From positions 1-64,000 of the forward strand of contig NZ_CP015585.1 in NCBI RefSeq assembly GCF_001941945.1: a DNA stretch of 64,000 nucleotides. Reading direction: 5' to 3'. Both the position numbers and the translations under genes were made by a program. Below, in pieces: positions 1 through 64,000 of the stretch. Source of the stretch: Roseomonas gilardii (GTDB taxonomy: Bacteria; Pseudomonadota; Alphaproteobacteria; Acetobacterales; Acetobacteraceae). The notes under the pieces were generated by a model that saw only the letters and a list, made by a program, of their open reading frames with translations, was not told the origin of the DNA and did no database searches. Each line of letters starts with the position of its first letter. Positions within the stretch are counted from its first letter, which is position 1.

Positions 1-711
1 CAGCAGGGCGGCCAGCGCGCGCAGCTCCGGCGGCGAGAAGCCACGCATCGCGGTCCGCCCGGCCGGCCCGAACGCCTCGGACAGCACGGCCTCGACCGCT
101 TCCGGCGTCAGGGACGGACGGCCGAGGTCGCCATGGCGAAGGCCCGCGCTGCGGATGGCGACGGCGAGCGCATCCGAATCCTCGGGCCACTGTGCCACCA
201 GGATCTCGGAAGGGCCAATGCGGGCCAGGGCCGGCCCGCATCCCTCGAGCGAGGCCATGCAGGTGCCGATCTCGCTGGTGGACAGGTCGATCCAGGCGAA
301 CGCCACCGCCCGACCCTCGGCCAGGGCGACGGTCAGGTTGTTGGCCCTGCCCGCGACCAGCACGTCGGCATCGACCGAGGTGGCCGGCGTCATCAGACGC
401 AGGGGGCGCTCGCCCCCCGCCTCGACGGGCTGCTCGGAGAGAGCGACCCTGTGCCCGGCGGCCAGCAGGCGGGCGACGGCCCCGGCGGCACTGGCCGATG
501 GCACGCCGCACATCGGCACGTCGGGCGCATCCCTCTGCCGCCGGTGGGTCAGCTGCAGGCCGAGCGCCCGGGAGGCGATCGGGGCATCGGAGCCGAGGAT
601 CTCGTAGAACTCGCCGACCCGGTACAGCACCAGGTAGCCCGGCGCCGCCGCGCTCGCCTGCGCGTGAGCGGCCATCATCGGGCTGGCGGGGGGCCGGGCA
701 GGCGTGTCCAT
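1..711 (-). CDS. MutS-like mismatch recognition protein, N-terminal part (runs off window)
   Basis: Open from an ATG at 711 to the left edge, giving the first 237 residues. The N-terminus looks like MutS domain I. It has a YRVGEFYE stretch, matching the FYE mismatch-wedge motif (YRMGDFYELF in classic MutS), then a VPMCGVP stretch and a VALSEQP stretch matching the conserved MCGVP and AICEQ blocks. A domain II (connector)-like segment follows. The ATPase domain, if present, lies outside the window. MutS normally binds mismatched DNA as a dimer and starts repair. The sequence is diverged from housekeeping MutS, and it sits beside a conjugation locus rather than in a chromosomal repair context. 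It is divergent from the SGNH-type ORF at 823. Family assignment is fairly secure; function on this element is inference. Confidence 0.75.
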   Translation of the reverse strand, partial: MDTPARPPASPMMAAHAQASAAAPGYLVLYRVGEFYEILGSDAPIASRALGLQLTHRRQRDAPDVPMCGVPSASAAGAVARLLAAGHRVALSEQPVEAGGERPLRLMTPATSVDADVLVAGRANNLTVALAEGRAVAFAWIDLSTSEIGTCMASLEGCGPALARIGPSEILVAQWPEDSDALAVAIRSAGLRHGDLGRPSLTPEAVEAVLSEAFGPAGRTAMRGFSPPELRALAALL

Positions 712-822
712 TACCGAGAGATGCCGCGTCCCCGGCCCGGTTTCCAGTTCGTCCAGGCGGTGCTCGCCGGGATCGAGCCAACCGGCAGTGCCGTTCGCAT
801 CGGCATGGCACGAAATCGGTGC

Positions 823-1302
823 ATGCGCCGCATTCTGCTCCTGTTGCCCTGCCTCCTGCTTGGCGATCCCGCATTCGGACAGAGGCCGCCCGAGATCGGG
901 CGCAGCTGCGCTGTGCTGGGCGACAGCCTCGCAGTCGGTGCCGCCCGCCATGCCCCCGGCTGCGAGGTGCGGGCCCGGGTCGGCATCGGTAGCGCCGAGT
1001 TTGCCCGGACCTACGCCACCGTGCCGGTCCGGGCGGATGCGGTGCTGATCTCCCTCGGCGCCAACGATGGAGCCCGATCCGATACCGTGGAGCAACTGGC
1101 GACCGTCCACGCCGCGGTGATCGCCCGCCGGGTCACCTGGGTTCTGCCAGCCCGGGGAGAGGCCGCCCGCTCCACCTCCCCCAGCCGGCGCGCCGGCAGG
1201 CCGGCGACCCCTCCGGCCGACACGCCCGCCGGGGTGGCGGCGACCGCGACCAGGAAATCGAGCGCCGTCCGCACGTCCCGTTCGGTGATGAAGTGCGGAT
1301 GA
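823..1302 (+). pseudogene. SGNH/GDSL-type small exported protein, 3' end apparently lost
   Basis: An N-terminal signal peptide (MRRILLLLPCLLLG) is followed by the SGNH block I motif VLGDSLAVG and a later ISLGANDG block. This is the pattern of small periplasmic SGNH-hydrolase-like proteins. The family-like sequence stops near the WVLPAR stretch (about 1,155). After that the frame becomes arginine/serine-rich and antisense to the minus-strand ORF that ends here, so the expected C-terminal block with the catalytic His is missing. I read it as a gene fused out of frame at a deletion junction. No good ribosome binding site is visible; an alternative ATG lies at 805. Confidence 0.5.
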
Positions 1303-1349
1303 TCGGGGCCGCGATAGCAGATCGGGATGGCGCACGGGACGAAGGTCAC
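1011..1349 (-). CDS. hypothetical protein downstream of the winged-helix gene, possibly truncated
   Basis: The start is a GTG at 1,349 that overlaps the stop of the winged-helix gene in a GTGA, so it is probably translated as the last gene of the dotL operon. The first 65 residues or so look like an ordinary protein, with an opening MTFVPCAIPICYRGPDHPHF and a helical ERDVRTALDFLVAVAA stretch. The remainder lies antisense to the SGNH-type gene and looks like non-coding translation. I do not recognise the family. Both this gene and the SGNH gene seem to end at about the same point (around 1,155). Confidence 0.4.
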   Translation of the reverse strand: MTFVPCAIPICYRGPDHPHFITERDVRTALDFLVAVAATPAGVSAGGVAGLPARRLGEVERAASPRAGRTQVTRRAITAAWTVASCSTVSDRAPSLAPREISTASARTGTVA

Positions 1350-2272
1350 GACGTAGCCTCCTGGGCAATGCCGGTCAGGGGCGGCCGCCGCCGCGGGCGC
1401 TCCAGATCGCTTGGCGGCAGGGCCGGCGTGCCGGCGCGGGCATACCGACCCCAGCCGAGGCGAACGACCTCGCCGGACGCCTGCAGGGCGCGGAGATGGC
1501 CGGTGACGTTGGAGATCGAACGGCCGACATGGCCGGCGATCTCGCCTGCCTGACGCGGCTCCGACAGGAAGCTCAGGATGGCATCGCCCGCCCTCCGCCC
1601 CCGCGTGCGCGAATCTCCGCCGCAGGGCGCCGGCAAGGCAACCAGTCCGGCGGAACGGCTCCCGGTCGGGGCGTAGAGGCCGGGCCCCAGGTGGGACACT
1701 TCACCGCGGCGAAGCATCGCCTGCAGCAGGTCGTTCATCCGGGCCGGGGGCAGGCCAAGGAGCCTCGCCAGATGGAAGCTGCGGATCGGCCGGGCGGGCT
1801 CGGCAAGGACCGCGCTTCGCGCCAGCATCCGGACCAGGGCCTGGCGCTGGGAGGGGGTCGGCACCCGGATCCCGGCCCGCCGCCATGACCCCTGCGGGCC
1901 ACGCTCGGCGGCACCGAGGCGCATCAACGCCTCCACCTCGGCCCCGATCACGGCGGGCGGCAGGGCGGTATGGGACCATAGATGGGCCAGAGATACCCCG
2001 CCGGTGACCGGCAAGGCCGCGGCAATGCGACGGCTGGCGGACCACTCCGGTTCCACCGGGCCATCCCGCAGATCGGCTACGGAATCGGTCCGGATCACGA
2101 GGTCCTGGCAGTAAGGGCGCAGATGGTCCCGGGCGGAAAGCCCGAGCAGCACCAGCGCCATCTCGGCCGGGCTCGCATCGCACTCCCGCGCGAGAGCGCC
2201 CACGCCGAGAGGGTGTGTCAGAGCCGTCCATAGCCTCGCCGCCAGATCGCCCGCCAGCTCCTGACCGGCCAT
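1346..2272 (-). CDS. multi-winged-helix DNA-binding protein in the T4SS operon
   Basis: About 308 residues. The C-terminal third has a clear ArsR/MarR-like winged helix (AGEIAGHVGRSISNVTGHLR then LGWGRYAR). Two similar helix-turn-helix-plus-wing stretches occur earlier (around residues 85-135 and 160-205, the latter ending HLGPGLYAPTG), so it may be a tandem winged-helix protein. The ATG at 2,272 overlaps the dotL stop (TGATG); a GTG lies one codon upstream. The context suggests a regulator or a DNA-processing accessory factor of the transfer system, for example one recognising oriT, but no target is visible. The exact role is unknown. Confidence 0.7.
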   Translation of the reverse strand: MAGQELAGDLAARLWTALTHPLGVGALARECDASPAEMALVLLGLSARDHLRPYCQDLVIRTDSVADLRDGPVEPEWSASRRIAAALPVTGGVSLAHLWSHTALPPAVIGAEVEALMRLGAAERGPQGSWRRAGIRVPTPSQRQALVRMLARSAVLAEPARPIRSFHLARLLGLPPARMNDLLQAMLRRGEVSHLGPGLYAPTGSRSAGLVALPAPCGGDSRTRGRRAGDAILSFLSEPRQAGEIAGHVGRSISNVTGHLRALQASGEVVRLGWGRYARAGTPALPPSDLERPRRRPPLTGIAQEATS

Positions 2273-4575
2273 CACGAAGCCAGCCGCGCGGTCAGGTCGC
2301 GGAGCCGCCCGGCCAGCTCCTCCGGCCGCATGGCAGGCGGCTCCGGCAGGGTGACGAGCCTCGCCTGCGCGAGGGCCTGCCCGACCGCTGCCGCGGCGGC
2401 CTGGGCTTCCTCCGGGCTATTGCCAGCCAGCACCTCGATCGCGGCCACCGCGCGCTCCACCTGTGGTGAACGCCGCAGCCAAAGGGACGAGCCGGGGCCG
2501 GCCGGAGCAGGCGGTGCGGCTGGCGTCGTCCCGCTCTCCAGCATGGCCGTGCTCGACGTCACAGGGGGCTCGGTTCCGGGATCGCTGGCAGAGCGCGGCA
2601 CCACCACCAGGCCGGCCGCGGCGACGGCCGCCGCTGCCCTTTCCGACAGCGGGGCGGACCCTGACGCCGCGAACACCTCCATCATGGCCGCCAGCGCAGC
2701 GTCCGGCCGCTCTGGAACGCCCATGGGCACCCGGCCCGTCTCGATATGCGCCAGGACGTCGACGATCCGCCTGGCCTCCTCCTGCGTCTCGTCCGTGGGC
2801 CCAGCCAGCATGACCGGCCGGTTGCGCCGGATCGGACCCTCGACCTCGATCTCCGCGTGGTACAGCTTGGCGTAGACGCGCCGGCCGCCGAGCAGGATCA
2901 CCGCCTCGCCCTCCAGCAGCTTCTGCAGGTCGGACCAGGCAACACGGTTGACCTTGCGAACCTCGGCCGATGGTCCTTCGCGGTAGTTGCCCGCGTCGCC
3001 CGCGACGAAGCTCGTCGCCTGCGTCACCTCGGTCTCGCCGGCGGTCTTCTCGATCCAGTTCCGGGTGCGCTCCGCATCCTGCTGGCGCATGGCGATGGTC
3101 AGGTTGGCGTTGCCCAGCAGCGAGGCGGTCTTCTCGCCGAGACGGGCCCAGACGCCGCTGATTTCCTGGAAGGCCAGCCAGAAGGCGATGTTGAGGCCGC
3201 GCCCCATGGCCAGCATGCGGTCCATGCCGTTGGTCGCATAGTAGGCCAGCTCGTCGAAGACGACGTAGAACGGCCCCTCGCCCATGCCGGGCTTGAGCGA
3301 GAAGATCTCCCGGGTGTCGCCTTCGAGGCGGGCGCCCAGTAGCTGTGCGAGCATGCCGCGCAGGCTGGCCACGACAATCTTGCCCAGCGACGCCAGGGTG
3401 TCGTCGGAGTTCTCCAGCGCCGGCAGGTTGACCACGAGGATGCGCCGGTTCAGCACCACGTCGCGCATGTCGATGTCGCCATGCGTGACCTTGAAGATGT
3501 GCCCCAGGCTGACCGACAGCTGGGTGAAGGGGCCGGTGAAGTAGAACAGCGCGAAGCCGTGCTGCTTCGACGGCTCCTCGCCCTTCTGCTTGTTGTAGGG
3601 CTGGGTGGTGTCGTAGCCTGGCAGCTCGCCGAGATAGGCGTTCAGCGGGTAGAGGATCTCCTCGGGAATGTCGTTGACGAAGATCTCCCTCACCGTCCCC
3701 CTGATGCCCTCGCGGTGCAGGAAGACCTTGCGGGTCGCCAGCATGCCGATGGAGCGCAGCTCCAGCGCGAAGCGGATCGTCTCGATATTGATCGGAATGC
3801 CCTTCTCGTCGCGCATCCACACCAGCACCGGGGCGATGGTCCCGACCAGCGCGATCGCGCGGGTGCGGAAGACGCCGTTGCTGTCCTCGGAGCGCTGCTC
3901 GCCCAGTTGGCTGACCAGCATCTCGCGCAGCGCATCGGCATTGCCGTGGGCGAAGGGATTGAAGGTGTTGCTGTCCTTCACGCCGGAGGCAACGAGGAGG
4001 TTGAGGGCCAGGAGGTCATCCTCGCGGCCATAGTGCCGCAGCAGCGCCGCGACCTGGCCGTAGAGCTGGTTGTCGGCCTTGCCGTCGACCAGCACGAAGC
4101 CGGTCCCCTGGGCCAGCGCATTGGTCAGCAGGCTGAGGATGGCCGTGGTCTTGCCGGCGCCGGTGGTGCCCGGGATGGTGCAGTGCTGGCGCGCATCCTC
4201 GTTGGTGATCCACAGTTCCTGTCCGGTCACCTGGTCGGTGCCGAGGTAGAGGCTGCCTGCGGCCATGCGAGGCGAGCGGTCCTTCGGGCTCGGGTAGTTC
4301 CAGTCGAGCTGGCCCGCGCTCTGTGGCAGGCGCAGCGGCAGCTTGACGTGCCGGCGCATCACCCAGGTCGCATAGGCGATCGAGGCGGGCACCAGCAGAT
4401 CGAGGGCTGCCGGGTAGAGGAACGCCCCCGCCGCAGTCACCCCCAGCAAGAGTCCGGAGAATTGGCTGCCGAGCAGCTCTGCGAGCCGGACGGTGAGCGG
4501 ACGCACGTCGCGGTAGCCCATGCCGCCACCGCGCTCGAACCGGCCTTGCGGCCCGGAAATCTCGCGCTGGATCAT
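2272..4575 (-). CDS. dotL: DotL/IcmO (TrbC-like) type IV coupling ATPase
   Basis: A 767-residue inner-membrane coupling protein that would hand DNA or protein substrates to the type IVB channel. Two membrane segments lie at about residues 36-74. Walker A is GTTGAGKTT at 136-144 and Walker B is YVVFDEL at 437-443. Between them is the large DotL-specific insertion (about 205-345) containing PVLVWMRDEKG and LYPLNAYLGELPGYD. The C-terminus is Pro/Ala-rich and variable, as in DotL, where adaptors dock. It lies downstream of dotM and a small membrane protein, 9 bases from the latter, and overlaps the winged-helix gene. The equivalent in IncI plasmids is TrbC. A shorter copy of the insertion is encoded separately at 6,236-6,691. 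Confidence 0.95.
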   Translation of the reverse strand: MIQREISGPQGRFERGGGMGYRDVRPLTVRLAELLGSQFSGLLLGVTAAGAFLYPAALDLLVPASIAYATWVMRRHVKLPLRLPQSAGQLDWNYPSPKDRSPRMAAGSLYLGTDQVTGQELWITNEDARQHCTIPGTTGAGKTTAILSLLTNALAQGTGFVLVDGKADNQLYGQVAALLRHYGREDDLLALNLLVASGVKDSNTFNPFAHGNADALREMLVSQLGEQRSEDSNGVFRTRAIALVGTIAPVLVWMRDEKGIPINIETIRFALELRSIGMLATRKVFLHREGIRGTVREIFVNDIPEEILYPLNAYLGELPGYDTTQPYNKQKGEEPSKQHGFALFYFTGPFTQLSVSLGHIFKVTHGDIDMRDVVLNRRILVVNLPALENSDDTLASLGKIVVASLRGMLAQLLGARLEGDTREIFSLKPGMGEGPFYVVFDELAYYATNGMDRMLAMGRGLNIAFWLAFQEISGVWARLGEKTASLLGNANLTIAMRQQDAERTRNWIEKTAGETEVTQATSFVAGDAGNYREGPSAEVRKVNRVAWSDLQKLLEGEAVILLGGRRVYAKLYHAEIEVEGPIRRNRPVMLAGPTDETQEEARRIVDVLAHIETGRVPMGVPERPDAALAAMMEVFAASGSAPLSERAAAAVAAAGLVVVPRSASDPGTEPPVTSSTAMLESGTTPAAPPAPAGPGSSLWLRRSPQVERAVAAIEVLAGNSPEEAQAAAAAVGQALAQARLVTLPEPPAMRPEELAGRLRDLTARLAS

Positions 4576-4584
4576 GATGGGACC

Positions 4585-5058
4585 TCAGCGTTCCAGGCCA
4601 AAGGCGTTGCGGGCCGGGGCGCCGGACGGCGCCGGCCCCTGAACCTGGGTGCCGGGCGTGGAGGGCATGACGATGCGCGGGCGCTCTGCCAGTTGCTGCT
4701 GCAGTCGCGGCGGGAAGGAAGGCGGCATCGCCGTCACGGCAGGCGCCGGCACCGCCCCGGGTATCGCCGGAGATCCAGCGGCGAAGGCAGCAGGGTCCAT
4801 CCCCCCAGGTAGCCGCTGCCCCCCGGCGGTCAGGTAGCCCGCGAGGAACACGGCCCCCCCGAGACCGAGCATGGCGCCAAGCCTCAGCAGCGGGCGCCGC
4901 TGACGCCGCTCCTGGCGCTCCGGAGCTGCCCCCATCGCCTCGCCGAGATGGATGTGCAGATGCACGACCTGCGGCCCGGCGCCGGGTTCCGCCACTCCCT
5001 CCTGGCGCCCGGGAAGGTTCACCACCAGCCCGCCCTCCGCCATTGCAAGTTTCGCCAT
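4585..5058 (-). CDS. small single-pass membrane protein between dotM and dotL
   Basis: 157 residues if started at the ATG at 5,058, which overlaps the dotM stop as ATGA; longer in-frame starts would sit inside dotM. An N-terminal cytoplasmic part contains a HLHIHLGEA stretch. One membrane helix follows at roughly residues 60-80 (LGAMLGLGGAVFLAGYLTAG), then a Pro/Ala-rich periplasmic tail ending NAFGLER. I do not recognise the family. Its tight placement between the two coupling-complex genes suggests it belongs to that complex, which is inference. Confidence 0.7.
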   Translation of the reverse strand: MAKLAMAEGGLVVNLPGRQEGVAEPGAGPQVVHLHIHLGEAMGAAPERQERRQRRPLLRLGAMLGLGGAVFLAGYLTAGGQRLPGGMDPAAFAAGSPAIPGAVPAPAVTAMPPSFPPRLQQQLAERPRIVMPSTPGTQVQGPAPSGAPARNAFGLER

Positions 5059-6239
5059 CACCCCTGCTCCCTGCGCTTCGGCTCGGAGCGATCCTGCTGG
5101 ACGGTCATGCGAATGGCGCTCACGGCTTCCTCGACGCAGGGCTGGAACAGGGCATGCCGCGCCGTCCGCTCGGCCTGCCAATGGGAACGGGCGCCGACCG
5201 CCTCGACGCGTGGATTGGGGTGGCTGTTCTGCCCTGGCCCGTGCCCGGGAAAGCCCAGCGAATGCAGCGCATACCAGAGGTTGCGATTCACCAGCTTGAG
5301 GCCGTTGAACTGCGCCGGCGCCAACACGCCGGAGGCCAGTCGAGCGGCATTGAGGAGCCCCATCATCGCGGTGGTCTCGTAGCCGTGGAGATTGGCGGCG
5401 ATCTCGGCCGGATCGCGGATGGTGGCGTCGGCAAGCGTCGCGTCCGCCCGCGCGAGGACCTCGCCCGGCACGGCCAGGGGCTTGTCCGGGCCCGAAGGAC
5501 CATGCCCGGCATCGGCGGCCAGACCCTCGGCGAAGTCGCCCAGCAGGCTCTGGGAGGATTCCCGATCCCCGGCCAGATGCAGCGCAAAGGCCGCGAAGAG
5601 CACCCGCGCCGCAGGCTGGGCCTTGCGCGAACCGCGCCAGGCGGGACCGAGTTGCCGTGTCAGGGCCCGGCGCAGGCGCGCCTCGTCGATCTCCTGGCTG
5701 TCACTCATGGCGAAGCGCCGCAGCCACTCCTCGAGGTGCAGCGCCGGGTCGGCGGGGCGCGGCGCCGTGGCGGCGGGCATCACCAGCCGGAGCCGGCGCC
5801 CCAGCATGGCGCCAGCCGAGCGGTAGAAGCCCGCCTGCTCGCGCAGCAGGCCGTCGAGATCGAAGCGCCGACGGAAGCGGCCGGGCGGCGCCCAGACGAA
5901 GCACACCACGGCGAGGGCGCCGATCAGCAGCGCCGCCGGCAGGCGGAAGACCGTGTTGACCTGCCCGCACATCCGCACCAGCCGCTCGAAACTGACCGTT
6001 TCGTAGTTGCCCGTGATGACGGCCTCGCGCAGCGCCGCGAGCTCGGTCGTGTAGGGCGAGACGAACGTCATCTTGTGGACCTGCAGCCAGGCCACGGCCG
6101 CGACCACCTCGGCGTGGTGCTCGCTCCAGAGCAGCCAGCCCAGGAACCCGAGGCCCGCCACGATCACGATGAGGCAGAGCACGAAATAGTCGTCGCCCGA
6201 TGCCCAGCCGCGGCGGGAGCCGCCTCCCATGGTGCTCAT
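5058..6239 (-). CDS. dotM: DotM/IcmP (TrbA-like) coupling-complex membrane protein
   Basis: 393 residues. It has an N-terminal membrane helix (YFVLCLIVIVAGLGFLGWLL) and a second at about residues 100-118, then a long cytoplasmic domain. The C-terminal region carries DotM/TrbA-type features: LVNRNLWYALHSLGFPGHG and a later ARSHWQAERTARHALFQPCV. DotM partners DotL in the type IVB coupling complex. The start at 6,239 overlaps the stop of the upstream DotL-like small gene. The order dotM, small membrane protein, dotL is compact and probably one transcript. Confidence 0.9.
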   Translation of the reverse strand: MSTMGGGSRRGWASGDDYFVLCLIVIVAGLGFLGWLLWSEHHAEVVAAVAWLQVHKMTFVSPYTTELAALREAVITGNYETVSFERLVRMCGQVNTVFRLPAALLIGALAVVCFVWAPPGRFRRRFDLDGLLREQAGFYRSAGAMLGRRLRLVMPAATAPRPADPALHLEEWLRRFAMSDSQEIDEARLRRALTRQLGPAWRGSRKAQPAARVLFAAFALHLAGDRESSQSLLGDFAEGLAADAGHGPSGPDKPLAVPGEVLARADATLADATIRDPAEIAANLHGYETTAMMGLLNAARLASGVLAPAQFNGLKLVNRNLWYALHSLGFPGHGPGQNSHPNPRVEAVGARSHWQAERTARHALFQPCVEEAVSAIRMTVQQDRSEPKRREQG

Positions 6240-6691
6240 GCCGGGGCTCCGAAGAAGACGACGTTGGCGTGGTGCCGCAGCGGTACGACGGTCTGCCGCT
6301 CCACCGGCAAACGGCTGTCATAGCCCGGCAGGTCGTCCAGCCATCGGTTGAGCGGATAGACGATGGCCTCGGGCATCGCCCGCGCCTCGATCTCCACGAT
6401 CTCCCCGCCAATCAGGCGGCGGAACCGCCGCCGGGTGGCCAGGGCGGCGATGGAGGACAGCTCCATGGAGAAGCGCACGGCGGGATGATCGAGGACCAGG
6501 CCGGCGTGATCCCGCATCCAGACCAGCACCGGCGAGAGGATGCGCAGCAGGCGCGCGGCCAGGCCGCGCCACGGGCCCTGCCCCACGGCGCGGAAACCCG
6601 CCATGCGGCGCAGCAGCACCATGCGGACGGCATCGGCATCGCCATGCCGCAGGGGGTCGGGGGAACAGGGGATGAATATGGCGCTGGCCAT
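6236..6691 (-). CDS. stand-alone copy of the DotL middle (insertion) domain
   Basis: 151 residues from the ATG at 6,691, chosen because GGAG lies 6 bases upstream. Nearly the whole protein aligns by eye with DotL residues 205-345 of this same locus: LRHGDADAVRMVLLRRM against FAHGNADALREMLVSQL, SPVLVWMRDHAG against APVLVWMRDEKG, and VYPLNRWLDDLPGYD against LYPLNAYLGELPGYD. It has no Walker A, no Walker B and no membrane helix, so it is not a coupling ATPase. It may mimic or cap the DotL surface, or be a duplicated adaptor-binding module. It overlaps dotM by 4 bases and is intact, so it is probably not a decaying fragment. Confidence 0.75.
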   Translation of the reverse strand: MASAIFIPCSPDPLRHGDADAVRMVLLRRMAGFRAVGQGPWRGLAARLLRILSPVLVWMRDHAGLVLDHPAVRFSMELSSIAALATRRRFRRLIGGEIVEIEARAMPEAIVYPLNRWLDDLPGYDSRLPVERQTVVPLRHHANVVFFGAPA

Positions 6692-6747
6692 GCGAGGCTC
6701 CGATCTCATCCCCGGAGTCTGCCGTTTCGCCGTGCGAACAGCGCCGG

Positions 6748-7263
6748 TCAGCGTGCCGGGGGGACCGCGGATCCCGACGCGATGCGGCGCAGCCGCTCGG
6801 CGTGCTCCAGCACCCGGCGCAGGTAGCGCGTCTTGTAGACCTCGGTGCTGGAATGATAGCGGCCGACCCCTTCCCAGAAGTCGCCGCCGGCACTGTCCAG
6901 CGCGTTGCGGAGGATCCAGGCGCCGGCCTCGACATTGGCGCAGAAGTTGTTGAGCAGCGCCTCGCGCGCGCCTGCCACGCTGGTGTGCCAGCGCCGGGCC
7001 AGGGCTGGCAGGTGGATCTCGTTGACCTGCATCGGGCCGATATCCACCGTGCCGTTGGTGTTGCCGCTGGTGCGGCCGATCGCGCCTCCCTCGACGGAGA
7101 GCAGCAGGACGATCGCGCCAGACGGGACGCGGTGCAGGACAGCGGCGGCACGGATGCACTCGGTGGCCGTGGCAACCGTCGTATCCGTCACACCCTCCGC
7201 CCGCGCCGGGGTGAGGGCCAGCAGCGCCAGGGCAGCCGTTGCCGCGATCAGCGGGGCTCTCAC
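6748..7263 (-). CDS. lytic transglycosylase (SLT domain), exported
   Basis: 171 residues from a GTG at 7,263 that overlaps the upstream stop as GTGA. A signal peptide (LIAATAALALLALTPARA) precedes a soluble-lytic-transglycosylase core: LLLSVEGGAIG with the likely catalytic Glu, then VDIGPMQVNEIHLPAL matching the GLMQV block, and a late GVGRYHSS. Such enzymes open peptidoglycan locally so the secretion channel can pass, like the transglycosylases of other conjugation systems. It lies in the same operon as dotB and icmT. Confidence 0.85.
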   Translation of the reverse strand: MRAPLIAATAALALLALTPARAEGVTDTTVATATECIRAAAVLHRVPSGAIVLLLSVEGGAIGRTSGNTNGTVDIGPMQVNEIHLPALARRWHTSVAGAREALLNNFCANVEAGAWILRNALDSAGGDFWEGVGRYHSSTEVYKTRYLRRVLEHAERLRRIASGSAVPPAR

Positions 7264-7685
7264 GGACTGGCTCCCGGCGAGACCCGGCGTGCCGGAGCCT
7301 GCTCCAGCCGCAGCGACCTCCACACTTCGGCAAAGTCGTTGACCAGCAGCGCGTTGGGGCTGCCGGTGCGGCTGATCGCCTCCAGGGCGGCGAGCGCGGC
7401 CACGGTCAGGGGCTCGCCCCGAACCGCCTGCACCCGGTAGCCCAGCAACGCGCCGGGATCGCGCGCCTGCTCGACCCCGAGCGAGCGGCCGGTGGCGGCC
7501 TGCCAGACCGCATCGGCCGCCGCCATAAGGCTGGGCATCACTCCGTCCGGCGCCCCCGCCAGATCGGCGGGCAGGCGGTGCAGCCGGCCGGAAGCCTCGT
7601 CGCGCAGCAGCAGAGGGCGTCCGTCACGCTCGACCATCGCCTGCAGGACGTGGCCGAGCCGGCCAAGGTCCAGGGAGGGGCTCAT
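7260..7685 (-). CDS. IcmS-like small adaptor protein (tentative)
   Basis: 141 residues starting at 7,685, overlapping the icmT stop by 4 bases. Two points favour IcmS. It lies directly after icmT, as icmS does in Legionella. The middle also has GALLGYRVQAV followed by a helical segment, resembling ALLGIRVVF and the helix after it in IcmS. The start, SLDLGRLGHVLQAMVERDG, resembles the helical IcmS N-terminus. There is no signal peptide or membrane segment, so it is cytoplasmic. IcmS/IcmW adaptors bind DotL and effectors; IncI conjugation systems generally lack them. Similarity is weak and a structure comparison would be needed. Confidence 0.45.
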   Translation of the reverse strand: MSPSLDLGRLGHVLQAMVERDGRPLLLRDEASGRLHRLPADLAGAPDGVMPSLMAAADAVWQAATGRSLGVEQARDPGALLGYRVQAVRGEPLTVAALAALEAISRTGSPNALLVNDFAEVWRSLRLEQAPARRVSPGASP

Positions 7686-7930
7686 GCCAGCCTCCGGCGG
7701 CGCCAGGCCGGAACGGCGGGCCGCAGCCGGCCAACCAGCCATCGCCGCAACACCCGCAGCAGTGCCGGGACGGTCAGCCCGAAGAAGCTGATAATCCCGA
7801 AGAACGCCGTGCCGGCGAGGGCGATGTAGAGGGTGGTCCAGCTCCAGTAGACCACGAAGCAGAGGACCGGGATGCAGGCCCGGGCATCCAGCATCAGGAT
7901 CCGCACCGGCAGGGCCGTGTTGCGCCACAT
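7682..7930 (-). CDS. icmT: IcmT/TraK inner-membrane protein
   Basis: 82 residues. The opening MWRNTALPVRILMLDARACI closely follows the IcmT pattern (MWRN, then DARA). Two membrane stretches come next (IPVLCFVVYWSW and IALAGTAFFGIISFFGL), and the conserved end is WLVGRLRPAVPAWRRR. IcmT and its IncI relative TraK sit in the inner membrane of the type IVB apparatus. The start overlaps the dotB stop (ATGA) and the end overlaps the IcmS-like gene. Confidence 0.9.
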   Translation of the reverse strand: MWRNTALPVRILMLDARACIPVLCFVVYWSWTTLYIALAGTAFFGIISFFGLTVPALLRVLRRWLVGRLRPAVPAWRRRRLA

Positions 7931-9114
7931 CAGCCGATCTCCTTGAGCGCGCGGGCGGCGACGGTCTCGGTGATCCGGCCCTGGCCAAGCGCGTGATGAA
8001 TGGAAGCCCGGAAGCTCTGCCCGTCGGTCTCCAGGACCTCTCCGGTGATGAGCGGCCACTCGCCGGGATCGGCGCGCAGCAGGCGGGTGCGCAGGGCGGA
8101 ATCGAAGGGAAGGAACTCGCGGATCGCGGTCCGCCTGCCGTCGGCGGAGGGCAGCAGCCTTTGGTTGACCACGAGGCGCAGCGACTGCGCGACCGAGGCC
8201 ACCAGGTTGTCTCGTTCGTCGCGCGGGCAGAGCGTGGTGATCCGCTGCATGGTCAGGGGCACGTTGTCGGCGTGGATCGTGGTGGTCAGGGCATGGCCGG
8301 AGATGGCGGCATGGACCGAGGCGGCCATGGTGGCGCTGTCGCGGCATTCGCCCACGATGATGTCGGTGGGCTCGCGGCGCATGCAGCCTCGGATGAAGGC
8401 GTCGAAGCTGGGCAGGTCACGCGGCACCTCGGTCTGCGCCATGGTCGAGTTGACGGTCGGGAAGCGGTCGAGCAGGAACTCGATGGGCGCCGCCGCCTCC
8501 TGGATGTTGTAGTGCCCATCCGGGTCGGCCAGCTTGGCCACCGTCATGCCGGCGATCAGGGTGGACTTGCCCGAGCCGGTCCCGCCCGAGACGATCACCA
8601 TGCCGCGCTCCGGGAAGCAGGCGGCGAGGATGCCCGGCTCGACCAGTTGCTCGGCGAGCGAGGGCGGCAGATCCGGGATCGGCCGCAGCACGATATTGGC
8701 CCCCTCGCGCCGGGCCGCGCGGATCGGGGTGGCGTTGAGCCGGAAACGCAGACGGCGGGATCGGGATAGGCCGACCTCGTAGCTAACGTCGAAGTCGGCG
8801 CCGCCCTGCAGGCGGGCGGTCCCATCGGCGCCGTAGAGGTGGTTGGTGATGTCGCCGAGCTCGACCTCGCTCAGATTGCCGCGCGTCGCCCGGTGGTTGC
8901 GGCCGTGGATCCGGACCCAGACCGGGTGGCCGGTCTGGAAGGCGATGCGCGAGGCGCCCTGCTCGTAGGCCCAGACCAGCAGCGCATCGAGGCCCGGCGC
9001 CTGCTTGCGCGGCTCCGTCACCCAGCGCTGGCCCTCGCCGGGCCAGAGGTCCGGGTCGCGCGCCGAGGCGGGCGCCTCGCCGGCCCCGGCCGGCAGCGGC
9101 AGGACAAGGTTCAT
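7930..9114 (-). CDS. dotB: DotB/TraJ secretion ATPase
   Basis: 394 residues from the ATG at 9,114, which overlaps the dotC stop by 4 bases. A PilT/VirB11-type hexameric ATPase: N-terminal domain (1-150), Walker A GGTGSGKST at 177-185, Walker B DIIVGECRD at 251-259 and the His box SGHALTTTIHAD at 272-283. DotB docks on DotO at the base of the type IVB channel and powers assembly or translocation. The dotD-dotC-dotB-icmT order matches traHIJK of IncI plasmids. Confidence 0.95.
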   Translation of the reverse strand: MNLVLPLPAGAGEAPASARDPDLWPGEGQRWVTEPRKQAPGLDALLVWAYEQGASRIAFQTGHPVWVRIHGRNHRATRGNLSEVELGDITNHLYGADGTARLQGGADFDVSYEVGLSRSRRLRFRLNATPIRAARREGANIVLRPIPDLPPSLAEQLVEPGILAACFPERGMVIVSGGTGSGKSTLIAGMTVAKLADPDGHYNIQEAAAPIEFLLDRFPTVNSTMAQTEVPRDLPSFDAFIRGCMRREPTDIIVGECRDSATMAASVHAAISGHALTTTIHADNVPLTMQRITTLCPRDERDNLVASVAQSLRLVVNQRLLPSADGRRTAIREFLPFDSALRTRLLRADPGEWPLITGEVLETDGQSFRASIHHALGQGRITETVAARALKEIG

Positions 9115-10088
9115 CGGCAGCCCGCCCCCGGCTGCCAGCGCCGGCGGTTGGCCTGCAGGCCGGGCTGGTCGGTGATGCGCACCACCCGGTCGCCGATGTT
9201 CAGCCGCGCCCGGCCGCCCTCGCTGTTGCGGGTCTCGAAGGCGACCCGCGGCTCCTCGACCAGGCCTGCGCGCAGCAGCACCCGGTAGCGGGCCATGCCC
9301 ACGATGTCGCGCTGCAGGCGTCCGAGATCGGACAGGAAGATCGTCACCGCCTGCTTCTCGCCCTGCGCCCAACCCTCGGCGACGCCACGGTTCCAGTAGG
9401 TGACCTCCTGGCGGGTGCGCGGCAGCGCCGCGTCGGCCGGCCGGGCCGGGCTGCCCCAGGACCGGACCAGGTAGGAGCGCCAGTCCGGTGGCGCCGAAGT
9501 CAGCTGCGCTTCACGCGTGATCTCGAAGATGCAGCTCGTCTCGCGGGCGACCTGGCCATTCTCGCCGAGGGCGAAGGCCAGTTGCGCCTCGGAGACGATG
9601 GGGGGACGCATCAGGGTCTGGCCACCCCCCACCGGCAGAACCAGGGGGCGGAAGTCGTAGGTCCCCGAGAGCTGCGCCTCATAGCGCCGCAGCATCTCGT
9701 TGATGGCGAAGGAGCGGGCGGCCAGCCCGCCCTGGGCGCCGTAGGTCATGGCGGCTTGGCGCAGCACCTCGGCGCGGCCGGTCTCCAGCCCGTCGCCGGG
9801 CAGGTCGCCCGGACGGGTAGCCTGCAGCGCCTCCAGCGAAGGCGGCGCGTCGCTCCCCTCCACCACCGGCAGGGTGCCGGCACCCGTGATCGGCTGGTTC
9901 AGCTGACTGGCCAGCGCCTGGGCGGCGGCGTCGTATTGCGCCTCGCCCGGCATGGGCGGGCTGGACAGGAAGCGGACCGAGCCTTCCGCCCGGGCGGCGG
10001 GCGCGCAGGCTGGCGAGAGGGCCAGGGCCACGAGGGCCGTCGCGGCGAGGAGGACGCCGCGCGAGGTGGCGGGGCGGCGCTCAGACAC
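9111..10088 (-). CDS. dotC: DotC/TraI outer-membrane core protein
   Basis: 325 residues from a GTG at 10,088 inside the end of dotD (8-base overlap). An N-terminal signal sequence (VLLAATALVALALSPACAPA) contains a plausible lipobox around SPAC. DotC-type features follow: RQAAMTYGAQGGLAARSFAINEML, YDFRPLVLPVGGGQTLMRPPIV, a tryptophan-rich middle and the EGWAQGEKQA stretch. DotC is a lipoprotein of the outer-membrane core complex with DotD and DotH. The lipid site is inferred from the signal region only. Confidence 0.88.
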   Translation of the reverse strand: MSERRPATSRGVLLAATALVALALSPACAPAARAEGSVRFLSSPPMPGEAQYDAAAQALASQLNQPITGAGTLPVVEGSDAPPSLEALQATRPGDLPGDGLETGRAEVLRQAAMTYGAQGGLAARSFAINEMLRRYEAQLSGTYDFRPLVLPVGGGQTLMRPPIVSEAQLAFALGENGQVARETSCIFEITREAQLTSAPPDWRSYLVRSWGSPARPADAALPRTRQEVTYWNRGVAEGWAQGEKQAVTIFLSDLGRLQRDIVGMARYRVLLRAGLVEEPRVAFETRNSEGGRARLNIGDRVVRITDQPGLQANRRRWQPGAGCR

Positions 10089-10563
10089 GATGCACCACCT
10101 GGACCGTGCGGGAAGCCGGATCGAGCTGGACCGTGGCGTAGGCCCCGGCCTGCTCTCCCAGCGCCGCGAAGGCGTCGACCACCGTCGTCGCGGGCAGGTT
10201 GACCGTGACGGGCACGGGCTGAGGCCGCTCCACGCCCTCGACGCTGGACACCACCACCCGGTAGCCCACTGCGTCGGCGAGCTTGCGCACACCATCGGCA
10301 AGCGGGCCGCTCCAGGTGAAGGCGATCGGCCGCTGCAGCTCCTCTGGCACCACCTGGCCGCGCCGCGCCGCAAGGTCGGACTGGCTGACGCCGCCAAGCT
10401 GGGAAAGCTGCCGACTGACCTGTTCCATGGACTGCCGCAGCGCGATCTCCGGGTTGGGCATGCCAGGGGTGGCGATTTCCGCCGTCGGGCCGCGCGTGGC
10501 GCACCCCGCCAGGGCGACCATTCCGATCAATGCCGGCACCAGCCGGGTGTGCATCCTCGCCAT
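10081..10563 (-). CDS. dotD: DotD/TraH lipoprotein
   Basis: 160 residues. The signal peptide ends in the lipobox LAGC (Cys21). After a short linker there is a domain (about 85-155) resembling the secretin N-domain fold of DotD, with FTWSGPLADGVRKLADAVGY and TVVDAFAALGEQAG. It works with DotC and DotH at the outer membrane. The start at 10,563 has GGAGGT five bases upstream and is the first gene of the dotD-dotC-dotB-icmT operon. The promoter is expected in the roughly 300-base region shared with the divergent vapBC-type pair. Confidence 0.9.
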   Translation of the reverse strand: MARMHTRLVPALIGMVALAGCATRGPTAEIATPGMPNPEIALRQSMEQVSRQLSQLGGVSQSDLAARRGQVVPEELQRPIAFTWSGPLADGVRKLADAVGYRVVVSSVEGVERPQPVPVTVNLPATTVVDAFAALGEQAGAYATVQLDPASRTVQVVHRV

Positions 10564-10713
10564 GCAGGACCTCCATTCCTGCTTGGGAGCATGGAGGACA
10601 GCGATGCGAATAGGATGGTTGCCGCGATGCGGCGGTAGTCACATCAAGGGCCACGACGCTCCCTCCGGCCGATGAGCTGCCCCAGGCAGACGTCTTCGGG
10701 AACGGTTTCTTCA

Positions 10714-10727
10714 CCGTCACGTGACGG
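10714..10727. promoter_or_regulatory. perfect 14-bp palindrome upstream of dotD
   Basis: CCGTCACGTGACGG is fully self-complementary. It lies about 150 bases upstream of dotD and about 145 bases upstream of the antitoxin gene. The GTCAC/GTGAC arms resemble the TGTCAC-N6-GTGACA repeat at 22,061, so one regulator of the transfer operons could recognise both. This is inference. Confidence 0.4.
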
Positions 10728-10831
10728 CTGACCCCCGCACGGAGGGGATATCAAAAGTCTTCCCGATCCTCCTCGGCGGCAAGGCCGCCCTGTCGACGGC
10801 GGGGCTACAGGCCCTCTTGAAGTTCATCCTG

Positions 10832-10864
10832 CCTCGTTGATATCATGGCTCGATATCAACGAGG
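10832..10864. promoter_or_regulatory. 13-bp inverted repeat, probable antitoxin operator
   Basis: CCTCGTTGATATC and its exact complement GATATCAACGAGG flank a 7-base spacer (ATGGCTC). The right arm ends six bases before the antitoxin ATG at 10,871 and its GAGG serves as the ribosome binding site. Repressor binding would therefore block both transcription and loading. Position and symmetry fit autoregulation by the ribbon-helix-helix antitoxin. Confidence 0.75.
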
Positions 10865-10870
10865 TGACCT

Positions 10871-11116
10871 ATGGGCCAGTTGCTGGTCAGAGGCCTGGAC
10901 GACAGGCTCATCCAGACCCTCAGGCAGAGAGCAGCACGCTCGGGCCGTTCCGTCGAGGCCGAGCATCGGGCATTGCTCGAGCAGGTATTGGGGCCGGAGG
11001 CTGAGACCTTTGCCGATGTCGCGGCGCGCCTGCGTGCCCAATCGCCCCCACAGAGCACCGACAGCGCCGACCTCCTGCGGGCCGACCGCGACCGGGAGCA
11101 AGGTCGGGACTATTGA
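10871..11116 (+). CDS. VapB/FitA-type ribbon-helix-helix antitoxin
   Basis: 81 residues. The N-terminus MGQLLVRGLDDRLIQTLRQR, followed by RSVEAEHRALLEQVL, is the ribbon-helix-helix pattern of FitA-like antitoxins. The C-terminal half is charged and probably binds the toxin. It overlaps the toxin gene (stop TGA inside the toxin's TTG start region). It should neutralise the PIN toxin and repress its own promoter through the inverted repeat just upstream. Confidence 0.85.
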   Translation: MGQLLVRGLDDRLIQTLRQRAARSGRSVEAEHRALLEQVLGPEAETFADVAARLRAQSPPQSTDSADLLRADRDREQGRDY

Positions 11117-11538
11117 AAGCCATCGTGGATGCGTCCATCGTCGCCAAATGGGTCATCGCAGAAGAGCATTCCGAGAAGGCGGCCACCCTGCTTGGCTATG
11201 ATGTCCTCTATGCACCCGATCATTGGCAGGCCGAGGCCGTCAACGTGATCTGGTCGAAGGTTCAGTTCGGTGATCTGACGGTGGAGGAGGCGGAGCCGAG
11301 AGTGGGCCTCCTCCTTCGCGCTCCGATCGTTACCATGCCGATTGCGTCCCTCATGAAGCACGCCTTCACGATTTCGGTCGGGAACAGCGTCACCATCTAT
11401 GATTCCCTCTACATCGCCATGGCGCGCCATCATGATGTTCCCTTCGTGACGGCCGATGCCCGGCTGCTCCGGAAGATCACCGATGTATCCCTGCGACCGC
11501 TCCTGCGATGGATCGGCGATCTACCTGCGGTGAAATGA
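11113..11538 (+). CDS. VapC-type PIN-domain ribonuclease toxin
   Basis: 141 residues from a TTG at 11,113 that overlaps the antitoxin stop, suggesting translational coupling. The PIN-domain acidic residues are visible as Asp6 (AIVDASIV), Glu41 (QAEAVNVIW), Asp97 (IYDSLYIAMA) and Asp115 (FVTADARLL). VapC toxins cleave specific RNAs. The pair lies on the opposite strand between the dotD and icmB blocks of the secretion locus, so it interrupts an otherwise one-directional cluster and probably stabilises the element. Confidence 0.88.
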   Translation: MKAIVDASIVAKWVIAEEHSEKAATLLGYDVLYAPDHWQAEAVNVIWSKVQFGDLTVEEAEPRVGLLLRAPIVTMPIASLMKHAFTISVGNSVTIYDSLYIAMARHHDVPFVTADARLLRKITDVSLRPLLRWIGDLPAVK

Positions 11539-11659
11539 CTGCCTCAGGCCGGCTCTCAATCGTCAAGGAAGGGTTGCTACCAGCTTGCCAGGGCTGTGTT
11601 CAGCCTGAACACAGTACTTCATGCCGTCAAACCTGTTCGGCAGCCAGTGGCCAATACGG

Positions 11660-14600
11660 CTACCCCTGATCCCCCGCCATGCCGCGCAACACGATGCCAA
11701 GCCCCTTGCCGTCGATCAGCTCGGCCGCGAGTTCGTCCACCACGCCCGCCTCGGCACGGGTATCGAGTTCGCCGCGCTTCAGGCGTTCGTTCTTGCGGCG
11801 TTCGATCTCCTTCACCGCCGAGCCACGGTCGAACACCCGCGCCAGCCGCCGCAGCGCCTCCGAGAAGCCCACCGCCGCGTAGAGGCGGTTGCGCAGGCTG
11901 GTGTCCCCCGGCGTCGTGCTCAAGGCCCATAGCTCGACCGGCCCGAGCGAGTTGACCAGCATCTGCTCGTACTTGGCACCCCCGGCCAGCAGCACGGCGA
12001 GGAACGGCGCGCCGTTCGGACCAGGACCATTGAGGGAGTAGCGCACCACGTCGGCGCTCGCGGCCGACAGGTCGAAGCGGGTGATGACCTCCTCGCGCTC
12101 CCGCTCGTCGCCGGTGCGCAGGATGAAGCGGCCGGTGCTCTGGGCCACGATCGCCTCGCCGATATCCTCCAGGCGCTGCGAGGAGAAACCCAGTTGGATG
12201 TTGTGCTTTCGTCCCTCGCGCACATCCAGCTCGGCCTGGGCACGCACCAGCGGGCTGCCTTTGGTGCGATGCCACTCGTCGTAGTCGAGCCGCTTGACCG
12301 CCTCCATCGCCTCGCGCATGCGCTCGCGGTGGAAGTCGCGCACCGGCTCGGGCACCAGTTCGGCATAGTCCGGGTGCAGGAAGAAGTTCCGGGCCAGCAG
12401 GTGCCGCGCCAGCATGTACATGAGCTCGGTCTGCCGGTTCGCCGCGGCGGAGCCCGCGGGTGCCACGGCGGCGAGATCGAGCACGATGATACGGGCCGGT
12501 CCGAAATCCAGCCGGGTGGGCTTGCTCAGCGAGGGGAAGCGCCGGATCAGGTCGTAGACGTAGCGCTCGAACAGGGTGCAGGCGGATTCGCTCGTCTCGG
12601 CGATGTGCAGGTCCTTGAAGGCATCGCGGATCTGGTCCGAACGCGCGGCGGCGATCAGGTCCTGCAGCACCGGCACGGCATGGCGCTGCGCCACCTCGGC
12701 CAGCCGCATCTCGCCCACCGCGACGAGCGCGTCCACCGCGTCGCGCCACCAGGGCTCGTCGCCGCCCAGGTCGATCCCATGGTGCAGCAGCGCCGCGTCG
12801 ACCTCGGGCTCGACCCCGGCGCGGTAGGGCTTGGGCGAGCCGCCGGTCACGTCCGTGCAGAGCCGGTAAGCCTCGTCGATGACCGCGCCGATCAACTGCG
12901 CCATGCCCTCGAAGGGCGTGGAGGTGTCCGGTGGCGTGGTGGCCAGCGCCAGGAAGTTCTGCAGAAAGGACCGCTCCAGCGGCAGCGGGTAGTGGCACCC
13001 GGCCTGGAGGTCGAAGATGTTGACCTCGTAGCCGTGGCCGAACTGCATGGTCACGAAGATCGCCTCGTGCTCCCGCTCGGGCCCGAGCGCCTCCCGGATC
13101 AGGCGCACGAAGCCCTGCGCCGAAGGCCCGATATCGGCCTTGCCGATCAGCGGCAGCTTCGCGCCCCTGGTGCCGAGCACCGCCGGGCTGAGGACCAGCC
13201 CGAGGTTGATGCAGTTGGCCAGGACCGACTTGCCCGAGCCGGGCGGGGCGATGAAGACGTCGCACACCAGCGGACGCTTGTCGCCGCCGGAGGGATCGTA
13301 GGGCCAGATCGCGCCATCGGGCCGGCGGAACAGCACCGATCCCTGCTCCCACGGCGAGGCGGTGCGGTTCCACGGAAGCATCGCGAAAGCGTCGCCCAGC
13401 AGGGCGATCTGCGGGGTGCCGGTGGAGGTCAGCGCCAGGCCCGGCACGCTGGACAGCGCCCCCTCCAGGGGATCGCCAGCCACCGCCGTCGCCTTGCAGT
13501 TGCCCCAGCCCTCGATCCGTTGGGCCAGGGTCGAGGCGCGCCGGCGCAGCAGGCGGGTCTCGCCGGTCGGTGCCCAGGTGGCGAAGGAGGCTCGCAGGCG
13601 GACGCCGATATGGCCGTCGTCGTTGCGGGCCTGCCGCAGCGCCTCGAAGGCCCGCCGGATATCGGCGTTGCCCGGGAACATCGAGAAGAACGTTGCCGCG
13701 ATCTCCTTGACCTGCATGGCGTTGCGGCCGCCGCCCTCGACGGCGAACGCGGCGCGCCAGGGGATGCCGTCCTTGCCGAGCCGCGCGGACAGTTCCACGA
13801 ACGGCCTGGGGTCCTCCGGCCCGACCGCCATGTCGACATGGGCATAGTCATGGTCGCCGATCCGCACCCGCTGGCCGCTCAGCGTCTCCGCATCGGCATG
13901 GAACAGCTGGTCCGCCACGGCCGGCCATAGCATGCCGGGCGCTGCGCTCTCGCCGCCATCGGGATCCTCGCTTGCCCGTGGCATCACGCGGTCGCCGGGC
14001 AGCGTCGCCTTCCAGTCCGAGCCAGCGGTCTCGCGGTAGACCGCCTCGCGGATCACCCTGAGCGCCTCATGGGCGTTCAGCTCATGGCTGGCCACATCAT
14101 TGTTCTGCAGCGCGGCGACGACCCGCGACACGAAGGCGGCATGGCGCGCCGACATCACCTCGGAGCGCAGGTAATAGCGCTGGCTGTGACCCGAGCGAGG
14201 CCCCTCGCGCGACAGCGTCGCCTGCTCCTCGGCCATCTGCCGGCGCTCCTCCTTGGTCAGGACGGCGCGGCGGGTCCAGAGCACATAGTAGGCGGCCTCC
14301 CAGCGCATGATCCTCGGCCACAGCGCGGCGCGCTCGTCGAGCACGTCCGAGACGTCGAGGCCGAGCTCCCGGGCAATGGTGCGGCAGGAGGCGAGATTGA
14401 GGCGGTCGATCTCCACGCCGGCCATTTCGGGGTCCGAGACGTACCAGCCGACGATGGCATGGCCGCGCTCCTCCAGCGCGCCCGAGAGGTCCATCCGTTG
14501 CGCCGTGGCGATCCTCGCCACATCGTCGCGCCTGGCCATGCGGCGCATGCCATCGAGGCGAATGACGCTGAGGTAGTCGCATTGCCGGGTGACCAGCGCG

Positions 14601-14698
14601 TCACCATGCGCGGTCTCGATCGTGCAATAGGCGCTCAGCGGCTGGCGCAGGGCGAGGGACAGGCCAGCGAGGGCACGGGTGATCGCGGTGGCGATCAT
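11660..14698 (-). CDS. icmB: DotO/IcmB (TraU-like) VirB4-class ATPase
   Basis: 1012 residues, the usual size for DotO/IcmB. The nucleotide-binding site FIAPPGSGKSV lies near residue 480; the C-terminal half contains LDFGPARIIVLDLAAVAP (Walker B-like) and a late IQLGFSSQRLEDIGEAIVAQ stretch typical of VirB4-class proteins. DotO forms the cytoplasmic ATPase base on which DotB docks. The start overlaps the icmJ stop by 4 bases, and dotP/dotE/dotF lie upstream in the same operon. Confidence 0.95.
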   Translation of the reverse strand: MIATAITRALAGLSLALRQPLSAYCTIETAHGDALVTRQCDYLSVIRLDGMRRMARRDDVARIATAQRMDLSGALEERGHAIVGWYVSDPEMAGVEIDRLNLASCRTIARELGLDVSDVLDERAALWPRIMRWEAAYYVLWTRRAVLTKEERRQMAEEQATLSREGPRSGHSQRYYLRSEVMSARHAAFVSRVVAALQNNDVASHELNAHEALRVIREAVYRETAGSDWKATLPGDRVMPRASEDPDGGESAAPGMLWPAVADQLFHADAETLSGQRVRIGDHDYAHVDMAVGPEDPRPFVELSARLGKDGIPWRAAFAVEGGGRNAMQVKEIAATFFSMFPGNADIRRAFEALRQARNDDGHIGVRLRASFATWAPTGETRLLRRRASTLAQRIEGWGNCKATAVAGDPLEGALSSVPGLALTSTGTPQIALLGDAFAMLPWNRTASPWEQGSVLFRRPDGAIWPYDPSGGDKRPLVCDVFIAPPGSGKSVLANCINLGLVLSPAVLGTRGAKLPLIGKADIGPSAQGFVRLIREALGPEREHEAIFVTMQFGHGYEVNIFDLQAGCHYPLPLERSFLQNFLALATTPPDTSTPFEGMAQLIGAVIDEAYRLCTDVTGGSPKPYRAGVEPEVDAALLHHGIDLGGDEPWWRDAVDALVAVGEMRLAEVAQRHAVPVLQDLIAAARSDQIRDAFKDLHIAETSESACTLFERYVYDLIRRFPSLSKPTRLDFGPARIIVLDLAAVAPAGSAAANRQTELMYMLARHLLARNFFLHPDYAELVPEPVRDFHRERMREAMEAVKRLDYDEWHRTKGSPLVRAQAELDVREGRKHNIQLGFSSQRLEDIGEAIVAQSTGRFILRTGDEREREEVITRFDLSAASADVVRYSLNGPGPNGAPFLAVLLAGGAKYEQMLVNSLGPVELWALSTTPGDTSLRNRLYAAVGFSEALRRLARVFDRGSAVKEIERRKNERLKRGELDTRAEAGVVDELAAELIDGKGLGIVLRGMAGDQG

Positions 14699-15360
14699 GC
14701 GGCCTCCGTTCGGCTTGCCTGCCGGGCCGGCGGCTCGGCCCAGGCACGCAGCAGCTCCGGGTAGATGTCCTTGTCATCCCGCACCAGGCGCCCGAGGGGG
14801 AGCAGGCGGACGCCTTGCAGCAGCGTGCTGCGGTTGACGTAGGCGTGCGCGGTGAGGCCGAGCAGCGCGCCCCCCAGGGTTGCGGGATCGGTGGTGCGAA
14901 GCCGCCGCTCGCAGGCCGCCTCGCGGGCACGCAGCGTGCTCAGGGCGCGCCAGGCCGCCACGATGACCGGGCTGTCCTGGCGAGGCAGAGTGTCGAGGGC
15001 CGGATCCTCATCCGCGGCGAGGAGCGCCAGATGGGCACTCCGCGTGATGGCGAAAATCGCCTGCTGCGGCATCTCCGGCAGCCAGATCAGGGTGGCCGCG
15101 CGCTCGGCCGAGGCCACGTCCAGATGTTGCGTCAGGTGGCAGAGGGTGCAGGCCCAGGCGAGGTTGCCGGCCGCGTCGTTGGCGTGGTCGCCGTTCAGGT
15201 GAAAGGCCTCCTGCCGGCCCGTGGCGTAGGCGCCACAGAACCGGCAGGGGGCGGCGTGGGCGGGGGAGACAGGGGACGCCTCCCGCCAGCCTGCTCCGAG
15301 AGCCCCGCCCCAGGCGGAGGGATGGGACGAGAGTGGCAGCGACGGGAGGCGCATCATCAA
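14695..15360 (-). CDS. icmJ: DotN/IcmJ zinc-binding coupling-complex protein
   Basis: 221 residues. A zinc site like that of IcmJ/DotN is visible as CRFCG (Cys39, Cys42) and CTLC (Cys71, Cys74) with HLNGDH between them. The family-type LIWLPEMPQQ follows, and near the C-terminus a LLQGVRLLPLGRLVRDD stretch. DotN is part of the DotL coupling complex and resembles an HNH fold without a need for nuclease activity. It starts with three Met codons at 15,360 and overlaps icmB by 4 bases. Confidence 0.9.
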   Translation of the reverse strand: MMMRLPSLPLSSHPSAWGGALGAGWREASPVSPAHAAPCRFCGAYATGRQEAFHLNGDHANDAAGNLAWACTLCHLTQHLDVASAERAATLIWLPEMPQQAIFAITRSAHLALLAADEDPALDTLPRQDSPVIVAAWRALSTLRAREAACERRLRTTDPATLGGALLGLTAHAYVNRSTLLQGVRLLPLGRLVRDDKDIYPELLRAWAEPPARQASRTEAA

Positions 15361-15370
15361 CCGCCCCGGC

Positions 15371-15814
15371 TCAGTTGAAGGTCACGGGGGCGTTGGTGCC
15401 GGTGATGGTCGCGGCGCCGCCCGAGGCCGTCTGCGCGGCCTTGCCGATCCACACCCCGCCGGTGGCGAACAGCCCGCAGAGAACGATGCCGGCGAGGCCC
15501 ATCGCGACCTTGCCGCCCTCGCGGTTCTGCGGCTGGCGGGACTGCCAGAGCGCCCAGGCGCCGCCCACCAGGCAGATCAGCGCCGCGACGTACATCGCCA
15601 TGGAACCGAGGTTGCCGCCGGCGGTGGTCGCCTCCTGCGCCATGGTGCCGACCTGGGAACCGATGGTGGAGGACTGGGCATAGGCGGTGCCGGTGAAAAG
15701 GATGGCGGCCCCCGCCATCAGCACGCTGAACAGTACGGTCCGGCTGCGACGGGCGGCACCCGGCTGGTGCGGGGCGGTGTCGGACTTGAGGAGGATGGAC
15801 GTCACGGGGATCAC
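15371..15814 (-). CDS. icmD: DotP/IcmD-like membrane protein
   Basis: 147 residues. A leader-like hydrophobic segment (VLFSVLMAGAAILFTGTAYA) ends in a plausible signal cleavage site. Two further membrane helices follow: MAMYVAALICLVGGAWALWQ and AMGLAGIVLCGLFATGGVWI. The Gly-rich two-helix form and the position next to icmJ/icmB match IcmD (DotP). These small membrane proteins belong to the inner-membrane part of the apparatus. The gap to icmJ is 10 bases. Confidence 0.75.
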   Translation of the reverse strand: MIPVTSILLKSDTAPHQPGAARRSRTVLFSVLMAGAAILFTGTAYAQSSTIGSQVGTMAQEATTAGGNLGSMAMYVAALICLVGGAWALWQSRQPQNREGGKVAMGLAGIVLCGLFATGGVWIGKAAQTASGGAATITGTNAPVTFN

Positions 15815-15910
15815 TTTCCTGTTTCGCTACCAGGGCGCCACCTCGGCGTCCCTGTCAGCAACCTGCGGGCGCTCCATGCGAACGGCGCAGGTTTTTCTGG
15901 CGCTTGCCGA

Positions 15911-16447
15911 TCAGCTGTTCGCTCTGAACAGCGCTGCCAGGAAAGTGGCCAGCGGAAGCACGTTGATGAGCATGACGCCGAAGGCGAACTGCACGAGGCA
16001 CCCGCCCTGATGGCGCCGGCTGACGCCACGCATGACGGCCCACCAGGCCAGCACGGCCATTAGCGCCATCATGGCGCCGAAGGACTGGAAGAAGCCCTGG
16101 AAGATCTCCACCACGTTGACGACGGTGTTGGCTGGCGTGGAACCCAGCACCCCGGAGGCACTCGGCACGTAGCCGAAGGCGCCGCCGGTGCCGACGGTGA
16201 TGGTCGAACCGCTGGAGCGGTTCGCCATGGTGAGGATACGGTCGAAGCTCGCGAAGACGCCGCTCAGGACGAGCGCCACCCAGGGCAGCCAGGGCTTGCC
16301 GCGGAGGGGATTGTGCGGCTGTGCCTGTTGCCAGAAGCCCCAGGCACCGAAGAGGAAGGCAACGATCGCGAAGATGTAGGCGAACGCTGGGACGAGGTAG
16401 GCGATCGCGATGCCGATATCGGCCGCGAAATCGGCGAGACCCTGCAT
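15911..16447 (-). CDS. icmC: DotE/IcmC-like membrane protein
   Basis: 178 residues with four predicted membrane segments: IGIAIAYLVPAFAYIFAIVAF, a second around residues 50-65, IFQGFFQSFGAMMALMAVLAWW, and GVMLINVLPLATFLAALF. The loop MRGVSRRHQGG before the last helix resembles IcmC. The order DotF, DotE, DotP is that of Dot/Icm loci. 96 non-coding bases separate it from icmD. Confidence 0.75.
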   Translation of the reverse strand: MQGLADFAADIGIAIAYLVPAFAYIFAIVAFLFGAWGFWQQAQPHNPLRGKPWLPWVALVLSGVFASFDRILTMANRSSGSTITVGTGGAFGYVPSASGVLGSTPANTVVNVVEIFQGFFQSFGAMMALMAVLAWWAVMRGVSRRHQGGCLVQFAFGVMLINVLPLATFLAALFRANS

Positions 16448-16458
16448 GCCGGGCGCCC

Positions 16459-17919
16459 CTACTGGATGTTGCCGCGCTCGGTCCGCACCACCCAGGCCGC
16501 GCCCTGCTGCGCGATCGCCGTGATGCGGCCGTAGCCCGGCACCTGGTCGCCAACGGCGACCTGAAGCTGCACACCGGACTCGCTGCTGTTGTCCACCTCG
16601 GACAGCATGGCCAGGCCCGGCGAGGCCGCCTGGACACGATAGCGGCGACGCACGTCGTCGGCGCGCGGTGCGGCGACGGCCGTGCGCGGGGCGGCGGGGG
16701 CGGCGCTGGCCGCGCCGCGTGCCACGGCTGGCACAGCAACGGCCGGCGGCTCCGGACCACCCATCGCCACGGCCACGGCGCCACGTGCCTCGGCCAGGGC
16801 CACCCGCCGGGACAAATCGGCGACCGACTCCTCGATCCGCCCCCGCGCGGCCGCCATGTCGGTACGCAGCTGACGGTTCTCCTCGCGCAGATCACGGACC
16901 ATGGTGCCGATCGCCGTCACCAGTCCGAGGACCTCGACCTGCTGCGGCGTCGACATCGGCGCGGGCCGCAGATGTGCCGCGATCGCGCCCGGATCGGGCG
17001 TGGCGCCTTGCGAGGTATTGCCCGCAGGCACCGAAACGGGGTTGACCGCCACGGGCGCCGGCATGGCGATGCCTCCGGCAACGGGGGCAGTGGCTGACGC
17101 CGAAGCAGGGAGTGGTGCCTCGGGAGCCGACGCGCCGGGCGGATTGCCTGGGACGGCGGAGGCCGGTGGCAGGCCGATGGGGGCCGGCACGGTGGCCGGC
17201 ATGGCGGCCATGGCAGTCCCGCTCCCCTCTGGCGACGAGGCGCCTGCCGATGCCGATGCCGATGCCGATGCTGGTGCCGGGCTGGGGGGCACGGCTGCCA
17301 TGGCATGAGGTGCGGACGGCGCGGCCGGGGCCGCTGCCGCCCGTGCGGCACCCGCCTCGGCGTCCGCCCGCTGCGGTGTCTCGCCCAGGCGCCGCGCGAG
17401 CGGCACCGGCTCGGTCACGCGGGCAGCCGGGTGGGCCGGCGGGGTCTGGAAGCCGATGATCTCCCGCACCTGTTCCTCGACCGGCTGACGGGCCGGTGTC
17501 TCCCGCTGCACCGGCGGCACCGGCACCGGATCGGGTGCCGTCGCGATCCGCGCGGCCGGGGCGATCAGCTCCGGTGCGTGCTGGGCCGGCATGATGGCCT
17601 GGCGCGCCGTCTCGACCGCACCGCGCAGCCTGGTCGCGGTTCCACCGAGGTCGAGCGGATAGACCGTGTTGTAGGGCGAGATCATGAAGGCGCCGCCCGC
17701 CGCCAGCAGCGCAACGCCGAGGGCAACCCCGGCCATCAGGCGTGTCCGGCGCCGCCCTCGGCCGGTGGCCAAGGTATCCGGCCCGGGCTGGGGGAGCGTG
17801 GCTGCGACCCCTTCCGTCTCCGGGAGCAGATCGGCGCCGCCATCGTCCGACCGCTCATCAGGCAGTGTGGAGGTCCGAGGACGAAGGCCAGGGTCGATGA
17901 CGAGGTGGTGGGTGTCCAT
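16459..17919 (-). CDS. DotF/IcmG-like membrane protein with long Pro/Ala linker
   Basis: 486 residues from the ATG at 17,919 (AGGA upstream); longer in-frame starts use TTG and lack support. One membrane helix lies at about residues 61-79 (LMAGVALGVALLAAGGAFMI). Next comes a roughly 200-residue low-complexity Pro/Ala/Ser linker that includes an imperfect Ala-Ser-encoding hexamer repeat near 17,245-17,272. A coiled coil (LREENRQLRTDMAAARGRIE) and a small C-terminal domain complete it. The topology and the position between dotG and icmC match DotF/IcmG. Sequence similarity is weak, so the call rests on context and architecture. Confidence 0.65.
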   Translation of the reverse strand: MDTHHLVIDPGLRPRTSTLPDERSDDGGADLLPETEGVAATLPQPGPDTLATGRGRRRTRLMAGVALGVALLAAGGAFMISPYNTVYPLDLGGTATRLRGAVETARQAIMPAQHAPELIAPAARIATAPDPVPVPPVQRETPARQPVEEQVREIIGFQTPPAHPAARVTEPVPLARRLGETPQRADAEAGAARAAAAPAAPSAPHAMAAVPPSPAPASASASASAGASSPEGSGTAMAAMPATVPAPIGLPPASAVPGNPPGASAPEAPLPASASATAPVAGGIAMPAPVAVNPVSVPAGNTSQGATPDPGAIAAHLRPAPMSTPQQVEVLGLVTAIGTMVRDLREENRQLRTDMAAARGRIEESVADLSRRVALAEARGAVAVAMGGPEPPAVAVPAVARGAASAAPAAPRTAVAAPRADDVRRRYRVQAASPGLAMLSEVDNSSESGVQLQVAVGDQVPGYGRITAIAQQGAAWVVRTERGNIQ

Positions 17920-17990
17920 GGGGAGATCCTGTGGGGATGCGGCCCACAGGATCGGACGACCCGACGCGAATGGCGCGGGTCGTGAGCGCC

Positions 17991-19358
17991 TCAATCCTCG
18001 GCGCGCAGATCGTTCAGGAACATGATGCCAACTGGCGCATTGGCCGCGAGGTGAATGGTGGGGCCACGCGGGGCGGCCTGCTGCAGGGCGCGGCCGACCT
18101 GCTGCGCGGCGACACCGGCTCCGACCGCGAGTTGCTGCTCCGGGTTCAGGCGGGTGATGACCGAGGCGCCACCCAGCGGGCCAAGCTGCGTGTAGCTGTT
18201 CGAGGTGGTGGCCACCGCCTGCCCGATGCCCGCGATGAAGGCCGCGGCACCAGGCAGCACGAAGCGTTCCAGAACCCGCTGGTCGACGCTGGTGGCGACG
18301 GCCGTCTCCATGGTGTCGGGCGCCACCACGATGGCCTCAGCCTGGATCGAGCGACCCTGGAACTGCACGCGGTCGACGCGCACCACGAGCCGGTTGCTCT
18401 GCCCGGCCGTGCTGAAGCTGCCGATCAGGCGCGCCCCCGCGAGCGGTCCGCTATCGGCCTGCAGCACGATGGGGCCGCCGGTCTCGGAGTTCACCGCCAG
18501 CACGGTATGCGCGTAGAGGCCGCGACCGGCCGGCATCAGCAGGCGCCCCTGCCGGGACGTGGCAGCGCGACCCTCACTCGCCGCCTCGGTCGCGTCCCGT
18601 GATGACCGGCCATCATCCGCCATCCGCCGTGCCAACGGCGCCGCCGCAGCGGAACGTGGGCGGCCATCCTGGTCGGCCTCCCCCGCCGAGGTGGAGGAGG
18701 GCACGAGCGTCACCGTGGTTTGCGCCGGCCGCCCCTGCCAGCTGCCGAACAGGTTGTTCACCGCCACCCGGAACGCCGGGTCGTCCACCTGAGGCGAGGT
18801 CGTGCCGGTCTGCGCGACGGTGCGGATCGGGCCTTGCGGGCTCGCCGCGCTGGTCGGTGGCGCGGACGCGAACAGGACCGGCGGCGTGGCCGGCGCGTGT
18901 CGCGCCTGCGGTGCCGGAACCGGGGCCACGAATGGTGGCGAGGGCGGCGCCGTGGCCGCGGTTGGCAGCGAGGGAGGTGGTCCGACCGCGCCCGGCGGCG
19001 TCACCGGGTCCGGCAGTACCAGGCCCGTGGCCGGATTGCGCTGGCTCGCCGCGATCGGCGGGGTGAAGGACTGCCCAGCCTCCTGAGCGCGAGCCGCCTG
19101 CTGCTGGTTCGCGACAACCGCCAGCCGATCCTGGTATGGCGTGGAGTTGGTGCCACCGGGCAGGGTATTGACCAGTGGCTGCCGCGCGGTGCGACTCTCC
19201 GGCGACACCGCCTTCTCGTGCATGGTGGCCCAGGCAATGGTCCCGATGAGGGCCACGGCAACCCCGGCGATGCCCGCGAGGCGCAACGGTCCGGCGGCCA
19301 GGGCACGGCTGAACGGGTTCCGAAAGCCCCTGCTGCGCCGGATGGCGGTGTCGGACAT
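17991..19358 (-). CDS. dotG: DotG/IcmE (TraO-like, VirB10-type) core protein
   Basis: 455 residues: a short cytoplasmic N-terminus, one membrane helix at about 26-46 (LRLAGIAGVAVALIGTIAWA), a long Pro/Ala-rich periplasmic linker, and a VirB10/TrbI-type C-terminal domain from about residue 270 (LLMPAGRGLYAHTVLAVNSE, then GARLIGSFSTAGQSNRLVVR and the closing TIHLAANAPVGIMFL). DotG spans the envelope and lines the central channel. The Legionella pentapeptide-repeat region is absent, as expected for shorter conjugation versions. Its start is immediately adjacent to the dotH stop. Confidence 0.93.
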   Translation of the reverse strand: MSDTAIRRSRGFRNPFSRALAAGPLRLAGIAGVAVALIGTIAWATMHEKAVSPESRTARQPLVNTLPGGTNSTPYQDRLAVVANQQQAARAQEAGQSFTPPIAASQRNPATGLVLPDPVTPPGAVGPPPSLPTAATAPPSPPFVAPVPAPQARHAPATPPVLFASAPPTSAASPQGPIRTVAQTGTTSPQVDDPAFRVAVNNLFGSWQGRPAQTTVTLVPSSTSAGEADQDGRPRSAAAAPLARRMADDGRSSRDATEAASEGRAATSRQGRLLMPAGRGLYAHTVLAVNSETGGPIVLQADSGPLAGARLIGSFSTAGQSNRLVVRVDRVQFQGRSIQAEAIVVAPDTMETAVATSVDQRVLERFVLPGAAAFIAGIGQAVATTSNSYTQLGPLGGASVITRLNPEQQLAVGAGVAAQQVGRALQQAAPRGPTIHLAANAPVGIMFLNDLRAED

Positions 19359-20363
19359 CTAACGCTCCTCCCGCAGCTCGGCCGAAACCGTGCGGTTGTT
19401 GACCGAAAGCAGCACCACCGGCGTCTGCGGCAGCGCGTAGACCGTGGTGCCGCCCTCGCCGTACTGCGAGGCGTCCCAGGGCGGGGAGAGCAGCGTGTGG
19501 CTCGTGCGCAGATAGATCTGGTTGCCCAGGCGCCAGGCACGCACGGCATCGGGGGAGACGCCGCTGACGGCGAGCGGCACCGCATCGGCCGGCGCCACGC
19601 CTGACAGCATGGCGGTCAGGTACGGAGCGCCGGTGACCGGCGCCCCGGGCCGTGTGTCGATCTGGATGCGGGCGTTCGGCCCACGGCTGGCCACATGGAT
19701 GCTCACATCCGCGTCGTAGCGCGCCTGGCCCGCCACCAGCAGGAAGGAGATCGGCTTGGGGGCGCCCTGGAGGTTGACGAGCAGCCCACCGCGCGGTGCC
19801 ATCGACATGGGCGTGATCTGGATGGTGTTCGACCCGCGGACCGGAACACAGACATGAAAGCCCGCGAGCTCGGCCGCCGGCCCGCCGGGTCCAGCCGGCC
19901 CGGCATTGGGCGAGGTGGAGCAGCCGCCGACGCCAGCGCCTCCCCCACCGGAGACATTCGCGTTGTTGGAGTTGGTGTCCCAGGCGATGGGCCAGGGCTG
20001 GCCCGTGGCATCGAAGAAGCTGAGCGCCGTGGGGTAGCCACGGACGGTCTGCACGATCGAGGTCGGCTGGCCCGGCTGGAAGCCGGCGTTGACCGGACGG
20101 CTGACCGGGGCGGCGATGATGGCCACGCTTTCCTCGCGTGCCCGCTGCACCTCGCCGAAACGGCGTGCGAGTTCGCGGATCATCTCCGGCGTGAGCGGGA
20201 TCGCGTCCTCCAGGATACGATCCCGGGTTGCGGCGCGGTCGGCCGGCGTGGCGGCCGGCTGTGGCGGTGCCTGGGCGGACGCCGAGGCGCTCATCAGGGC
20301 CATGGCGAGGAGAGCCAGGGTTGCGGGGCGGGCTTGCACGGCGAGGGCTCCTGTTCCGGTCAT
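19359..20363 (-). CDS. dotH: DotH/IcmK (TraN-like) outer-membrane core protein
   Basis: 334 residues with a signal peptide (LALLAMALMSASASA). DotH-type motifs are visible: PLTPEMIRELARRFGEVQRA, the VQTVRGYPTALSFFDATGQPWPI block, and PRGGLLVNLQGAPKPISFLL. The C-terminal domain ends in TVYALPQTPVVLLSVNNR. A glycine-rich insertion of about 25 residues containing cysteines sits in the middle. DotH is the secretin-like member of the DotC/D/H outer-membrane ring. The start overlaps the dotI stop. Confidence 0.93.
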   Translation of the reverse strand: MTGTGALAVQARPATLALLAMALMSASASAQAPPQPAATPADRAATRDRILEDAIPLTPEMIRELARRFGEVQRAREESVAIIAAPVSRPVNAGFQPGQPTSIVQTVRGYPTALSFFDATGQPWPIAWDTNSNNANVSGGGGAGVGGCSTSPNAGPAGPGGPAAELAGFHVCVPVRGSNTIQITPMSMAPRGGLLVNLQGAPKPISFLLVAGQARYDADVSIHVASRGPNARIQIDTRPGAPVTGAPYLTAMLSGVAPADAVPLAVSGVSPDAVRAWRLGNQIYLRTSHTLLSPPWDASQYGEGGTTVYALPQTPVVLLSVNNRTVSAELREER

Positions 20364-20989
20364 CGGGCAATCGCGACCAACTGGTCGATCACCAGGCCGT
20401 CCGGACGATCCTCGTCATTGGTGCGAACCACCATCGCCGAGATCACCAGATTGTTCGTGCTGGTCTGCTGCGAATTCTCGCAGGTCTGCATGACCGGGAA
20501 CTGGATGTTGTAGGTCAGCCGGCCACTGCTGATCCGCGTGTCCGCGATGGTGGCCGCACGCTGCGCCTGGGCGTAGCACACCATGCGGCCGCGCTTCATG
20601 GCCTCGAAGCTGCCGCCTGCCATGTAGCTCTGCGCGAAGCTGTTCCAGCCCTGGATCGAGAAGCGGCGTCCGGCCGTGTTCAGCTGGGTCGGATAGTCGT
20701 GATAGTTGACGTTGTAGGCTGCGAGGACGGCGCGCACCGTCCATTCCAGCAGCTGCGTGTCATCCACCACCGGGCTTTCCAGTGCCCGGATCGGCCGCGG
20801 TGGATTACGGCCATCGACGAGGAAGTAGCGTGTCTCGCTGGGGCGTGTCTGAAGCCAGTAGGAGTGAGCGAGTGCCGCGACGGTGACGGTCGCCATGGCG
20901 ACGCAGAGCATCGTGAGGCGGTTCACCAGGCGGCCCTGGAACTCGGGATCGCTCAGCCTGTTGCTCACGGCCGCGCGGGCATTCTGCAT
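20360..20989 (-). CDS. dotI: DotI/IcmL (TraM-like) inner-membrane protein
   Basis: 209 residues. A single N-terminal membrane helix (LTMLCVAMATVTVAALAHSY) is followed by the VirB8-like periplasmic domain of DotI/TraM. The family features LEWTVRAVLAAYNVNYHDYP, FSIQGWNSFAQSYMAGG and RLTYNIQFPVMQTCEN are clear. It is the first recognised structural gene of the minus-strand operon dotI-dotH-dotG-dotF-icmC-icmD-icmJ-icmB. Confidence 0.93.
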   Translation of the reverse strand: MQNARAAVSNRLSDPEFQGRLVNRLTMLCVAMATVTVAALAHSYWLQTRPSETRYFLVDGRNPPRPIRALESPVVDDTQLLEWTVRAVLAAYNVNYHDYPTQLNTAGRRFSIQGWNSFAQSYMAGGSFEAMKRGRMVCYAQAQRAATIADTRISSGRLTYNIQFPVMQTCENSQQTSTNNLVISAMVVRTNDEDRPDGLVIDQLVAIAR

Positions 20990-21056
20990 GGCATGGTCTC
21001 CGTCCTGCGCACGGAACTCTCAACCCTGCCGATGCGAATGGTGCCGCAGGATCGGC

Positions 21057-22028
21057 TCAGTCGCCGTAGCCGGCCTGCATCTCCTGATAGGTGGTGGTGC
21101 GCTTGCTCATGGGTGCGATGTAGGTGAAGCGGTCTCCGAAGAAGAGGCGGCCGGGCTGCATGCGGCACTCACGCACAACGAGACCCGCCTCACGCACCCT
21201 CTCGCGGGCAAGGGCCGGATCGTACTGGCGCACGAGCTGAGACCGCGGCAGCGGTGGTACTCGCATCAACGCCAAGCGAGAAACGACGGCTCGGAACGGG
21301 ATGCCGAGGTCGTTGGCGATGGCCTGCGGATGCTGCCCGGCCCACCGGGCACTGGCAACGTGAAGTTCGAGCCGGGGGGTCCAGGCGACCTGGTTGCGGC
21401 TGATGCGGATGTCGACCGCGACCGGCAGCCCGTCGAAGGTGGTGACCACCTTGATGCGCTTCAGGCCGGCTTGAGGTTCGGGAAGTGCCGCGGCTGCGGC
21501 GTTGGGAAGGCGCGCGGCACAGACGAGGGATGGCAGGCAGCCGGACCCGGCCAGCCGTGGCACCGGGACCGAAGGGGCCTGCGCCGCGCGTGCCACTCTG
21601 ATCTGGTCCATGTCCCGCGCCGCAGGTCGCCGGATGTTGGCGCGCTTGCGGCTCGGCAACCCCAGGCGGCGGACCAGCGCGTACAAGCCATTCTTGGAGC
21701 GCTCGAAGGCCCCGGCGATGCTTCCGACATCCCACGCGCTCAGCCAGCAGTCGATCAGCGGCAGCATGTCCGTGCCCCGCCAGGCGCGAGGGTGGCCATT
21801 GCGCCGGACTGGCCTGGAGTGGGGTGTGGGCAGACCCAGCACGACCACGCGCTCCAACAGGAAATCCTCACCGGCGCGAAGGTACTGGCAGAGAGCTTGC
21901 AGACCATGACCCCTACGCACCAGCCCGGCCAGGACTGTGTCGTAGTGCCATTCCAGATGTGCCGAATCCGCATCTGTCCCAGCTGGACGCTCTGTCTCCA
22001 GTGTGGGGTCCGAACTCGTGAGTGACAT
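21057..22028 (-). CDS. putative DNA-binding protein upstream of dotI
   Basis: 323 residues from the ATG at 22,028, preferred over the ATG at 22,052, which has no ribosome site and would overlap the AT-rich promoter zone. Two helix-turn-helix-like stretches are visible: DMLPLIDCWLSAWDVGSIAG with SKNGLYALVRRLGLPSRKR, and a second near HPQAIANDLGIPFRAVVSRL. This suggests a site-specific DNA-binding protein. I cannot name the family. It lies at the head of the minus-strand transfer operon and directly downstream of the TGTCAC inverted repeat, so it may be a transfer regulator. Confidence 0.6.
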   Translation of the reverse strand: MSLTSSDPTLETERPAGTDADSAHLEWHYDTVLAGLVRRGHGLQALCQYLRAGEDFLLERVVVLGLPTPHSRPVRRNGHPRAWRGTDMLPLIDCWLSAWDVGSIAGAFERSKNGLYALVRRLGLPSRKRANIRRPAARDMDQIRVARAAQAPSVPVPRLAGSGCLPSLVCAARLPNAAAAALPEPQAGLKRIKVVTTFDGLPVAVDIRISRNQVAWTPRLELHVASARWAGQHPQAIANDLGIPFRAVVSRLALMRVPPLPRSQLVRQYDPALARERVREAGLVVRECRMQPGRLFFGDRFTYIAPMSKRTTTYQEMQAGYGD

Positions 22029-22332
22029 TGAGGCCGCCTCGCACCGCTCCATATGGTATATGTCACATCATAGTGACAACCAACAACGGCCTGCCTCATC
22101 ACATGAACAATGTTTAAGTGTGCTATGTAATTGGCGCATCGCGGGATAGCCCGGCGTGCCACGGTCAGATAAGCATATGTAAATGTTGCGCTTGTTGCGT
22201 AATGAGAGGAGTGTGGTGTGGCTGGAAAGCGACCTGTAGCCAAGCCATGCCAGCAGGCGCGTCATATCTACAGTTTGGAAAGACACGCTGGCTCGTGGCT
22301 GTGGAATGCTGGCCTCGTGGCCTGCATCGGAT
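22029..22332. other. AT-richer intergenic control region of the transfer locus
   Basis: No gene is supported. The stretch is clearly less GC-rich than its surroundings and lies upstream of the putative regulator. It contains the inverted repeat listed below and several AT-rich hexamers. It should hold the promoter of the minus-strand transfer operon. Confidence 0.55.
22061..22078. promoter_or_regulatory. inverted repeat TGTCAC-N6-GTGACA
   Basis: An exact 6-bp inverted repeat with a 6-base spacer, 33 bases upstream of the chosen start at 22,028. Size and spacing fit a dimeric helix-turn-helix repressor such as the XRE protein encoded next door. Binding is inferred. Confidence 0.5.
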
Positions 22333-22755
22333 CTAGTGGGAGATGATGGAGCGCGTCCGCATGGCCAGAGCGAGCCGGCTCAGGCGATGGATTTCTTCCA
22401 GCACGGTGTCGAGATCCTCCATGCGCCTGGGCTCCCCGGCCGGCTTTGCCGCAGCGGCGGGCGCCTCGGCGGAGGCTTTCGGCGGCACCTCCACGGCATC
22501 GGCCGGGTGCTCGAGCGGGGGCAGAAGCTCTACGGGCTGCACGCCGAGGCCACGGGCCAGCTTGGCGAAGGTCGTCAGGGTAAGGTTCTGAAGCCCGGCC
22601 TCCGCGCCAAAGATCGTCTGGACCTCGACCTCCGCCTTATCCGCCACCTCCCTCGTCGTCATCCGCTTGGAGGTCCGGATCCGCTTCACGATGACAGCGA
22701 TCTCCCCGAGCAGGGGATCGAGATCCCGCCTGGGAGTCCGGCGCTTGCGGGACAT
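22333..22755 (-). CDS. XRE/Cro-type transcriptional regulator
   Basis: 140 residues from the ATG at 22,755, chosen because AGGAG lies six bases upstream; longer in-frame starts have no such site. The helix-turn-helix core is IRTSKRMTTREVADKAEVEV followed by LTLTTFAKLARGLGVQPVELL, the usual XRE ending. The C-terminal part after a Pro/Ala linker has a helical MEDLDTVLEEIHRLSRLALA segment. It sits between the two divergent transfer operons and is the best candidate for their repressor. Confidence 0.8.
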   Translation of the reverse strand: MSRKRRTPRRDLDPLLGEIAVIVKRIRTSKRMTTREVADKAEVEVQTIFGAEAGLQNLTLTTFAKLARGLGVQPVELLPPLEHPADAVEVPPKASAEAPAAAAKPAGEPRRMEDLDTVLEEIHRLSRLALAMRTRSIISH

Positions 22756-22910
22756 GGACGGCTCCTGGCGGTCCTCTTCCGATTCCGCGAGAACGCTCGC
22801 CGGTAGCCGCTTTCCGCTCACCGCGGTTGCCCCTCCATCATGCCGGGTCCGCCTTCCAAGAGCCATTCGCATCGCCTCCTGCCAGCAATGCGGCCAGGAG
22901 ATCGTGAGCC

Positions 22911-23333
22911 ATGCCCAATCCCTACGTCGTCGTCCTGGCGGCGCACCTTCTGTTCCCTACCCCATTGCCCATCGACTTCAGTCTTATGACGCCAAATGGC
23001 GCTCCGGCACAGTCCGCGCGGGGGGATTCCGCCGATGCGGTGCCCCCTGCGCGTGCCACGTCCCCAAATCCTCCCGCTCGGCGCGTGAGAAGTGGCCCGC
23101 TTCCGGATCAAGCGGTCATACAGGGCTATGGTGCTGATATTCCCCTGTCCTTTGCCGTGAGGCAGATCGTTCCGCGCGCCTTTCAGGTGGCCTTTGGCCC
23201 GGGGGTTGAGCGTGACAGGACCGTCTCCTGGGTTGGCGGCAAGCCTTGGCGAACGGCGCTTCAGGATGCGGTACGGCCCCTTGGACTCCGCGTCGAGGTG
23301 ACAGAACAGACCGCCCGCCTGCTTCAGCGGTGA
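22911..23333 (+). CDS. TcpQ-like/secretin-accessory protein
   Basis: 140 residues. After a weakly hydrophobic start and a Pro-rich linker, the C-terminal 75 residues look like the STN/TcpQ C-terminal domain: DIPLSFAVRQIVPRAFQVAF, VSWVGGKPWRTALQDAVRPL and LRVEVTEQTARLL. Such domains interact with secretins or lipoproteins at the outer membrane. It is the first gene of the plus-strand operon that ends with dotA. Function is inferred from domain and context. Confidence 0.6.
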   Translation: MPNPYVVVLAAHLLFPTPLPIDFSLMTPNGAPAQSARGDSADAVPPARATSPNPPARRVRSGPLPDQAVIQGYGADIPLSFAVRQIVPRAFQVAFGPGVERDRTVSWVGGKPWRTALQDAVRPLGLRVEVTEQTARLLQR

Positions 23334-23401
23334 TATGACACGCATGGCGCTTTGTTCGCATCACCGGATGCCACCTTCCCTCAAGTTGGAGGAGGGGCCC
23401 G

Positions 23402-23860
23402 ATGCCCGATCTTGAGCGACACGCCGTACTGGACTGGTTGAGGCTGGCGGAGCCGGCCACGACAGCCCTCGGAAGCGGGCTGATCCGCCCCATGGAGGTG
23501 ACGGAGGCTGTGGAACCGCTGCTGATCGGCCTCGGCCAGAGGCTGGACAGCTACCCCGACCCGTCCGCTGCCGCGAGCCTGCTCGCGGCCGGAGACCTGG
23601 CGCCCCTGCGCGAGGTTCTCGCCCAACTCGGCATCGCCCGCCTCCTGCGGCTGCTCACCTGGCTCGATGCCGCTGGCACCACTCCGGAGGGTGGGCTTCC
23701 GGATGCCCTGCTGCGCGATGACAGCACCGAGGCGGGACTGGCCCTGCGGGCCACGCTGGCAACCTTGCACCGCCAGACATTGCTCGACCGGCTCTTCGCG
23801 CCCGAGCGGCTGGAGCACCTCACCGCCCTGCTGGACGAGATCCGCCAGGAGGCCGCGTGA
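23402..23860 (+). CDS. hypothetical helical protein of the T4SS operon
   Basis: 152 residues, starting at an ATG (AGGAGG about 8 bases upstream) and ending in a TGATG overlap with the next gene. No signal peptide or membrane helix; it appears all-helical and leucine-rich (LAQLGIARLLRLLTWLDAAG; AGLALRATLATLHRQTLLDR). I do not recognise it. Coupling to the exported protein downstream suggests a role in the transfer apparatus. Confidence 0.65.
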   Translation: MPDLERHAVLDWLRLAEPATTALGSGLIRPMEVTEAVEPLLIGLGQRLDSYPDPSAAASLLAAGDLAPLREVLAQLGIARLLRLLTWLDAAGTTPEGGLPDALLRDDSTEAGLALRATLATLHRQTLLDRLFAPERLEHLTALLDEIRQEAA

Positions 23861-24384
23861 TGCGCTGCGTCAGGCTCGCCGCCGCCCTCGGGCTCGCCGT
23901 GGCACTCAACGCCCCCTCCCTCGCCCAGGCGCAATCCACCGGCTCTGTGGGTTGCGCCGCGCTCACCCAGGCCGCCGCCGGTGCCATCGAGGCCCGGGTC
24001 CAGGCCGACGACGCCGCCATTCCACAGCCCACCAGCGTCCGCAGCCTGACCTGCCTCGACAGCTTCTTCCGCGGCGTCGGCCTGAACGTGATCGCCTCGC
24101 TGCTCGACCCGGGCAGCCTGCTCGATGCCATCGAGGGCCAGATCTGCGCGACCGTGAGCCAGGCCTGGCAGTCCGCCCTCGGCTCCGCGCAATGCGGCCT
24201 CACGATCTCGGGCTTCAACCTGGGATTCGGCGGCCTCGGCGGCGGCGTGATGTGCCCACGCCTGAGCTTCGGCGGCGGCGGTCCGCCGATCGGCACCTTC
24301 GGCACCGGGAACAACACCTCCGGCAACTTCTATGTCAACGGCTCACCGCTGGCACCCACCGGCTACACCCTGCCAGCACAATAG
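23860..24384 (+). CDS. exported hypothetical protein of the T4SS operon
   Basis: 174 residues from the ATG at 23,860 (AGGAGG seven bases upstream). A signal peptide (LAAALGLAVALNAPSLAQA) precedes a mature part with several cysteines (VGCAAL, LTCLD, GQICAT, AQCGL, VMCPRL) and a glycine-rich C-terminal third. Disulfide-linked periplasmic localisation is likely. I do not recognise the family. It is followed after 18 bases by another exported protein, so these may be partner subunits. Confidence 0.65.
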   Translation: MRCVRLAAALGLAVALNAPSLAQAQSTGSVGCAALTQAAAGAIEARVQADDAAIPQPTSVRSLTCLDSFFRGVGLNVIASLLDPGSLLDAIEGQICATVSQAWQSALGSAQCGLTISGFNLGFGGLGGGVMCPRLSFGGGGPPIGTFGTGNNTSGNFYVNGSPLAPTGYTLPAQ

Positions 24385-24402
24385 GCGATGAGGAGCGATC
24401 CC

Positions 24403-25593
24403 ATGCGAAACCTCTCCCGGACGGTCGTCATCGCCGCCGCCCTCGGCGGTGGCATGTCCGCCCTCACGCCAAGGCCGGCGCATGCCGAATGGCCGACCTT
24501 CGATGCCATCACCCATGTCCTGCTGACCCAGACGCAGCAGGTCCTCAACAACGCGATGAACCGCGTCTATGACAACATTACCAACATCGGAAACCTGATC
24601 GGCGACCGCGTCACCAGCATGGGCGGCTTGCTGGACACCAAGCTCGGCGACGGCTTCACGCAGATCTCCAACTACCAGCGCGCGCAGATCAGTGCCGTCG
24701 GACAGATCGCCGACGCTTCCAACACCGCTAACGCCCGGGTGATGCGGGATCGCCGCAACGCCGAGATCCGCGACGAGCACACCCCCTCGCCGCAGGCCTG
24801 CCTCGCGCTGGACAGCGGCCAGGCGACCACCGTCTCGCGCATTCAGGGCGACCGGATCGCCACCGCCATCAACACCGTCATGGATGCGCGCGGCGAGGGC
24901 GCCCAGGGCACGGCCGCCTGGTACGGGCAGGCCCAATCCATGACCTCCAGCAACGCGCTCCACCTCGCCCGTTACTGCACCGCCGACGAGGCCGCCGCGA
25001 GCCTCTGCACCATGTCGGTCCGGCCCAACGCCGACGTGCGCGCCGCCACCTTCAACCAGGAGGTCTATACCGACGTCGACGCGGTGAACGCGGCCAATGA
25101 CTATGCCACCAACGTCGTGCAGCCCGTCGTACCCGCCGCCCTGCGCGGCGACCATCTGAGCTCCGTCGAGGGGCAGAATGCCTCCGCCCTGCGCCGTGCC
25201 TACGACGCCCGCATGTCCCTGGCCCGCTCGGTCTTCACCACGCAGATTGCCATGAATGCGCCGGCCGTGACGCTGAACGAGGCCCAGCGCGCGCTGATTA
25301 CCGCGCGCGGCGGCACGCCGCCCGATGCCAGCTCTTGGATGCAGGTCCTCTCCCTGGAGGTGGAACGGCGCTTCTCCGACACCGGCTGGGCGTCGTCGCT
25401 GCAGGCCATGCCGCCCGCGGCCGTCTCCCGCGAGATCGCCGCCCAGCTCGCCCTCTCCAACTACCTCGCCCTGCAGAACCTGCGGGTCGGCCAGCAGATC
25501 GCGGCCGTCGGCGCCGCCAACCTCGCGGTCGCCACCGAACGCGGCTTCCCCGGCATCGTCCCCGTCCCCTCCCCCTCCTTCGCGACCAACTGA
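24403..25593 (+). CDS. exported helical protein, TraW/VirB5-like in context
   Basis: 396 residues from the ATG at 24,403, preferred over 24,388 because GAGGAG lies just upstream of it. The signal peptide ends near RPAHAEWP. The mature part has helices with heptad-like runs (HVLLTQTQQVLNNAMNRVYD; ITNIGNLIGDRVTSMGGLLD) and a later REIAAQLALSNYLALQNLRV segment. This long helical exported form recalls conjugation proteins of the TraW or VirB5 type, but I cannot assign it firmly. Confidence 0.6.
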   Translation: MRNLSRTVVIAAALGGGMSALTPRPAHAEWPTFDAITHVLLTQTQQVLNNAMNRVYDNITNIGNLIGDRVTSMGGLLDTKLGDGFTQISNYQRAQISAVGQIADASNTANARVMRDRRNAEIRDEHTPSPQACLALDSGQATTVSRIQGDRIATAINTVMDARGEGAQGTAAWYGQAQSMTSSNALHLARYCTADEAAASLCTMSVRPNADVRAATFNQEVYTDVDAVNAANDYATNVVQPVVPAALRGDHLSSVEGQNASALRRAYDARMSLARSVFTTQIAMNAPAVTLNEAQRALITARGGTPPDASSWMQVLSLEVERRFSDTGWASSLQAMPPAAVSREIAAQLALSNYLALQNLRVGQQIAAVGAANLAVATERGFPGIVPVPSPSFATN

Positions 25594-25605
25594 GGAGCCA
25601 CAGGC

Positions 25606-27003
25606 ATGTCCGCCACCCTGAACGAGCCGCCGCGCGCGACCCAACGCGGCCCCGACCCGCTCCGCGAGGTCTTCGACCGGATGAACGAGGCGCGGGGCGT
25701 CCTGGCCGGCCACGATCCGAAGCTCAGCCAGCAAATCAACGAGGTCACACGCCTGCTGCACCAGTCCGACACCCCCCGCGATGCTGCGCTGCTCACCCGG
25801 GCGGCCTATGTCTACCAGGATTTCACCCGGCTGGCGGGTCCCGTCGCCGGCGTGCCGGACAACCTGCGCGCCGAGCTGGGCCACCTCGCCGGCACGGCGC
25901 CCGGCCTCGCCAACGAGCGCATCCACGACCTTCTGCGGGAAGTGCCGGACCTGCGGGATCGCTCGCTGGTCCATTCGATCCGCTCCCTGGCCGTCGCCAC
26001 CGGAAAGGAGGGCGGCGATCAGCACCGTCCGGACGTTCTGGACAAGGTGGAGACCTTGGAGCGACGCGTCATGGCCGTCTCGCCGGGCTTCGGCGGCCCC
26101 ACGGCCCGGCATGCACAGCCCGATTTCGCCACGGCAACGCCCGCCCCGACCTCCCCGGCGCCCGCAGGCGGCGGGGCGCCAGAGGCCACGCGTGGCTCCT
26201 CGCCCGAGGAAAGGGTCCAGGCCAGCGCCTCCCCTGGCGAAGGCGCGCGCCAGGCACGCCAGTCCGAAGCGGTCCAGCCCGCTCCAGCGGCCCAGCCGGC
26301 AACGGCCGCCCAGGCAGCGCCGGCAGCCCAACTGGCGACGGCCGTGCCGGCGAGCCCGGTCGAGCGTGTGGTCGCCGCCATGATCCCGCCGCGCCCGACA
26401 AGCCCGCCCTGGGAACCACCGCCGACACCCCTCGGCGAGCGTCTCGCCAGCTATCTCGGCAACCGGGCTGACAACAAGGCGCTGGAGGCGGCCGAAGCCT
26501 CGGGGCAGCGTGCCATCGAGGCGCTGCGCGGCTTTGCCCAGGGTGCCGGCGCGGCGGTGATGGCCCGCATCAACGAGGCGGCACGTAGCGACCCCCGTGG
26601 CGTCGAGGGCGTCCTGTCCGAGATGCGCGAAGGCGGCCGGCACGCCGAGCTGCGCTCGCAGTTCAACAACGCTCTTGTCCAGGAGAAGGGCGTTGCCGCC
26701 GCCTACGACGCAGCCGCCTCGGCGGTGCGGCAGTATGGCAGCGATCGCCAGGCGGCCGACGCGGTCGTCCTGAAGCGCTCCGAGCCGGCGACGCTGGCCG
26801 GGCGCTTCGAGCGGCTCGACGCCGCCATCGGCGAGGCGGCCTCGCACCTGCCCTCGCGCCAGGAGGGCAAGAGCGTGGTGGACGAACTCGGCCAGAAGGT
26901 CGCGGACCTCGTCCGCCGGGCCGTCGATGGCATTCGCAACGTCTTCCAGCAGGAGCAGCGCCCAGGCGCCGCGGCCTCCTCCTCTCCCTCGCCTGGACCG
27001 TAG
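25606..27003 (+). CDS. hypothetical cytoplasmic protein of the T4SS operon
   Basis: 465 residues with no signal peptide. It has an N-terminal helical domain (LREVFDRMNEARGVLAGHDP to about residue 160), a Pro/Ala/Gln-rich linker (about 170-260) and a C-terminal helical domain (ERLASYLGNRADNKALEAAE to SVVDELGQKVADLVRRAVDG). I do not recognise the family. Its place directly before dotA suggests a cytoplasmic accessory of transfer, perhaps for substrate handling. Confidence 0.6.
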   Translation: MSATLNEPPRATQRGPDPLREVFDRMNEARGVLAGHDPKLSQQINEVTRLLHQSDTPRDAALLTRAAYVYQDFTRLAGPVAGVPDNLRAELGHLAGTAPGLANERIHDLLREVPDLRDRSLVHSIRSLAVATGKEGGDQHRPDVLDKVETLERRVMAVSPGFGGPTARHAQPDFATATPAPTSPAPAGGGAPEATRGSSPEERVQASASPGEGARQARQSEAVQPAPAAQPATAAQAAPAAQLATAVPASPVERVVAAMIPPRPTSPPWEPPPTPLGERLASYLGNRADNKALEAAEASGQRAIEALRGFAQGAGAAVMARINEAARSDPRGVEGVLSEMREGGRHAELRSQFNNALVQEKGVAAAYDAAASAVRQYGSDRQAADAVVLKRSEPATLAGRFERLDAAIGEAASHLPSRQEGKSVVDELGQKVADLVRRAVDGIRNVFQQEQRPGAAASSSPSPGP

Positions 27004-27062
27004 GCCTGTTCGCATCGGCGGCGTGCATCCTCGCGGACCAACCCCCCCGCCGCGAGGACACG

Positions 27063-29390
27063 ATGCGCCGTAGAACCCTGATGGCCCTGGCGACCCTGGT
27101 GCCGGCCCTGCTCCTGGCAGGCCCGGCACTGGCCCAGGGAACGGGCGTGAACCTCAGCTGGTCCGCCCTCGATCCCGGCGACGACTGGGCCGCGACCGTG
27201 ATCCGCTCGGTCTTCCCGATCGACGGCTCGACCGGCACGGTCAGCACCGGCAACGCCGCCACGGTGATCGGCACCCTGGTCCGCTCCCTCACCGGCTTCG
27301 TGGCAGCCATCGCCATGTTCTATCTCGTCTACTCCATGATCATGCAGATCTGGCGCGGCGCGGAGACGTCGCGCCTGCTCACCGACGGCATGAGCGGCAT
27401 GGCCGCCCTCCGTCTCGGTGCCGCTGCGATCTTCATGTTTCCGCTGGCCAACGGCTTCTCGACCGGGCAGGCGGCCGTGGTGCAGGCCTCGATGTGGGGC
27501 ATCGGCATGGCCAAAACGGTCTACACCTCCGCGGTGACGGCCATCGGTGCCGATGCCCGCGTCATCGCCGACCCTATCGTCCCCGGCAGCCGGACCATCG
27601 TGGCGGGGTTGATCCGCAACGAGCTCTGCCGGGCCCTGGTCAACGCCGCCGCCAACAACGCCAACCTCGTGCCGGCGCCGGGCCCGATCTCCTCGGGCGG
27701 GGTCGGCAACGTCCCTGGCTTCGACACCTGGGCCTACCGGATGTCCAGCGGCAACGAGACCGGCGCGCCGGTCTGCGGCACCGTGACCCTGGCCAAGGCC
27801 AGCGGCACCAACACCGTCGCCGGGGTCGATGTCGGCATGGTCGACAAGCAGCGCCAGATCCTCACCAACGTCCTCACCGGAACCATCCGCCCGCAGGTCG
27901 CGAGTGTCGCGCAGCAGTTCTATGCCGACCGCCGCGCGGCCGATCTGCAGCCCCTGATGAGCGTGCTGATGTCCGCCACCAGCCAGTACAACAGCCAGCT
28001 CACCACCGCCGCCAGCAGCGCCATGAGTAGCATCCGCAGCGCGCTGCAGAATGCCCGTGGCAGCGGCGCCACGCCCGATGCCACCTCGATCCGGCTGAGC
28101 GCGCTCGGCTGGTCGGCCGCCGGCGCCTACTACCTGGAGTTCTCCCGCCTCAACGGCGCCACCTTGTCCCTGATGAGCGGCGTGCCCCGCGTTGAGCGTC
28201 CCTCCTATCTCGGCCTTGGCCCCGCCCTGACTGCCGACGTGGCACCCCTCTCCGCGGCGGCCGAGGCCTTCATGGAGCGGGTGAGTGCCTACGTCGCCAC
28301 CACCGACCAGGCCAACACGCCGTTCGGCGGATCGGGCCTGTTCTCCGGCGCCTCGCCGGCGGAGGATGGCGCCGGCATGGTCGAGCGGGTCTTCCGCTCG
28401 CTGGGCCTGAGCGAACGCATCCTTGCCCTCGTCACCAACTACTTCGTCAACCCCGGCACCAGCGTCTGGATCGACCCCTTCGGCAGCCTGATGCAGCTCG
28501 GCCACGCCATGGTCGCGACCGCCATGGGCGCGCTCGGGATGGCTGGCATCGGCGTGGGAGGCTCGAACGCCGTCGGCACCGCCCTCGGCGGCGTGCCGGT
28601 GCTGGGTGGGGTCCTGGCGGCCGGGTTCAGCGGCCTGGGCAAGGTGCTGGAGTTCCTCGGCCCGGCGATCTTCGCGTTGATCTCCGGCCTGCTGATCCCC
28701 GGGCTGACCATCGCCTACGTCCTGCCCCTCATCCCCTTCCTGATTTGGGTCGCAGGCGTCGCGGGCTGGCTGATCCTGGTCTGCGAGGCGGTCATCGCCG
28801 TGCCGCTATGGATGCTGGCGCACATGACCATGCGTGGCGAGGGCCTCCATGGAACCGCGACGGAAGGCTACTCGCTGCTGTTCAACGTCCTGTTCCGCCC
28901 GGTGCTGATGCTGCTCGGGCTGTTCCTCGGCTACTTCATCTTCGCCAGCATGTCGTGGCTGCTGCGCCTGAGCTTCGGTGTGGCGGCGGGCTTCGTGCTG
29001 GGCAACGGCTGGGTGGTGACCAACGTGCTGGGCGTCGTGGTGCTGCTCTGCATCTTTGTCCTCGCCCACGTCGTCCTGGCGCTGATGTCCTTCCGGATGA
29101 TCTCCCTGGTGCCCCACCATATCCCGCGCCTGATCGGCTTCCTGCCGGCCAACCGGGTGGATATGGACGGATTCAGCCGGGATGCGGCCCTGGTTGGCGC
29201 TGCTGGGGCGTTGAGGCGGATCGAGGGTGCGGCTACCCAAGCGTTAGGCAAGGAGCCCTCTGGCGGCGCGGTCACCTATCCATCGCACAATAGTCCCGAC
29301 CAAACTCGCCTGAGTGCTAACCCAGGTGATACAATGGACTCCACGCTGAGGGCCGCGACCGACATCTCGCCCTCTCGAAGGGAGGGCTAG
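27063..29390 (+). CDS. dotA: DotA/TraY polytopic membrane protein
   Basis: 775 residues. A cleavable signal peptide (LATLVPALLLAGPALA) and a first membrane helix near residues 75-95 (FVAAIAMFYLVYSMIMQIWR) are followed by a large periplasmic domain (about 150-470). A cluster of C-terminal membrane helices follows (LISGLLIPGLTIAYVLPLIP, VLMLLGLFLGYFIFASMSWL, VTNVLGVVVLLCIFVLAHVV). This is the architecture of DotA and of TraY of IncI plasmids, which form the inner-membrane channel part. Unlike the other dot genes it is on the plus strand. Confidence 0.88.
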   Translation: MRRRTLMALATLVPALLLAGPALAQGTGVNLSWSALDPGDDWAATVIRSVFPIDGSTGTVSTGNAATVIGTLVRSLTGFVAAIAMFYLVYSMIMQIWRGAETSRLLTDGMSGMAALRLGAAAIFMFPLANGFSTGQAAVVQASMWGIGMAKTVYTSAVTAIGADARVIADPIVPGSRTIVAGLIRNELCRALVNAAANNANLVPAPGPISSGGVGNVPGFDTWAYRMSSGNETGAPVCGTVTLAKASGTNTVAGVDVGMVDKQRQILTNVLTGTIRPQVASVAQQFYADRRAADLQPLMSVLMSATSQYNSQLTTAASSAMSSIRSALQNARGSGATPDATSIRLSALGWSAAGAYYLEFSRLNGATLSLMSGVPRVERPSYLGLGPALTADVAPLSAAAEAFMERVSAYVATTDQANTPFGGSGLFSGASPAEDGAGMVERVFRSLGLSERILALVTNYFVNPGTSVWIDPFGSLMQLGHAMVATAMGALGMAGIGVGGSNAVGTALGGVPVLGGVLAAGFSGLGKVLEFLGPAIFALISGLLIPGLTIAYVLPLIPFLIWVAGVAGWLILVCEAVIAVPLWMLAHMTMRGEGLHGTATEGYSLLFNVLFRPVLMLLGLFLGYFIFASMSWLLRLSFGVAAGFVLGNGWVVTNVLGVVVLLCIFVLAHVVLALMSFRMISLVPHHIPRLIGFLPANRVDMDGFSRDAALVGAAGALRRIEGAATQALGKEPSGGAVTYPSHNSPDQTRLSANPGDTMDSTLRAATDISPSRREG

Positions 29391-29834
29391 ATGGACGATC
29401 ATGATACTGGAATCAGTGGTGCGGCGGGCTACCTCCTGGGGAGGATGGCGGCAGAGAGTGCGCAGGACCAGGCTCGACTCCGGAAATACCTGCGGTCGCG
29501 CTTCTCACGTCCTGTACGGCGCCCCTATGAAGCCGAAAGCGTGGATCGTGCGATCGCGGAGTGGCAGGAAGCCGTCCGCTCACGCGACGCGACCATTCAG
29601 GGTCTGCGTGAGCAAGGTGCCGCTGTCGTGACGGAGCGCGACCAGTGGCGCGACTATGCGCGGGCCGTTGAGGGCGAGCGGGAAGCCTTGCGGACCCAGG
29701 CCAGCGCGCTGCAGGACAACAAGTTCCGGCTTCTGGATCGCGTCGTCGACCTGGAAGCGGAAAACTCCGGACTGCTGGAAGACGTGGAGATGCTTCGCGC
29801 CGAGGTGGCCCGGCTCAGGAACGGGACCGACTAG
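29391..29834 (+). CDS. coiled-coil protein downstream of dotA
   Basis: 147 residues, starting one base after the dotA stop. The first 25 residues include a Gly-rich AAGYLLGRMA stretch. The C-terminal half is a clear coiled coil (ALQDNKFRLLDRVVDLEAEN and ENSGLLEDVEMLRAEVARLR). No signal peptide or catalytic motif. Function unknown; probable scaffold or adaptor in the transfer operon. Confidence 0.7.
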   Translation: MDDHDTGISGAAGYLLGRMAAESAQDQARLRKYLRSRFSRPVRRPYEAESVDRAIAEWQEAVRSRDATIQGLREQGAAVVTERDQWRDYARAVEGEREALRTQASALQDNKFRLLDRVVDLEAENSGLLEDVEMLRAEVARLRNGTD

Positions 29835-29890
29835 CCCCGGCCGTTCGCACCGGAGCCGGGCAGCATGGGGCCACAACCAGGACAGGCCCC

Positions 29891-30208
29891 ATGCTCCCCT
29901 CCCGATCCGCCCTCCTCGCCGCCCTCGTCGCCCTCTCCCTCGCGGCCTGCAGCAGCGGCAACGTCCGCACCACCAGCAGCTACAATGCCCCGGCGGCGCC
30001 CCCTGTCAGCAACCCCAATTACGATCCCTTTGCCGCGCCCGGCACGGTCAACGCCACATGGGCGCCGCCCGTGCTCAACCGCAACGGCACCATTGTCAAA
30101 CCCAACGACCCACGTGGCGCCATGGCTGGCCGGCCCGACTACGAGCACGCCCCCTGGGCAACCGGGGCCGCGGGCGGCGCAGTCTACGCTCCCCCCGGCA
30201 CCTTCTAG
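29891..30208 (+). CDS. small lipoprotein of the T4SS operon
   Basis: 105 residues. The signal peptide LLAALVALSLAAC ends in a lipobox with Cys20, followed by SSGN, so outer-membrane sorting is likely. The mature part is Pro/Asn-rich and unstructured. It is the last gene of the plus-strand operon; the minus-strand truncated gene next to it converges with a 4-base overlap. It may be a VirB7/DotK-like stabiliser, but there is no sequence proof. Confidence 0.65.
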   Translation: MLPSRSALLAALVALSLAACSSGNVRTTSSYNAPAAPPVSNPNYDPFAAPGTVNATWAPPVLNRNGTIVKPNDPRGAMAGRPDYEHAPWATGAAGGAVYAPPGTF

Positions 30209-30662
30209 CCGCCCCTCGGCCAGAAGCCCTCGGCCGTGCGCAGATAGGCGCCGGCCGGGGCCAGCCGCCGCGTCCTCAGCTGCCAGTTCGCCCAGGCGTT
30301 GCGGAAGGCCAGCACGAAAAAGGCGGCGCAGAAGGGCAGGAACTGCACCGCCGCGCTGAACCGTCCGCCTCCGCCCGCCGGCATCGCCACCATCTGCCAG
30401 ACCCACATGAGCAGGGCGATCCAGCCCGCCGCGAAGCAGCCCCACGCGACCCGGGCGGTCTGCCGCCGGCGTTCCTTCCAGCGCCTTTCCAGTTCGAACT
30501 CCGTGATGCCCAGCTGGAACGCCGTGGCCACCGGATCGAGGTAGCCTCGCGCGTCGGCCACCGGCCCGCTCTGCTGCGCCGGTCCCTGCCGGATCGCGCC
30601 GGCCAGCCCGCGCAGCAGGCCATATCCCGAGCGGATCTCGCCGGCGCCCGCGGTCTCGCCGG
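30205..30662 (-). pseudogene. membrane protein gene, 5' end removed by IS6 copy 1
   Basis: The frame is open from the stop at 30,205 up to the IS boundary at 30,662 with no good start: the only candidate inside is a GTG at 30,561, and the sequence before it (GEIRSGYGLLRGLAGAIRQG) looks coding. Two membrane helices are visible (WGCFAAGWIALLMWVWQMV and FLPFCAAFFVLAFRNAWA). In other type IVB conjugation loci, a membrane protein of this kind next to the dotA operon could be functional; here it has probably lost its start. Family not recognised. Confidence 0.6.
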
Positions 30663-31493
30663 GGCATTGGCAAGTTGTTTAGCGAGGGGGCGAGTTCGGC
30701 CGCGTGACTGAGGGTGCGGCAGGATCAGGATGCTGCCTCGGCGCAGGTTTCCTGCCGCCAGATCCGAAAGGCCTTGGCCCGAGCGCGCCGGTACTCACCG
30801 GCCGTCATCAAGTGCCGGCGAGGACGGAAATGGCCGTAGATCATGCTGTGGGCTGAGAGGAACCGCTGAGCCTGCCCGGCCGACTTGAACCGCTGCATCT
30901 GCCGTTCTCGTCGCCGGGTCGGCCGGTGCGAGTTCTCCGCCCGATTGTTGAGATAGCGGCTGCTCCGATGCCGGACCTCGGGTAGGATCTCGCGCTGCGC
31001 CACGCCGTAGCTCTTCAACCCGTCTGTGACCAACCGCTGTGGCTTGTACCTCATGCTCGCGAGCAGGCGCTTGAAGAACCGCTTGGCTGCACCCCCGTTC
31101 CGCCGATCCTGAACAAGGATGTCCAGCACCACGCCGTGCTGGTCCACCGCGCGCCAGAGATAATGCAGCACGCCATTGATGCGTAGAAACACCTCATCCA
31201 GGTGCCAGGTGTCGCCCGGCTTCGGTCGGCGCCGCCGCAGCCTGGCCGCAAACTCCGAACCGAACTTCCGGCACCAGCTCCGGATGCTCTCGTGCGTGAC
31301 GGTGATGCCCCGCTCTGCCAGGATCAGTTCCACATCCCGCAGGCTCAGGCCAAATGCGTGATACAGCCAGACGGCGTGGCTGATGATCTCCGCCGGAAAG
31401 CGGTAGCCAGGGTAGGTGGCGGGGTCAGGCGTCATCCGGCCAGCTTCGCCCAGCTCGCTCTCTGCGGCTACTGCCGCTCAACTTGGCAATGCC
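30663..31493 (-). mobile_element. IS6-family insertion sequence, copy 1 (831 bp)
   Basis: The ends are GGCATTGGCAAGTTG and, on the other strand, GGCATTGCCAAGTTG, a near-perfect inverted repeat. The boundaries are exact because the same 831 bases recur at 51,409-52,239 with different flanks. No 8-bp target duplication is seen here (CTCGCCGG on the left, CGCCTGGG on the right), which points to recombination or cointegrate resolution after insertion. It truncates a membrane-protein gene on the left and the pyruvate oxidase gene on the right. Confidence 0.93.
30725..31435 (-). CDS. IS6-family DDE transposase, copy 1
   Basis: 236 residues, the usual IS6 length. The N-terminal helix-turn-helix (FPAEIISHAVWLYHAFGLSL) is followed by the catalytic triad Asp80 (TWHLDEVF), Asp138 (VTDGLKSY) and Glu167 (NNRAENSH). 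Such enzymes transpose by a copy-in route and often bracket accessory genes. It differs from copy 2 only at residue 173 (Thr here, Ala there), from one base change at 30,919. Confidence 0.95.
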   Translation of the reverse strand: MTPDPATYPGYRFPAEIISHAVWLYHAFGLSLRDVELILAERGITVTHESIRSWCRKFGSEFAARLRRRRPKPGDTWHLDEVFLRINGVLHYLWRAVDQHGVVLDILVQDRRNGGAAKRFFKRLLASMRYKPQRLVTDGLKSYGVAQREILPEVRHRSSRYLNNRAENSHRPTRRRERQMQRFKSAGQAQRFLSAHSMIYGHFRPRRHLMTAGEYRRARAKAFRIWRQETCAEAAS

Positions 31494-32732
31494 CGCCTGG
31501 GGCATGGCATTCGCCATCGTGCCGTGGCTCAGGCTGACGATGGTCCGGTTGAAGCTCGTGGCCGGGATGTGCCGCAGGCACCACACCATGGGGGAACCAC
31601 CGTCGGCGGTGTACACCGCGTCCGGGGTGGCGTGCTTCGAGACGGTCTCCACCAGGAATTGCGGATGGATCGCCCCGCTGCCCGGCACTGCTCGCCGCTC
31701 GAGCTTTACCTTCGCGCTGCGGGCCTCCGAGAGCGCCTTGTCGAGGAAGGCGCGATCGTGGCAGGCCTGGATGCGGGGCAGCAGCGCCTCCAGTGTGGGC
31801 GCGATGTCGCCCACGACGCCGATGTCCACGGGATGCCGGCGGCCAAGATGGGTTGCATCGATGTCGATCTGGATGATCTTTGCCTGTTCCGGGTAAAACT
31901 GCCGCCACGCGAAGTCACAGCCGAGGAGCAGCAGCGTGTCGCACTCCTTGATCGCGCTGTAGCCGCCGCGGTGGCCGAACACGCCGGTCATACCGACGTC
32001 GAAAGGGTTCTCCGGCTCGAGGAAGTCCTTGGCGCGGGATGTGCGGGCTACCGGCGCCTGCAGGCGCTCCGCCAGGGCGATCACTTGGTCATGCGCGCGC
32101 TCACAGCCGGAGCCGCCGTAGATCACGACCCGCTTCCCTGCGTTCAGCGTCTCGGCTATCCGGTCCAACTCGCCCTCAGCGGGGCGGGAGACGGGCTCGA
32201 CCCGGTGCGCGCGGAAGGGTGGTTCCTCTGGGGCCGTGGCTTGAAACACGTCCACCGGCACGATCAGCACAGCGACACCCCGGCGAGAAAGCGCGGCTTG
32301 CGCCGCCATGGCGGTCATCCGCGCGGCATGGGCAGGCGTTCGAATCTCCTCGCAGAACACGGTGCCCTTGGCGTAGACGCTCTTGAAGTCCACCTCCTGC
32401 GGAAAGTCGAAGCCCTGCTCGTCCCGGCTGATCTGGCTGGCCACGAGGACCACGGGCGCGCGGTTGCGGTGGCTCTCCCACAGGCCGTTGATGAAGTGCA
32501 GGCTGCCCGGCCCGCAGGAGCCAGCACAAAGCGCGAGTTCCCCGGTGAGGAGTGCGTCGGCGCCGGCGGCCATGGCGCCCGCCTCCTCGTGGCGCACATG
32601 GACCCAGCGGATGGAGGAGCGACGCACGGCATCTGTGAAGTAGTTCAGCGTGTCGCCCGGCACGCCGTAGCAGCGGGCGGCCCCCGCCTCGGCCAGAACC
32701 TTGACAACTACGTCGGCTACCCTGCGGCTCAT
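31494..32732 (-). pseudogene. pyruvate oxidase/dehydrogenase (PoxB-like), C-terminus removed by IS6
   Basis: Starts at the ATG at 32,732 with GAGGAG six bases upstream. The thiamine-diphosphate enzyme pattern is clear: VRHEEAGAMAAGADALLTGE, CAGSCGPGSLHFINGL, the FAD/linker domain with GMTGVFGHRGGYSAIKECDT, and VYTADGGSPMVWCLRH. Homology ends at SLSHGTMANAMPQAG, exactly at the IS boundary, so about the last 170 residues are missing, including the GDG..N cofactor motif. The frame runs on into the IS to 31,425. PoxB makes acetate and CO2 from pyruvate with quinone reduction; this copy should be inactive. Confidence 0.88.
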
Positions 32733-32889
32733 GCACTGCTCCTCTTTTTCGAATGGTGCTGCCGCCCTGCCCACCACCGTCGGGCAGGGTCCACGCGCCG
32801 CGCATGGATAGCCGCAACCCGACCAACCAGCTTGAACCGGGATGCTCCGATCGAGGGTACGTGTGCTCTCGTCCGGGTTACGAAGCCGG

Positions 32890-33145
32890 TTGTTGGCGGG
32901 ATCCGCGCGTGGCGCTGGGCGAGCGGGTGAACGCCCTGCGGGTGGCGCTCGGCCTCAGCTAGGAGGACTTCGCGGGCCGGGTGGGGCTGGACCGGACCTA
33001 TGTCAGCGGCATCGAGCGCGGCCTGCGCAACCCCACCTTGCTGGTGCTGCTGCGCCTGGCGCAGGCGCTGGAGGTCTCCGTCACCGGGTTGCTGGAAGAA
33101 CCACCATCCCGTCGGAAGACAGAGCAACCGCCTGCGAAGCGCTGA
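32890..33145 (+). pseudogene. XRE regulator with an in-frame amber stop
   Basis: The frame reads VALGERVNALRVALGLS, then TAG at 32,960-32,962, then EDFAGRVGLDRTYVSGIERG and LLVLLRLAQALEVSVTGLLE to a TGA at 33,143. The normal family sequence at the break is GLSQEDFA, so one C-to-T change turned a CAG codon into TAG. The part after the stop contains the recognition helix. No start fits downstream. Either the gene is dead or it depends on suppression. The upstream start is uncertain. Confidence 0.75.
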
Positions 33146-33899
33146 CAAGCGCCTTTCGTCACGGCCGGCACGGAAAGCGGGCGAGGCGCATGGCCTCGTC
33201 CCGCTTTGCCGGCCCCGGCCTCGGCCCGCCGGGAGGGCGGGGCGCCGGCTCCGGTGAGGGAGAGCACCGTCATCGCCTGACGCCCGCTACGACACTGAGG
33301 TAGGTCGTCTTTGCTGCATCGCAACAGGCCGGCGCACGGCTCGGATGCGGCAATCCGCACTTTGCCAGAGAAGCCTCCGCATTTCATTCCGATTTGCCAT
33401 TGAAAGTGCAGGCCCCACTTCCCATATGAGTGGAGGTGAAGCCGGGAGCCTGTTCGTTGCTCTCCGCCTTCCGGGCGCCTGTCGCCCCCCACCTCCCCAT
33501 CCCATCCTCATCCTGGCGGACCGATGCGCGCGCCTCCTGGCAGCGCGCCGGTCCTGGACCGCGCATCCGGCACTGAGCCGGCCGTCTTCTGCGAACCTCC
33601 TGCCCTGCCAGCGGTGGCAGCCCGATGACCGGAATGGGCCGCCCGGCGCTGCCCTCCCCGGGGCTGCGCGGCGGATCCTCTTCCTTCTTCCCCTTCCGCT
33701 TCCCTTCTCTCCTCCCGGCTTCACCACGCCTTCTCCCGATCTGCCTTCGCGGCTCTCCGGTGATCACCGGCGGGGGGGCGCCACACCATCGCGCCCCCTC
33801 TTTCCCCTCTCGTCCCGTGTCCCTGGCCGGTCTCGGTAGCTCCCAAGCCGACCGTCGCGGCCCTTGAGCAAGGCCGAAACCATCCTCCAGGACACCACG
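33146..33899. other. 754-base stretch without a supported gene
   Basis: Long open frames exist on both strands here, but they have the Arg/Pro/Ser-rich composition of random GC-rich translation and no ribosome sites. I see no conserved motif. A short AT-richer patch near 33,385-33,430 could be a remnant of an older gene end. Confidence 0.5.
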
Positions 33900-34457
33900 A
33901 TGCTCTTCAGCACCGACGTTCCCGACCACGAGGCCGAGCGCCGGCGGGCCCGGCTCTTCTGGCACTTCACCGCACAGCTCCTGCCCACGGTGGCGGAGGC
34001 CAGCGATGCCGCCCTTCCGGGGGCGGCGGAGTTCGAGCGCCTGCACCGGCGCCTCGATGTCCTCGAGCGCCACATGGCCGACCTGATGTTCCTCCAGCTC
34101 TCCGCGCAGGACCTCCTGCTCGGCAGGCGCCGGGACTTCTCGGTTCGCAGCCGCGACCTCATCGTCACGGCCCTGCGCCAGGCACCCTACCGGGGCCGTT
34201 GCCCCTGCTGCGGCCACGAGCCCGTCCTCGACGCGGCGGGCGCACCGCTGGAGGGGACCGAGTTCGACCACGCCTTCCACCGTGGGCTGAACCGGCCCGA
34301 GCATGGCAGGCTCGTCTGCCGGCCCTGCCACCGCGAGATGACCCATGGCGGCTATCTCGCGCGCTTCTCTCGCATCCACCAGTTCCGCGCCTTCCAGGGC
34401 GCGGTGCTCGCCGGGCGGGACCGATCCCGGGCCCGGCCCGCGGACGCCCCGTCCTGA
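33900..34457 (+). CDS. HNH-like zinc-binding protein
   Basis: 185 residues from the ATG at 33,900 (AGGA seven bases upstream); a TTG 12 codons earlier is an alternative. A helical N-terminal half (FERLHRRLDVLERHMADLMF) precedes a zinc-ribbon/HNH region: RCPCCGHEPVL, EFDHAFHRGLNRPEH and LVCRPCHREM. The two CxxC pairs bracketing an xDHxxx motif are the HNH layout, so a nuclease or a zinc-binding DNA-associated protein is likely. It is followed by a strong terminator and is not part of the operon downstream. Confidence 0.65.
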   Translation: MLFSTDVPDHEAERRRARLFWHFTAQLLPTVAEASDAALPGAAEFERLHRRLDVLERHMADLMFLQLSAQDLLLGRRRDFSVRSRDLIVTALRQAPYRGRCPCCGHEPVLDAAGAPLEGTEFDHAFHRGLNRPEHGRLVCRPCHREMTHGGYLARFSRIHQFRAFQGAVLAGRDRSRARPADAPS

Positions 34458-34479
34458 CGCTGGCTCCCACCAGCAACGC

Positions 34480-34510
34480 AAAGCCCCCGGCCATCGCGGC
34501 CGGGGGCTTT
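34480..34510 (+). terminator. intrinsic terminator after the HNH-like gene
   Basis: AAAGCCCCCGGCC pairs perfectly with GGCCGGGGGCTTT around a 5-base loop, giving a 13-bp stem that ends in a T run. It lies 23 bases after the HNH gene stop. Because the stem has A and T flanks on both sides it may also end the minus-strand racemase operon. Confidence 0.9.
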
Positions 34511-34645
34511 TTGCGTTTCCGCGCGCGCAGGATCAGCTGCGTGCGATGTTGGTGAGCACGGCGTTGGAGGGTGGGAAGTACATCTGCAGCACTCGGTCAG
34601 ATTGGGCACGGCACTCACATCGCAACAATCTTAAGGTCACTCCAT

Positions 34646-35287
34646 CTATGTCAGCGTAACGAGCAGAGCCTGCGCCACGGCCGCTTGGCAGGGCTCGATC
34701 ACCGGCAAGCCTAGCGCATCCTCCAGGAAGCGCCGGTGCCCGGCCATGCCGGCGCAGCCAAGGATCACGCTGTCCGCCCCCCGCACCTTCAGCGCCTGCC
34801 CGAGTTCGAGCAGGCGGGGCCGGGGTCCTTCCGTGCCCGTCAGGACCTCCATGGGCAGGTTCAGCGGCAGGCTGGCGACGCAGCGCGCCTCCAGGCCCAT
34901 GGCCTGCAACACGCGGCGCTGACGCTGCACGCTCGCCTCGACGAAGGCGACGATGCCGAAACGCTCGCCCCGCGCCATTGCGGCGGCGATGCCGGAACGC
35001 AGCGCGCCGAGGACCGGCCGCGGGGTCACGTTGCGGAGCAGGTCGATGGCCGGGTCTGAGACGCAGGCGATGACATAGGCCTCGGCCGGCTCTGCCTCCA
35101 CGAGACGGCAGAGCGGCTCGGCCACGGCGTGCCAGTCGCGCCAGGTCGCGATGGCTGGCGGCCCCTCCGGCAGGCCGGTCACCTCCAGCCGCGGACCATG
35201 TGTCAGGGCCAGGGATTGCACCGAATCCCGGATCGTGTCGGTGCAGCTCGCGGAACTATTCGGGTTGATCACCAGGATGCGGGACAT
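34646..35287 (-). CDS. Asp/Glu/hydantoin racemase family protein
   Basis: 213 residues from the ATG at 35,287. The start SRILVINPNSSASCTDTIRD is the hallmark of hydantoin-racemase-like enzymes. The two catalytic cysteines are visible in YVIACVSDPAIDLL and VILGCAGMAGHRR. These enzymes invert the stereocentre of 5-substituted hydantoins or acidic amino acids without a cofactor. It is the last gene of the nitrogen-compound cluster, which fits a role in feeding a stereospecific amidohydrolase/carbamoylase pathway. Confidence 0.85.
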   Translation of the reverse strand: MSRILVINPNSSASCTDTIRDSVQSLALTHGPRLEVTGLPEGPPAIATWRDWHAVAEPLCRLVEAEPAEAYVIACVSDPAIDLLRNVTPRPVLGALRSGIAAAMARGERFGIVAFVEASVQRQRRVLQAMGLEARCVASLPLNLPMEVLTGTEGPRPRLLELGQALKVRGADSVILGCAGMAGHRRFLEDALGLPVIEPCQAAVAQALLVTLT

Positions 35288-35327
35288 GCTGGGGTCTTTC
35301 CTGCAAGACGAGTCGTCTGGCGCGGGG

Positions 35328-36710
35328 TCAGCCTTCGAAGGCCGCCCGCGCCTCGGGGAGATCCCAGATCCGCCGGATCGCCGCCACTCCGGCCTCCGTG
35401 ATCGCCGCCGGATCGCCATGCAGGTAGCGGCCGCCCTGGAGGAGCAGGCGCCCATCGACCATCACCGCATCCACATTGCCACGGTTGGCGAGCCAGACGA
35501 GAGCACGCCGGGGGTCGTGGAGCGGCTGGAGATGCGGATGGCTGAGGTCGATCACAGTCAGGTCAGCAGTGGCACCCGGGCAGATGCGTCCGAGATCCGG
35601 CCGCGTGATCGCCGCGGCGGCCCCGGTGGTGACCGCGGCGATGATCTCGCCGGATGCGGCGGTTTCGGCCTTGCCCGAAACGATCTTAGAGATCATGGCC
35701 GCGGCGTTCATCTCCCCCAGCAGGTCCATGTTGTAGCCGTCGGTCCCAATCAGCGTCCGCACGCCATGGCCGGCGAAGCGTCCGAAGGCCGCCGTGGTCC
35801 CGGCGCGAGCGAAGACCCGCGGGCAGTTCAGGACCGTGGCACCGCGCGACGCCATCAGGCGAAGGTCGTCATCCGTGCTGTCCACGCAATGCGCGGCCAG
35901 GAGGTCGGGCGCGAGCAGGCCGAGCCAGTCGAGATACTCCGCCGGTGTCCGGTCATAGCGCGACCGGATGGTGGCGACCTCGCCCCTGCTCTGCGCCAGA
36001 TGGGTGGTGATGGGCACGCCGAGTTCCCGCGCCCGCGCCGCCAGGGTGCGCAGCAGGTCCGGGCCGCAAGTATCCGTGGCATGCGGGCTCATCGCCAGCC
36101 GGATGCGGCCGGAATCCCGCCCTTCCCAGGTGGTGTGGAGTTCGTTCCAGCGGGCGAGGTCCGCAGCGCCGTCATCGCCGGCATAGGTGACCTGCCCGTC
36201 CTGTCCCGCCTTCGCATCCGCCGTGGAGAAGAGATAGGGCGCGCCGTAGAAGCGGATGCCCATCTCCTCCGCCGCGTCGAACATCTCCGGGATGCCGTTG
36301 CGGAAGGGCTCCATCACCGTGGTGGCACCACCGCTCAGGAGCTGCAGGATCCCCAGCCGTGCGATGGCCAGGCGCTCCTCCCGCGACAGGATCTCGATGC
36401 CGCGCTTCGTCAGCGGCAGCAACACCGTATAGACAATGCTCTGGTTGTTCTTCCGCCCGGCCCCATCCTCGGTATGGGTGCGCGCCACGGCTTCGCTGAA
36501 GCAGTGGTTGTGCAGGTTCAGCAGCCCGGGCAGGACGAAGCGGCCCGGGGCGTCCAGCACTGTCCCGGCCCCGTCGGGCCGGCTCTCCGTGATGGCGGCG
36601 ATGCCGCGCCCTTCCGTGAGCACCCATCGGTCACGCAGGACGACGGGCTTCCCCTCCTGCTCGGAGAGGACGTAAGAGCCGAAGATGGCGGTGGTACCAG
36701 GAGACTGCAC
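35328..36710 (-). CDS. amidohydrolase (TRZ/ATZ, cytosine-deaminase-like)
   Basis: 460 residues from a GTG at 36,710 (AAGGA seven bases upstream). Metal ligands are visible: HNH in VLPGLLNLHNHCFSEA, a His in PITTHLAQSRGE, a His in LLAAHCVDSTDD and Asp in TLIGTDGYNMDL. The N- and C-terminal beta-sandwich parts of metal-dependent amidohydrolases are present (VMVDGRLLLQGGRYL). Substrates of this family are cyclic amides or aminated heterocycles; the genes around it suggest a cyclic ureide or hydantoin-like compound, but this is inference. Confidence 0.85.
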   Translation of the reverse strand: MQSPGTTAIFGSYVLSEQEGKPVVLRDRWVLTEGRGIAAITESRPDGAGTVLDAPGRFVLPGLLNLHNHCFSEAVARTHTEDGAGRKNNQSIVYTVLLPLTKRGIEILSREERLAIARLGILQLLSGGATTVMEPFRNGIPEMFDAAEEMGIRFYGAPYLFSTADAKAGQDGQVTYAGDDGAADLARWNELHTTWEGRDSGRIRLAMSPHATDTCGPDLLRTLAARARELGVPITTHLAQSRGEVATIRSRYDRTPAEYLDWLGLLAPDLLAAHCVDSTDDDLRLMASRGATVLNCPRVFARAGTTAAFGRFAGHGVRTLIGTDGYNMDLLGEMNAAAMISKIVSGKAETAASGEIIAAVTTGAAAAITRPDLGRICPGATADLTVIDLSHPHLQPLHDPRRALVWLANRGNVDAVMVDGRLLLQGGRYLHGDPAAITEAGVAAIRRIWDLPEARAAFEG

Positions 36711-36769
36711 AGCGTGGTCCTTCCGAACAGGTCGGGAAGCCGCTCCGTGACGGGAGTGGCGGACGAGGC

Positions 36770-38359
36770 TCAGGCGGGGCGGACGTTCCAGAACACGGCT
36801 GTGCCGTCCCCGATTCCGGTGATGGCTGCGCGGTGCACAGAGGGCTGGAAATACTGTCCGATCGGGTAGAAGGGCACTTCCTCCATCGCCGCCTGCTGAA
36901 TCTCGCGGCAGATACGCTGCTGTTCCGCCAGTTCGCCCGCGGCCAGCCACTGGTCACGCAGCGCAGGAATCCTCTCGCTCCTGTACCAGCCCGGATAGGC
37001 GCCCTCCCCCTGCAGGGTCAGGTGCCCCGCCGGGTTGAGCCAGTCGATACCTTGCCAATTCGCGGCGACGGCGCTCCAGCCTCCCTGCTCCACAGGATCA
37101 CGCCGGTTGCGACGCGTCAGCACGGAGGCAAAATCCAGGGACACGGTCTCCACATTCATGCCCGCCTGCCGGAACATGTCTGCTGCCACATCGCCCAAGG
37201 GCTTCTGAGCCAGGGAGTCGGCGGGGATCAGAACCACCACCTTCTCTCCGTTGTAGCCGGCAGCCGCCAAGTCGCGCTTCACCCTGTCCAGATCGCGCGC
37301 ACCCTTCAACGGCTCCAGCCCCGCCTCGCTGGCCATCGGCGTGCCCGGGCAGAAGAAGCCCGCCGGGCTGTGATGGAACTCGGGATTCTCGCCCGCCACC
37401 GCCATCATGAAGGCTTCCTGGTCGACCGCACCCCAGAGGGCACGGCGGATCGCCGGGTTGTTGAAGGGTGGCTGCAGGTGGTTCACCTGCAGGATGCAGT
37501 TGAAGCCACGCGGATCGAGCACCCTGATCCGCAGGTTCCTGTCACGGCGCAGGAGCGGCAGAAGGTCGTGCGGCGTCGCTTCCTGCCAGTCCTGTTCGCC
37601 CGATTGCAGCGCGGAAGCACCGGTCGCTGCATCGGGCATGGTCGTCCACTCGACGCGATCGTAGTGCACGACCTTGCCCCCCGCAGTCCAGTCGGCGGTC
37701 TCCTGGCGAGGGACGTAGCGCTCGAAGCGCTCATAGACGTTCCGCGCGCCAGGAACGCGCTCGTCCGCCCTGAAACGAAAGGGGCCGCTGCCGATCACCT
37801 CCGGGATCTGCTTGAACGGGTCGGTCGCGGCCAGGCGTTCCGGCATCATGAAACAGGCCTGGATCGCCGCCTTGCCCAGGGCCTGCGGCAGCAGAGGAAA
37901 GGGCCGCCTCAGGCGGAAGCGGATCGTCCGGTCATCCGGAGCGGAAACTTCGTCGGTGGCCGCCATCAGCGCGCCGCCGAAGGCATCACGTCGAGCCCAG
38001 CGCCGGATGCTGGCCACGCAATCCTTCGCCAGCACCGGGTCGCCATCGTGCCAGAGCAGCCCCGGACGGAGGGTCAGGTTCCAGAGTTTCCCGTCCGCCT
38101 CGACCCGGTGCCCCTCCACCATCTGCGGCGAGACCTCGAGCTTCGAATTGATGCCGTAGAGCGTGTCGAAGACCATGAAGCCATGGTTCCGCGACACCTG
38201 GGCGGTGCTGAAGATCGGGTCCGTGAAGGCGAGATCAATCACCGGGATGAAGCGTAGCGTCGTGGCGGAAGCCGCGCGCGCCAAGCCGGGAAGCGAGAGA
38301 CCCGGCAGAGCCAGGGCCGAGGTGGCGGCGGTACGGAGAAGCGTGCGGCGGTGCATCAT
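36770..38359 (-). CDS. peptide/nickel-type ABC transporter substrate-binding protein (SBP_bac_5)
   Basis: 529 residues. A twin-arginine-like leader (MHRRTLLRTAATSALALPGL) precedes a family 5 binding protein: LTLRPGLLWHDGDPVLAKDC, the GSGPFRF block, PFNNPAIRRALWGAVDQEAF and a C-terminal NWQGIDWLNPAGH. It should bind an oligopeptide or other bulky solute in the periplasm. No cognate permease or ATPase of the peptide class is in the window, so it either uses a system elsewhere or is an orphan. Confidence 0.88.
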   Translation of the reverse strand: MMHRRTLLRTAATSALALPGLSLPGLARAASATTLRFIPVIDLAFTDPIFSTAQVSRNHGFMVFDTLYGINSKLEVSPQMVEGHRVEADGKLWNLTLRPGLLWHDGDPVLAKDCVASIRRWARRDAFGGALMAATDEVSAPDDRTIRFRLRRPFPLLPQALGKAAIQACFMMPERLAATDPFKQIPEVIGSGPFRFRADERVPGARNVYERFERYVPRQETADWTAGGKVVHYDRVEWTTMPDAATGASALQSGEQDWQEATPHDLLPLLRRDRNLRIRVLDPRGFNCILQVNHLQPPFNNPAIRRALWGAVDQEAFMMAVAGENPEFHHSPAGFFCPGTPMASEAGLEPLKGARDLDRVKRDLAAAGYNGEKVVVLIPADSLAQKPLGDVAADMFRQAGMNVETVSLDFASVLTRRNRRDPVEQGGWSAVAANWQGIDWLNPAGHLTLQGEGAYPGWYRSERIPALRDQWLAAGELAEQQRICREIQQAAMEEVPFYPIGQYFQPSVHRAAITGIGDGTAVFWNVRPA

Positions 38360-38416
38360 GTGTTCTGGTCCTGCCGAAGTCTTTCAGTCGCGGGCCGGCA
38401 TCGCCGGACGAGACCC

Positions 38417-39241
38417 TTACTGGCCCGCATCGATGGTGATGGCCGTCAGGGCCTGTTTCTCGAGCCCATGCTTGCGCAAGATCGCGCCATAGGTTCCGTC
38501 GGCGATCAGGCGGGATAGCGCAGCGGCGATGGCATCGCGGAGTTCCGGCTTGGACTTGCTGAAGGCCATGCCGGACAGGTTTCGTGAGATCGGGTCGCCG
38601 ATCGCGACGAAGACGCCAGGGTTCTGTTGAGAAAGATAGACCACGTATTCGGCGCCTAGGATCGCGCCGTCGGCACGGCCCTGTTGCAGGTCGGTGCGCG
38701 CGGCGGCCGCGCCCTCGGTGCCGATCACGCGCAGCGGCGTCTTTCCCTTGGCCACGCAATTGGCTTCACTCCAGGCCTGTGCCTGCGGGAAGTAGTTGGT
38801 GGTGCGGGGCGTGGCGACCGAGCGGCCACAGAAATCCGTGGCCTCCCTGGCACCCTTCTGCTGCGCCACCGTGGTGAAGATCTGCGCGCCGGTGCTGATA
38901 TAGTCCACGAAGCTGAGCTGCTCGCGCCGCGCGGGCAGGTCGGTCATGGAGGTGCCGCTGAAGTCCACCCGGTCCGTGGCGATCGAGGGAATGAGTTGGG
39001 CGAAGGACATCTCCTCCCAGCGGAGCGAGATGCCGAGTTCCTTCCCAAGCGCCGTCACCAGATCGACATTGACGCCGCGTCGCTCGTTGGTCGCGGGATC
39101 CTTATAGGCCATCGGTGGATAGGTGGCCTCGATCCCCACGCGCAGCTCACCCTGCGCGCGGATGGATTCCGGCAAGGTCTGCGCCGCCACCGACAGTGGC
39201 ATCAGCAGGGCGGTGGCGAGAAGGAGGCGCTTCAACATCAT
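38417..39241 (-). CDS. polar amino acid ABC transporter binding protein 1 (SBP_bac_3)
   Basis: 274 residues with a signal peptide (LLLATALLMPLSVAAQ). Family 3 features: LRVGIEATYPPMAYKDP, VNVDLVTALGKELG and the central PSIATDRVDFSGTSMTDLPA; a paired cysteine (FCGRS, ANCVA) is shared with its two paralogues upstream. The start overlaps the deacetylase stop (ATGATG). It should deliver an amino-acid-like solute to the permease encoded at 42,594. Confidence 0.9.
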   Translation of the reverse strand: MMLKRLLLATALLMPLSVAAQTLPESIRAQGELRVGIEATYPPMAYKDPATNERRGVNVDLVTALGKELGISLRWEEMSFAQLIPSIATDRVDFSGTSMTDLPARREQLSFVDYISTGAQIFTTVAQQKGAREATDFCGRSVATPRTTNYFPQAQAWSEANCVAKGKTPLRVIGTEGAAAARTDLQQGRADGAILGAEYVVYLSQQNPGVFVAIGDPISRNLSGMAFSKSKPELRDAIAAALSRLIADGTYGAILRKHGLEKQALTAITIDAGQ

Positions 39242-40113
39242 GCTAACTTACCCTCCTCGCAGGCGACGAAATGTGCTGCGATCTCCTGGCCGGTGGCGAT
39301 CCAGACATCGCCGTATTCGCGGGTGTGGCGCAAGAAGTTGCGCAGCAACCGCAGCCGCATCGGCCGGCCGCTGCATTGCGGATGCAGCACGGTGGTGACC
39401 ATGCCACCCCAGTCGCGCGTCTCGGCCAGCTCGTCCTGCCAGATTGACAGGACGTGCTCCGCGGGGAACATCGGGCGCGGGCTGTAGCGCTGCGACAGGC
39501 CGTAGAGCCAATCGTCATAGGTCATGGTGACCGGCAGCTCGATCAGCCCGGGGCGGCCGTCATCGAGGAGGTGGCGATAAGGACGCACATCGTCACGCCA
39601 GGAGGAGGAATAGAGCAGCCCCTTCTCCTTCAGCAGCACGCGAAGCTCCTCGCAGCTCTCGCCCGAGGGAGCGCGGTAGCCTAGCGGCACCACGCCGAGG
39701 CGGCGCTTCAGAACCTCCAGCCCGCGCTCCACCTCCTCCACCAGCATGGGATCACCCGGCATCGGCATCAGGTGGTGGAAGCCGTGATGGCCGATCTCGT
39801 GCCCATCCTTCAGGATGGCCTCGCACATCGCTGGATGGGCCTCGACCGACCAGCCCGTGATGAAGAAAGTGGCTTTCAGATCCTCCTGCCGCAGCAGTTC
39901 CAGGAGCTTCGGAACGCCGACGCGTGCCTCGAAGCCGCCGAAGGACATGGTGACCAGTTCCTGGAACCGCGCCGGGTCCTTCGCCGTCCAGGCCGTTTCG
40001 GCGTCCACGTCGAAGGACAGGAACATCGCGGCCTTGTGGCCCGCCGGCCAGGGATATTGCGGAGCCAGCTGCGCACGGTTGGCCGGGTGCAGGGGAACGC
40101 GTTCAGTGGTCAT
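39238..40113 (-). CDS. NodB-type polysaccharide deacetylase family protein
   Basis: 291 residues from the ATG at 40,113, preferred over 40,131 because GGGGAAGG lies just upstream and the stop of the previous gene is cleared. Catalytic features: FLSFDVDAETAW (Asp pair), HEIGHHGFHH (zinc His pair), and GYRAPSGE (Arg). In this subfamily (PuuE-like allantoinases and related enzymes) the fold hydrolyses cyclic ureides or amides rather than chitin. In a cluster with a racemase and an N-carbamoyl hydrolase, a ring-opening amidase is a reasonable reading. It has no signal peptide. Confidence 0.8.
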   Translation of the reverse strand: MTTERVPLHPANRAQLAPQYPWPAGHKAAMFLSFDVDAETAWTAKDPARFQELVTMSFGGFEARVGVPKLLELLRQEDLKATFFITGWSVEAHPAMCEAILKDGHEIGHHGFHHLMPMPGDPMLVEEVERGLEVLKRRLGVVPLGYRAPSGESCEELRVLLKEKGLLYSSSWRDDVRPYRHLLDDGRPGLIELPVTMTYDDWLYGLSQRYSPRPMFPAEHVLSIWQDELAETRDWGGMVTTVLHPQCSGRPMRLRLLRNFLRHTREYGDVWIATGQEIAAHFVACEEGKLA

Positions 40114-40117
40114 CTTG

Positions 40118-40939
40118 TCAGCCTTCCCCATTGATCGTCACCTTCTCCACGGCACTCGGCGTCAGGTTCCATTTGGTGAGAAGGGCGGCATAACTGCCAT
40201 CCGCCATCATCCCGCGCAGCGCCTCGGCCAGTGCTGTCCGCAGTGCCTCGGCATCCTTGGCAGTCCCGATCCCCATCAGCGTGTACTCAACCGGCTCGCC
40301 GACCAGGGCATAGGTGTTCGGTTCCTGCGCCATGATATACGGCAGCGTCTCGTTGCCCTGCATGGCGGCATCGATACGGCCCTGGCGGAGCTGGGTGCGG
40401 GCATCGGCCGAGCCTTCCGTGCCAACAACACGGATCGCGGGCCTGCCCTTGGCGACGCACTCCGCGTCGCTGAACTGCCTCAATACGTTCACGTAGTTCG
40501 TACGGCGGCTGGCGCCCACTGCCTTGCCGCAAAGCGCATCCCGGTTCGGGAACTCGGCGGCACGCGAGGCCTGGGTGAAGATCTGCGAACCGGAGCGCAG
40601 ATAATCGACGAAGTTCGCGACGCCTCTACGCTCTGGCGTGTCGCTCATGCCCGACAGGATGAGATCCACGCGCCCGGTACGGAGCGAGGCGATCATCTGA
40701 TCGAAGGTCGTCTCCTGCCACTGCATCTTGACGCCGAGACGCTTGGCCAGGGTCTCGCCCAGCTCCACATCGAAGCCCGTGAGTTGATTGGTCGCCGGAT
40801 CGCGCAGTTCCAGGGGCGGATAGTTGGGTACGATCGCCGTCACGATGCTGCCACGCGAGCGGATGCTTTCGGGCAGTTCAGCCGCCTGGGCGGCTAGCGG
40901 CAGCAGAGCGACCGCAGTGAGAAGCAGCGTCCTGAACAT
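40118..40939 (-). CDS. polar amino acid ABC transporter binding protein 2 (SBP_bac_3)
   Basis: 273 residues with a signal peptide (LLLTAVALLPLAAQAAE). The IVTAIVPNYPPLELRDPATN start and the central MIASLRTGRVDLILSGMSDT mark family 3. A cysteine pair (ALCGKA, AECVA) matches the other two paralogues. It lies 15 bases downstream of paralogue 3 and is clearly homologous to both neighbours, so these are gene duplicates that have diverged in the binding pocket. Confidence 0.9.
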   Translation of the reverse strand: MFRTLLLTAVALLPLAAQAAELPESIRSRGSIVTAIVPNYPPLELRDPATNQLTGFDVELGETLAKRLGVKMQWQETTFDQMIASLRTGRVDLILSGMSDTPERRGVANFVDYLRSGSQIFTQASRAAEFPNRDALCGKAVGASRRTNYVNVLRQFSDAECVAKGRPAIRVVGTEGSADARTQLRQGRIDAAMQGNETLPYIMAQEPNTYALVGEPVEYTLMGIGTAKDAEALRTALAEALRGMMADGSYAALLTKWNLTPSAVEKVTINGEG

Positions 40940-40954
40940 CGGTTTCCCCTTTCG

Positions 40955-41818
40955 TCAGGGTGTGGTGGAAGATGCGATCGCATTGCGTGCCAGATCATGC
41001 CGCGCGAGTATGGCGGCATAGCTCCCATCCGCGATGCTCTGTTCCAGCGCCCAGCGCATGGCATCGCGCAGCTGGCTGGATTTCTTCACGAAGGCCATGC
41101 CGATCGTCAGGCGGTTCAAAGGCTCTCCCACCATGACATAGGTTCCCGCTTCCTGTGCCATCGTATAAGGCACCGATTCGCTGCTCTGCACGACCGCATC
41201 GACGCGGGACTGGCGGAGCTGCAGCCGAGCCTCGGGCGTTCCCTCCGTGGCCTGGATCTGGATCGCCGGACGACCCTGGGCTACGCAATGCGTGTCGCTC
41301 CATGCCCGCATTGCGGCATCGAAGCCGTTCCGGCGGTTGGCACCCAGACGCAGGCCGCATAGTCCCTCGGGGCCCGCAATCGGGGTGTGCGAGGCCAGGG
41401 TGTAGATCTGCATCCCGGAGGTCAGATAGTCGACATAGTCCAGCCGATCGGCAGATTCCGGCCGGTTCAGCATGCTGAAGGCCATGTCCACGCGCCCGGT
41501 TGCCATGGCATTGATCGCGGACTCATAGGACGTGTCCTGCCACTCCACGCGCAGGCCGAGGCGCTTCGCCAGATCGGCGGCCAAGTCCACATCCACGCCG
41601 ACAAGACGGTTGTCAGCGGGCAGCTTGTAGGCCATCGGCGGGAAAGACGCGAAGAGTGCGATCACCAGCGTGCCGCGGGCCGCGATCTCGACCGGCAGCG
41701 GCGGTACCGCTGCCCATGACGCGATCGGCGGCAGCATACCCAGCGCTGCCAGCGCCAGCAGGCAACGCCGGCGCGGCGTCCCTGCCTTCCCGTTCATGGC
41801 TTTGTTGCCGGGCTTCAT
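40955..41818 (-). CDS. polar amino acid ABC transporter binding protein 3 (SBP_bac_3)
   Basis: 287 residues from the ATG at 41,818, which has AAGGAG six bases upstream; the ATG at 41,833 does not. Signal peptide LLALAALGMLPPIASWA. Family 3 features LVIALFASFPPMAYKLPADN and AINAMATGRVDMAFSMLNRP. It is next to the transporter ATPase, so it is the most likely cognate binding protein, with paralogues 1 and 2 extending the substrate range. Confidence 0.9.
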   Translation of the reverse strand: MKPGNKAMNGKAGTPRRRCLLALAALGMLPPIASWAAVPPLPVEIAARGTLVIALFASFPPMAYKLPADNRLVGVDVDLAADLAKRLGLRVEWQDTSYESAINAMATGRVDMAFSMLNRPESADRLDYVDYLTSGMQIYTLASHTPIAGPEGLCGLRLGANRRNGFDAAMRAWSDTHCVAQGRPAIQIQATEGTPEARLQLRQSRVDAVVQSSESVPYTMAQEAGTYVMVGEPLNRLTIGMAFVKKSSQLRDAMRWALEQSIADGSYAAILARHDLARNAIASSTTP

Positions 41819-41829
41819 CCGATGCTCCT

Positions 41830-42597
41830 TCATGAAAGGACTGCGGCGAGGAAAGCACGCGTGCGTTCCTCCCGAGGGGTGCCGAGGACCTCCTCTGCCG
41901 TTCCGGCTTCTACGATGGCGCCGCCGTCCATGAACACGACACGGTCCGCCACCTCACGCGCGAAGGCGAGTTCGTGCGTCACCACCATCATCGTCATGCC
42001 CGAGGCGGCGAGTGTCTTCATGGCCTGCAAGACCTCTCCCACCAGCTCGGGGTCGAGCGCACTCGTCGGCTCATCGAAGAGCATCAGCTTCGGCTGCATC
42101 GCAACAGCCCGGCAGATCGCCACGCGCTGCTGCTGGCCGCCGGACAGGTTGGCGGGGTAGGACGCCTCCTTATCTGCCAACCCGACACGGGCCAGCAAGG
42201 CGCGCGCCTCGGCAGTGGCTTCGTTCCGGCCGCGGCCCTGGACCCGTACCGGTCCCTCGATGATATTCTCCAGCGCCGTCATATGTGCGAAGAGGTTGAA
42301 GCGCTGGAAGACCATGCCCGTGGAGAGGCGCTGCCGCGCGATCTCCTTCTCCGTCAGCGGGTGAAGCCGGTTGCCCTCGACGCGGAAGCCATTCAGATGA
42401 CCGTCGATCCAGATCGCGCCGCGATCAGGCTGAACGAGCTGGTTCACGCAACGTAGCAAGGTCGTCTTGCCCGATCCGGAAGCGCCAATCAGGCACAGCA
42501 CCTCGCCGGGATGAATGTCGAGGGAGACGCCTTTCAGAGCCTGGAACTCGCCGAAATTCTTGCGGACATCGACGATGGAAACCAGTGGGCGGCTCAT
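41830..42597 (-). CDS. polar amino acid ABC transporter ATP-binding protein
   Basis: 255 residues from the ATG at 42,597, overlapping the permease stop. Walker [10 protein letters not shown], the Q-loop [12 protein letters not shown], the signature LSGGQQQR and Walker [14 protein letters not shown] are all present, with VVTHE as the switch. The region is the GlnQ/HisP type. It energises uptake through the permease next door. Confidence 0.95.
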
Positions 42598-43436
42598 CGG
42601 CTGGCTCCTGTTCCACGCGAGAAACGCTTCTCCAGCAGGGCCTGCGCCGGGGTGAGGATCGAGATCACCACCAGGTACCAGAACGCCGCTACCATCAACA
42701 GCTCGATGACCCGCGAATTGGCGTAGTAGATGTTCTGCGCGTTGTGCAGGATCTCCGAGAACTGGATCACGCTGGCCAGCGACGTCGCCTTGACCATGCC
42801 GATGAACTCGTTGCCCAGTGGTGGAATGATCACGCGCATGGCCTGGGGGAAGATGATCCGCCGCAGCGCCTTCAGCCGGGTCATGCCGATGGATTTGGCC
42901 GCCTCGTACTGGCCATTGTCGACTGAGAGCATGCCGGCGCGGATGACCTCGGAGGTGTAGGCACCCTGATTGATGCCCAGGCCAAGTAAAGCTGCCACGG
43001 CGGGGGTGATGACCTCGACCGTGCGGAAGGAGAACAGACCTGGAATGCCGAGAGTGGGAAAGATCAGTGCGAGGTTGAACCAGAGCAGGAGCTGCAGGAT
43101 CAGCGGAGTTCCACGGAACAGCCAAGCATAAGCCAGAGAAACACCCTGCAGTACCGGATTCTCGGACATGCGCATGACCGCAGCGAGCACACCGAGAATG
43201 ATGCCGAGTGCCATGGCAGCGATCGACATCAGGATGGTGTTCGCCAGCCCATCCATGATCGCCTTCACGGTCAGGAACTGACCGACCGTTTTCCAGTCGA
43301 TGTCACCGATTGCGAAAGCCCGCACCAGTCCGAACAGGAGGATGACGATCACCCCCACCGCGATCCAGCGACCGTAATGACGCCGCGACATGATGATATG
43401 CCCGGAAATATCGGGCAGGGCATAAGGTGTGGTCAT
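42594..43436 (-). CDS. polar amino acid ABC transporter permease (HisMQ family)
   Basis: 280 residues, about five or more membrane helices. The EAA loop is visible as [20 protein letters not shown], ending in [18 protein letters not shown]. Only one permease gene is present, so the transporter would use a homodimer. The start is 140 bases after the carbamoylase-like gene. Confidence 0.93.
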
Positions 43437-43576
43437 CGGGCCATCCTTGTCTCGCCAGCACGGACGTCATCTCTGCCTAGCCGGCATGAGGACGCAGTCT
43501 CGGGTAAAGGGGGAGGGAAAAGCAGGCCGATCTTACGTCGTCCTGAGACAGTCCCACTCGAGCTGGGGGAAGCGGA

Positions 43577-44517
43577 TCAGTCGGGGGTGATGGCGCCGAC
43601 CTGCTCGGTGATGCGGCGGTAGTGCTCGGGGCGGCGATGGGCGGCGAAGTTGAACATCTTCTCCTTGCCCTGGCGGCAGGCGTCGAGGTCGCAATCGGCG
43701 ACGATCACCTCGTCGCCCAGGCTCTGCGCCTGCGCCACGATCACCCCGTTCGGATCGACGATCACCGAGCTGCCGATCAGCCCCGACCCGTCCTCATTGC
43801 CGGCCTTGGCCACGCTCACCGCCCAGGTCGCGTTCATGTAGGCATTCGCCTGCGCCGCGAGGTTGGAGTGGAAGGTCCGGATCTCCTCGTTCTCCGTGCT
43901 GCCGCCATTCGGGTCATAGGCGGCGGAGTTGTAGCCGATCAGCATCAGCTCCACGCCCTGCAGCCCATAGGCGCGCCAGGCTTCCGGCCAGCGGCGGTCG
44001 TTGCAGATCAGCATGCCCATCACCGGCCGGCCCCATGCCTCCGGCCCGCGGAAGGCCTCGAAGCCCTGGCGCCATATTCGAAGTAGCGCTTCTCCAACTG
44101 CTGGAAGCGGTCGCCCGGGCGAGGCTCGACCGAGCCGGGGAGATGCACCTTGCGGTACCGGGCGAGGATGCTGCCGTCCGGCGCGGTGGTGATGGCGCTG
44201 TTGAAGCGCTGCCCCTCCGGCGTGCGCTCGGCATAGCCGACATAGAAGCCCACCCCCAGCGCCTTCGCGCGGTCGAAGAGCGGCTGCACCTGCGGGTTGG
44301 GCATGGCGCTCTCGTAGTACTGGTCGAGTTCCGCTCCCTCCAGCAGCCAACGGGGGAAGAAGGTGGTGAAGGCCAGTTCGGGGAAGACCACGAGCTGCGC
44401 CCCCTGGTCTGCCGCCTGTTCCAGCAGTGCGATCAGGCGGGCCAGCACCGCCTCCCGGCTGTCCGCGCGCTGGGTTGGGCCCATCTGGGCGGCGGCGAGG
44501 CGGAGCAGGCGGGGCAT
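43577..44517 (-). pseudogene. carbon-nitrogen hydrolase (N-carbamoyl-D-amino acid hydrolase-like), frameshifted
   Basis: The first frame (ATG at 44,517, GAGG upstream) gives residues 1-149 with Glu47 (VVFPELAF) and Lys123 (ARYRKVHLPG). The protein continues in another frame as QGFEAFRGPEAWG, with the catalytic Cys in GMLICNDRRWPEA and the end HRRPEHYRRITEQ. The shift falls near 44,066-44,070 and is explained by one missing base. Glu-Lys-Cys are the nitrilase-superfamily triad, and the spacing matches N-carbamoyl-D-amino acid amidohydrolase. If the base is truly missing, the enzyme is dead; a sequencing error is possible. Confidence 0.85.
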
Positions 44518-44638
44518 CGGAGAGACCTCGGATCACGGTGGAGCGCTGGGGCGATCTAAGTGCTTCGGCCAAGGCTCAGCAAGAAATAATATTATAGTAA
44601 ATTTGCCATATCTATATTATACATATATAGCATGCCGC
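44518..44638. promoter_or_regulatory. AT-rich divergent promoter between the catabolic operon and its LysR gene
   Basis: About 60 bases (44,578-44,637) are strikingly AT-rich in a very GC-rich window, and they lie between divergently transcribed genes. This is the classic arrangement for a LysR regulator that binds the shared region and controls both sides. No exact T-N11-A palindrome could be assigned with confidence. Confidence 0.65.
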
Positions 44639-45538
44639 ATGCTTACGCTGCGCCAGATCGAGATCCTCCGTGCCATGGTCCGCTTCCAGACCACCATGGC
44701 CACGGCCCGGCACCTGAACCTCTCGCAGCCGGCGGTCAGCACCGCCATCCGTCAGATCGAGGCGCAACTCGGCTTTCCGCTCTTCGAGCGTGTCAACAAC
44801 CGCCTCTACCCGCTGGAGGCGGCAAGCATCCTGCAGGAGGAGGCGGAGCCCCTGCTGGCCATGCATGCGGCGCTGACGGAGCGCCTGCAGGACCTGCGCG
44901 AGGCCAAGACCAGCCGGCTGCGCATCCTCTCGACACCGCCCCTGGGACAGGGCGTGGTGCCACGGGTGCTGGGCGGCTTCGCCCGACGTTATCCGAAGCT
45001 GAAGATCCATTTCGACATCCGCGACCTGAACGACGTCGTCCGCGCCGTGGAGAGCGGGGCCGCCGATCTCGGCATAGGGCTCGGCCTGGGGCCCCAGGCC
45101 ACGCTGGAGGTGGAGGTTCTGGCCGAGGCGCGGATGGTCGCCATCTGCCCGCCGGGCCATGCGCTCGCCGGGCTTGCCGTGGTGACACCCGGGGACCTGG
45201 GCGCGCACAGCCTGGTCGCGCTGGATGCCGATACGCGCATGGGGGCTGCCGTGCGCCATGCCTTCCAGTCGGCGCGGCAGCCCTTCCTGTTCCGGGCGGA
45301 GGTCCGCACCTGCAGCACCGCCTGCGCCCTGGTCGAGACGGGCACGGGCGTTTCGGTGGTGGACCCGTTTTCCGCCGCGCATCTGCCGGCCGGAAGGCTG
45401 GAAATCCGTCCCTTCGAGCCGGCCATCCCTGCCACCGCCTGGACCTTCTGGTCGAACCGCAAGCCGCTCTCACCGCTGGGCCGCCGCTTTATCGGCGAGA
45501 TGCGCCTCGCCCTGGCAGAGAGCGCGCTCGCACCTTGA
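44639..45538 (+). CDS. LysR-family transcriptional regulator
   Basis: 299 residues from the ATG at 44,639. The N-terminal helix-turn-helix reads MLTLRQIEILRAMVRFQTTM and LSQPAVSTAIRQIEAQLGFP, with LFER at the usual place. The C-terminal half is the effector-binding domain (LRILSTPPLGQGVVPRVLGG; GAADLGIGLGLGP). It is divergent from the nitrogen-compound operon and is its likely activator, with a pathway substrate as co-inducer. Confidence 0.92.
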   Translation: MLTLRQIEILRAMVRFQTTMATARHLNLSQPAVSTAIRQIEAQLGFPLFERVNNRLYPLEAASILQEEAEPLLAMHAALTERLQDLREAKTSRLRILSTPPLGQGVVPRVLGGFARRYPKLKIHFDIRDLNDVVRAVESGAADLGIGLGLGPQATLEVEVLAEARMVAICPPGHALAGLAVVTPGDLGAHSLVALDADTRMGAAVRHAFQSARQPFLFRAEVRTCSTACALVETGTGVSVVDPFSAAHLPAGRLEIRPFEPAIPATAWTFWSNRKPLSPLGRRFIGEMRLALAESALAP

Positions 45539-45619
45539 CGGATGACCGGCGCACTAGGTTCTGTGGACCCTTACCTGAGCCAGAGGATGGTGGCGGCGAG
45601 GGTGACCATGGCAAGATAG

Positions 45620-47236
45620 TTACGGGCAGTCTTCTCGTAACGGGTAGCGACACGCCGGAACTGCTTCAGCTTGGAGAAGCAGCACTCGATAGTCTGAACG
45701 CAAATGACAAATGCCTCCGGTCTGGGCAGCGGGGCTGGTGGGGATGACGTAGCGGATCTCGACCTCGCCATTGGTGACGATGACCCGGGTCACGAGCCAC
45801 TCGATTAACTGCCGCCTCTGCTCCCAGGTGGCTTGGTCGAGGCCTTGGCGGATGCGTCGGCTGAACTCTTCCAGGCTCAGGCCGAGACGCGCGATGTCTG
45901 CCTGTCGTTCGGTCTGGGCCGCCAGCTGCTGTTCCTGGGCAGCGAGGGCCTGTTGCCTCTGTTCGAGGTCACCGCGTCGGCGGCGATATTCATCGAGGCC
46001 CACCACACCGGCCAAGTAGACCTCGGTCAGTCGCTCGATCTGCTGCGCGACGCTGACCTGCCCGCGCCGGAGGGTCTCGCGGCGCGCTCGCAGTTCCTGC
46101 GGCAGCCAGTGGCCGCCATGAGCCCGCTCAAGCGCGTGGCGGATCGCCTCCGGATCGGTCAGGAGCTGGCGGAGATCCTCCCAGACGAGGGCCTCCACCT
46201 GACTGGCCGGAATGAACCGGGAGGGGCATGGAGTGTCCCGATGGGAGTTCACAGGCGAGAGCTTGCCGCGGCAGCAGTAGTAGCGGTGGCCCGCCGGCAG
46301 GCAGCGGCCGAGACAGGAGAGGCCACATACGCCACAGCTGACCAGCGCGCGCAGCAGATAGGGGTGGGCGGTGTTGTTGCGGCGGGCGAACTGCCGGTTC
46401 TGGGCGAGCTTGGCCTGGACGCGGTCGAAGCTCTCCTGGCTGACAATGGTCGGAATGGAGGCGACCGGGATCCACTCCTCGCGCGCTTGCAGGCGCCGGG
46501 GGGCCGTCTGGATGCGCCCCGCAAAGACCTCTCCCGTGTAGACGGGATTGGTCAGGATCCCGCGCAGGGTGGTGACGTTCCAGCGGCCCTTCACGCGCGG
46601 GGGTGGGATAGCGTCCGAGAGGAGTTTCTGCGCCAGTCCGTACAGGCTGCGCCCCTCCTCGCCATACCAAGCGAACATCTCGGCGACCGCTGCCGCCTCG
46701 GCCTCGTCGCATCGCACACCGGCCGGGTCGCGCGGCCGGTCCGGATCCACACGGTAGCCGTAGGGCGGCCTCGTCCAGGGGAGCAGGAGCCCGGCCTGCA
46801 GCTTGCGCAGGCGCCCCCGGCGCATGCGCTCTGCGATCAGGCTTCGCTCGTACTCGGCCACCGCGCCCCGGATCTGCAGCAGGAGCTGGTCATGCGGATC
46901 CTGGCTCATCGGCCGGTCAAGGAACTCCACCTGACATCCCGTCGCCGTGATCTCCTCCAGGAGTAGAACCTGATGCACGTAGTGCCGGGCCAGCCGATCG
47001 GGCGCGGTGATGAGCACTCGATCAAGATGGCGCAGCGCGGCACGATCGCGCAGGCGCTCAAGGCCCGGCCGCTTGAGACTGGCCCCGCTATACCCGTCAT
47101 CGCGGAAGATGTTCTCCGCCACCACCGTCCAGCCCTGGCTGGCGGCGTGCGCCTGCAGCCGATCGAGCTGCTGGGCAACGCCGTCGGCCTGGGCCTGACG
47201 TTGAGTGGACACCCGCGCATAAAGAGCGACCCTCAT
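45620..47236 (-). CDS. large serine recombinase
   Basis: 538 residues from the ATG at 47,236 (AAGGAGGAGG upstream). The catalytic domain opens MRVALYARVSTQRQ with Ser10; the DRLARHYVHQVLLLEE helix and EYERSLIAERMRRG follow. Then come the Recombinase domain (PPYGYRVDPDRPRDPAGVRC), a zinc ribbon (VSCGVCGLSCLGRC, with CPSRF later), a coiled coil (LEQRQQALAAQEQQLAAQTE) and a C-terminal tail. This is the large serine integrase architecture. The last 20-odd residues (from RVLLLQAEAV) are read through the left att junction from IS DNA, so the native C-terminus in the excised form differs. Confidence 0.92.
   Translation of the reverse strand: MRVALYARVSTQRQAQADGVAQQLDRLQAHAASQGWTVVAENIFRDDGYSGASLKRPGLERLRDRAALRHLDRVLITAPDRLARHYVHQVLLLEEITATGCQVEFLDRPMSQDPHDQLLLQIRGAVAEYERSLIAERMRRGRLRKLQAGLLLPWTRPPYGYRVDPDRPRDPAGVRCDEAEAAAVAEMFAWYGEEGRSLYGLAQKLLSDAIPPPRVKGRWNVTTLRGILTNPVYTGEVFAGRIQTAPRRLQAREEWIPVASIPTIVSQESFDRVQAKLAQNRQFARRNNTAHPYLLRALVSCGVCGLSCLGRCLPAGHRYYCCRGKLSPVNSHRDTPCPSRFIPASQVEALVWEDLRQLLTDPEAIRHALERAHGGHWLPQELRARRETLRRGQVSVAQQIERLTEVYLAGVVGLDEYRRRRGDLEQRQQALAAQEQQLAAQTERQADIARLGLSLEEFSRRIRQGLDQATWEQRRQLIEWLVTRVIVTNGEVEIRYVIPTSPAAQTGGICHLRSDYRVLLLQAEAVPACRYPLREDCP
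45685..45691. repeat. left core repeat CTCGATA (att junction)
   Basis: Same 7 bases as at 47,535-47,541. On the transposase strand it reads TATCGAG, covering part of the His-Leu-Ile-Glu codons, with GAG the catalytic Glu. Confidence 0.85.
45692..45712. repeat. left P-type arm of the recombinase element
   Basis: The 21 bases include CGCAAATGACAAAT and match the reverse complement of 47,511-47,531 at 19 of 21 positions. Likely recombinase binding half-site. Confidence 0.8.
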
Positions 47237-47393
47237 GGCTGACCTCCTCCTTGGGAGGCTCGGGACCGGCCGGGGCGGCGCACAGCGGCTCCGCCTCGTT
47301 CCAGGATAGGAGCTGCTGATAGGCTCGGTCCCGGTATCTCTGGCCGTCCGGATGGGGCTGGAACACCCGGCACACCCGCCACTCCCGCATCAT
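47097..47393 (-). CDS. small ORF upstream of and overlapping the serine recombinase
   Basis: 98 residues if read from the ATG at 47,393 (GGAGG just upstream). The first 55 residues look like a real protein (MMREWRVCRVFQPHPDGQRY, AYQQLLSWNEAEPL). The last 45 overlap the recombinase start in another frame. It could be a small regulator or directionality factor of the element; nothing proves this. The family is not recognised. Confidence 0.4.
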   Translation of the reverse strand: MMREWRVCRVFQPHPDGQRYRDRAYQQLLSWNEAEPLCAAPAGPEPPKEEVSHEGRSLCAGVHSTSGPGRRRCPAARSAAGARRQPGLDGGGGEHLPR

Positions 47394-47510
47394 GCCCTCC
47401 CGCCGCAGAGACCTCCTGCGCCAGGGGGAAAATGGCGGGGCGCTTCTCACGGCAGCGCAGCGGCATTCGCCACCAGCTCAACCTGAGCCGCCCAAAGCGG
47501 CTCAGGCAGA

Positions 47511-47531
47511 ATTTGTCATTTGCGATCAGGC
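47511..47531. repeat. right P-type arm of the recombinase element
   Basis: Contains ATTTGTCATTTGCG, the exact complement of the left arm core. It lies 3 bases inside the right core repeat. Confidence 0.8.
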
Positions 47532-47534
47532 CAT

Positions 47535-47541
47535 CTCGATA
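47535..47541. repeat. right core repeat CTCGATA (att junction)
   Basis: Second copy of the core repeat. With the left copy it defines the crossover region of the inserted element. Confidence 0.85.
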
Positions 47542-48263
47542 AGATGGCGCTCCTTGTAGAGCGTCTTGTTCAGCGGGTGCTTGAAGGTGCGCGACGGGTT
47601 GTTCGGGATGACAGCGATGGCGCCCGCCCTGGCGATAGCCTGGCGGAAGTGGTCGGCGTCATAGGCGGCGTCGGCCATGACGGCGGCGGGGCGGTCGTCG
47701 CCGAGCAGGGCGGCGGCCTGCGGCGCGTCGCCGCGATGTCCGGCCGTGAGCATGATCCGGGTGGGGCAGCCGAGCCCGCGGACGGCCAGGTGGATCTTCG
47801 TACTCAGGCCGCCGCGGGAACGCTCAATGGCCTGATCGCCAGACCCTTTTTTACCCCCGCCGCGTGCTGGTGGGCGCGAACGATGGTGCTGTCGATGATC
47901 AGGTACTCGAAGTCCGGGTCGTCAGCCATGGCCGCGAAGATGCGGTGCCAGACGCCTTTGGCGCTCCAGCGGCTGAAGCGGCGGAAGGCGCTGTTCCAGG
48001 CGCCGAACGCCTCCGGCAGGTCGCGCCAGGGAGAGCCGGTCCGCACGATCCAGAGCACCGCCTCGACGAACATCCGGTTGTCACGCCCAGAGGTGCCGCA
48101 GCTCCGCTCGTCACCGATGATGTGCTCGGAGATCCGGCACCACTGCGCGTCACTCAAGATCAGCCGGTCCGCGACGCCCATCCACCGCCTCCAAAAGGCA
48201 GCGTTGAATCACACCTGAAAGGCCGCGGGAATCCCGAGAGTCCACAAAACCTAACTCAGCCCA

Positions 48264-48977
48264 CTAGCTATCGAGCAACCTACCGATCTCCGAAACACGC
48301 GCGCGGAGCACCAAAAGTTCTGCTAACATGCGCCGCCGCTTCTCCAGCAACTGTTTACGTTCAACGTCAAGCGCGCGAAGATCAACTTTAGGTGCAGCTT
48401 TCTCAATAATCTCGCGCCGAAACGCGATGACAGCTGCGCGCGAAGTCCGGGGCGAAACAAGGCCTCTGCGCTGCGCCTCCTGTAGCTGTTCCGGTTCCAG
48501 TAGCGCAATCTGATATGCAGCACTATATGATCCGGGCAGCGCATCCTCGGGCACTCGACCCTCGTCAACCATTAAGGCCACACGACGGAATTGCGAAGCA
48601 ATAGGGTCGCTGAACGGGAACAAGCGATCACAGCCAGATTTCAAGCGTGCTCTTTCATCCCGTCCGTGTAAGGTCGCATCAAGGGCAACTAACGCGCGAC
48701 CAATCTCTAGAAACGACCTGCCAGCTCGCTCCCATGCGCTAGCAACTGTCCGCGTCGTATCGAGAACCACACGAATCAAAGCATCGTCTTCTACAACACG
48801 GGTCCCAGCGAAAACCTCCTGAACTGTTGCAAGGTCTTCAGCTTTGACAGCCATTACTTTATCCAGCTGAGCTGGACGAGAATCAGCGGTCGTGGGCACG
48901 TTCGTAGCATCGAGCACGTCAGCGTCGAGTGCGTCCAACGCCTTCCGGCTTAGGCGGCTTCCTGGCGCTCGGCTCAT
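48264..48977 (-). CDS. ParA-partner protein (ParB/KorB position)
   Basis: 237 residues from the ATG at 48,977, overlapping the parA stop (ATGA). No clear ParB nuclease-like box is seen. A helical middle (SAAYQIALLEPEQLQEAQRR, followed by GLVSPRTSRAAVIAFRREII) resembles a helix-turn-helix-bearing core, and the C-terminus is coiled coil (LEKRRRMLAELLVLRARVSE). Position and coupling make it the probable centromere-binding partner of the ParA ATPase. Base composition is less GC-rich than the surroundings, so the pair was probably acquired separately. Confidence 0.6.
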   Translation of the reverse strand: MSRAPGSRLSRKALDALDADVLDATNVPTTADSRPAQLDKVMAVKAEDLATVQEVFAGTRVVEDDALIRVVLDTTRTVASAWERAGRSFLEIGRALVALDATLHGRDERARLKSGCDRLFPFSDPIASQFRRVALMVDEGRVPEDALPGSYSAAYQIALLEPEQLQEAQRRGLVSPRTSRAAVIAFRREIIEKAAPKVDLRALDVERKQLLEKRRRMLAELLVLRARVSEIGRLLDS

Positions 48978-49660
48978 AGTCCGATCTCCCGTGCTGTGTA
49001 ACTCCACAAAGACTCGAAGACCTCTCCACTAGCTGGTCTACTCAAGTCCATCACACCCAACCCTTTGCCTGAGGCAAGTGGGATTTCCTCAAGTTGAGGC
49101 ACTTCGACTGGGCAGACCGGACCGACGGCGAGTAATTTCGCTCGGATTGTGGAAAAACTCTTTGCCCTTCGATTGCTTCGGTTGAGCACGAAGGCTGCAC
49201 GAGTCCGCTTGTCTGCGATTAGACGGGCCATCCAAGGCGCGGCCGAGTCTACATCGTCTTGCGTTTGCTGACACGGAACTAGGATCAAGTTAGCATTACC
49301 TGCTAGCGCAACAATACCGGAGATATTCAATTCAAGCGACGGTGGAGTGTCGACCATAATGATTCCCGCACCCATTGCGCGAGCTCTTTTCATGGCAGCT
49401 TGCCAATTATCCAGTTGACCGGCGATTACAGGAATCGCAGTGAGACCGGGTATGGAGGCCCGAACACGCTCCCTTCGTTGGGTCCAAGTAGAAAATGTAG
49501 CCTGCTGATCGTAGTCGATTCCAACCACTTGGTGACCTGCGCGGGCAGCCAGCACCGCAAGATTCCTAGCTAATGATGACTTCCCGACACCACCCTTTGG
49601 TGAGGAAAGCATAATAACGTGTTGCTTCACTGCGGTAACCCTTGATGGATACAGTGCCAT
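48974..49660 (-). CDS. ParA/MinD-type ATPase
   Basis: 228 residues from the ATG at 49,660; the longer frame to 49,780 has no ribosome site. The deviant Walker A motif is LSSPKGGVGKSSLARNLAVL, with a Walker B-like IIMVDTPPSLELNISG and a ParA-type PCQQTQDDVDSA. It should segregate the replicon or position DNA with its downstream partner. GC content is visibly lower than that of the transfer genes. No iteron or centromere repeat was recognised nearby. Confidence 0.85.
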   Translation of the reverse strand: MALYPSRVTAVKQHVIMLSSPKGGVGKSSLARNLAVLAARAGHQVVGIDYDQQATFSTWTQRRERVRASIPGLTAIPVIAGQLDNWQAAMKRARAMGAGIIMVDTPPSLELNISGIVALAGNANLILVPCQQTQDDVDSAAPWMARLIADKRTRAAFVLNRSNRRAKSFSTIRAKLLAVGPVCPVEVPQLEEIPLASGKGLGVMDLSRPASGEVFESLWSYTAREIGL

Positions 49661-50110
49661 AAGTAGCTTCGACAGCAGCAGCGCGCAAAATTTTACGGTG
49701 TAAAACGTTTCGAATTCGATCTGGGAATGGCGAATCGCTCGTGACGCGCGGCCGTGTGTAGAGATGGCAAACCATTTCAACGTGGATCATGGTTTCGACA
49801 CGGCGCGGGATCCCTAGTAGCCACGGGCAAGATGCTGCTAGAGACCAACCAGATGAATGCCATATTCAGCGCCCAACGACGTGGGAGAACGTGAAAGCTC
49901 GCCGAGTCAAGGCGTTTGGCCGCACAACCATAGCCTGGGCAGCGACCTACCAAAATTTTGGTGGCAAGTGAGGTGCCGCCCGACACCTTTAAGTCGCCGA
50001 GCTGGGGAATGCGCAGGGTGAGGATGGCGTCGGCAACCGAGCTAGGTTGGGCAGGTCGATCCGAGTTTGCGAGGTGCCTATCGGGACGCAAGGCTATCAT
50101 ACGGACGGTA
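49661..50110. other. 450-base stretch without a supported gene
   Basis: It lies upstream of parA and includes a transition from moderate to high GC. No conserved protein or repeat is visible. It may hold the parA promoter and the worn edge of the IS630 remnant. Confidence 0.45.
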
Positions 50111-50720
50111 TCATGAGATGGCGCGTGCCCAGGATCGTGAACCAAGTGTGGCGATGCGTACTGGCTGCTGGGCGAGCCAGTTCCAGGCCTCGCAACAGGC
50201 CTCGACGACGGCGTCATAGCTGCCGGACATGCAATTGCTGAGCTTGTTGACGCTCAGGAAGGCCCAGACGTTCTCGACGGGGTTCAGTTCGGGGCTGTAG
50301 GGCGGCAGGTGCAGCGGAGTGATGTTGTTTGGCACGCGCAGGCAGCCGTCGGTCTGGTGCCATCCGGCGCCGTCGATCGCCAGCACGGCGCGGGCATCTG
50401 GGGCGACGTTGGCGCTGATTTTGGCCAACTGCAGGTTCATATTATGGCGATATTGGGAGCGGTAGTACCAGGGCCCCGTCCTTACCCCGGGCCGGGCAGA
50501 TGGCGCCGAACAGGTAGGCCTAGGTGTAGCGGCAGTTCTTGGAGGCTGGAGGACGTGAACCGCGCTCGGCCCACACCCAGGTGCCCTGTTGGCCGATCCT
50601 GGACTCGTCCTTACATGAGGGTTCGGTCTTCAAGAACGTCTGGGCGGCGGCGCTCCTTATTTGTTGGTGTTGGCGGATCAGGCGTTGGGGGCCGAGGTCG
50701 TCTGCTCTGCAGCCATCACT
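50111..50720 (-). pseudogene. IS630-family transposase remnant
   Basis: Pieces in two frames: upstream KDESRIGQQGTWVWAERGSR and YLFGAICPARGKDGALVLPL, then, after in-frame stops, ARAVLAIDGAGWHQTDGCLR and ITPLHLPPYSPELNPVENVW. These are the second Asp and the last Glu regions of IS630 DDE transposases. Stops and frame changes show decay. No ends were identified. Confidence 0.8.
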
Positions 50721-50860
50721 GCATCACCTTACATGCGGTCGGGTTCGGCATGGATCTCGCACCATAATGCCTCATGTACGAGGCGTGGTCCCCGGCAGGG
50801 CGCGACCAACCTGCCACTCGGCAGTTGGATAGCCATTGATGAGGACGGTCGCACTCCCTC

Positions 50861-51100
50861 TCACCGCGTCCGCCCGGCCAGCGTATCAACGCGCTCGCGG
50901 AACCAAGCTGACAGCGCTCTGGCGGGCTGGTAGCGCAGCCATAGCCAGGCAAGCTGCACCAGGGTGATGCGGACTCGTGAATTGCCGACGCGCCCGATCC
51001 GACGGTTCCGGTTCATGCTACCGCTTTGATAGGGCATCGGCGTAAGGCCGACGTAGCTGTCAAGCTGCTTGCGGTTGGCCAACGCCCGATACAGCACCTT
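50861..51100 (-). pseudogene. IS110-family transposase, C-terminal remnant
   Basis: The translation LANRKQLDSYVGLTPMPYQS and GRVGNSRVRITLVQLAWLWL and PARALSAWFRERV is the C-terminal part of an IS110 transposase, containing the serine-type region GLTP-YQSG. It is cut at its 5' side by the next element and stops early on the 3' side. Confidence 0.82.
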
Positions 51101-51186
51101 ACCTCGACTTTGGCCATCTGAGGCAGGCGTAGGCGGCGAGGCGGGTGACTGACTAGGCTGGCGTGTCCCCGCCAAGAGACGCCGCC

Positions 51187-51408
51187 ATGCTTCACCTGCC
51201 ATCCCGCTTCGCCGCGGTGATCCTGAGCTTTGCGCCGCTGTTTTTCCAGCGCAGCTGGCAACACGCGGTGGTGCTGCTGATCGGGGCTATCCTGGCACCC
51301 GGCAAACGTACGGTGACCAGCCTGTTGCAGATCAGCGGGCTCGCGCAGGAGCGGCGCTTCGTGAACTATCATCGGGTGCTCAACCGGGCGGTCTGGAGCC
51401 CCCGGGCA
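51187..51408 (+). pseudogene. transposase N-terminal fragment cut by IS6 copy 2
   Basis: Starts at an ATG (51,187): MLHLPSRFAAVILSFAPLFF, then HAVVLLIGAILAPGKRTVTS and GLAQERRFVNYHRVLNRAVW. This is the N-terminal region of a widespread DDE-superfamily transposase (IS701/IS4-like); it ends at the IS6 left boundary at 51,408. Only 74 residues remain. Confidence 0.75.
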
Positions 51409-52239
51409 GGCATTGGCAAGTTGTTTAGCGAGGGGGCGAGTTCGGCCGCGTGACTGAGGGTGCGGCAGGATCAGGATGCTGCCTCGGCGCAGGTTTCCTG
51501 CCGCCAGATCCGAAAGGCCTTGGCCCGAGCGCGCCGGTACTCACCGGCCGTCATCAAGTGCCGGCGAGGACGGAAATGGCCGTAGATCATGCTGTGGGCT
51601 GAGAGGAACCGCTGAGCCTGCCCGGCCGACTTGAACCGCTGCATCTGCCGTTCTCGTCGCCGGGCCGGCCGGTGCGAGTTCTCCGCCCGATTGTTGAGAT
51701 AGCGGCTGCTCCGATGCCGGACCTCGGGTAGGATCTCGCGCTGCGCCACGCCGTAGCTCTTCAACCCGTCTGTGACCAACCGCTGTGGCTTGTACCTCAT
51801 GCTCGCGAGCAGGCGCTTGAAGAACCGCTTGGCTGCACCCCCGTTCCGCCGATCCTGAACAAGGATGTCCAGCACCACGCCGTGCTGGTCCACCGCGCGC
51901 CAGAGATAATGCAGCACGCCATTGATGCGTAGAAACACCTCATCCAGGTGCCAGGTGTCGCCCGGCTTCGGTCGGCGCCGCCGCAGCCTGGCCGCAAACT
52001 CCGAACCGAACTTCCGGCACCAGCTCCGGATGCTCTCGTGCGTGACGGTGATGCCCCGCTCTGCCAGGATCAGTTCCACATCCCGCAGGCTCAGGCCAAA
52101 TGCGTGATACAGCCAGACGGCGTGGCTGATGATCTCCGCCGGAAAGCGGTAGCCAGGGTAGGTGGCGGGGTCAGGCGTCATCCGGCCAGCTTCGCCCAGC
52201 TCGCTCTCTGCGGCTACTGCCGCTCAACTTGGCAATGCC
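51409..52239 (-). mobile_element. IS6-family insertion sequence, copy 2 (831 bp)
   Basis: Same length and ends as copy 1 at 30,663, in the same orientation, with one base difference (51,665). Flanks are CCCGGGCA and TACCGGCC, so there is no target duplication. It cuts a transposase gene on its left. The two copies bracket about 21.6 kb. Confidence 0.93.
51471..52181 (-). CDS. IS6-family DDE transposase, copy 2
   Basis: 236 residues, intact, with the triad at Asp80, Asp138 and Glu167. It is identical to copy 1 except for Ala173. The near identity means recent duplication or gene conversion, and both can be active. Confidence 0.95.
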   Translation of the reverse strand: MTPDPATYPGYRFPAEIISHAVWLYHAFGLSLRDVELILAERGITVTHESIRSWCRKFGSEFAARLRRRRPKPGDTWHLDEVFLRINGVLHYLWRAVDQHGVVLDILVQDRRNGGAAKRFFKRLLASMRYKPQRLVTDGLKSYGVAQREILPEVRHRSSRYLNNRAENSHRPARRRERQMQRFKSAGQAQRFLSAHSMIYGHFRPRRHLMTAGEYRRARAKAFRIWRQETCAEAAS

Positions 52240-52330
52240 TACCGGCCGATCGCTTCTACGGGGGCAGGTCAGAAGCCAAGAAAAAACCGTCTAAAGCGTT
52301 GTTTTTATCGGTGTTTACTGTCAATCAGGT

Positions 52331-52351
52331 ACGATAACCCTCTATTATCGT
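52331..52351. promoter_or_regulatory. 7-bp inverted repeat in an AT-rich patch
   Basis: ACGATAA and TTATCGT flank a 7-base spacer (CCCTCTA). It lies about 150 bases upstream of the MazE-like antitoxin, just after IS6 copy 2. Perhaps an operator or a remnant of another promoter. Confidence 0.4.
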
Positions 52352-52503
52352 GCCTGTGGATGGAAGAACTGCCAGTTGCCCTATTTCGAGTGGAAGGCTA
52401 AACAGCTCCAGCAGGGTCTTCTCCGGAGATTGTCGTCGCTCATCAGGCAAGACGACCCGGGCCGGAACCGCTAGAATCCCGGGGCTTGCAGGAGAGCCAA
52501 TCG

Positions 52504-52722
52504 ATGCCGCAGATCATTCTCGATGCTACGGCTGGGGACGTCTCGGCGGAACTCGCCCGGCGTGGCATCCCTGGGGGTGTCCGTGTGCATGTCGTGGTCG
52601 AGTTCACCGAGAACGAGACCCTTCCCATGGGTAGGATGGCTCAGGACGGCAAGGCGTTCGACTGGCTGCGGGATGAGCCCGACCTATATTCGGATGACGA
52701 CCTGGTGGAGACGCGGCGCTAG
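52504..52722 (+). CDS. antitoxin of a MazEF/PemIK-like pair
   Basis: 72 residues from the ATG at 52,504 (AGGAG upstream). MPQIILDATAGDVSAELARR and VRVHVVVEFTENETL give a beta-strand-rich N-terminus; an acidic C-terminus (DEPDLYSDDDLVETRR) is typical of toxin-binding tails. No defined antitoxin family was recognised; the call rests on its coupling to the toxin gene one base downstream. Confidence 0.7.
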   Translation: MPQIILDATAGDVSAELARRGIPGGVRVHVVVEFTENETLPMGRMAQDGKAFDWLRDEPDLYSDDDLVETRR

Positions 52723-53082
52723 GTGTTCGCTTTCGGCAGCATCGTTCTCACCCGCTTTCCTTTCACCGACCTGTCCGGCGACAAGCGGCGCCCGGCGCTG
52801 GTGGTCTCACGCGACAATGACCGGCGGACCGACCTCGTGGTCTGCTTCATCACCTCCGTGCCCCGCACCGGCCTCGATATGGCAGCGCTCGCGGCCAGTC
52901 CGGGGACCGGCTTAAAGATCCTGTCCGTGGTGCGCTTCGATAAGCTGGCAACGCTGGATCGCTCGGTCATCGCCGGCAAGCTGGGCGAGGCACCAGCGGA
53001 CTGGCTGGCGGAGCAGGCCCTGCTGTTCTTCGGGGTGTTCGGCTTCGGTCAGCCAACGGTCGCCAGAGAGCGCGCTCCATGA
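52723..53082 (+). CDS. MazF/PemK-type endoribonuclease toxin
   Basis: 119 residues from a GTG directly after the antitoxin stop (TAG-GTG). The opening FAFGSIVLTRFPFTDLSGDK and RRPALVVSRDND are the PemK/MazF pattern, and the later SVVRFDKLATLDRSVIAGK helix fits the family. Such toxins cut mRNA; coupling to the antitoxin controls dosage. Confidence 0.88.
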   Translation: MFAFGSIVLTRFPFTDLSGDKRRPALVVSRDNDRRTDLVVCFITSVPRTGLDMAALAASPGTGLKILSVVRFDKLATLDRSVIAGKLGEAPADWLAEQALLFFGVFGFGQPTVARERAP

Positions 53083-53394
53083 CCCAGCACGCGGCGACCA
53101 TTTCTCTTTCGATTCTACGACGCAGCCGGGCCCGCCATGGCTGGAAGCCTATCGACGCCTGAGCGCTATTTCCTCGGCGTGCTCATAAGCCGGGCACTGA
53201 GAGCGCTTTCGTTTCCTGCCCCCGATGAAGCCTTGGCGAGCATACCAACGCCAGCAGGCTGCGAGGAGGTTCTGGGGCATGGCAACTGCCCGGGACCACA
53301 AGGCTGAAGGGCGGCCGGATCTCATAAGGGTTTGGTGCAGCTTGATAGCATTTGATAGCATAGTGTCCGTGGCTGGATTGGGCAGAAGCACGAC
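53083..53394. other. 312-base gap before the FitAB pair
   Basis: No gene supported; the only structure seen is the tandem repeat at 53,342. The rest is GC-rich without motifs and probably holds the fitA promoter. Confidence 0.5.
53342..53361. repeat. tandem 10-bp direct repeat upstream of the FitA antitoxin
   Basis: TTGATAGCAT occurs twice back to back, ending 33 bases before the antitoxin start. One helical turn per unit fits binding of two antitoxin or toxin-antitoxin dimers on the same face of DNA. AT-rich, so it may also overlap the -10/-35 region. Confidence 0.6.
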
Positions 53395-53655
53395 ATGGCA
53401 AGCCTGTTGATCCGGAACGTCGACGAGGCGTTGCGGGAGCAGCTCAAGGCCCGCGCCCGCCGGCACCGGCGTTCTGTCGAGGAAGAGGCCCGCGAGCTTC
53501 TCCGCGCCGCCATGGCCCGGGACACCGCGGGCAGCGAGACCCTGCCCGCCATCGCCGAGCGCCTGTTCGGTGCCGAGCGGGGCTTTGACCTTGTTCTGCC
53601 GCCCCGCGGCACGGAGCGGGACCGCCCGCCGCTCTTCGGTGAGGACGAAGGGTGA
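53395..53655 (+). CDS. FitA-type ribbon-helix-helix antitoxin
   Basis: 86 residues. MASLLIRNVDEALREQLKAR and RSVEEEARELLRAAMARD match FitA/VapB ribbon-helix-helix antitoxins. The C-terminal half ends in an acidic GEDEG. Its stop overlaps the toxin's GTG start. Confidence 0.88.
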   Translation: MASLLIRNVDEALREQLKARARRHRRSVEEEARELLRAAMARDTAGSETLPAIAERLFGAERGFDLVLPPRGTERDRPPLFGEDEG

Positions 53656-54074
53656 TCCTGCTCGACACCGACGTCGTCTCGGAACTCATGCGGGCCAGCC
53701 CGGATGCGGCGGTGCGGCGCTTGCTCGCCGCCCAGCGCCTGGAAACCCTGTTCCTGCCCAGTCTGGTCGTGGCCGAAATCCGCTATGGGCTTGCGCGACT
53801 GCCGGAGGGGCAGCGCCGGGCCGGTCTCGAGAGCCTCTTCGAACGTTTCCTCGCCGAAGGGTTCGCGGACCGGATCCTGGTTCTCGATGCGAGCTGTGTC
53901 GCCCGTTATGCGCGGGCCCGCGCGGCGCGAGAGGCCGCGGGCCGGCCCATTGCTCTGGCCGATGCGCTGATCGGGGGGATGGCATTGGCCTATGGCGCGA
54001 CCCTCGCTACCCGGAACACGACCGATTTCGAAGGGCTGGGTGCCACGCTGGTGAACCCGTGGGAGGCCGCATGA
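53652..54074 (+). CDS. FitB-type PIN-domain toxin
   Basis: 140 residues from a GTG at 53,652. PIN residues: Asp5/Asp7 (MILLDTDVVS), Glu42 (VVAEIRYGLA), Asp104 (IALADALIGG) and Asp125 (RNTTDFEG). The stop overlaps the integrase ATG (ATGA), so toxin and integrase are translationally coupled. Confidence 0.9.
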   Translation: MILLDTDVVSELMRASPDAAVRRLLAAQRLETLFLPSLVVAEIRYGLARLPEGQRRAGLESLFERFLAEGFADRILVLDASCVARYARARAAREAAGRPIALADALIGGMALAYGATLATRNTTDFEGLGATLVNPWEAA

Positions 54075-55090
54075 CGGATCAGCCCTCTGATCTTCCCCTA
54101 TCGGTGCGGCGCCTGGTGCGGGAGCCGCTGCCGCCGGAGGCGCTGGCCGTGCTCACCGGTCCGGTTGGCGAGGCGGTGGCGGAGGCGGCGCGCTACGCCG
54201 GCCGGGCGCTGGCCGACAACACGAGGCGCGCCTATGCCGCCGACTGGGCCGACTTCGCCGCCTGGTGCGCCGCCGGCGGCGTGGCCGCGCTGCCGGCCCA
54301 GCCGGTGGTCGTCGCGGCCTATCTGGCGAGCCTGGCCCGCAAGCTCGGTCGCAGCGGGTTGCGCCGCCGCCTGGCGGCGATCGCCCATGAGCATCGCCGC
54401 CTGGGCCATCCCTGGCAGAGCCGGGACCCGGTGATCAACGCCACGCTGCGCGGCATCCTCGGCCAGCACGGCGCCGCCGCTCGCCCGGCCGCGGCGCTGA
54501 CCTCCACCGAGGTCAAGGCGTTGCTGGCCGCCTGCGGCAGCGACCTCCGTGGCCTGCGCGACCGGGCACTGTTCCTGATCGGCTTCGCCGGGGCGCTGCG
54601 GCGCTCCGAGCTGGTGGCGATCGACCACGAGCACCTGCGCTTCACGACGGAGGGGGTGGTGCTGTTCATCCCCCATTCCAAGCGCGACCAGGAGCGGGAG
54701 GGGGCCAGCATCGGCATCCCGCGCGGCCAGAACGTGCTGTCCTGTCCGGTGCGGGCGATGGAGGAATGGCTGCGCCGGGCGCGCATCGCCTATGGGCCGG
54801 TGTTCCGCCGCCTCTCGGCCGGTGGCCAGCTCGAGGGCCGGCTCACCGACCATGGCGTCTGGCGCATCCTGCGCCGGCGGGCGGAGCTGGCCCGGATCAC
54901 GGTGGACACGGCCGAGCGGCTGAGCCCGCACGGGCTGCGGGCGGGCTTCATCACCGAGGCCTATCTGAAGGGGGCGCTGGACGAGCAGGTGATGCACCAC
55001 GCCCGGCAGAAGAGCATCGCCACCACGCAGGGGTATCGCCGCCGGGCCCGCATCACCCGCGACAGCCCGGCCCGGCTGCTCGACCTGTAG
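54071..55090 (+). CDS. tyrosine recombinase/integrase
   Basis: 339 residues from the ATG at 54,071. An N-terminal SAM-like core-binding domain (NTRRAYAADWADFAAWCAAG) precedes the catalytic domain with Arg177 (GALRRSELVAI), His287-x-x-Arg290 (SPHGLRAGF), His310 and the nucleophile Tyr322 (ATTQGYRRRA). It has no arm-binding domain, so it looks XerC/D-like. It forms one transcriptional unit with FitAB upstream and the ScpA pair downstream. It could resolve dimers or integrate the element. Confidence 0.9.
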   Translation: MTDQPSDLPLSVRRLVREPLPPEALAVLTGPVGEAVAEAARYAGRALADNTRRAYAADWADFAAWCAAGGVAALPAQPVVVAAYLASLARKLGRSGLRRRLAAIAHEHRRLGHPWQSRDPVINATLRGILGQHGAAARPAAALTSTEVKALLAACGSDLRGLRDRALFLIGFAGALRRSELVAIDHEHLRFTTEGVVLFIPHSKRDQEREGASIGIPRGQNVLSCPVRAMEEWLRRARIAYGPVFRRLSAGGQLEGRLTDHGVWRILRRRAELARITVDTAERLSPHGLRAGFITEAYLKGALDEQVMHHARQKSIATTQGYRRRARITRDSPARLLDL

Positions 55091-55105
55091 GCGAGGGGTC
55101 TGGCC

Positions 55106-55741
55106 GTGCCGTCCGCCTCCGTGCCGGATGCCATTGCTGCCCCGGCCGGGGACGAGGCCCCGCTGGCGCCGGCGCACACCGACTGGCTGCGCAACAGGCT
55201 GCGGATCAGCGGTCCGGCGGCGCGGATGGCGGATTTCCGGGCGGCGGCGGCGGGACCCGGGGTGATCCCCTGGCAGCACGACCTGGAGCGGCTGCGCGAG
55301 GACTGGTTCCTGCAGCTGGCGGGGCCACCGGACGGGGAGCGGGCGATCAGCCTGGCCGGGGCGCGGATCCTGTCGCAGCGGCTGTGCGATGCGGTGGCGG
55401 TGCTGCAGCAGCGGGTGGTGGCGCGGAGGACCGGCGAGCGCAGCTGTCCCTTCGACCTGCAGCGGCTGCTGCCGGTGCCGGAGCGGCTGCTGGCGCTGGG
55501 TCCCGACGACCCGCAGGCCCGGGCCTGGCTCTGGGCGCACTGGGGCACGACCCGGGCGCTGCGGCACGTGCGGGAGGTGCCGGCCGGGCGCGACGGGCGG
55601 CAGCGGCGGATGGACGCGCTGGCGGTGGAGTTCTGGTCGGCGGACTGGTCGCCCTGGCAGGCGCTGCGGCGGCTGCGCCGGGTTTGGCCGGAGCTGACGC
55701 TGGAGCTGCGGCCGGATTATGCGGCGCCGGAGGATGGCTGA
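55106..55741 (+). CDS. conserved partner protein of the ScpA-like gene (copy 1)
   Basis: 211 residues from a GTG at 55,106. Not recognised. Features are HTDWLRNRLRISGPAARMAD near the start, a helical middle, LAVEFWSADWSPWQALRRLR and the ending LTLELRPDYAAPEDG. Its stop lies inside the ScpA start (ATGGCTGA), an overlap exactly repeated in the second, truncated copy at 60,783-60,932. That conserved coupling argues for a functional complex with ScpA. Confidence 0.7.
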   Translation: MPSASVPDAIAAPAGDEAPLAPAHTDWLRNRLRISGPAARMADFRAAAAGPGVIPWQHDLERLREDWFLQLAGPPDGERAISLAGARILSQRLCDAVAVLQQRVVARRTGERSCPFDLQRLLPVPERLLALGPDDPQARAWLWAHWGTTRALRHVREVPAGRDGRQRRMDALAVEFWSADWSPWQALRRLRRVWPELTLELRPDYAAPEDG

Positions 55742-56570
55742 GGTAGCGGTGGCCTGGGAGTATCCGGCGGGGCAGGGCAGGGAGGCCGCGCCCCATCCCG
55801 GTGGCCCGCCGGTGCTCAGCCTGGAGGGCTTCGAGGGACCGCTCGACTTCCTCCTGGAGATGGTGCGCCAGCAGAAGCTGCGACTGGGGCAGCTGTCGAT
55901 CGTGCCCCTCGCCGAGCAGTTCGTGGCCGCACTGGAGGCAAGCCGCGGCCAGGTGCCGCTGGAGCGGCAGGCGGACTGGCTGGTGATGGCGAGCGAGTTG
56001 GTGCGGCTGAAGGCACAGGCGCTGCTGCCGCCGGTGCCGGAGGCCGCGGGCGAGACCCAGGGTGAGGCCGGGGAGGAGGCGGCGCGGCAGCTGCGGCGCT
56101 GGGAGGAGCAGACGGCGATCCGGGCGGCGGCGGCGTGGCTCGCGGCGCGGCCACAGCGGGGCATCGACGTGCTGGGCCGGGGCAGCGGGGCAGGGCAGGC
56201 GGAGAGGGATCTGCCGCCGCGGGCGGCGATGGTGGTGGCCTTCCTGGAGGCGACGCTGCTCATGCTGGAGGGGCAGGGCCAGGGCTCGGCGCCTGGGGAC
56301 ATCGCGCGGGTCTACCGCCCCGTGGCGCCGGATGTCTGGACCCTGCCGGACGCCCTGGCATGGCTGCGCCAGGCGCTGGAGGAGCAGCCAGGCGAGGTGG
56401 ATCTGCTCGGCGTCGGAGCCGAGCGGACGCCCGCCCCGGCAACGCCGCTGCGGCAGCGATCCGCCGTGGCGAACACCTTCCTGGCCGGGCTGGAACTCGC
56501 CCGGCAACGCGTGGTGAGCCTGCAGCAGGACAGCGCATTCGGGGGCATCCGGGTCCAGGCGGTGCCATAG
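55734..56570 (+). CDS. ScpA-like kleisin (segregation and condensation), copy 1
   Basis: 278 residues. The ScpA N-terminal signature is clear: LSLEGFEGPLDFLLEMVRQQ and LRLGQLSIVPLAEQF, then QADWLVMASELVRLKAQALL, the region that binds the SMC neck. The C-terminal winged-helix-like part (LRQRSAVANTFLAGLELARQ, ending LQQDSAFGGIRVQ) contacts the SMC head in ScpA. Chromosomal ScpA joins SMC and ScpB to organise DNA; here neither SMC nor ScpB is in the window. It may redirect host SMC to the mobile element. Confidence 0.85.
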   Translation: MAEVAVAWEYPAGQGREAAPHPGGPPVLSLEGFEGPLDFLLEMVRQQKLRLGQLSIVPLAEQFVAALEASRGQVPLERQADWLVMASELVRLKAQALLPPVPEAAGETQGEAGEEAARQLRRWEEQTAIRAAAAWLAARPQRGIDVLGRGSGAGQAERDLPPRAAMVVAFLEATLLMLEGQGQGSAPGDIARVYRPVAPDVWTLPDALAWLRQALEEQPGEVDLLGVGAERTPAPATPLRQRSAVANTFLAGLELARQRVVSLQQDSAFGGIRVQAVP

Positions 56571-56769
56571 CGGTGGATGCCGGCAGGTGGCCGAAGCGTT
56601 GCTGTGCACCCGAAAGAGGGGTGACATCGCCCGCCGGACGTCCCACCTCGGACAGGGCGGAGTGCGCACCCGATAACCAACCAATCCGGACTTTCAGGAG
56701 CGGTCCACCCGTGCACTCCGCAAGAACCATCGACGAAGAGAACACAATGGCCTTCAATCACCATCCAAC

Positions 56770-57011
56770 GTGGAAGCCACGTCATTGCACCTGACACCTG
56801 AGCACAAGGTGACGCTGCAGGCCTGTGGCTACCAGGTGCTTGCGGCTACGCCCGAGCAATTGCAGCGCCTGACGCAGCAGCGACGCGTGTTCGCGTCATG
56901 CGGCGGCAGTGTCGTGGTGCGGCGCGCGGACGGGTTCCTGGAGACCCACGCAACGCTGGCGGCGATGCTGGAGCAGCATGCGCAGGCGCGGGATCTGGTG
57001 ATGGATGCCGG
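56770..57011 (+). pseudogene. small ORF cut by the tni transposon
   Basis: Reads HLTPEHKVTLQACGYQVLAA and RRVFASCGGSVVVRRADGFL from a GTG at 56,770, with no strong ribosome site. The frame crosses the transposon end at 57,012 and stops at 57,039, so the natural C-terminus is lost. Whether it was ever a gene is uncertain. Confidence 0.35.
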
Positions 57012-57037
57012 TGTCAGGCTTCCGAATATCGTAGAGT
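57012..57037. repeat. left terminal inverted repeat of the tni transposon
   Basis: 26 bases starting TGTC and containing ATCGTAGA, matching the right end as described under the element. A weaker related site (TTCCTCATTAAGTAGAAAT) is at 57,098. Confidence 0.7.
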
Positions 57038-57136
57038 GAGAAATTAGTCCAATCAGACACTTACATACACAGATTGTTCTTGCTTGCCGCCGGCTCTTCC
57101 TCATTAAGTAGAAATGTTCTGAGACAGGGATGAACA

Positions 57137-58778
57137 GTGGGTAGGGTTGAACTCCATACCCTTGGTGACGAGGCTTGGCTGCTCGGGGAGGAGCGGCGCC
57201 GAGTTCTCATTGAGCTCGCATCTTGCGAGCGGACATCGACGGCTGCGATCCGTGCCGCAGCTCGGCAACTCGGCATCAACCAAGCCTATTGTTACCGCCT
57301 GTTGCGGCGCCTCAGGGCGGATCCAACTGTGACGGCACTCCTTCCGCGCCCACGTGGCAGGGCGCGAGGAGCCCGGCTGCTCAGCCCAGATGTTGAGACC
57401 ATCATCGAGGCGACTATCGACGACTTCTATCTCCAACGGAGTTGCCCTTCGGCGTCGGAGCTGCTGCGCGAAGTGGAACGGCGTTGCGCGGCAAGGTCAC
57501 TGGGCGCTCCAAGCTACAAGGCTATTTCGCAGCGCCTCGCAGCCCTTGACCCTCGCGAGGTGCTCCGCCGCCGCAAGGGCGCTCGGCACGCACGCCGAAA
57601 GCTGGGCCGGATCGTCGGCCATCTCACGGAGGAGCAGCCACTCGGGCTGGTGCAGGTCGACCACACCCTGGCCGACATCATGGTGGTGTCGGCCATCGAC
57701 CGCCGGCCGCTGGACCGCCCTTGGCTCACCCTGGCCATCGACGTCGCCACTCGCGTGGTCACCGGCTTCCACCTCAGCTTGGAGCGCCCCTCAGCTCTGG
57801 GCGTCGCCCTGGCCCTCACATGCCGTGCTGCCCAAGGAGGACCACCTGCGGCAGCACGGGGTGGATCTGCCCTGGCCGGTGTCGGGCCTGCCACAGCGCC
57901 TGCACCTGGACAATGCCAAGGAGTTTCGCTCCGGTGCGCTACGCCGAGGGACGGCCCAGTACGGCATCGAAGTACGCTACCGCCCGCCGGCCACGCCGCA
58001 CTGGGGTGGTCACATCGAGCGGCTGATCGGCACGATGATGGGCGCGCTGCGGATCCTGCCTGGAGCCACTGGACGCAGCGTGGCCGAACGGGACCGCGAC
58101 CCGGCCGCCGCGGCCGCTATGACCCTCTACGAGTTGGAGACATGGCTGCTTCACCAGATCGTCGGCGTCTACCATCACAGCGTTCATCGTAGTCTGGGTA
58201 AGTCGCCGATCAGCGCTTGGAACGACGCCGTGGCCGGCTTGCCAGCGCCGCACCGGCACCCCTCCGACCTTGATCGGTTCCTGCTGGACTTCCTGCCCTT
58301 CCGCGAGCGCACGATTCAGCGGAACGGCATCTCGCTGTTCAACATCACCTATTCTGACGGCGTGCTCTCGACCTTTCCTGCTCGGCAGCGGCAGAAGTTC
58401 ATCGTCCGCTACGATCCGCGCGACATGTCGCGGGTCTACCTGCGCGATGAGGAGGGGCAGTACTGGCCCATTCCCTACAGCGATCGGCGACTGCCGCCGG
58501 TGAGCCTGGCGGAACTCCAGGCCGCCTCGCGGCAACTCGCCGCGGCTGGGGAGCGCCATGTCACCCAGCGGCAGGTCTTCGCCTCGATCGAGCAGCAGCG
58601 GGAGATCGTCGCCAGGGCCGATGCGCAGAGCAAGCGCCTGCGCCGCGAGCGGGAGCGACTGAACCGAATACCACGGGACCGGACATCAGGGAGCGGTGCG
58701 GAACCGCCATCATCGCTGCCACCGGAGGAGCAGGAGGGCCCGGTCCTGCCCTATCCGATTGAGGACTGGTCGCGGTGA
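57137..58778 (+). pseudogene. tniA: TniA/TnsB-type transposase, frameshifted
   Basis: The first frame starts at a GTG (57,137) and reads through LGRIVGHLTEEQPLGLVQVD, whose last residue is the first catalytic Asp. Family sequence then jumps to another frame at HAVLPKEDHLRQHGVDLPWP, with the second Asp in RLHLDNAKEF and Glu in PHWGGHIERLIGTMMGA, and ends PYPIEDWSR. The break is near 57,818; two missing bases (or one extra) explain it. The DDE transposase makes the strand-transfer cuts at the ends. Unless the break is an error, the element cannot move by itself. Confidence 0.88.
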
Positions 58779-59680
58779 GCAACCTCGGGCACCTCGACCC
58801 GGCCTGCCGAGCGGTGGCTGAGCTGCCGGACGAGGAGCGCATCCAGTGGATCCGGGCCGAGCGCTGGATCAGCCACCCCGCTGCCGAAACGGCGCTGGCC
58901 GCTATGGACGAGCTGCTGACCTACCCGCCGCGCAACCGCATGCCCTGCCTGCTGATCCATGGCCGCACCGGCATGGGCAAGACCATGATCCTGCGCAAGT
59001 TCAGCCGCGATCATCCGCGGGTGGTCGATCCGCATCTCGGGCTGGCGCGGATCCCGGTCGTGCTGATGCAGCTGCCGCCTGAGCCCTCCGAGGTGCCGTT
59101 CTACGAGGAACTGCTTGGTGCGCTGGGCCTGCCGCTGATCGGCGAGGTCAGCCGCACCCGGGCGCGCCGCATGGCCCGCGACGCGTTGCGCATCGTCGGC
59201 GCCCGCATCCTGGTGATCGACGAGATCCATGCCCTGCTGGTGGGCGGCGACCGGCAGCAACGCATCTTCCTCAACGTCATCCGACTGCTCGCCAACGAGT
59301 TGGAGATGCCGCTGGTCTGCGCCGGCACACCCGAGGCCCGGCGTGCCCTGCTGACCGACGGTGGCTTGGCCGACCGGTTCGAGGCCGTCGAACTGCCGCG
59401 CTGGCGCGATACCATGGCGTTCCGGCGCCTGCTGGCCAGCTACGGGACCTTGTTGCCGCTGCGGCAGTCTTCCGAACTCGATCAAGGCAAGGTCCGTACC
59501 GCCATCCTGGCACAGACCGAGGGCATCACCGTGCGCATCGCGCGGTTGCTGGAGCGGCTGGCGGTCGAGGCGATCCGCAATGGCAGCGAGCGCATCACCC
59601 TGGGCAGCGTGGACGGCCTGCCGGTGCGGGCGCCACTGCTGTCGATGGAACATCGGCGGCGGGCAGATACCTCGCCATGA
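58775..59680 (+). CDS. tniB: TniB/TnsC-type AAA+ transposition regulator
   Basis: 301 residues from a GTG overlapping the tniA stop (GTGA). Walker A is LIHGRTGMGKTMIL, Walker B RILVIDEIHALLV, with a sensor-like LVCAGTPEARRAL. TniB loads on target DNA and passes the signal from TniQ to TniA. Intact. Confidence 0.92.
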   Translation: MSNLGHLDPACRAVAELPDEERIQWIRAERWISHPAAETALAAMDELLTYPPRNRMPCLLIHGRTGMGKTMILRKFSRDHPRVVDPHLGLARIPVVLMQLPPEPSEVPFYEELLGALGLPLIGEVSRTRARRMARDALRIVGARILVIDEIHALLVGGDRQQRIFLNVIRLLANELEMPLVCAGTPEARRALLTDGGLADRFEAVELPRWRDTMAFRRLLASYGTLLPLRQSSELDQGKVRTAILAQTEGITVRIARLLERLAVEAIRNGSERITLGSVDGLPVRAPLLSMEHRRRADTSP

Positions 59681-60717
59681 AGCCAGGACAGGGGGAGAGG
59701 TCGCGCCTCAACCTGCTGGTCGTGCCGCCGCCGCAGGAGGACGAGTTGATCTCCTCCTGGTTGAGCCGGGTGGCCGATTTCCACGGCCAGCCGCTACAGC
59801 GGTTGCTGCGCGAGATCGGCGGCGCGCGAGACTTCGTGGCCACGGTTGCGCTGGATGTGGGGCGACCTCGCAACCTCCTCCGGCCGGCCGCCGCTGTCCT
59901 TGGGATCGACGTGGCGCAACTCGCGCGGCAGACCCTCCTTGCGACATATCCCTGGGCCGTGCGTCTGCTGGCGGGCGCGCCGGTCCAGAGCCATGATCTG
60001 CGCTATGCTGCCTGTGCTCATTGCCAGGAAGAACAGCGGCTCTCTTGCGGCGTGATGTGGCTGCGGCGCGCTTGGGTTCTGGCACCCCGAACGGTCTGCG
60101 CCGTTCATCACCTGCCGCTGGAAGAGGTGAACACCGGCGACATCGCTCATCCGGTCTGGGCCCGCTATGCCGGGCGTAACAGGAAGATAAGCTTGTCGAC
60201 CTATATCGCCGTAAAGCCGTGGCAGGACGTTCGATCGGGAGCGCCGACGTCAGCTCCGACTGACGTCGACCACACGGGCATGACAACACGGCTGCGCCGG
60301 GAGATTGCTCTGGTCGAGGAAGCGCTCCTGAACTTGGCAGCGTCGAGGAAGCGAGCACGGGCAGGAAAGGGGCAGGGCAGGGCTGTCATCGTGCGGGATC
60401 TGCTCTGGGCATTTACACGGGCTGATCGGCACGCTCCGGATCGCCTCCTCTATGAAGCATGTGCGTCGGAATACCTGGACCGGTACTGCTTCATGTCACG
60501 GCGACGTCGGGCGGGTCCGGCCGACTTTGCGCGGCTTTCGCTGGAAAGTCGGCACGCCATGATCGCCACGGCGACGGTGCTCACTGGCGAGCCGATCCTG
60601 CGACGGAGATTTCTTCATCCGCCTGGTTGCTTGCGCGACGACATGGCCCTCATCCACCACCATCTGACCGATGCCGACCGGGATGAGTGGCGACAACGGA
60701 GGCGAGATCACGACTAA
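59677..60717 (+). CDS. tniQ: TniQ/TnsD-type target-selection protein
   Basis: 346 residues from the ATG at 59,677, overlapping tniB. The TniQ N-terminus is DELISSWLSRVADFHGQPLQ, with a zinc-site candidate AACAHCQEEQ and later VCAVHHLPLE. The C-terminal half (about 170-346) has no target-recognition domain I can name. It probably chooses where the transposon inserts. No Cas gene or CRISPR array is next to it. Confidence 0.85.
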   Translation: MKPGQGERSRLNLLVVPPPQEDELISSWLSRVADFHGQPLQRLLREIGGARDFVATVALDVGRPRNLLRPAAAVLGIDVAQLARQTLLATYPWAVRLLAGAPVQSHDLRYAACAHCQEEQRLSCGVMWLRRAWVLAPRTVCAVHHLPLEEVNTGDIAHPVWARYAGRNRKISLSTYIAVKPWQDVRSGAPTSAPTDVDHTGMTTRLRREIALVEEALLNLAASRKRARAGKGQGRAVIVRDLLWAFTRADRHAPDRLLYEACASEYLDRYCFMSRRRRAGPADFARLSLESRHAMIATATVLTGEPILRRRFLHPPGCLRDDMALIHHHLTDADRDEWRQRRRDHD

Positions 60718-60756
60718 ATTCTACGGTTTAAGGACGAAAGCTCGCCGCTCCCGCAG

Positions 60757-60782
60757 ATTCTACGATTTAAAGAAGAACGACA
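60757..60782. repeat. right terminal inverted repeat of the tni transposon
   Basis: Ends in CGACA; the ATTCTACGATTTAAAGAAGAA part repeats at 60,718 with three differences, overlapping the tniQ stop. Tandem sites of this kind bind the TniA/TnsB transposase. Confidence 0.78.
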
Positions 60783-60932
60783 CCAGCCCTGAGCTTTGAT
60801 CTGCGGCCGGACTACGCGGACGGCGAGGCCGATGAGCCCGCGAGCGGACCCTTCCCGCACAAGCAGGGCATTCGGGACAAGAAGGACAACCGGGACAAAC
60901 CGGCCCGTTCGGCCAGGGCGCGCCGTGGCTGA
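60783..60932 (+). pseudogene. 3' remnant of a second ScpA-partner gene
   Basis: The frame LSFDLRPDYADGEADEPASG matches the end of the protein at 55,106 (LTLELRPDYAAPEDG) and continues in a charged tail to a TGA at 60,930. Its 5' part is removed at the transposon end (60,782). The stop overlaps the second ScpA start as GTGGCTGA, just as in copy 1. Confidence 0.8.
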
Positions 60933-61791
60933 CGCCGGCGCCGAAGCCGCCGTTGAGGATCGGTGGCAGGGAGACGAGATCCCGGGTGGGCAACGTCGGC
61001 CGGCCGATATGCCTCACCTCAGTGTGGAGGGCTTTGAGGGACCGCTCGACTTCCTGCTGACGATGGTGCGCCGGCACCAGCTCGACCTCGGCCGGCTGTC
61101 GATCATCCCTCTGACCGACCAGCTGGTGGCTGCGCTGGAAGGCGGTGTCGCCCGGCTGGAACGCCGGGCCGACTGGCTGGTGATGGCGAGCGACCTGCTG
61201 TGGCTTCGGGCACAGCTGCTCGCCCCCTCCAGTCCGCAGGCCGCCGAAGAGGCCGCGGCGGAAGCGGACCGACGGCTTGGGCAGCTGGATGAGCTCGCCG
61301 CGATGAAGGCGGCGGCCGCTTGGCTCTCGGCACGACCGCAACTCGGCTGGGACGTGTTCGCGCGCGGCAATCAGGAGCGGGCGGCGCCAAAACCACAGGC
61401 GGAGCTCTACGTCGCGTTTCTGGAGGCGATCCTCGTCATGCTGGAGGGGAGGGAAGGGCAGGGGGCTGAGGCGCCACCAGCCTACAGGCCTGCGATTCCG
61501 AACCTCTGGCGCGTCCCGGATGCCCTGGGACACATCCGCGCCGTATTGGAGAGGCACCCTCGGGGCGGCGATCTGGCCCTGTTCCTGCCTCCGCTCTCAG
61601 CGGAAGGCGTAGACCGGTCGCTGACGGCTCGCGCCGCCTTAGCCAGTACCTTTGTGGCTGGTTTGGAACTGGCCAGGGATGGGGCAGTGGAAGTCTCGCA
61701 GTCGGACAGCTTCAGCGTAGTTCATCTTCACCCAATCGTGGGAACAGCTCCAAGAGAAGTCGGAGCAGTCGCGAACGGCACACTGCGCTAG
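60925..61791 (+). CDS. ScpA-like kleisin, copy 2
   Basis: 288 residues from a GTG at 60,925 placed exactly as in copy 1. The signature LSVEGFEGPLDFLLTMVRRH, LDLGRLSIIPLTDQLVAALE and RRADWLVMASDLLWLRAQLL is shared, and the C-terminal AALASTFVAGLELARDG matches copy 1. The two copies differ throughout, so they are older paralogues, not a recent duplication. Having lost its partner gene it may be inactive or work with copy 1's partner. Confidence 0.85.
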   Translation: MADAGAEAAVEDRWQGDEIPGGQRRPADMPHLSVEGFEGPLDFLLTMVRRHQLDLGRLSIIPLTDQLVAALEGGVARLERRADWLVMASDLLWLRAQLLAPSSPQAAEEAAAEADRRLGQLDELAAMKAAAAWLSARPQLGWDVFARGNQERAAPKPQAELYVAFLEAILVMLEGREGQGAEAPPAYRPAIPNLWRVPDALGHIRAVLERHPRGGDLALFLPPLSAEGVDRSLTARAALASTFVAGLELARDGAVEVSQSDSFSVVHLHPIVGTAPREVGAVANGTLR

Positions 61792-61803
61792 CGTCACATA
61801 GCC

Positions 61804-61824
61804 GATTGGCATATACTGCCAATC
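61804..61824. promoter_or_regulatory. 8-bp inverted repeat, probable ParD operator
   Basis: GATTGGCA and TGCCAATC flank TATAC, 38 bases upstream of the parD start. The TATAC centre could be part of the -10 box, so ParD binding would shut the promoter. Confidence 0.75.
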
Positions 61825-61862
61825 TTGGTGCAACCGGCCTGATCAGGAGCAGAGGCAGCGCT

Positions 61863-62150
61863 ATGCCGACCCGGAATGTCGTTTTGACTCAGCACCATGA
61901 GAATGTGATTTCTGATCTTGTTGCTTCGGGCCGCTACCAAAATGCGAGCGAAGTCCTCCGCGAGGGGCTGCGGCTGATTGAAGAACGGGACTCGCGGGAC
62001 GCAGCTAAACTTAAGATTTTGCAGGAAGCCGCTCGGGCAGGTTTCGTGGACGTCGAGGCGGGCCGCTTCCTTGAGCTCGAAGATGATACGATTGAAGAGC
62101 TGATTGCAGATCTCGGGCGAGGGGCGCGGGAGCAGCTCCGTGGTGCGTAG
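61863..62150 (+). CDS. parD: ParD-type antitoxin
   Basis: 95 residues from the ATG at 61,863. RNVVLTQHHENVISDLVASG and RYQNASEVLREGLRLIEERD are the ParD pattern, with an acidic C-terminal toxin-binding tail. Represses its own operon through the repeat upstream. Confidence 0.9.
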   Translation: MPTRNVVLTQHHENVISDLVASGRYQNASEVLREGLRLIEERDSRDAAKLKILQEAARAGFVDVEAGRFLELEDDTIEELIADLGRGAREQLRGA

Positions 62151-62158
62151 CCGGACGA

Positions 62159-62515
62159 ATGGCTCGACTGCGGCTATCCAATTTGGCCCAAGCGGACATC
62201 AGACATGTGCTTTCGTGGACAGCCGAGCGATACGGAACTCGTGCTCGCGCACGATACCAGCAGCTGGTTGCAGCGGGTCTGCGAGACTTATTAGCGGAGC
62301 CGCTTCGCCCCGGCAGTATTGCCAGGCCGGAGCTCGGTGATGAGGTACGCAGCTACCATCTGCGACACAGCCGGCACAAATCCGCCGTTGGTAAGCCTCG
62401 ACACCTCATCCTCTATAGGATCGTCGACCGCTCGATCGTGGAGGTGGGGCGGGTATTGCACGATGCGATGGAGCTGGACCGTCACCAGACATTCGGTCCG
62501 TCGGAGAACCCTTAG
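62159..62515 (+). CDS. parE: ParE-type gyrase-inhibiting toxin
   Basis: 118 residues, 8 bases after parD. LRLSNLAQADIRHVLSWTAE, RYGTRARARYQQLV and RHLILYRIVDRSIVEVGRVL with HDAMEL are typical ParE motifs. ParE toxins block DNA gyrase, so loss of the element would be lethal to the cell. Confidence 0.9.
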   Translation: MARLRLSNLAQADIRHVLSWTAERYGTRARARYQQLVAAGLRDLLAEPLRPGSIARPELGDEVRSYHLRHSRHKSAVGKPRHLILYRIVDRSIVEVGRVLHDAMELDRHQTFGPSENP

Positions 62516-62666
62516 GCCCGACGTCCTTCCAACAACCAAGATTGGTGACGGTTCGCGACAATGCTGCTGATCCATCTCTCAGAACCCGCTTCATAACGGC
62601 TGAGGCTGGGTGAGCGGCGGGGGTTCTGCGCGTTCGGAGGGTGTCTGACGTCCTTCGAGGTGGCCC

Positions 62667-62975
62667 ATGTGGACCCCTGCCGCCCGCGCGCAGCTTGCGC
62701 GCGGCTCCCAGCCTTATGCAACGTGCCTGACCGATGCCGAGTGGGCCCTGGTCGAGCCCTTCTTGCCAAGCCCTGCAAAGACCGGACGACCCCGGTCCTG
62801 GCCGATGCGGCGGGTGGTCGATGCGATCCTCTACGTGCTCCGTACCGGCTGCGCCTGGGCGCATCTGCCCCGCGACTTCCCGCCGCCCGGGACCGTGCAC
62901 CGTTGGTTCCTGCGCCTCTCGCGCCGGGGCACCTTCGAGCGACTGGCGCACGCCCTCATTGTCAATCGGCACTGA
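62667..62975 (+). pseudogene. IS5-family transposase, N-terminal fragment
   Basis: From the ATG at 62,667: CLTDAEWALVEPFLPSPAKT, RRVVDAILYVLRTGCAWAHL and HRWFLRLSRRGTFERLAHAL. Homology is lost just before an ISL3-like end near 62,980, and the whole catalytic domain is missing. This is the start of an IS5-family transposase cut by another insertion. Confidence 0.82.
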
Positions 62976-62979
62976 ATCA

Positions 62980-64000
62980 GGGCTCTGACGCAATTTCGAT
63001 GGCGGTCATCGGCCTGCTGCTATGACGCGGGCCTGGAGCAGGTCGAGATTCCCTCTGCCATACATCTGGCGTTTGACCACCTTCAGCTTGTTGATCTGCC
63101 CCTCGGCTTGGGCGTTGGACCAAGCGGAGGAAATTGCGGCTCGGACGGCGACATGATCCCGGGCGAGCCCGCGCGCGAACGGGGCCAGGAGGCTGGCTGC
63201 CGCCCTGTCGAGCCAGCCATCCAACGCGGCCTCATGTTTTCGGCGGATCAAGGCGTGAAAGGCTTCGACGATCTCCCGCGCCTGGACCAGGGTAGGCACC
63301 GCGGCTTCGATAGCAGCCACCGTCACAGTCTGCGTCTTGGACAGGCTGTCACGCGCCATGGTCATCAGGCGTGCCACGGTGCGGGCCGACGGAACACGGC
63401 TCAGCCCCTCGACGTTGACCTGCTCTGACCGGCGGCGACGCGTCGCCCACTCTGCGACCACCCGCAGCGAGCCGTGGAAGCCGAGATCGCGAAGCTCGCG
63501 CCACAGCGCGGCGCCGTTGCGGGCTCCAGCCGCCCAGCGCGCGTCCAGCCAGGGGAGGTGTGCCTCGAGCGAGCTTTCCCGCGTGCGGAACACATCCGCG
63601 CGCTGGCCGCGCAGGATGCGCCGCACCGTTCCGCGGCTATGACCGGTGCACCGGACGATCTCCTTGATCGCCTTGCCCGCCTTGTGCAGCGCCAAGACCG
63701 CGGCGTTGGCGTCCTCACGTCGGAGATAACCCTCGTACTGGAGCTTCTCCGCCGCGGTCAGCAGCCGGGGGTCGACCGTGGTGGCGCCGATAGCCGCGCG
63801 CACCTGGCGCATGCAGGCTCGGGTCGCGGCCAGAAAAGCCTGGCTGGCGTTCTCCATCAGGTGCCAACGATCGGCTACCTGCATCGCATCAGGTAGCGCC
63901 CGTGCCGCGGCCAGGGCGTAGGCGCCACCGCGGTCGCGGGTCACGATCTCGATCTGCGGCTGGCCGGACAACCAGGCCTGCGCCGTTGCGGGCTCGCGGT
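62980..64000 (-). mobile_element. ISL3-family element (3' part, continues beyond window)
   Basis: A probable end sequence GGGCTCTGACGCAATTTC begins at 62,980, 26 bases outside the transposase stop, and interrupts the IS5 fragment. GGCTCT at the tip is typical of ISL3 ends. The other end is outside the window. Confidence 0.65.
63006..64000 (-). CDS. ISL3-family transposase (N-terminus outside window)
   Basis: At least 330 residues up to the edge. IEIVTRDRGGAYALAAARAL and MQVADRWHLMENASQAFLAA are the ISL3 DDE core with the second Asp and the WHL motif. The end carries SAWSNAQAEGQINKLKVVKR with the last Glu, then MYGRGNLDLLQARVI. The first catalytic Asp lies beyond the window. The frame is open throughout. 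Confidence 0.92.
   Translation of the reverse strand, partial: REPATAQAWLSGQPQIEIVTRDRGGAYALAAARALPDAMQVADRWHLMENASQAFLAATRACMRQVRAAIGATTVDPRLLTAAEKLQYEGYLRREDANAAVLALHKAGKAIKEIVRCTGHSRGTVRRILRGQRADVFRTRESSLEAHLPWLDARWAAGARNGAALWRELRDLGFHGSLRVVAEWATRRRRSEQVNVEGLSRVPSARTVARLMTMARDSLSKTQTVTVAAIEAAVPTLVQAREIVEAFHALIRRKHEAALDGWLDRAAASLLAPFARGLARDHVAVRAAISSAWSNAQAEGQINKLKVVKRQMYGRGNLDLLQARVIAAGR

What the first reader, a model, noticed from the sequence alone, without database searches (positions are those of the whole stretch)
6236..6691. Free-standing copy of the DotL middle domain between dotM and a transglycosylase
Seen: a 151-residue intact gene matches residues 205-345 of the neighbouring DotL over almost its full length, but lacks both Walker motifs and membrane helices. 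It overlaps dotM and has its own ribosome site. Established: the DotL insertion and tail dock coupling-complex partners in Legionella. Inference: the small protein may compete for, mimic or complete the DotL surface, regulating substrate entry. I am not aware of this as a described Dot/Icm component.
Basis: partly seen in the sequence, partly recalled or inferred. Interest (0 to 1): 0.72.

Follow-up and report, generated by a model that had tools for sequence, protein, structure and literature searches.

The report
Stand-alone DotL all-alpha domain gene
Some Roseomonas plasmids carry, inside the gene cluster for their DNA-transfer machine, a small conserved gene that is a separate copy of just one domain of the machine's ATPase, the domain that in related machines recognises the cargo; this would let that domain's job be studied apart from the motor.

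Summary
Window 6236-6691 (-) encodes a 151-residue intact protein, 38% identical (E 6e-31) to residues 195-345 of the neighbouring DotL. That stretch is the all-alpha domain (AAD), which type IV coupling proteins carry between Walker A and Walker B. The gene is not a decaying fragment. It sits at the same place, between the transglycosylase and dotM, in 12 copies on 11 Roseomonas plasmid records and in four further Roseomonas genomes. Reading frame and fold motifs are under purifying selection, and all 15 copies inspected end in an ATGA/GTGA overlap with dotM; 14 have a GGAG ribosome site. All DotLs with the gene form one clade (98/95). Sister and outgroup systems have the transglycosylase directly followed by dotM, so the gene was most likely gained once. 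About 400 genomes sampled at family level and about 400 at order level hold no other free-standing copy. The window's system is an IncI/Dot-Icm-type (MPF-I) conjugation system with a MobF relaxase on the same plasmid, not shown to be an effector injector. Best mechanism (inferred, about 45%): an accessory coupling-complex subunit that binds in trans what AADs bind, namely relaxosome or substrate. A CagZ-like regulator of DotL is the main rival. I found no description of a free-standing AAD.

The parts
6236..6691 (-). free-standing all-alpha-domain (AAD) gene, 151 aa
6698..6701 (-). GGAG ribosome-binding site, 6 nt before the ATG; GGAG present in 14 of the 15 copies inspected
6236..6239 (-). 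ATGA overlap of the AAD gene's stop with the dotM start; ATGA or GTGA in all 15 copies inspected
5058..6239 (-). dotM (icmP/trbA homologue), 393 aa
4585..5061 (-). small protein with one hydrophobic segment between dotM and dotL (about 157 aa, start uncertain; position of trbB in IncI/IncM)
   Evidence: no Pfam hit
2272..4575 (-). dotL (icmO/trbC homologue), coupling ATPase, 767 aa, carrying its own intact AAD
3541..3963 (-). AAD inside dotL that matches the free-standing gene
6748..7323 (-). lytic transglycosylase (SLT, TrbN-like); start uncertain
1346..2275 (-). 309-aa protein with winged-helix-like repeats downstream of dotL; enlarged form found with the AAD gene

Best explanation
Shown: the gene is a conserved, free-standing copy of the all-alpha domain of the coupling ATPase DotL. 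It was most likely gained once, between the transglycosylase gene and dotM, in a clade of MPF-I (IncI/Dot-Icm type) conjugation systems on Roseomonas plasmids, and it has been kept under purifying selection. Inferred: it is made together with DotM by translational coupling and works as a soluble accessory subunit of the coupling complex. It presents a second AAD, not covalently tied to the ATPase ring, and binds the ligand that AADs bind, most likely the MobF relaxase/relaxosome or a protein substrate, so that cargo is captured or selected before it is handed to the DotL channel entrance.
For: Homology to the DotL AAD: BLASTP E 6e-31; PDB chain 6sz9 (Legionella DotL) E 6.6e-7 for the single protein and 1.3e-12 for the family profile. 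AlphaFold model pLDDT 85, matching 6sz9 residues 181-348 at Z 12.6 over 138 residues, then the AAD-containing Cagbeta at Z 5.2, with unrelated folds at 3.0 and below. Same position in Roseomonas plasmids. dN/dS 0.09-0.41 within clades, only one frame both open and conserved. A/GTGA overlap with dotM in all 15 copies inspected. DotLs with the gene form one clade at 98/95; the copies form one clade at 100/99 with the same subgroups. Core motifs shared with DotL (VLxW.RD, P113, YL..LPGYD, Q133, H141) are kept, while the near-invariant N-terminal FNPF..GNADA.RE segment that leads into DotL's ATPase domain is lost, as expected of a domain that no longer sits on an ATPase. AADs are reported to recognise relaxosomes or substrates (PMC7434980, PMC12624023), and in the Cagbeta hexamer AADs barely touch each other (PMC9886983), so an AAD ligand is the likelier partner than a neighbouring AAD.
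Against: No binding partner was tested; no complex could be predicted here. The protein evolves faster than the DotL AAD, which fits a receptor for a variable partner but also a regulator. Related Roseomonas conjugation systems do without it, so it is not generally needed. The high-confidence model relied on DotL rows in its alignment; a model from seven free-standing sequences alone was poor (pLDDT 43).
Confidence: 0.45

Rival explanations
1. Regulator of DotL: the free AAD binds DotL, or DotL's AAD ligand, and holds the ATPase inactive until cargo is ready, as CagZ does for Cagbeta.
For: CagZ, a small soluble protein, binds the AAD of Cagbeta and traps it as a monomer (PMC9886983), a precedent for small proteins acting at this domain. 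The gene lies in the dotL-dotM operon, and an AAD copy could titrate AAD ligands.
Against: CagZ is not an AAD copy, and AADs barely contact each other in the Cagbeta hexamer (PMC9886983). Translational coupling with dotM suggests a subunit made in step with the machine, though it does not exclude a regulator.
Confidence: 0.25
2. Assembly or stabilising partner of DotM in the inner membrane, with no role in cargo recognition.
For: A/GTGA overlap with dotM in every copy inspected and position between transglycosylase and dotM.
Against: The known DotL-DotM contact (A363/E364/D366, PMC7280309) lies outside the copied stretch, which ends at about Legionella residue 339-348. Related DotMs work without the gene.
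Confidence: 0.15
3. Interference or self/non-self factor: strains carry several such plasmids, and the free AAD titrates the relaxosome or coupling protein of a rival system.
For: Several strains hold two or more such systems: KE2513 three copies, pTT14-2 two, FDAARGOS_362 and AD1 on two or more plasmids each.
Against: The gene lies inside the transfer operon, not with entry-exclusion or fertility-inhibition genes, and is inherited with its own DotL.
Confidence: 0.1
4. Decaying fragment of a second dotL.
For: It is clearly derived from the DotL AAD.
Against: Intact frame in every copy inspected, purifying selection over large divergence, conserved ribosome site and overlap, exact domain limits, no remnant of the rest of dotL beside it.
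Confidence: 0.02

Closest known systems
All-alpha domain of DotL/IcmO (Legionella T4BSS, PDB 6sz9) and TrbC (IncI/IncM)
   Same: Homologous sequence and predicted fold over the whole protein; same operon type, with the order trbC-trbB-trbA-trbN in IncM matching dotL-small gene-dotM-[AAD gene]-transglycosylase here (PMC6112013).
   Different: Free-standing: no ATPase domain, no membrane helices, no C-terminal tail; DotL keeps its own AAD besides.
CagZ of the Helicobacter pylori Cag system
   Same: Small soluble protein of a T4SS locus; CagZ acts at the AAD of the coupling ATPase (PMC9886983), which may be true here too.
   Different: CagZ is a partner of an AAD, not a copy of one; no homology was found.
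DotY and DotZ, extra subunits of the Legionella coupling complex
   Same: Accessory proteins of the coupling complex found late (PMC7280309): possible functional parallel.
   Different: Encoded outside the dot/icm cluster and not described as DotL domain copies; here the gene is a DotL domain copy inside the operon.
TraM-like and other relaxosome adaptors of conjugation systems
   Same: Would share the role of linking cargo to the coupling ATPase if the best explanation holds; the AAD of TrwB is reported to resemble the DNA-binding domain of F TraM (PMC7434980).
   Different: No sequence relation found; DNA binding not tested.

Membership tests
Type IV coupling protein (VirD4/TrwB/DotL) | Nucleotide-binding domain with Walker A and B | tested here: not met
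   No Pfam or NCBIfam ATPase family hit; the alignment starts after Walker A and ends before Walker B of DotL
Type IV coupling protein (VirD4/TrwB/DotL) | N-terminal transmembrane domain | tested here: not met
   Maximum 19-residue hydropathy 1.07; compact soluble model
All-alpha domain of DotL | Homologous sequence over the domain | tested here: met
   E 6e-31 to the window DotL; profile E 1.3e-12 to Legionella DotL
All-alpha domain of DotL | Same fold | tested here: met
   Z 12.6, 138 residues, rmsd 3.0 to 6sz9 181-348; model built with DotL rows in the alignment, FS-only model poor
MPF-I / T4BSS conjugation system (the locus) | DotL, DotM, DotH, DotD, DotG-like (TrbI), secretion ATPase and SLT genes together, relaxase on the same plasmid | tested here: met
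   MobF relaxase on the same contig at C3:260409-261260
Legionella-type coupling complex | DotN, IcmS, IcmW, LvgA, DotY, DotZ partners | not tested
   Not searched for
CagZ | L- or U-shaped helical bundle that binds a coupling-protein AAD | tested here: inconclusive
   CagZ not among the listed structural matches, which does not exclude it; binding not testable here

The most novel reading that the evidence does not exclude
A conjugation system in which the cargo-recognition domain of the coupling ATPase has been duplicated into a separate subunit, so that cargo selection works in trans to the motor: a two-part coupling protein.
Probability: 0.4. Interest if true: 0.7.

Novelty: new variant of a known kind. 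Interest (0 to 1): 0.52.

Why it matters
What the AAD of coupling ATPases does is known mostly from swaps and truncations of the whole ATPase. Here nature has separated the domain from the motor and kept it for a long time, beside close relatives that lack it. Deleting one small gene would test the domain's role without touching the ATPase. It also shows that the make-up of T4BSS coupling complexes differs between plasmid lineages.

Tried and rejected
Decaying second dotL: rejected (intact frames, dN/dS, position). General Dot/Icm component: rejected within the samples searched; about 400 genomes of the family and about 400 of the order hold only DotL-length frames outside genus Roseomonas (per-genome candidates were limited to 9, so a very divergent copy could be missed). 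Mimic of the mapped DotL-DotM contact: unlikely, that contact lies just outside the copied stretch (PMC7280309). Charge as a clue to DNA binding: the window's group is basic (pI 9.5-11.1 in five of six) and DotL AADs acidic, but two other members have pI 6.0-6.6, so not used. Placing the copy within the DotL tree: AAD trees are unresolved; grouping the copies with the DotLs of the same systems is allowed and slightly favoured (p-AU 0.69) but not shown. An AlphaFold model from free-standing sequences alone failed (pLDDT 43). PHROGs gave only two marginal families (E 0.03-0.04); Pfam and NCBIfam gave nothing for this protein. Paper searches found no free-standing AAD and no paper on Roseomonas T4BSS plasmids; most subscription papers are not in the library.

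Full report
Observation. The ORF at 6236-6691 (-) is intact, 151 aa. It aligns with DotL 195-345 of the same locus at 38% identity, E 6e-31, and with Legionella DotL 215-326 in the PDB (6sz9, E 6.6e-7). It has no hit in Pfam or NCBIfam, Walker-containing families included, and no membrane helix is indicated. The neighbours are dotM (DotM_C E 1.9e-47) and a TrbN-like lytic transglycosylase. DotL itself is full length (E 2e-109 to Legionella DotL).

What the copied stretch is. In coupling ATPases the segment between Walker A and Walker B is the all-alpha domain, AAD (TrwB 184-297, PMC7434980; DotL AAD marked in PMC7280309). The AlphaFold model of the window protein (pLDDT 85; 20-row alignment that includes 13 DotL AADs) matches Legionella DotL residues 181-348 at Z 12.6, then the AAD-containing H. 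pylori coupling ATPase Cagbeta at Z 5.2; unrelated folds are at 3.0 or below. The protein keeps motifs shared with DotL (VLxW.RD, P107, P113, YL..LPGYD, Q133, H141) and has lost the FNPF..GNADA.RE segment that is near-invariant in DotLs and leads into the ATPase domain. It has its own invariant positions (R47, A82, R139, P150). I read this as a domain freed from its ATPase, not a spare part for the ring.

Distribution. In PLSDB plasmids the free-standing form is found on 11 Roseomonas records, 97% to 39% identical, annotated as hypothetical proteins; in the rows listed for other genera the matches lie inside annotated coupling proteins, apart from one record without annotation. pTT14-2 carries two copies, each between a transglycosylase and dotM. 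In genus-level whole genomes 6 of 15 have a DotL of this kind and 5 of these have the free copy (KE2513 three times). The sixth, G003, has DotL only; its contig size and match coordinates agree with the OT10 plasmid, where the dotM region is broken by IS elements. About 400 family genomes and about 400 order genomes hold no other free copy; matches outside the genus are in frames of 407 aa or more. In four Roseomonas systems without it (E05, pTT14-3, p2-AD3, pTT14-6), in the sister system G179, and in Lichenicola, Acidisoma, Beijerinckia, Roseiarcus and others, the transglycosylase is directly followed by dotM.

History. In a tree of full-length DotLs the 12 systems with the gene form one clade (98/95), sister to G179, which lacks it: one gain is the simplest history. 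The free copies form one clade (100/99) with the same subgroups as their DotLs. Where they attach within the DotL AAD tree is not resolved; grouping them with the DotLs of the same systems is not rejected and scores slightly better (p-AU 0.69).

Selection and expression signals. dN/dS between free copies is 0.09-0.41 within clades; comparisons between the two main clades run higher (up to 0.94) with synonymous sites near saturation. The DotL AAD is under tighter constraint in most pairs. Only the annotated frame is both open and best conserved in every pair tested. In all 15 copies inspected the stop overlaps the dotM start by 4 nt (ATGA or GTGA), and 14 of the 15 have GGAG 6-8 nt before the start; L006 reads cgagac at that place. 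Open frame, start and overlap hold also in pTT14-2, where one system has dotM and dotL broken into several frames and the other is interrupted by IS elements.

The system. The window's locus has DotH, DotD, a TrbI/DotG-like protein, a secretion ATPase, DotL, DotM and SLT. The only MobF (TrwC) relaxase of the genome lies on the same contig at C3:260409-261260 of 265,182; if that contig is a circular plasmid, the relaxase is within about 5 kb of the window start. In the IncM plasmid pCTX-M3, trbA, trbB and trbC are each needed for conjugation (PMC6112013). So the setting is plasmid conjugation; effector injection was not tested.

Mechanism. AADs are reported to recognise relaxosomes or protein substrates and to help activate the channel (PMC7434980, PMC12624023), and in the Cagbeta hexamer they hardly touch each other (PMC9886983). 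A free AAD made in step with DotM is therefore most simply an extra receptor for AAD ligands within the coupling complex (about 45%). CagZ, which binds the Cagbeta AAD and keeps the ATPase monomeric (PMC9886983), shows that small proteins can also act as brakes at this domain, so a regulator is the main rival (25%). Assembly of DotM (15%) and interference between co-resident plasmids (10%) remain open. All of this is inference; no partner was tested.

Novelty. Paper searches found no free-standing AAD and no study of Roseomonas T4BSS plasmids. I rate it a new variant of a known kind: a known domain in a known machine, in a new arrangement limited to one genus as far as searched.

Noticed in passing
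window 1346-2275 (-): 309-aa protein with winged-helix-like repeats downstream of dotL. Systems with the free AAD mostly have this ~300-aa form; Roseomonas systems without it have a ~160-aa two-repeat form sharing the C-terminal repeat. It is in pieces in KE2513 L053/L054 and partly missing in L004, while the AAD gene stays intact.
   Followed up: partly
L023 (G003 chromosome, 1495-1764): Decayed dotL piece with two stops, 71% identical to the window DotL and 54% to a DotL without the free AAD: likely relic of a system of the window's kind in a genome whose plasmid system lacks the gene.
   Followed up: partly
L006 and L072 (pTT14-2): One plasmid carries two systems with the free AAD; one has dotM and dotL split over several frames, the other is IS-damaged; the AAD gene is open in both. 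Sequencing errors could explain the split frames.
   Followed up: partly
window 10871-11538 (+): A likely antitoxin/PIN-domain toxin pair (my reading of the ORFs) inside the transfer operon between the DotD-side genes and the large ATPase; other plasmids have a different antitoxin/PIN pair at the same place (L004, L006) or none (L001, L002).
   Followed up: no
L007, L053-L056, L059 dotM: DotM matches the window DotM in two pieces around residues 155-200, so the second clade of systems seems to have an insertion or divergent stretch there.
   Followed up: no

Follow-up and report, generated by a model that had tools for sequence, protein, structure and literature searches.

A minimal serine-recombinase element in the catalytic-glutamate codon of an IS5-family transposase, and its relatives in other mobile-element genes

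An insertion of 1850 bp in the window (the whole stretch of 64,000 nucleotides analysed here) is interpreted as a minimal integrative element of the large serine recombinase (LSR) type, consisting of a recombinase gene, a small open reading frame (ORF) and a 52-bp attP, which has probably become a specialist parasite of other mobile elements; on the sequences compared, this reading is given a probability of about 0.88. The sequences display the element ends, the same core on both sides, active-site codons in frame, several sites per genome, and empty sites. It is also considered likely that elements of this kind, no larger than an insertion sequence (IS), are widespread and use unchangeable codons of mobile enzymes as attachment sites, namely those of DDE transposases, IS110 DEDD recombinases, an integron-type integrase and a group II intron reverse transcriptase (RT), switching target via the core dinucleotide and acting as a dedicated hyperparasite or natural silencer.

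The insert carries its recombinase within an IS427-type transposase frame of the IS5 family, which it splits at the codon of the catalytic Glu, and it is bordered by the direct repeat CTCGATA (45685-45691 and 47535-47541; insert length between them 1850 bp). The unit length, the repeat and the clean interruption of the frame, all proposed in the initial annotation, hold at these coordinates. Deletion of the insert in silico rejoins the frame as ...LYKERHLI-E-CCFSKLKQFRRVATRYEKT... (LYKERHLI-E-CCFSKLKQFRR across the junction), which bears out the claim that removal restores the Y-R-E-K block. The transposase carries the Pfam domains DUF4096 and DDE_Tnp_1_2; the short 3' half of the split transposase scores slightly under the Pfam cut-off for DDE_Tnp_1_2. 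The host IS has the ends GGTTYTGTGGAC at 45557 and 48251 and a TA target duplication (Table 1). ParB-like and ParA-like partition genes (48264-49780) directly adjoin it, which fits a plasmid. The window is part of contig C3 of a genome of 5.4 Mb in five contigs, a search of which returned no second copy of the element and no intact copy of its host IS; contig C4 has a relative of this IS at 66%. The window's own empty site had no match in the plasmid search, and uninterrupted relatives of the host IS occur at 77-79% identity in genomes of the same genus.

Table 1. Features of the element and its host insertion sequence in the window, and insertion targets of related elements
Feature or target	Position or loci	Strand	Core	Remarks
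Host IS, IS427-type, IS5 family	45557..48251	-		~845 bp without element; TA duplication 45555-45556, 48252-48253; from sequence, rejoined frame, Pfam
Serine-recombinase element	45686..47537	-		1850 bp, one core copy counted
5' part of split transposase	47541..48181	-		ORF A and ORF B up to Glu codon
3' part of split transposase	45571..45687	-		ECCFSKLKQFRRVATRYEKT...ILWLR
Large serine recombinase ORF	45620..47236	-		538 aa; last residues from attR arm and IS
Small ORF	47097..47393	-		MMREWRVCRVFQPHPDGQRYRDRAYQQLLSW...; overlaps recombinase start; conserved in relatives and cousins
Core dinucleotide, attR (recombinase 3' end of element)	45686..45687		GA on - strand	Within Glu GAG codon
Core dinucleotide, attL (leader end of element)	47536..47537		GA on - strand
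attP arm, recombinase 3' side	45699..45712			CGCAAATGACAAAT
attP arm, leader side	47511..47524			ATTTGTCATTTGCG
Main family, IS5/IS427	L001, L010, L011, L037, L078		GA
Main family, another IS5-type	L071, L073		GA	LYHQRWHI-E-SGFSQHKRR
Main family, IS4/Tn5-like	L012, L130		GA	RWKI-E-LFHKILK
Main family, IS1182-like	L087		GA	RKRV-E-MLFAHLK
Main family, ISAs1	L017, L021, L104, L117		TC	HWGV-E-N
Main family, DDE_5	L022		TC
Main family, IS5	L079		TC
Main family, IS4	L080		TC
Main family, IS256	L081		TC	TNAI-E-SLN
Main family, IS6	L015, L032, L041		TC	-E-QDHRRVKR
Main family, IS3	L025, L038		TC	First catalytic Asp, ST-D-ITYV
Main family, IS5 N-terminal part	L030, L035, L042, L058, L067, L107		TA	Conserved Tyr, KTL-Y-NRF
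Main family, IS110	L040		AA	GLDTS-K
Main family, IS110	L140
Main family, integron-type tyrosine recombinase	L027		TT
Main family, Ktedonobacter repeat	L018-L020, L024, L033; L142-L155		CA
Cousin, IS256			AT	IFPNDAA-I-IRLIGAVL
Cousin, IS5			GT	PKRWI-V-ERTIAW, codon before catalytic Glu
Cousin, IS110			TA	AMESTGV-Y-W
Cousin, IS110			GT	VARKLA-V-ILHRMW
Cousin, group II intron RT			CT and CA	GTPQGG-L/C-SPLLAN

Joined to each other, the element ends form a 52-bp quasi-palindromic attP-like site in which the arm ATTTGTCATTTGCG (47511-47524) and its complement (45699-45712) match perfectly over 14 bp around a 24-bp centre, exactly as the arms and centre had been described beforehand. This attP reads ATTTGTCATTTGCGTTCAGACTATC-GA-GATGGCCTGATCGCAAATGACAAAT, with TATC-GA-GAT at its centre; on the + strand the core is TC at 45686-45687 and 47536-47537. 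Among the close relatives of the element (the main family), the attP is almost constant, TTTTGTCATTTGCGTTCAGACTAT(C/T)-NN-(G/A)ATGGTCTGATCACAAATGACAAATTCTG, and the core NN within this symmetric site of ~50 bp, which may be GA, TC, TA, CA, AA or TT, is equal on both sides in 31 of 31 intact two-ended sites. The core bases also agree in L138, an element copy into which an IS3 has inserted, and disagree only in L139, a decayed copy. A serine integrase, exchanging strands with a 2-bp stagger, leaves just such an identical 2-bp core on both sides. The bases common to both junctions in copies elsewhere are TCGA or just two, and by this comparison the crossover is the 2-bp GA of the GAG codon and not the 7-bp repeat, which is composed of the GA core and chance identity between this attP and this attB. 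The earlier placement of a TATCGAG crossover at the last DDE Glu codon is thus retained as to the GAG codon and corrected as to core length, from seven bases to two (GA).

The recombinase contains Resolvase (E 1.7e-34), Recombinase (E 7.7e-19) and Zn-ribbon (E 1.6e-7) domains, with PF00239, PF07508 and PF13408 above cut-off in that order, as is characteristic of large serine recombinases, and its catalytic-Ser block reads YARVSTQ. Its best PDB match is TP901-1 integrase, while the nearest NCBIfam model is XisF of the fdxN element (E 1.6e-36; 126 bits versus a cut-off of 375). Within the element the frame meets no stop codon; it reads through attR into the IS and ends at 45620 (C-terminal region 45620-45712). 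An in-element stop is likewise absent from every intact main-family copy and from ten cousins checked; in the main family the frame reads the right arm as ...CHLRxDY and the stop lies in the target. The small ORF, upstream of the recombinase gene and overlapping its start, follows the pattern W.IRR...PDGQRRWDRAYQLLLxW in the main family and W.IRSV.VRTRDGPxRLDQVYRRLL in the cousins. It has no match in Pfam or NCBIfam; its AlphaFold model features one confident helix (residues 17-34; mean pLDDT 72.7), and its codon-position count displays a modest third-position excess only (468/430/646). This ORF is a candidate directionality factor, recombinase partner or accessory protein.

Relatives were gathered by tblastn on plasmids, a genome contig scan, genome searches and fetched regions; element ends were located and flanks rejoined by script, after which the frames were read. 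The main family, with about 50-100% recombinase identity, is represented by 53 distinct insertion sites from several phyla, every one of which has attP halves that match; this count includes the genome scan, plasmids and further copies within the same genomes, and some of the sites are single junctions at contig ends. Its hosts comprise Roseomonas, Belnapia, Microvirga, Methylobacterium, Aromatoleum, Pseudomonas, Ktedonobacter, Leptolyngbya, Deinococcus and several MAGs. Because ORF length alone is not diagnostic in GC-rich DNA, target frames were assigned by Pfam or motif, and on this basis about 43 of the 53 sites lie in transposase or recombinase genes (~20 by Pfam and the remainder by motif, many single-junction targets being assigned from motif alone). 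Copies with a GA or TC core are almost always found at the catalytic Glu codon, rarely at Asp, of IS5, IS4/Tn5-like, IS1182-like, ISAs1, DDE_5, IS256, IS6 and IS3 transposases. Copies with the GA core run in the direction of the transposase and those with TC against it, so that the core of the latter is again the GA of the Glu codon, which is the rule predicted from a common GA codon. The initial annotation suggested looking for independent insertions at the same IS5 codon; the relatives differ in their outer flanks but share the arms and, on both sides, the two core bases, the majority of them sit in transposase genes, and the GA-core copies sit at the catalytic Glu codon.

About 10 of the 53 sites are not clearly in genes for mobile-element enzymes. 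Five of these lie in a non-coding repeat, which in K. racemifer is found beside a Tn3 tnpA; L138 interrupts a histidine-kinase gene, L028 and L029 (Microvirga VF16) are in other genes or intergenic, and L014 and L023 also belong to this set. The CA-core copies of Ktedonobacter occupy a dispersed repeat of ~36 bp, GAAATGCGCGAAGCTGTCACCAGGGGCAAAGTAGCC, one copy of which lies just upstream of a Tn3-family tnpA in K. racemifer. At another Ktedonobacter locus, part of this repeat adjoins IS110 copies. At L016, in a transposase-like ORF that has no Pfam match, the Glu is unlikely to be the catalytic residue. L139, on a plasmid of R. mucosa AD1 (NZ_CP025190.1), is a frameshifted as well as decayed relative next to a ParA-type gene.

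Class- and phylum-wide genome samples returned the own genome only, at E 1e-110, which indicates that the close family is patchy and not common. A peptide scan of viral contigs revealed no relative, and the best phage match is 30%. This patchy occurrence bears on the possibility that the element is a regulated gene-integrity switch serving the cell or the IS, which would silence the transposase and be excised on a signal, in the manner of the skin and fdxN elements. Such a role would accord with XisF as the best, although below cut-off, NCBIfam match and with the exact restoration of the transposase frame on removal; it is nevertheless unlikely, given the several copies in arbitrary IS families and off-target genes and the lack of any cargo, regulator or sign of developmental timing.

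The attB consensus of GA-type copies, ..TCTAC......CGC.......TC-GA-G...............CTCAAG, corresponds to the DNA of the Y-R-E-K block. Attachment-site-like motifs of this form number three in the whole 5.4-Mb own genome and zero in the reversed control; each of the three encodes the transposase block Y..R...E......K, and one is an intact IS5-type transposase frame. These unoccupied landing-site motifs lie at C3:65263-65307, C3:89371-89415 and C4:38772-38816, and two of them, which are identical, share the replicon of the element. The flanks of L138, in its histidine-kinase gene, have TAT (motif TAY) and CTCAAG at the same positions as the attB motif, which suggests recognition of the DNA sequence rather than of gene function. 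For a sister insertion, L071, the exact empty site is present at 100% identity over ~300 bp in three Roseomonas plasmids (R. mucosa), whereas other strains are split there. Element copies with 0 mismatches occupy four K. racemifer sites and four Microvirga VF16 sites, and those at three R. mucosa sites differ by 4-6 bases; such near or full identity between copies at separate sites of a genome or species points to recent movement. The proposal that conserved transposase active-site DNA acts as attB is therefore supported by the catalytic-Glu insertions and the empty site. The corollary that any IS of this group is a landing site holds in its core idea and is too narrow in its stated scope, since many transposase families are used and subclades occupy other conserved codons.

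An alternative is that a recombinase of loose specificity inserts in many places and that its insertions persist only where they do no harm, for instance in insertion sequences, the pattern reflecting selection and not targeting. Insertions in an IS are cheap for the host, a few sites do lie elsewhere (L138, L028, L029), and serine recombinases with many targets and weak motifs have been described (PMC10083194). This account is nonetheless very improbable, as it leaves unexplained the same codon, the same frame and the fixed orientation per core in unrelated transposase families, together with the rarity of the motif in the genome.

Cousin recombinases, at 33-38% identity, have other arms (CACGCCTCCCCCAATGTTGCAAA type) and the same targeting habit. 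With the cousin core set 11 bases outward from the CAATG in the arms, the flanks rejoin in frame, and the cousin targets (Table 1, which omits the group L051/L052/L082/L115) belong by Pfam to Transposase_mut, DDE_Tnp_1, DEDD_Tnp_IS110 and RVT_1, with Transposase_20 weak. In the recombinase tree, both core and target track the clade: the GA copies all fall together inside the main clade, and the groups that target RT and IS110 are each separate. Three identical cousin recombinases of Ktedonobacter sp. SOSP1-85 (L122, L123, L124) reside in group II intron RT genes with cores AG/TG, CT/CT and CA/CA, respectively, a difference unexpected under strict core matching; the mismatched pair at L122 may have been left by recombination with an unmatched core, through which an element could switch targets. 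At L114, the two flanks of one element come from two RT genes, and L023 of the main family has mixed flanks, IS5 on one side and apparently IS66 on the other. Both look as if two element copies had recombined and the genome had been rearranged.

The least probable account, a single old transposase insertion spread by the IS and by horizontal transfer so that the sites are not independent, draws on the occupied sites common to R. mucosa strains and on neighbours in similar IS4 elements (L012, L130), but as the main account it is refuted by identical elements with different flanks in different targets of one genome, by targets that are non-homologous or very distant (IS5, IS256, IS3, IS6, IS110, group II intron RT) and by the exact empty site.

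Serine integrases act through a circular intermediate and 2-bp staggered cuts, integrating by attP x attB recombination, which needs the recombinase alone; excision needs a directionality factor. Under the parasite reading, the recombinase would circularise the element via attL x attR, and the circle would integrate by 2-bp staggered exchange at the DNA motif for the Y-R-E-K block of DDE transposases, for which TAY-N6-CGN...TC-GA-R-N15-CTNAAR is proposed. Catalytic codons presumably cannot change without killing the transposase, so such a landing site would stay conserved and be present in many unrelated insertion sequences, and we infer that the targeting of these codons is an anti-escape strategy. 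Host insertion sequences may also ferry the parasite between replicons. Integration would inactivate the host IS and exact excision would restore it, while altered core bases and flanking recognition could move subclades to other immutable codons of mobile-element enzymes.

In its Resolvase, Recombinase and Zn-ribbon domains the enzyme resembles serine integrases such as phiC31, Bxb1, TP901-1 and TnpX/TndX, and it shares with these and with multi-targeting LSRs a quasi-palindromic attP of ~50 bp and a 2-bp core common to attL and attR. Unlike the elements of phage or ICE serine integrases, this one has no phage, ICE or cargo genes and its recombinase has no stop of its own; unlike that of known LSRs, its attB is an active-site codon motif of mobile-element enzymes. 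Assignment to a prophage, ICE or IME was rejected, as the 1850 bp hold one recombinase and one small ORF and no structural, conjugation or mobilisation genes. The integrases of helper-embedded PICIs, by comparison, are tyrosine recombinases. In helper-embedded PICIs an integrase clade repeatedly targets prophage late genes, the model PICI being 11 kb (PMC10111431); as here, one integrase clade favours the genes of another mobile element, with new sites by subclade, although these PICIs are phage satellites and the present element is a 1.85-kb serine-recombinase unit in transposase catalytic codons. DUF4368, which marks the multi-targeting LSR clade of Durrant et al. in 63% of its members (PMC10083194), was not found by Pfam scan in the recombinase, so membership of that clade is less likely, the feature not being universal there. 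The group II intron RmInt1 and its relatives also live in insertion sequences (PMC4238363) and, like the present element, home into an IS and may limit its spread; RmInt1 moves by RNA-based retrohoming with splicing, whereas the present element relies on DNA recombination without splicing, so that an occupied transposase stays broken. IS607-family elements are likewise small IS-like units moved by a serine recombinase, yet IS607 TnpA has an N-terminal DNA-binding domain, very loose target choice and a second gene, tnpB (PMC4058570, PMC6188088). IS607 membership was discarded: the catalytic domain here is N-terminal in a protein of 508-538 aa, no gene of tnpB size fits in 1850 bp, and the IS607 model scores 43 bits against a cut-off of 110. 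The fdxN XisF system, the nearest NCBIfam model, resembles the element in that excision would restore the interrupted gene; XisF equivalog membership was also set aside (126 bits against at least 375, and no developmental host gene).

The LSR enzyme class, nested parasites of mobile elements (helper-embedded PICIs, RmInt1) and multi-targeting serine recombinases are known already; searches of the open-licence PMC literature yielded no description of an IS-sized LSR clade devoted to the catalytic codons of such elements' enzymes. If the reading is correct, there is a clade of recombinases that land in the active sites of transposases resident in the genome, a choice of target that allows no escape, like that of homing endonucleases and inteins and made here by a DNA integrase, and IS activity in some bacteria would be predicted to be held down by hyperparasites. 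Integrases that differ in core dinucleotide and attB motif and have almost the same attP arms would constitute a natural series, making the evolution of new integrase specificity directly testable. Such recombinases are annotated as 'recombinase family protein', and several copies lack any annotation; at L077 (R. mucosa AD1, NZ_CP025193.1) the recombinase is annotated in two pieces, and in other strains it is a single gene at the same site.
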